In this document: piece by piece, positions 1 to 6,348 of the stretch | Position numbering within the stretch: position 1 is the first letter of the stretch | Layout of the letters: the number at the start of each line of letters is the position of its first letter | Assembly (NCBI GenBank): GCA_003660555.1 | Contig: QMUK01000067.1 | Coordinates: forward strand, 1 to 6,348 | Length of the DNA stretch: 6,348 nucleotides | Reading direction: 5' to 3' | Origin: Thermococci archaeon | Lineage (GTDB): Archaea; Hadarchaeota; B88-G9 | The notes under the pieces: generated by a model | Told to the model about the DNA's origin: nothing | The model's input: only the letters and a program-made list of their open reading frames with translations | Databases searched by the model: none | Translations under genes and position numbers: made by a program

Positions 1-264
1 ATGGGCTATCTGAACCCAGAGAGGAAGTTCATAGATGCGATGTCAGAGAAGGTCTCTCTGGGAAGCGTTATACACTATCACTTCACAGCCCACAACAGGG
101 AAATGCCTAGGAAAATAAGTGAAATACTGGAGGAATTCAGAGGAAGTGGGTTAAAAACTGAGGTGCAATACCTTAGGAGTGTGAAGACCTATTCCCCTGG
201 GGTGAAGCATTACGCCCTAGACTTGGAGGTGGTGGGTTGGTCAAGATCAATGAGAGAGCAATAA
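1..264 (+). CDS. C-terminal part of a TYW2/Trm5-family tRNA-modifying enzyme (5' end outside the window)
   Basis: This is the last 87 residues of a class I methyltransferase-fold enzyme that modifies G37 or its wyosine derivatives in tRNA-Phe. Family features seen are MGYL at residues 1-4, the IHYHF strand at about 24-28, and the family-typical C-terminal strand VKTYSPGVKHYALDLEV at about 61-77. The ATG at base 1 is almost certainly internal, because MGYL normally sits deep in the Rossmann domain and the SAM-binding motifs are missing. Trm5 usually has an NLP motif where this protein has GYL, which favours TYW2 (Taw2, the aminocarboxypropyl transferase of wyosine synthesis); this is inferred from remembered family motifs. 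The gene overlaps the start of aNAC by 28 bases, indicating one operon. Family membership is firm, the TYW2-versus-Trm5 choice less so. Confidence 0.82.
   Translation: MGYLNPERKFIDAMSEKVSLGSVIHYHFTAHNREMPRKISEILEEFRGSGLKTEVQYLRSVKTYSPGVKHYALDLEVVGWSRSMREQ
225..232 (+). promoter_or_regulatory. Shine-Dalgarno that sets a TTG start for aNAC
   Basis: GGAGGTGG lies inside the end of the upstream gene, with the TTG at 237 shortly downstream. It is a near-perfect complement to the archaeal 16S 3' end and supports the TTG rather than the next in-frame ATG at about 270. Confidence 0.7.
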
Positions 265-557
265 GAAAGATGCTCAAACAGATGAAAATGGAAGAAATAG
301 ATGCAGATGAAGTCATAATAAAGACTGGGGATAAGGAATTGGTAATAAGGAATCCCAGGGTTTCCTCCTTTGAGGTAATGGGCCAAAGGGCATTCCAAAT
401 AATTGGGGACGTAGAGGAGAGAACCGGAATAAGCGAAGAAGACGTACAACTAGTTATGGAGCAAGCAGGAGTAGACAGAGAAAGAGCAGAAAAGACTTTA
501 AGGGAATGTGGTGGAGACATTGCCTTGGCTATAGCTAAACTCAAGGGGATAGACTGA
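237..557 (+). CDS. nac: Nascent polypeptide-associated complex protein (aNAC)
   Basis: This ribosome-associated chaperone binds nascent chains near the exit tunnel; archaeal NAC is a homodimer related to eukaryotic alpha-NAC. The 106 residues show the usual layout. A short basic/methionine-rich N-terminus (IRKMLKQMKMEEIDADEVII, about 9-28) leads into the NAC beta-barrel (KELVIRNPRV, then FQIIGDVEER, to about 62). A C-terminal UBA domain follows (TGISEEDVQLVMEQAGVDRE, then GGDIALAIAKL, about 63-104). Length is normal for archaea. The start is TTG at 237, supported by the strong ribosome site just before it. Its stop overlaps the next ATG (TGATG, 555-559), so it is translationally coupled to the radical SAM gene. 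Confidence 0.95.
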   Translation: MVKINERAIRKMLKQMKMEEIDADEVIIKTGDKELVIRNPRVSSFEVMGQRAFQIIGDVEERTGISEEDVQLVMEQAGVDRERAEKTLRECGGDIALAIAKLKGID

Positions 558-1426
558 TGAGCATCTGTTCTCCGAAGAGAGTGAAGAGACTCCTGATTAG
601 AAAGGGACCAGTGGAGTATTCCCTTAATACTTACGAAGGATGTGAGCACTCCTGCCCGTTTTGTTTTTCCAGGAGAGAAGATGAAAAGATCTTCGGGAAA
701 GTAAATGCTCATTTAATCCTCAGAAATGAATTAAAAGCTAGTAAAAGAGGGTTCATAACTTTGAATACCTCTTCGGATCCATACCAACCTTGCGAGGAGG
801 AGTTGAAAATAACCAGAAGAGTACTAGAAGTAATGAGAGACTATAGATTCTCCTGTCACGTCATGACCAAATCCGACCTAGTGGTCAGGGATTTGGAAGT
901 CCTGAGAGAAATTAGCGAGAGAGGATCCAATTGCTTCGTCTCTTTCTCTCTGATCTCTCTGGAAGATGGTTTGGAAGGATCTTCTCCGAGTCCGAAGAGG
1001 AGGATCAGAGCATTGGAGAAAGTCTCGTCTCATGGAATAAAAACTGGTGTATTGCTGATGCCAATTCTCCCATTCATAACAGATGATCCTGAGGAAATAG
1101 AGGAATTGCTGCACCTAGTAAAGGAGAAAGGGGGTTCTTATGCTATTCCAGGGATTCTAATACTCAGAGAGCCTGAAAAAAGGAGGTTCTTCTATTTCCT
1201 GTCTGAGGAGTATCCGGAACTAGTTGGAATTTACTCTGAAATGTACAGGGGGAGTTCTCCTTCAAGGAGATACCTATCCGAACTAGAGGAGAGGCTGAGG
1301 GAAACATTTAATAGAGTTGGGATTTCGGACAGGCTACCACTGGGTGTTCCCGTTGGAGGAAGCGCTTCCACTAGTCAAGAAGAAGGGAGGAGGATACAGG
1401 AAAGGAAAGGGTTTCAGCCTATCTGA
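557..1426 (+). CDS. SplB-like radical SAM protein
   Basis: The 289-residue protein has a radical SAM [4Fe-4S] motif, Cys29-x3-Cys33-x2-Cys36, within YEGCEHSCPFCFSR. It is followed by LNTSSDPYQPCEE (about 69-81), the SDPYQP signature of the SplB-like COG1533 group, and by VSFSLISLEDGLE (about 128-140) in the barrel. Members cleave SAM to a 5'-deoxyadenosyl radical. The substrate of this non-spore archaeal branch is not known to me, and spore photoproduct lyase activity should not be assumed. The start ATG overlaps the aNAC stop. The recognisable domain ends near ISDRLPLGVPV (residues about 256-266); the remaining C-terminus is encoded by DNA that also encodes the start of eL13 in another frame, so it may not be conserved. 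Confidence 0.88.
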   Translation: MSICSPKRVKRLLIRKGPVEYSLNTYEGCEHSCPFCFSRREDEKIFGKVNAHLILRNELKASKRGFITLNTSSDPYQPCEEELKITRRVLEVMRDYRFSCHVMTKSDLVVRDLEVLREISERGSNCFVSFSLISLEDGLEGSSPSPKRRIRALEKVSSHGIKTGVLLMPILPFITDDPEEIEELLHLVKEKGGSYAIPGILILREPEKRRFFYFLSEEYPELVGIYSEMYRGSSPSRRYLSELEERLRETFNRVGISDRLPLGVPVGGSASTSQEEGRRIQERKGFQPI

Positions 1427-1577
1427 AATAAGGGAAGCTGGAATCTCAGTGGAAGAAGCTGAGAGACTTGGCCTTAGGATAGACAGGAGAAGGAAAAGCA
1501 AGTTAGAGGTTAACGTCCTGACGATAAAGGAGGTGGTAAGCAATGAGGATAAGTCCCGAGTACAGAACGTGTCCTAA
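1353..1577 (+). CDS. rpl13e: Large-subunit ribosomal protein eL13
   Basis: This is the short archaeal form of a 50S subunit protein shared with eukaryotes. The signature is GKGFSLSEIREAGISVEEA (about 18-36), followed by RLGLRIDRRRKS and a terminal NVLTIKEVV, closely matching the archaeal eL13 pattern of basic lead-in, GFSL-E-EAG helix and LGI-VD-RRR turn. With the TTG at 1353, the product is 74 residues and has GGTG at 1343-1346 as a possible ribosome site. An in-frame TTG at 1317 (86 residues) and GTG at 1344 are alternatives, so the start is uncertain. It overlaps the end of the radical SAM gene by 74 bases or more, and the zinc-ribbon start by 35 bases. The identity is firm. Confidence 0.85.
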   Translation: MEEALPLVKKKGGGYRKGKGFSLSEIREAGISVEEAERLGLRIDRRRKSKLEVNVLTIKEVVSNEDKSRVQNVS

Positions 1578-1671
1578 ATGCGGGAAGGTCTCTTTCTTCG
1601 TCCTCAAGGGAAAGGAGGTGGAGTTCTCCTGTGACTGCGGATACAAAAGAGTCTATGAGATTCAGAGGTGA
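1543..1671 (+). CDS. 42-residue zinc-ribbon protein
   Basis: This short gene reads MRISPEYRTCPKCGKV and ends CGYKRVYEIQR. Four cysteines, at residues 10, 13, 30 and 32 (CPKC and CDC), are spaced as a minimal treble-clef or zinc-ribbon site, with a beta-hairpin (FFVLKGKEVEFSC) between them. The ATG at 1543 has an excellent GGAGGTGG site at 1529-1536. It sits between eL13 and ribK, overlapping eL13 by 35 bases and ribK by up to 17. The function is unknown; RNA or ribosome binding is a guess based only on the fold type and neighbours. The strong ribosome site and clean Cys pattern argue that it is real despite its size. Confidence 0.75.
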   Translation: MRISPEYRTCPKCGKVSFFVLKGKEVEFSCDCGYKRVYEIQR

Positions 1672-2001
1672 GATCAAGAGGGGATTCGGGAGAGCTTCTT
1701 TCTTCCTTTCCTTGGAGTACTACAAAAAAGCAATAAGGGAAAAAGTGGGCTTTGAGCCCTATCCTGGAACAATAAATGTTAAGGTCTCTCCTGGAGTAAA
1801 GGAAAAGGTTTTGAAGTCCTCAAAACTTATAAAAGGTACTGGAAAGCTAGGTCCAATTAGAATAGCTCTCGGACACTCCATGGGGAGGAGATGCGCCGTC
1901 ATAATACCCGAGAGAAGTGAGCACGGAGAGGAAATAATAGAGGTGATCTTCCCTGAGGAAGTAAAGGGGATTGGCTCCGAGATAGAGGTAGAGGTGATTC
2001 C

Positions 2002-2029
<28 letters not shown>
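1655..2029 (+). CDS. ribK: CTP-dependent riboflavin kinase (archaeal type)
   Basis: The enzyme phosphorylates riboflavin to FMN, using CTP rather than ATP in characterised archaeal members. The 124-residue protein has the RibK cradle-loop barrel features: GEIKRGFGRASFFLSLEYY (about 5-23), the family signature PYPGTINVKV (about 35-44), a polar central strand GKLGPIRIALGHSMGRRCAV, and an acidic C-terminal strand ending EIEVEVIPWEE. The ATG at 1655 places the first strand immediately after the start, as in compact family members. A GTG at 1631, 10 bases after AAAGGAGGTG, would add eight residues and is a real alternative. It overlaps ribB by 28 bases. Its position directly before ribB and ribC confirms a flavin role. 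Confidence 0.9.
1991..1996 (+). promoter_or_regulatory. Shine-Dalgarno that sets the TTG start of ribB
   Basis: GAGGTG (running on as GAGGTGATT) lies five bases before the TTG at 2002, inside the 3' end of ribK. It matches the extended archaeal anti-SD and explains the TTG start. Confidence 0.6.
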
Positions 2030-3166
<1,137 letters not shown>

Positions 3167-3184
3167 TCCCTTTTCATTGCTACG

Positions 3185-4150
3185 ATGGTGATTGCTTCAG
3201 TTCTAAGTTCTGAGAGGGTCCTTCTCCTCTCGAAAAAGAGTGTAAGTGAGTCAAACGCGTCCAGATGGGAAATTCTAGAGTATTCTGAGATCTCCATATT
3301 CAGAGGTGAGAAAATAGAAATAGACACGAGAGTATGGCTTTACCCTCTAGAGTTAGTGGCGAGGAATTACAACAAGAGGACCATAAAGCTCTACTTGCAT
3401 TACAACGAGGAATTCCTGAAATTCTCTAGGAAGAATCCCCATCAGATGTCTAAAGAGGAGAGGGACAACCTCTATTACCTAGTGAAGAGAGATTGCTCTG
3501 CTTCTATGCTAAACGTAGCGATAAATGCCCTGAAGTTCTACTACGGCGAAATCTTAAAGAAAAAGCTTGCTTATGAAATTATTAGACCAAAGAGAGGTAA
3601 AAGTTGCCCGTTGTTTTAACTCAAAAGGAAGTTTAAGATCCTTTCGTCCACTAACGAAGTTAAACACGGACTCATTTTAATGTTCATGTATTCCTCAGGA
3701 TTAAGTTGGTGAAGTAGTGAAGTTCAGGATCGATGACATCGATACATAGAGAGGAAGTTGATTGAAGTAAAGGGAAACAAGGACCGATACACAATCCCTT
3801 CTGAAATCACATTGAAGACTCTCATGGAATAAGTTGAGGAATACAAGCCGAGAGAATGACTGTTCCCTGGACAAAGGGAGAGGAGGCACATCACTACGAG
3901 AACTGTACAGAATCCTTGAAAGCAGTGCCGACATGAGATATGTTCAAAAGCTAGTTGACATGAAAACTTAAAAACAACGGAGATATATACTCACGTTGCA
4001 ATGAGGGATTTGAGGAAGATGAAAAGCCCATTGGATTTGATGATCATGGGGGTGAAAATTTTCATATACGCAGTAGAGCCTAGGAATAATGTGAAGTTCA
4101 CATATAATCCCAAACCAGAACGGAATGTGAACTTCGTATACTTGGAGTAG
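3185..4150 (+). pseudogene. xerA: Decayed XerA-like tyrosine recombinase
   Basis: The first frame (3185-3619) encodes the N-terminal core-binding domain (NYNKRTIKLYLHYNEEFLKF to NALKFYYGEILKKK). After that the Xer protein continues only by changing frame. A lost base near 3600 restores KLPVVLTQKEV; a shift at 3634 gives KILSSTNEVKHGLILMFMY; a shift near 3704 gives VGEVVKFRIDDID, destroying the GLRxGE catalytic Arg codon; and a shift near 3745 gives RKLIEVKGNKDRYTIPSE. Two nonsense codons follow (TAA 3830, TGA 3857) within VEEYKPRE-LFPGQ. After RTVQN (about 3912) the HxLRHxxA box is missing, then ADMRYVQKL and, in another frame, KTTEIYTHV with the nucleophilic Tyr and MRDLRKMKSPLD survive. The spacing fits Xer and shows no IntI-specific insertion. 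The first roughly 45 residues are unrecognised. The 3' limit is uncertain: Xer similarity ends near 4040, while the last frame is open to 4150. Confidence 0.9.
4093..4135. repeat. Perfect 11-bp inverted repeat (possible degenerate att hairpin)
   Basis: GAAGTTCACAT (4093-4103) and its exact complement ATGTGAACTTC (4125-4135) flank a 21-base loop. Outside the arms are GCCTAGG on the left (4078-4084) and GTAGGTG on the right (4147-4153), faintly like an attC R''/R' pair. The left arm is itself part of a near-palindrome, ATGTGAAGTTCACAT (4089-4103). It could be a decayed attC or attI, or an operator ahead of the next gene. The inverted repeat is certain; its role is not. Confidence 0.5.
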
Positions 4151-4159
4151 GTGACATGC
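4147..4159 (+). other. Candidate 5' core site (R'-like) of cassette 1
   Basis: GTAGGTGACATGC matches GTTAGGCGACATGC, the reverse complement of the outer arm of attC1 (4898-4911), at 12 of 13 positions after allowing one missing T. It also resembles the start of cassette 3 (GTTAAGCGACATGC, 6186-6199). It would mark where the first cassette joins the chromosome. The lost T damages the GTT triplet, so this junction may no longer recombine. Confidence 0.5.
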
Positions 4160-4980
4160 GGAGAATGGAGGTTAAGTTATGGAGAAGGCTGTTAATAAAA
4201 TGAAAAGTGAGGAAATTTATTTGCATGTGTTCATAGTAGAATCATCCTCATCCAGTGACTTTCTTGCAAAAAGATACGAAGGCGAAGTACTCCATAAATT
4301 CTTAATATGGAGGAGAATAAGATCATCTCACTATTTTGCAATAGATAAGGATTCATTCAACCGAGCAATTATTGGTCTCATAGACGATGCAATTGGAGAA
4401 GGGTTTAAGGTGGCAGGATTAAGTATTTTAAATAACAAGCCGATTCCAGCAATCCTGCCTATCATTCACATCAGCGCCTATGGAAACGAGAAAGGAATAT
4501 TCTAACAAATGGAGAGTTAGTGACTTGGGAAGACCTTGGAAATTTGCTATCTAGGCTGAATGAAACATTTAGATGGATTATATTGTCCATCTCTGCATGC
4601 AAAGGTTGGAATGCCATAAAAATGTTATTCGAGTCTAAAGATATTCCATTTAACGTCCTAATTTCAAATAAAGGAGAACCAACATGGCAGGAGACACTAA
4701 TTAGTTTTTTTCCGTTATATATCATCAGCTCGCAGAAGAATTGGATTTCTCAAAAGCGATTAATGCAGCCAGATCTGTGAGTGGTAACAATGATTTTGAA
4801 TATTTATCCATTCCAGAAATAAAAGAATTCATACAAAAACTAGCTGATGAATTGGTTAAGTACTTTGTACAACCTAATTAAGGAGAGAATAAAATGAGCA
4901 TGTCGCCTAACAGCGGACATATGGCTACGCTTCGCTCCACCCAAATTTCCTTATGGAAAACTTCATATGCCCGCAAATCG
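4148..4980 (+). mobile_element. Integron-type gene cassette 1 (CHAT-like gene plus most of attC1)
   Basis: The proposed cassette runs from the decayed core site at 4147 to the recombination point in the GTT of attC1. It contains one open frame family (4179-4881, broken) and its own R'', L'' and L' boxes. The reverse complement of the DNA around R'' (GCATGTCGCCTAAC, 4898-4911) nearly matches the proposed start, as expected of a formerly circular cassette. The left boundary is less secure than the right. Confidence 0.5.
4179..4881 (+). pseudogene. CHAT/caspase-fold-like protein interrupted by two frameshifts
   Basis: Three consecutive frames give one protein of about 230 residues. Frame 1 (4179-4505) ends in IIHISAYGNEKGIF. 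One missing base near 4501 restores LTNGELVTWEDLGNLL, continuing to IILSISACKGWNAIK and ISNKGEPTWQETLISF. A second slip in a seven-T run (4705-4711) restores VIYHQLAEELDFSKAINAAR and continues to FVQPN, stopping at 4879-4881. The pattern H-x3-[H]G-N-x-x-G, LTNG...W..L, then S-x-C, resembles a widespread bacterial family with a CHAT/clostripain-caspase-like arrangement; this is recalled from family patterns. The Cys is present, but the expected His before Gly is Tyr (TAT, 4479-4481), one base from a His codon. GGAGG at 4167-4171 supports the ATG at 4179. Sequencing error is an alternative for each frameshift, especially the T run. Confidence 0.72.
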
Positions 4981-4986
4981 TTATAC
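4905..4986 (+). other. attC1 integron-type cassette recombination site
   Basis: The boxes are in order R'' GCCTAAC (4905-4911, fits RYYYAAC), L'' GCGGACATATG (4913-4923), a loop of about 40 bases containing GCTACGCTTCGCTC and a small TTTCC/GGAAA stem (4946-4959), L' CATATGCCCGC (4964-4974), an AAATC spacer, and R' GTTATAC (4980-4986). L'' and L' pair at 10 of 11 positions. The unequal spacers (1 versus 5 bases) give the unpaired central spacer expected of a folded attC. Pairing extends outward with GCATG (4898-4902) and CATGC (4989-4993). R' departs from GTTRRRY at one position. It sits right after the stop of one gene and before the next, as cassette sites do. Confidence 0.82.
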
Positions 4987-5008
4987 GCCATGCTTTTAGA
5001 TCAAGAAT

Positions 5009-5016
5009 AAGGAGGT
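5009..5016 (+). promoter_or_regulatory. Ribosome site for the cassette 2 gene
   Basis: AAGGAGGT ends six bases before the GTG at 5023 and decides this start. The cassette therefore supplies its own translation signal within its first 40 bases. Confidence 0.65.
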
Positions 5017-5022
5017 TAGAAA

Positions 5023-6096
5023 GTGAAAGATGTATTAAATTGCATTAAAAAATATGTAGAAATTACTGAAGATGAAAAATTTATATTACATTGGAAAAAA
5101 CTGTCTGAGCGATTACTGAAAGGAATACTGGAAAGCTATATACGCCGTGAACCAGAGACAGTTAGAATTATTGAAAACATTATAAATAACATCGGGCAGT
5201 TCAATACAGAAGAACATCATAGATTCAATATTTCTACTAATTCGATTTTTATTCATGGAAATAAATCTCAGGTAGAATTTGAATATTATGGGAAAAGCAC
5301 CAAAAGAGAGCTTGGAGATATTATTTTTATCCTATCGGTCGTTTATAATGGTAGAAAGTATTTTGAAAAAATGACTATTAACCAAATAAAAAAATCAAGA
5401 AACGTTTCATGGAATTTCAATACCGATAGTGCTAGAGAGCAACTTTATTTACTTTCAAGATTTCCAGCATTTAAAGGTGCCAAAAATTCCATAATACCAA
5501 AAAAGGACTACAACCTCCCAAATTACTCTGGATGTCTAGGTTCTCATGGATTACTTTATTATCCGGGCGATTTTGCTTTAATCAGTTCAAAACAGTTGGA
5601 CGTAATTTTATCAGGAAAAAATAAGCTAGAATTAGCAAATTTGGTATTGAGTATCGTCCCCAATAACCCCTGCCTTTGTCTCCACATAGATTTTGAAGAG
5701 TGTTTTTACCTTTTACATAAGTTGATCCACTTTTATCCTCGATGTCTCAGATACTTTCCTTTTATATGCAATTTACCAATATTAGGAAATAGTTGCATAT
5801 CATATAATGCATATGATTTTTCAGACAAGTACTTGAGAGGAGTTATAGGAGAATTAATATACGCTAAAGGTTTAGGGTACAATCACCAGGCCTTCCAATT
5901 TTTGATGGATCTGCTTGAATCAATCGAAAGAAAAGGAGGAAAATATAAGAGTTTCGTCCAAAACTTTAGAAAATTCAACTATAATCCAATTGGATATGGG
6001 AAAGACAAGATTGATAAAAAAGATTACGAGTTTGATAGAGATGGAGGAGGATTAGGTATAACCCATACAATAATAGATTTGAGGGAAGGTAAATGA
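5023..6096 (+). CDS. Cassette-encoded protein of unknown function, possible PD-(D/E)XK-like nuclease
   Basis: The 357-residue product begins at GTG after a strong ribosome site and is uninterrupted, unlike its neighbour. I do not recognise a named family. Residues about 94-130 (KRELGDIIFILSVV, then MTINQIKKSRNVSW) have the layout strand-E96-x2-D99-strand-loop-strand-Q121-x-K123. This resembles the D...QxK variant of the PD-(D/E)XK fold used by Mrr-like restriction enzymes. Next comes REQLYLLSRFPAF (138-150), a helix-P-F segment, then a Cys/Tyr/Phe-rich middle (LCLHIDFEECFYLLHKLIHF, about 216-236) and a charged tail with DRDGGGLGITHTI. No signal peptide or clear membrane helix is seen. Codon use is AT-rich with many AAA, ATA and AAT codons, suggesting a foreign origin. 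A defence or DNA-processing role is inference from the motif and cassette context. Confidence 0.75.
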   Translation: MKDVLNCIKKYVEITEDEKFILHWKKLSERLLKGILESYIRREPETVRIIENIINNIGQFNTEEHHRFNISTNSIFIHGNKSQVEFEYYGKSTKRELGDIIFILSVVYNGRKYFEKMTINQIKKSRNVSWNFNTDSAREQLYLLSRFPAFKGAKNSIIPKKDYNLPNYSGCLGSHGLLYYPGDFALISSKQLDVILSGKNKLELANLVLSIVPNNPCLCLHIDFEECFYLLHKLIHFYPRCLRYFPFICNLPILGNSCISYNAYDFSDKYLRGVIGELIYAKGLGYNHQAFQFLMDLLESIERKGGKYKSFVQNFRKFNYNPIGYGKDKIDKKDYEFDRDGGGLGITHTIIDLREGK

Positions 6097-6108
6097 TAAT
6101 GGCAATAG

Positions 6109-6192
6109 CGTATACAAGCGGGTATCTGGCTTCGCTATGCTTCGCTCAAATCCTCGCTTCGCAGGATCTCAGATACGCTCGGAACGTTAAGC
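6109..6192 (+). other. attC2 integron-type cassette recombination site
   Basis: R'' CGTATAC (6109-6115, one A short of a GTATAAC form), L'' AGCGGGTATCTG (6117-6128), a loop with two GCTTCGCT copies and an inner ATCCT/AGGAT stem, L' CAGATACGCT (6170-6179), spacer CGGAAC, and R' GTTAAGC (6186-6192, fits GTTRRRY). L'' pairs with L' over ten bases, with two extra G bases on the L'' side; such extrahelical bases are characteristic of attC folding and strand choice. It starts 12 bases after the cassette 2 stop. It shares the GCTTCGCT loop words with attC1 though the rest differs, as is usual for attC sites of different cassettes. Confidence 0.78.
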
Positions 6193-6247
6193 GACATGCA
6201 GGAAAAACATAAATGGATTCCCAGTATCTAAATAAATGGTGGAAATT

Positions 6248-6348
6248 ATGAAAGCAAAAGAAGCGATTGAGGAATTCAAAAGGGAGATCAAAAAGCTGTA
6301 TGGTAACAGATTGAAGCATATTATACTCTATGGCTCTTATGCGAGAGG
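6248..6348 (+). CDS. Minimal nucleotidyltransferase (MNT), N-terminal part, cut by the window end
   Basis: Thirty-three complete residues are visible, starting MKAKEAIEEFKREIKKLYG and reaching IILYGSYARG. The helix followed by a strand and GS-x-A-R-G is the opening motif of small DNA-polymerase-beta-type nucleotidyltransferases. The downstream D-x-D is outside the window. Many such proteins are the antitoxin half of HEPN-MNT toxin-antitoxin pairs, and toxin-antitoxin genes are common integron cargo; whether a HEPN gene follows cannot be seen. GGTGG at 6238-6242 supports the ATG at 6248. It is the first gene of cassette 3, which begins at TTAAGCGACATGC (6187). Confidence 0.8.
   Translation, partial: MKAKEAIEEFKREIKKLYGNRLKHIILYGSYAR

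Follow-up and report, generated by a model that had tools for sequence, protein, structure and literature searches.

The DNA analyzed in the current work, hereafter the window, is a stretch of 6,348 bp which represents an entire contig (C81) of a 1.295-Mb archaeal genome assembled in 150 contigs (completeness 91%, contamination 0.6%). From left to right, the G+C content of this contig changes from approximately 0.47 to approximately 0.32. The features recognized in the window are the following (R2 being a covariance model described below):

1-3166 (+): archaeal chromosomal genes, recognized by Pfam matches
1-264 (+): end of a tRNA-methyltransferase gene (weak Pfam match, under the cut-off)
237-557 (+): NAC (Pfam)
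557-1426 (+): radical SAM (Pfam)
1631-2029 (+): CTP-dependent riboflavin kinase (Pfam)
2002-2718 (+): RibB (Pfam)
2693-3166 (+): DMRL-synthase-family protein (Pfam)
3290-4045 (+): putative integron integrase pseudogene, insert-less and XerA-like, in a broken ORF running from 3185
4062-4147 (+): attI-like site, with palindromes at 4089-4103 and 4124-4140, then ...TTGGAG|T
4148-4980 (+): cassette 1, with ORFs 4179-4505 (108 aa) and 4520-4780 (86 aa)
4898-4911 (+): attC 1 R'', GCATGTCGCCTAAC
4901-4994 (+): attC 1, R2 85.3 bits, E 1.5e-18, bottom-strand fold z -4.0
4980-4993 (+): attC 1 R', GTTATACGCCATGC
4981-6186 (+): cassette 2, with ORF 5023-6096 (357 aa), no known family
6106-6200 (+): attC 2, R2 54.2 bits, E 2.5e-10
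6108-6115 (+): attC 2 R'', GCGTATAC, one A short
6186-6199 (+): attC 2 R', GTTAAGCGACATGC
6187-6348 (+): cassette 3, truncated at the right edge of the contig, with an ORF from 6248

The protein encoded by 2693-3166 is present in 25 of the 26 genomes searched (its own included), with an identity of 64-73% in relatives of the same phylum, where its homologue adjoins a second lumazine-synthase-like gene (as read). The counterpart of this second gene in the present genome is located on another contig (C17), and therefore no interruption of an operon is claimed, the riboflavin operon having been dropped as a candidate insertion target.

attC sites and cassettes

Considering that a first heuristic attC scorer gave a high background in G+C-rich plasmids, covariance models were adopted. 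Model R1 was built only from the sites of the window and of a 'Candidatus Altarchaeum' array (see below), and model R2 was built, in order to avoid circularity, from 17 sites of other genomes with no window sequence among them, the E-values of the window sites being calculated for a search space comprising the whole genome. A previous reading of this DNA from its letters alone (the sequence-only reading) had described three same-strand segments split by two attC-like sites, and had proposed an attC covariance model as a check; with our own models both sites were recovered, scoring 85.3 and 54.2 bits with the held-out R2. An Rfam scan of the window at gathering level produced no match. The R-end motif GTTANRCGMCATGC, allowing at most one mismatch, occurs three times in the genome, each time at an R box of the window, and its reversed control occurs nowhere in the genome. 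The L stem of attC 1 comprises 11 pairs, and its bottom strand folds with a z of -4.0, with 1 of 200 shuffles being equally stable. As it stands, attC 2 folds no better than shuffles (z = -0.4); when joined to the R' end of its own cassette the R stem is formed (z = -1.2, 26 of 200 shuffles equally stable).

The sites detected between genes across the genomes analyzed are hairpins of 73-141 nt with covarying stems. In an alignment of 130 sites fitted to the structure, 85.5% of the stem cells are paired, as compared to 66.4% in shuffled sequences, with 490 compensatory cells, and slid registers give 29-39%; when MAFFT was applied to 17 sites with no structural information, the values were 89.8% versus 74.2% paired. 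Paired R and L boxes were found around a G|TT core, the AAC...GTT core being present in 102 of the 130 sites, and the strict R boxes RYYYAAC and GTTRRRY in 38 of 130 R'' and 31 of 130 R' sequences, respectively. Within attC 1, R'' (GCCTAAC) matches the strict form and R' (GTTATAC) lies outside it.

A cassette that enters as a circle is the source of both its flanking ends, 3' for the preceding site and 5' for the following site, so that these two ends should match. Over 78 neighbouring pairs, the agreement between R' of a given site and R'' of the following one amounts to 4.01 of 5 variable positions, the controls being 2.96 of 5 within a site and 2.46 of 5 in the wrong direction, and none of 10,000 permutations, whether across or within arrays, matched the observed sum. 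Such matching of R ends between sites is the mark of circular cassettes. In the window, the R' of attC 1 pairs with the R'' of attC 2 at 5 of 5 tested positions (the two ends of cassette 2), and the left end of cassette 1, T-AGGTGACATGC, corresponds to the R'' of attC 1 except for one missing and one altered base. The array is composed of single-gene cassettes in one orientation, with ends that come from one circular unit. Neither the 108-aa ORF of cassette 1 nor the 357-aa ORF of cassette 2 retrieved a match in Pfam, NCBIfam or PADLOC. The ORF of cassette 3 is the start of an MNT-type nucleotidyltransferase, its match to PF01909 (33 aa, E 0.02) being weak because the ORF is truncated.

Further attC sites of the same genome are located on contigs C104, C130 and C86, the last with two of them, and C41 and C90 have weak ones (C104, C86, C130 and C41 being catalogued as loci L171-L174). 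On C41, two weak sites are followed at approximately 1.05 kb by a gene and, beyond it, by another one, which we take by eye to encode a thermosome subunit and a TFB-like protein, respectively; a second contig therefore has attC sites adjoining archaeal genes. The proposal that an archaeal chromosome carries a cassette array of the integron type is sustained by the sites themselves, by the matching of cassette ends, by the additional sites of the genome and by the adjoining archaeal genes of C81 and C41. The alternative offered in the sequence-only reading, i.e., that the window is the edge of a larger array, fits the position of the contig end inside cassette 3 and the sites on C86, C104, C130 and C41. 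Sites of this kind are present in eight genomes of the phylum, including the present one, and in one of these (G017) an integrase fragment lies upstream of two sites, as in the window.

Integrase pseudogene and attI-like site

The sequence-only reading had placed the array directly downstream of the archaeal operon; the array stands, and what had been missed are the two features interposed, namely the integrase pseudogene (3290-4045) and the attI-like site (4062-4147). A search for an integrase gene and for more attC sites, suggested at the same time, yielded a decayed integrase on this contig and sites on other contigs. The pseudogene contains seven in-frame stops and has lost the HxLRHSFATHLLESG region, which carries the catalytic HxxR, while retaining the C-terminus KTTEIYTHVAMRDLRKMKSPLDL. 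Over 294 aligned positions it is 41% identical to an intact 352-aa integrase from 'Candidatus Altarchaeum' CG2_30_32_3053 (G277; loci L063 and L094). It matches Phage_int_SAM_4, scores 53 bits with TIGR02249, which is under the cut-off, and its N-terminal fragment retrieved IntI4 (2a3v) as the only solved structure. The other genomes of the phylum that were searched gave no match to this integrase at E≤1e-5, and it was therefore probably acquired. The reading frames of its closest relatives (loci L080-L083, from Geoglobus, Archaeoglobus and other Archaeoglobi) are interrupted too, so that integrase decay is not unique to this genome; these four loci together have one weak downstream site.

In 21 of 25 loci, the R' end expected for the first cassette, matching at 8 of 9 positions or more, is located at most 200 nt from the stop of the integrase, as compared to 5.8 loci when each locus is given the expectation of another one and 1.05 loci for windows taken at random. 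An attI adjoining the integrase and including the R' end of the first cassette was found in these 21 loci and in the window. In loci read by eye, its layout consists of two imperfect palindromes, a core mostly with AAG or GAG as its last bases before TT, and then the cassette end; the attI-like site of the window has the layout of its relatives and ends at G4147. The exchange point is predicted from this layout to lie between 4147 and 4148, and the start given for the array in the sequence-only reading, 4147, coincides with the G at the G|TT junction where attI meets cassette 1.

These observations bear on the explanation that the contig is a chimera, in which assembly or binning has joined a cassette fragment to an archaeal operon. 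The fall in G+C content from approximately 0.47 to 0.32, the small size of the contig (6.3 kb, in a 150-contig assembly) and the lack of a homologous integrase in the other genomes of the phylum at E≤1e-5 would all agree with such an artefact, which we nevertheless consider very unlikely: the boundary between host and cassettes is the attI core rather than an arbitrary point, the composition of the integrase pseudogene lies between that of the host and that of the cassettes, C41 joins attC sites to archaeal genes as well, and the eight genomes of the phylum with such sites include G017, with its integrase fragment upstream of two of them.

Insert-less integrases and their arrays

Since the integrase of the window is dead, its role was deduced from its relatives. 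On the Altarchaeum contig the intact integrase is followed by cassettes whose attC sites belong to the sequence family of attC 1 of the window. A scan of public genomes for relatives of the integrase retrieved 80 loci, in archaea (Archaeoglobi, Methanosarcinales, Methanophagales and Altiarchaeales) and in bacteria (Nitrospirota, WOR-3 and candidate-phylum bacteria), and R1 detected sites in many of them. For the main integrase group, 51 sites of at least 35 bits were found in 277 kb downstream, all on the integrase strand, and three in 431 kb upstream, this attC family being present downstream in 27 of the 36 main-group loci for which at least 2 kb of downstream sequence is available. A smaller group of shorter integrases, mostly from Parcubacteria and Falkowbacteria, has its sites upstream and on the opposite strand, which is the classical divergent layout; loci arranged in this way include L141, L143, L153, L158, L176, L200 and L208, which come from Parcubacteria and Falkowbacteria as well as from some archaea. 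For other archaeal tyrosine recombinases, two site hits were obtained in 16 loci. A search starting from attC sites covered 20 archaeal arrays, 14 without a nearby recombinase and six with an adjacent one; for each of these six the insert-less query was the best and IntI for none, and four of the six are fragments.

The window copy is broken across the region of the IntI insert; the spacing between the motifs GKGxKDR and HxLRHSFA was measured on its relatives. It amounts to 58-59 residues in every measurable relative, and to 99-100 residues in IntI1 (for which the sequence used matches plasmid records at 100%) and in two phage IntIs (L072 and L073). By this measure the relatives are without the insert of approximately 40 residues that defines IntI, and the IntI-specific insert near patch III was not found in them. 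Three intact relatives score 237, 244 and 228 bits with recomb_XerA_Arch (NF040815; cut-off 220), placing them within that family, and intact relatives fall under the cut-off of the NCBIfam model integrase_gron. In a quick tree, the co-directional integrases constitute one group (support 100) and IntI another (99), and all attC-linked insert-less enzymes are contained in a 60-row group with a support of 82, with long branches present; joining IntI to the insert-less group was not rejected by an AU test (p 0.51). An intact XerA-like recombinase on contig C78 was considered as the integrase of the array and set aside, having a spacing of 51 residues and no R1 or R2 site on its contig.

The assignment to XerA invites the interpretation that the array consists of Xer/dif-type modules, as in pdif plasmids, i.e., double-stranded dif-like sites moved by XerA. 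Apart from the NF040815 scores, the attI arm before the core resembles the dif arm of P. abyssi, with 5.67 of 11 positions in agreement as compared to 3.30 in other registers (PMC2958812). The attC sites, however, are hairpins with covarying stems and not 28-bp inverted repeats, cassette ends match as in integrons, and the sites of an array point the same way with few exceptions, on account of which we regard Xer/dif modules as extremely unlikely. The insert-less integrases also differ from archaeal XerA in the extra N-terminal region of the co-directional group, in the C-terminal SPLD carried by most of them, and in the attC arrays that adjoin them, there being none at most of the other archaeal recombinases tested. 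The likeness of the attI and dif arms is suggestive, as a hint and no more, of an origin from Xer/dif.

In our judgement, the window very probably represents the left end of an archaeal integron which has decayed and whose integrase belongs to a XerA-like lineage without the insert. According to this explanation, a XerA-like recombinase encoded in the same direction as the array, presumably the one now decayed at 3290-4045, would have integrated cassettes, each a single-gene circle, at the attI that adjoins the 3' end of its own gene, with exchange at G|TT. Every cassette would have brought an attC of which one strand folds into a hairpin, recombination probably proceeding through the single-stranded bottom strand, and the attC sites that separate the genes would thus result from tandem insertion. 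The integrase gene would then have lost its catalytic region, the remaining array becoming fixed and its cassettes mobile only if another recombinase acts in trans.

The sequence-only reading had described the array as CALIN-like and devoid of its own integrase, a description at odds with the attI-like site and the decayed integrase now recognized, and with the position of the relatives just upstream of such arrays in 27 of 36 cases. A CALIN comprises at least two attC sites less than 4 kb apart with no integrase nearby; the attC sites of the window are 1.2 kb apart, but the attI-like site and the integrase pseudogene adjoin them, so that the array falls outside this definition. That the cassettes were delivered by an IntI-type integrase encoded elsewhere, the decayed Xer-like recombinase being an unrelated neighbour, is in our view unlikely. 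It is in keeping with the classification of most reported archaeal integrons as CALINs, IntI being recognized only through its specific domain, with the recombination of archaeal attCs by IntI1 in E. coli (PMC9668308), and with the 14 of 20 attC-first arrays that have no nearby recombinase. Against it stand the outcome for TIGR02249, which found nothing above cut-off in this genome and 60 other archaeal genomes, the strand- and position-specific link between the sites and insert-less integrases in many lineages, and the attI-like site with the end of the first cassette just past the integrase.

Archaeal cassette arrays as such had been noted as already reported, and this is borne out by the publication of archaeal integrons, mostly CALINs, from 75 MAGs (Ghaly et al. 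2022, PMC9668308). As in the window, those are attC arrays with single genes, and attI is located immediately downstream of the archaeal integrase gene; the integrases reported there are called IntI only when the IntI-specific domain is present, unlike those described here, which do not have it. Arrays such as that of the window would therefore count as CALINs, and the window array would still be filed as one under the domain rule of PMC9668308. What may be new is the linked integrase and attI, since the literature searched gave no report in which attC arrays are linked to integrases without the insert, bioRxiv and most subscription journals lying outside that search. IntI-type integrons (class 1, Vibrio) share with these arrays the cassettes, attC, attI, the G|TT core and a tyrosine recombinase, whereas here the 40-residue insert is missing, the integrase of the main group is co-directional with the array and attI consists of two palindromes; R1 did not recognize the attC family of the present arrays at class-1 loci. 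NF040815 itself is described as 'site-specific tyrosine recombinase/integron integrase'.

The insert-less integrases are an archaeal Xer-like family that is widespread in archaea and bacteria and uncounted by the usual integron searches, the IntI-specific domain being taken as diagnostic of integron integrases and as a requirement for the recombination of folded attC. We lean towards the view that this widespread lineage represents a second type of integron integrase, or the ancestral one, having an attI (two palindromes and a dif-like arm) and an attC family of its own, in which case many archaeal and candidate-phylum CALINs would be complete or decayed integrons overlooked on account of the IntI-domain criterion. 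Should the family perform the function of IntI, entire lineages would be underrepresented in integron surveys, an integrase could be assigned to many CALINs, and enzymes and sites already available would allow the derivation of integrons from Xer/dif recombination to be tested.

Several minor observations concern individual loci. In attI arms such as that at L116:10888-10922, the core TTCGGATATAA-ACGAG|TT resembles an archaeal dif site. Contig C90 (L007), which could be a contaminant, contains a second decayed array with a divergent layout, in which integrase pieces at 3361-4125 (+), including a recombinase fragment that retains HTLRHSFA, are accompanied by weak sites at 352-438, 1333-1413 and 2243-2314, all on the minus strand. 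The two sites of C86, which are similar, enclose two genes, one for a nucleotidyltransferase (PADLOC PDC-S09) and a second, small one resembling its HEPN partner, and cassette 1 of the Altarchaeum array (L063:2032-4423) apparently encodes a type II pair of methyltransferase and restriction enzyme.

Follow-up and report, generated by a model that had tools for sequence, protein, structure and literature searches.

Integrons have already been published from nine archaeal phyla, including Korarchaeia (PMC9668308), and the archaeal cassettes described by Ghaly et al. (2022; PMC9668308) are like the locus reported here in several ways: both are found in archaeal metagenome-assembled genomes, are bounded by attC sites that fold on the bottom strand, and carry cargo of unknown function. 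Our locus differs in that its recombinase has decayed, an IntI-specific domain is unrecognisable, and only two attC sites are present on the contig. For the protein that it encodes, the natural comparison is with the Mrr-like QxK branch of the PD-(D/E)XK superfamily. The metal site of these enzymes has a strand-turn-strand layout, and a glutamine in place of an acidic residue marks the Mrr branch. The protein resembles this branch in having an aspartate followed about 20 residues on, in the next predicted strand, by QxK, in that nothing in its family outside the polar motif is invariant, and in the defence genes found near family members; it is unlike it in that the family, known from sequence alone, has no detectable similarity to a curated family or a solved structure, and in an invariant glutamate three residues before the aspartate, which is not the commonest PD-(D/E)XK layout. 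A third comparison is with ORF2 of prophage P2-EC48 (CAD54904.1), an accessory gene in the Z region of a P2-like prophage. It is a distant member of the same family and has all four of the conserved residues described below, whereas its identity is only 17-19% and it is annotated merely as a putative lysogenic conversion protein. P2-like phages contain a hotspot of anti-phage systems (PMC9122126).

The window—the whole stretch of DNA analysed here—is an entire contig of 6,348 bp from an archaeal bin of 1.3 Mb in 150 contigs; gene content and the small phylum prompt the tentative guess that it belongs to Korarchaeia. Its first 3.2 kb carry archaeal housekeeping genes (NAC, radical SAM, CTP-dependent riboflavin kinase, DHBP synthase and lumazine synthase), followed in order by a decayed recombinase, broken ORFs (4179-4880), attC1, the 357-codon ORF, attC2 and the start of a further ORF (Table 1). 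The broken ORFs (4179-4505 and 4520-4780, together with another frame) resemble a single protein split by frameshifts, and are probably a dead cassette gene. The 357-codon ORF is real, as the sequence-only reading had proposed: it has a GTG start with a ribosome-binding site upstream, and it exceeds the longest stop-free run (171 codons) in 400 Markov sequences of matched size and composition.

Table 1. Coordinates of features in the window.
Feature	Position	Strand	Remarks
Decayed tyrosine recombinase	3185..4025	+	Upstream of the cassettes; PF13495, 1.3e-11; frame changes and several stops
attC1	4898..4993	+	Right-hand arm GTTATACGCCATGC is part of the inserted cassette; bottom strand z -3.9 to -4.0
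Integron cassette, 1206 bp	4981..6186	+	Bounded by the G/TT exchange points of attC1 and attC2
Ribosome-binding site GGAGGT	5011..5016	+	Precedes the GTG; read from sequence
Candidate PD-(D/E)XK-like nuclease ORF	5023..6096	+	357 codons, GTG start; full-length homologues
E96-L-G-D99, presumed active site	5308..5319	+	E96 (5308-5310) and D99 (5317-5319) invariant in 13 sequences
Q121-I-K123, presumed active site	5383..5391	+	Q121 (5383-5385) and K123 (5389-5391) invariant in 13 sequences
attC2, the attC of the ORF's cassette	6101..6199	+	Right-hand arm GTTAAGCGACATGC matches the attC1 left arm

Insertion of a cassette by an integron exchanges the right-hand arms of the two attC sites involved. 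Here the attC1 left arm (GCATGTCGCCTAAC) is complementary at 13 of 14 positions to the attC2 right arm (GTTAAGCGACATGC), and GCGTATA-CAAG, the attC2 left arm, pairs with the right arm of attC1 (GTTATACGC). Because the arm partners of attC1 and attC2 are thus swapped as expected, the unit containing the ORF is an integron insertion, in which a single ORF lies between two attC sites whose core arms are complementary. Folding agrees with the term cassette, which the sequence-only reading had used: for attC1 the bottom strand gives the better fold (z -3.97, with none of 500 shuffles as good, versus -1.37 for the top strand), and the pre-insertion site rejoined from the left half of attC1 and the right half of attC2 reaches a bottom-strand z of -5.45 (0 of 500 shuffles as good), with pairing nearly continuous along the hairpin. 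The attC2 site folds weakly on both strands (z -0.89 and -0.58); in the excised form the cassette's own attC is weak too (z -1.47). The left core of attC2 (6108-6119) is one A short, GCGTATA-C against its partner arm GCGTATAAC. Since its own attC folds weakly and has lost one base from the left core, the cassette may be excised poorly. DNA searches with both attC sites detected no further copies of either in the genome.

The recombinase upstream is oriented in the same direction as the cassettes and matches TIGR02249 in fragments with 4 stops, ending in ...TTEIYTHVAMRDLRKMKSPLD; the damage is too great to decide if it was once a genuine integron integrase. A complete integron, with an intact IntI bearing the additional domain beside the array, was not found, the adjacent recombinase being decayed. 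A recombinase-like locus on contig C90 and an intact one on contig C78 are other recombinases; the former (L013:3300-4130), in the same genome, is also decayed and likewise ends in TTQIYTHVANRDIKKL. At the other end of the window, the start of an ORF (6248-6348, MKAKEAIEEFKREIKKLYGNRLKHIILYGSYARG), truncated by the contig end, resembles on reading a minimal nucleotidyltransferase. Proteins of this type frequently belong to toxin-antitoxin pairs.

The 357-residue protein has no significant match in Pfam, NCBIfam, PADLOC, PHROGs or the PDB sequences, in keeping with its earlier description as otherwise unrecognised; in particular, no described PD-(D/E)XK family was matched by profile (Pfam, NCBIfam, PADLOC and PDB sequences), and no sequence link to a solved PD-(D/E)XK structure was found among the PDB sequences. 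It does belong to a family, which we assembled from the window protein, two close archaeal homologues, ten distant members—from other archaea, haloarchaeal plasmids and E. coli prophages—and a broken copy from Thioclava. One close homologue (L002:2646-3749) is 59% identical over its full length and was the only one found in a scan of genome contigs. The other (L049:1279-2394) is 49-51% identical end to end, so that its membership needs no argument from the motif.

The distant members were reached less directly. The first were found with a 53-residue query composed to resemble an E-L-x-D...QxK...W...Q-L protein, which already contained ELAD and QAK and matched a Haloprofundus plasmid protein (E 0.02) and, weakly, ORF2 of P2-EC48 (E 0.7); because the query held the motif, we treat these matches as a lead and not as evidence, and conservation of the motif is partly selected for through these two early relatives. 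Later searches used real sequences, and recovered a Halorubrum protein with the Haloprofundus protein (2e-17) as well as an E. coli homologue. A five-row profile then matched three archaeal proteins (9e-5 to 1e-4), and a core profile four more archaeal members (E 1e-10 to 8e-24), including the close homologue L049. When a profile of seven members made without the window protein (A8) was compared with the window pair, the match had an E-value of 2.5e-6 (88.8%) across residues 68-154. Comparisons of the distant members by BLASTP of single pairs or by two-row profiles were not significant; only the pooled family profile is.

The family is patchily distributed: among the genomes around its archaeal relatives, 7 of 395 carry a member. 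No match to the 357-residue protein was found by tblastn against plasmids and phages, and scans of viral contigs yielded nothing beyond the known P2-EC48 copy. Weak core matches in Paraburkholderia (on the opposite strand of an annotated gene) and in a Pseudomonas phage were discounted as coincidental, and weak whole-genome matches (L004/L021, L022-L029 and L040-L042, of which L004, L040 and L042 were read) were treated likewise. The Thioclava copy, on an alphaproteobacterial plasmid (L045:5794-6734), is split by a frameshift and has VgrG genes within a few hundred bases; it retains CELADLL...IQAK, and was found with a motif-bearing consensus query.

An E-x2-D ... QxK arrangement had been pointed out in the sequence-only reading, and its residues are located at E96, D99, Q121 and K123. 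In an alignment of 13 sequences (16-59% identical to the window protein) these are the sole invariant columns of 357, a result partly biased by the queries; the next most conserved, L143, is shared by 12 of the 13. An apparent departure in one member (L037), whose motif read DQMRV, was a MAFFT misalignment, and later alignments show LQAK. With the four sequences descending from motif queries left out, the nine archaeal sequences kept have ten invariant positions: E96, G98, D99, Q121, K123, Q140, L172, C217, G341 and G345. Since the four named residues are invariant across these alignments, their importance was correctly predicted, and that the only fully conserved positions are four polar residues is typical of catalysis rather than structure.

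The surroundings of these residues, as read from the sequence, point the same way: D99 opens a predicted strand (DIIFILSVV), which is followed by a turn (YNGRK) and a strand, YFEKMTINQIKK, that ends in QIK. The D ... (D/E/Q)xK motif conserved in the superfamily is matched by D99, Q121 and K123, subject to the partial query bias. An AlphaFold model made with two sequences had a pLDDT of 33, which lends no support to the alpha-beta-beta-beta-alpha-beta core fold of the superfamily. If the protein is such an enzyme, E96 and D99, where one strand begins, and Q121-x-K123 in the strand after it would bind Mg2+ and cleave nucleic acid, Q121 taking the place of the customary acidic residue as glutamine does in Mrr-like enzymes; E96 might substitute for the helix-borne glutamate of the superfamily, and the helical N-terminus and the C-terminal half, which ends in a conserved GG-x-GI strand, may choose the substrate.

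The genes around family members were compared for links with anti-phage defence. Recognised defence genes lie beside relatives in three different archaeal neighbourhoods. One family gene (L053:5167-6276) is divergent from an OLD/AriA-like ATPase-nuclease (1.5e-58) amid glycerol-metabolism-like genes, and the same pairing with an AAA-ATPase is seen in a second genome (L039). The homologue with about 50% identity (in this context L056:8021-9136) is transcribed divergently from a Ppl-type ATPase/PHP pair (2.5e-36). The third (L055:6297-7244) belongs to a set of three with a KwaB-like gene (7e-7) and a 245-residue protein of unknown type, flanked by a type IIG restriction enzyme-methyltransferase and by AbiEi (8e-109) and AbiEii (2e-136) with an HKD+Snf2 helicase. 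The suggestion of defence neighbours thus holds for relatives (OLD/AriA-, Ppl-, type IIG restriction-modification-, AbiE- and KwaB-like) and fails for the window copy, which no intact defence gene adjoins in the window; its neighbours are the cassette boundaries and decayed genes. The P2-EC48 copy lies in the Z region of a P2 prophage, and the E. coli copies are carried as cargo on the border of a prophage and within a tRNA-Leu island.

The pair of KwaB-like and family genes recurs at three further loci (L050, L051 and L052; likeness to L055 judged by eye); L050 and L051 also have a gene of the 245-residue type, and L052 has an AbiEi-like ORF. This archaeal set (L055:5177-8072, L050:246-3030, L051:179-3039 and L052:248-2313) combines a KwaB-like gene (DUF4868) with the nuclease-like family gene, to which L055, L050 and L051 add a coiled protein of about 245 residues, and could be a new defence system of several genes. 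In L002 (3760-4235), an attC-like core, GCTTATAACAAGC, lies downstream of the close homologue, and after it comes a 145-residue ORF with FDIYVF...FVELKK that may encode a further small PD-(D/E)XK-like protein.

Taken together, we consider it probable that this single-gene cassette encodes a metal-dependent nuclease of PD-(D/E)XK-like type, from a family that is undescribed and probably defence-related. Because the gene travels alone in its cassette and the neighbours of its relatives differ, the protein probably acts without a fixed partner, and its most likely role would be in defence, cutting invading DNA either alone or with loosely associated partners, its gene being dispersed by mobile elements. 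A genuine nuclease of this kind could instead serve DNA repair or the upkeep of mobile elements, by processing the elements or excluding competitors, and the many family copies on mobile DNA—cassette, prophages and haloarchaeal plasmids—are compatible with this; it is nevertheless unlikely given the defence genes in each of three archaeal neighbourhoods and a distribution too patchy for a housekeeping repair gene. That the resemblance to nucleases is coincidental, with E, D, Q and K having structural roles in an unrelated fold such as a binding protein, we regard as quite unlikely. No nuclease was matched by sequence or structure, and the AlphaFold model is unusable, which speaks for coincidence, whereas the full conservation of four polar residues alone among 357 and the fit of their spacing and of the strand-turn-strand pattern to D...QxK argue against it.

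Toxin-antitoxin genes are frequently carried by cassettes, and the next one here opens with the nucleotidyltransferase-like ORF at 6248. The protein might accordingly be pictured as a toxin that cleaves host nucleic acid or kills the cell when triggered (abortive infection), its antitoxin or regulator being encoded elsewhere; with no partner gene inside the cassette and no small partner gene adjacent to the close relative L049, this is improbable. The fall in GC from 0.44-0.48 to 0.29-0.36 past about 4.5 kb, and the fact that attC sites are best known from bacteria, could indicate that bacterial DNA was misjoined to an archaeal contig in the metagenome bin. This is highly improbable: the protein's closest homologues come from archaea, one being encoded in a genome that is a single contig, the contig analysed here runs via the decayed recombinase into archaeal genes (NAC and CTP-dependent riboflavin kinase), and integrons are on record from nine archaeal phyla (PMC9668308).

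The reading of the protein as a probable defence-related nuclease allows a broader, tentative proposal, which we put forward as possible only: that this unnamed family, found in hyperthermophile-like archaea, haloarchaeal plasmids and enterobacterial prophages, is a single-gene antiviral enzyme moved as a cassette between lineages by archaeal integrons. If this is right, the family would be a cross-domain candidate for an antiviral nuclease absent from Pfam-A, NCBIfam and PADLOC-DB, and the locus a concrete example of an archaeal integron with defence-type cargo. The archaeal integron would then be a platform for exchanging defence genes.
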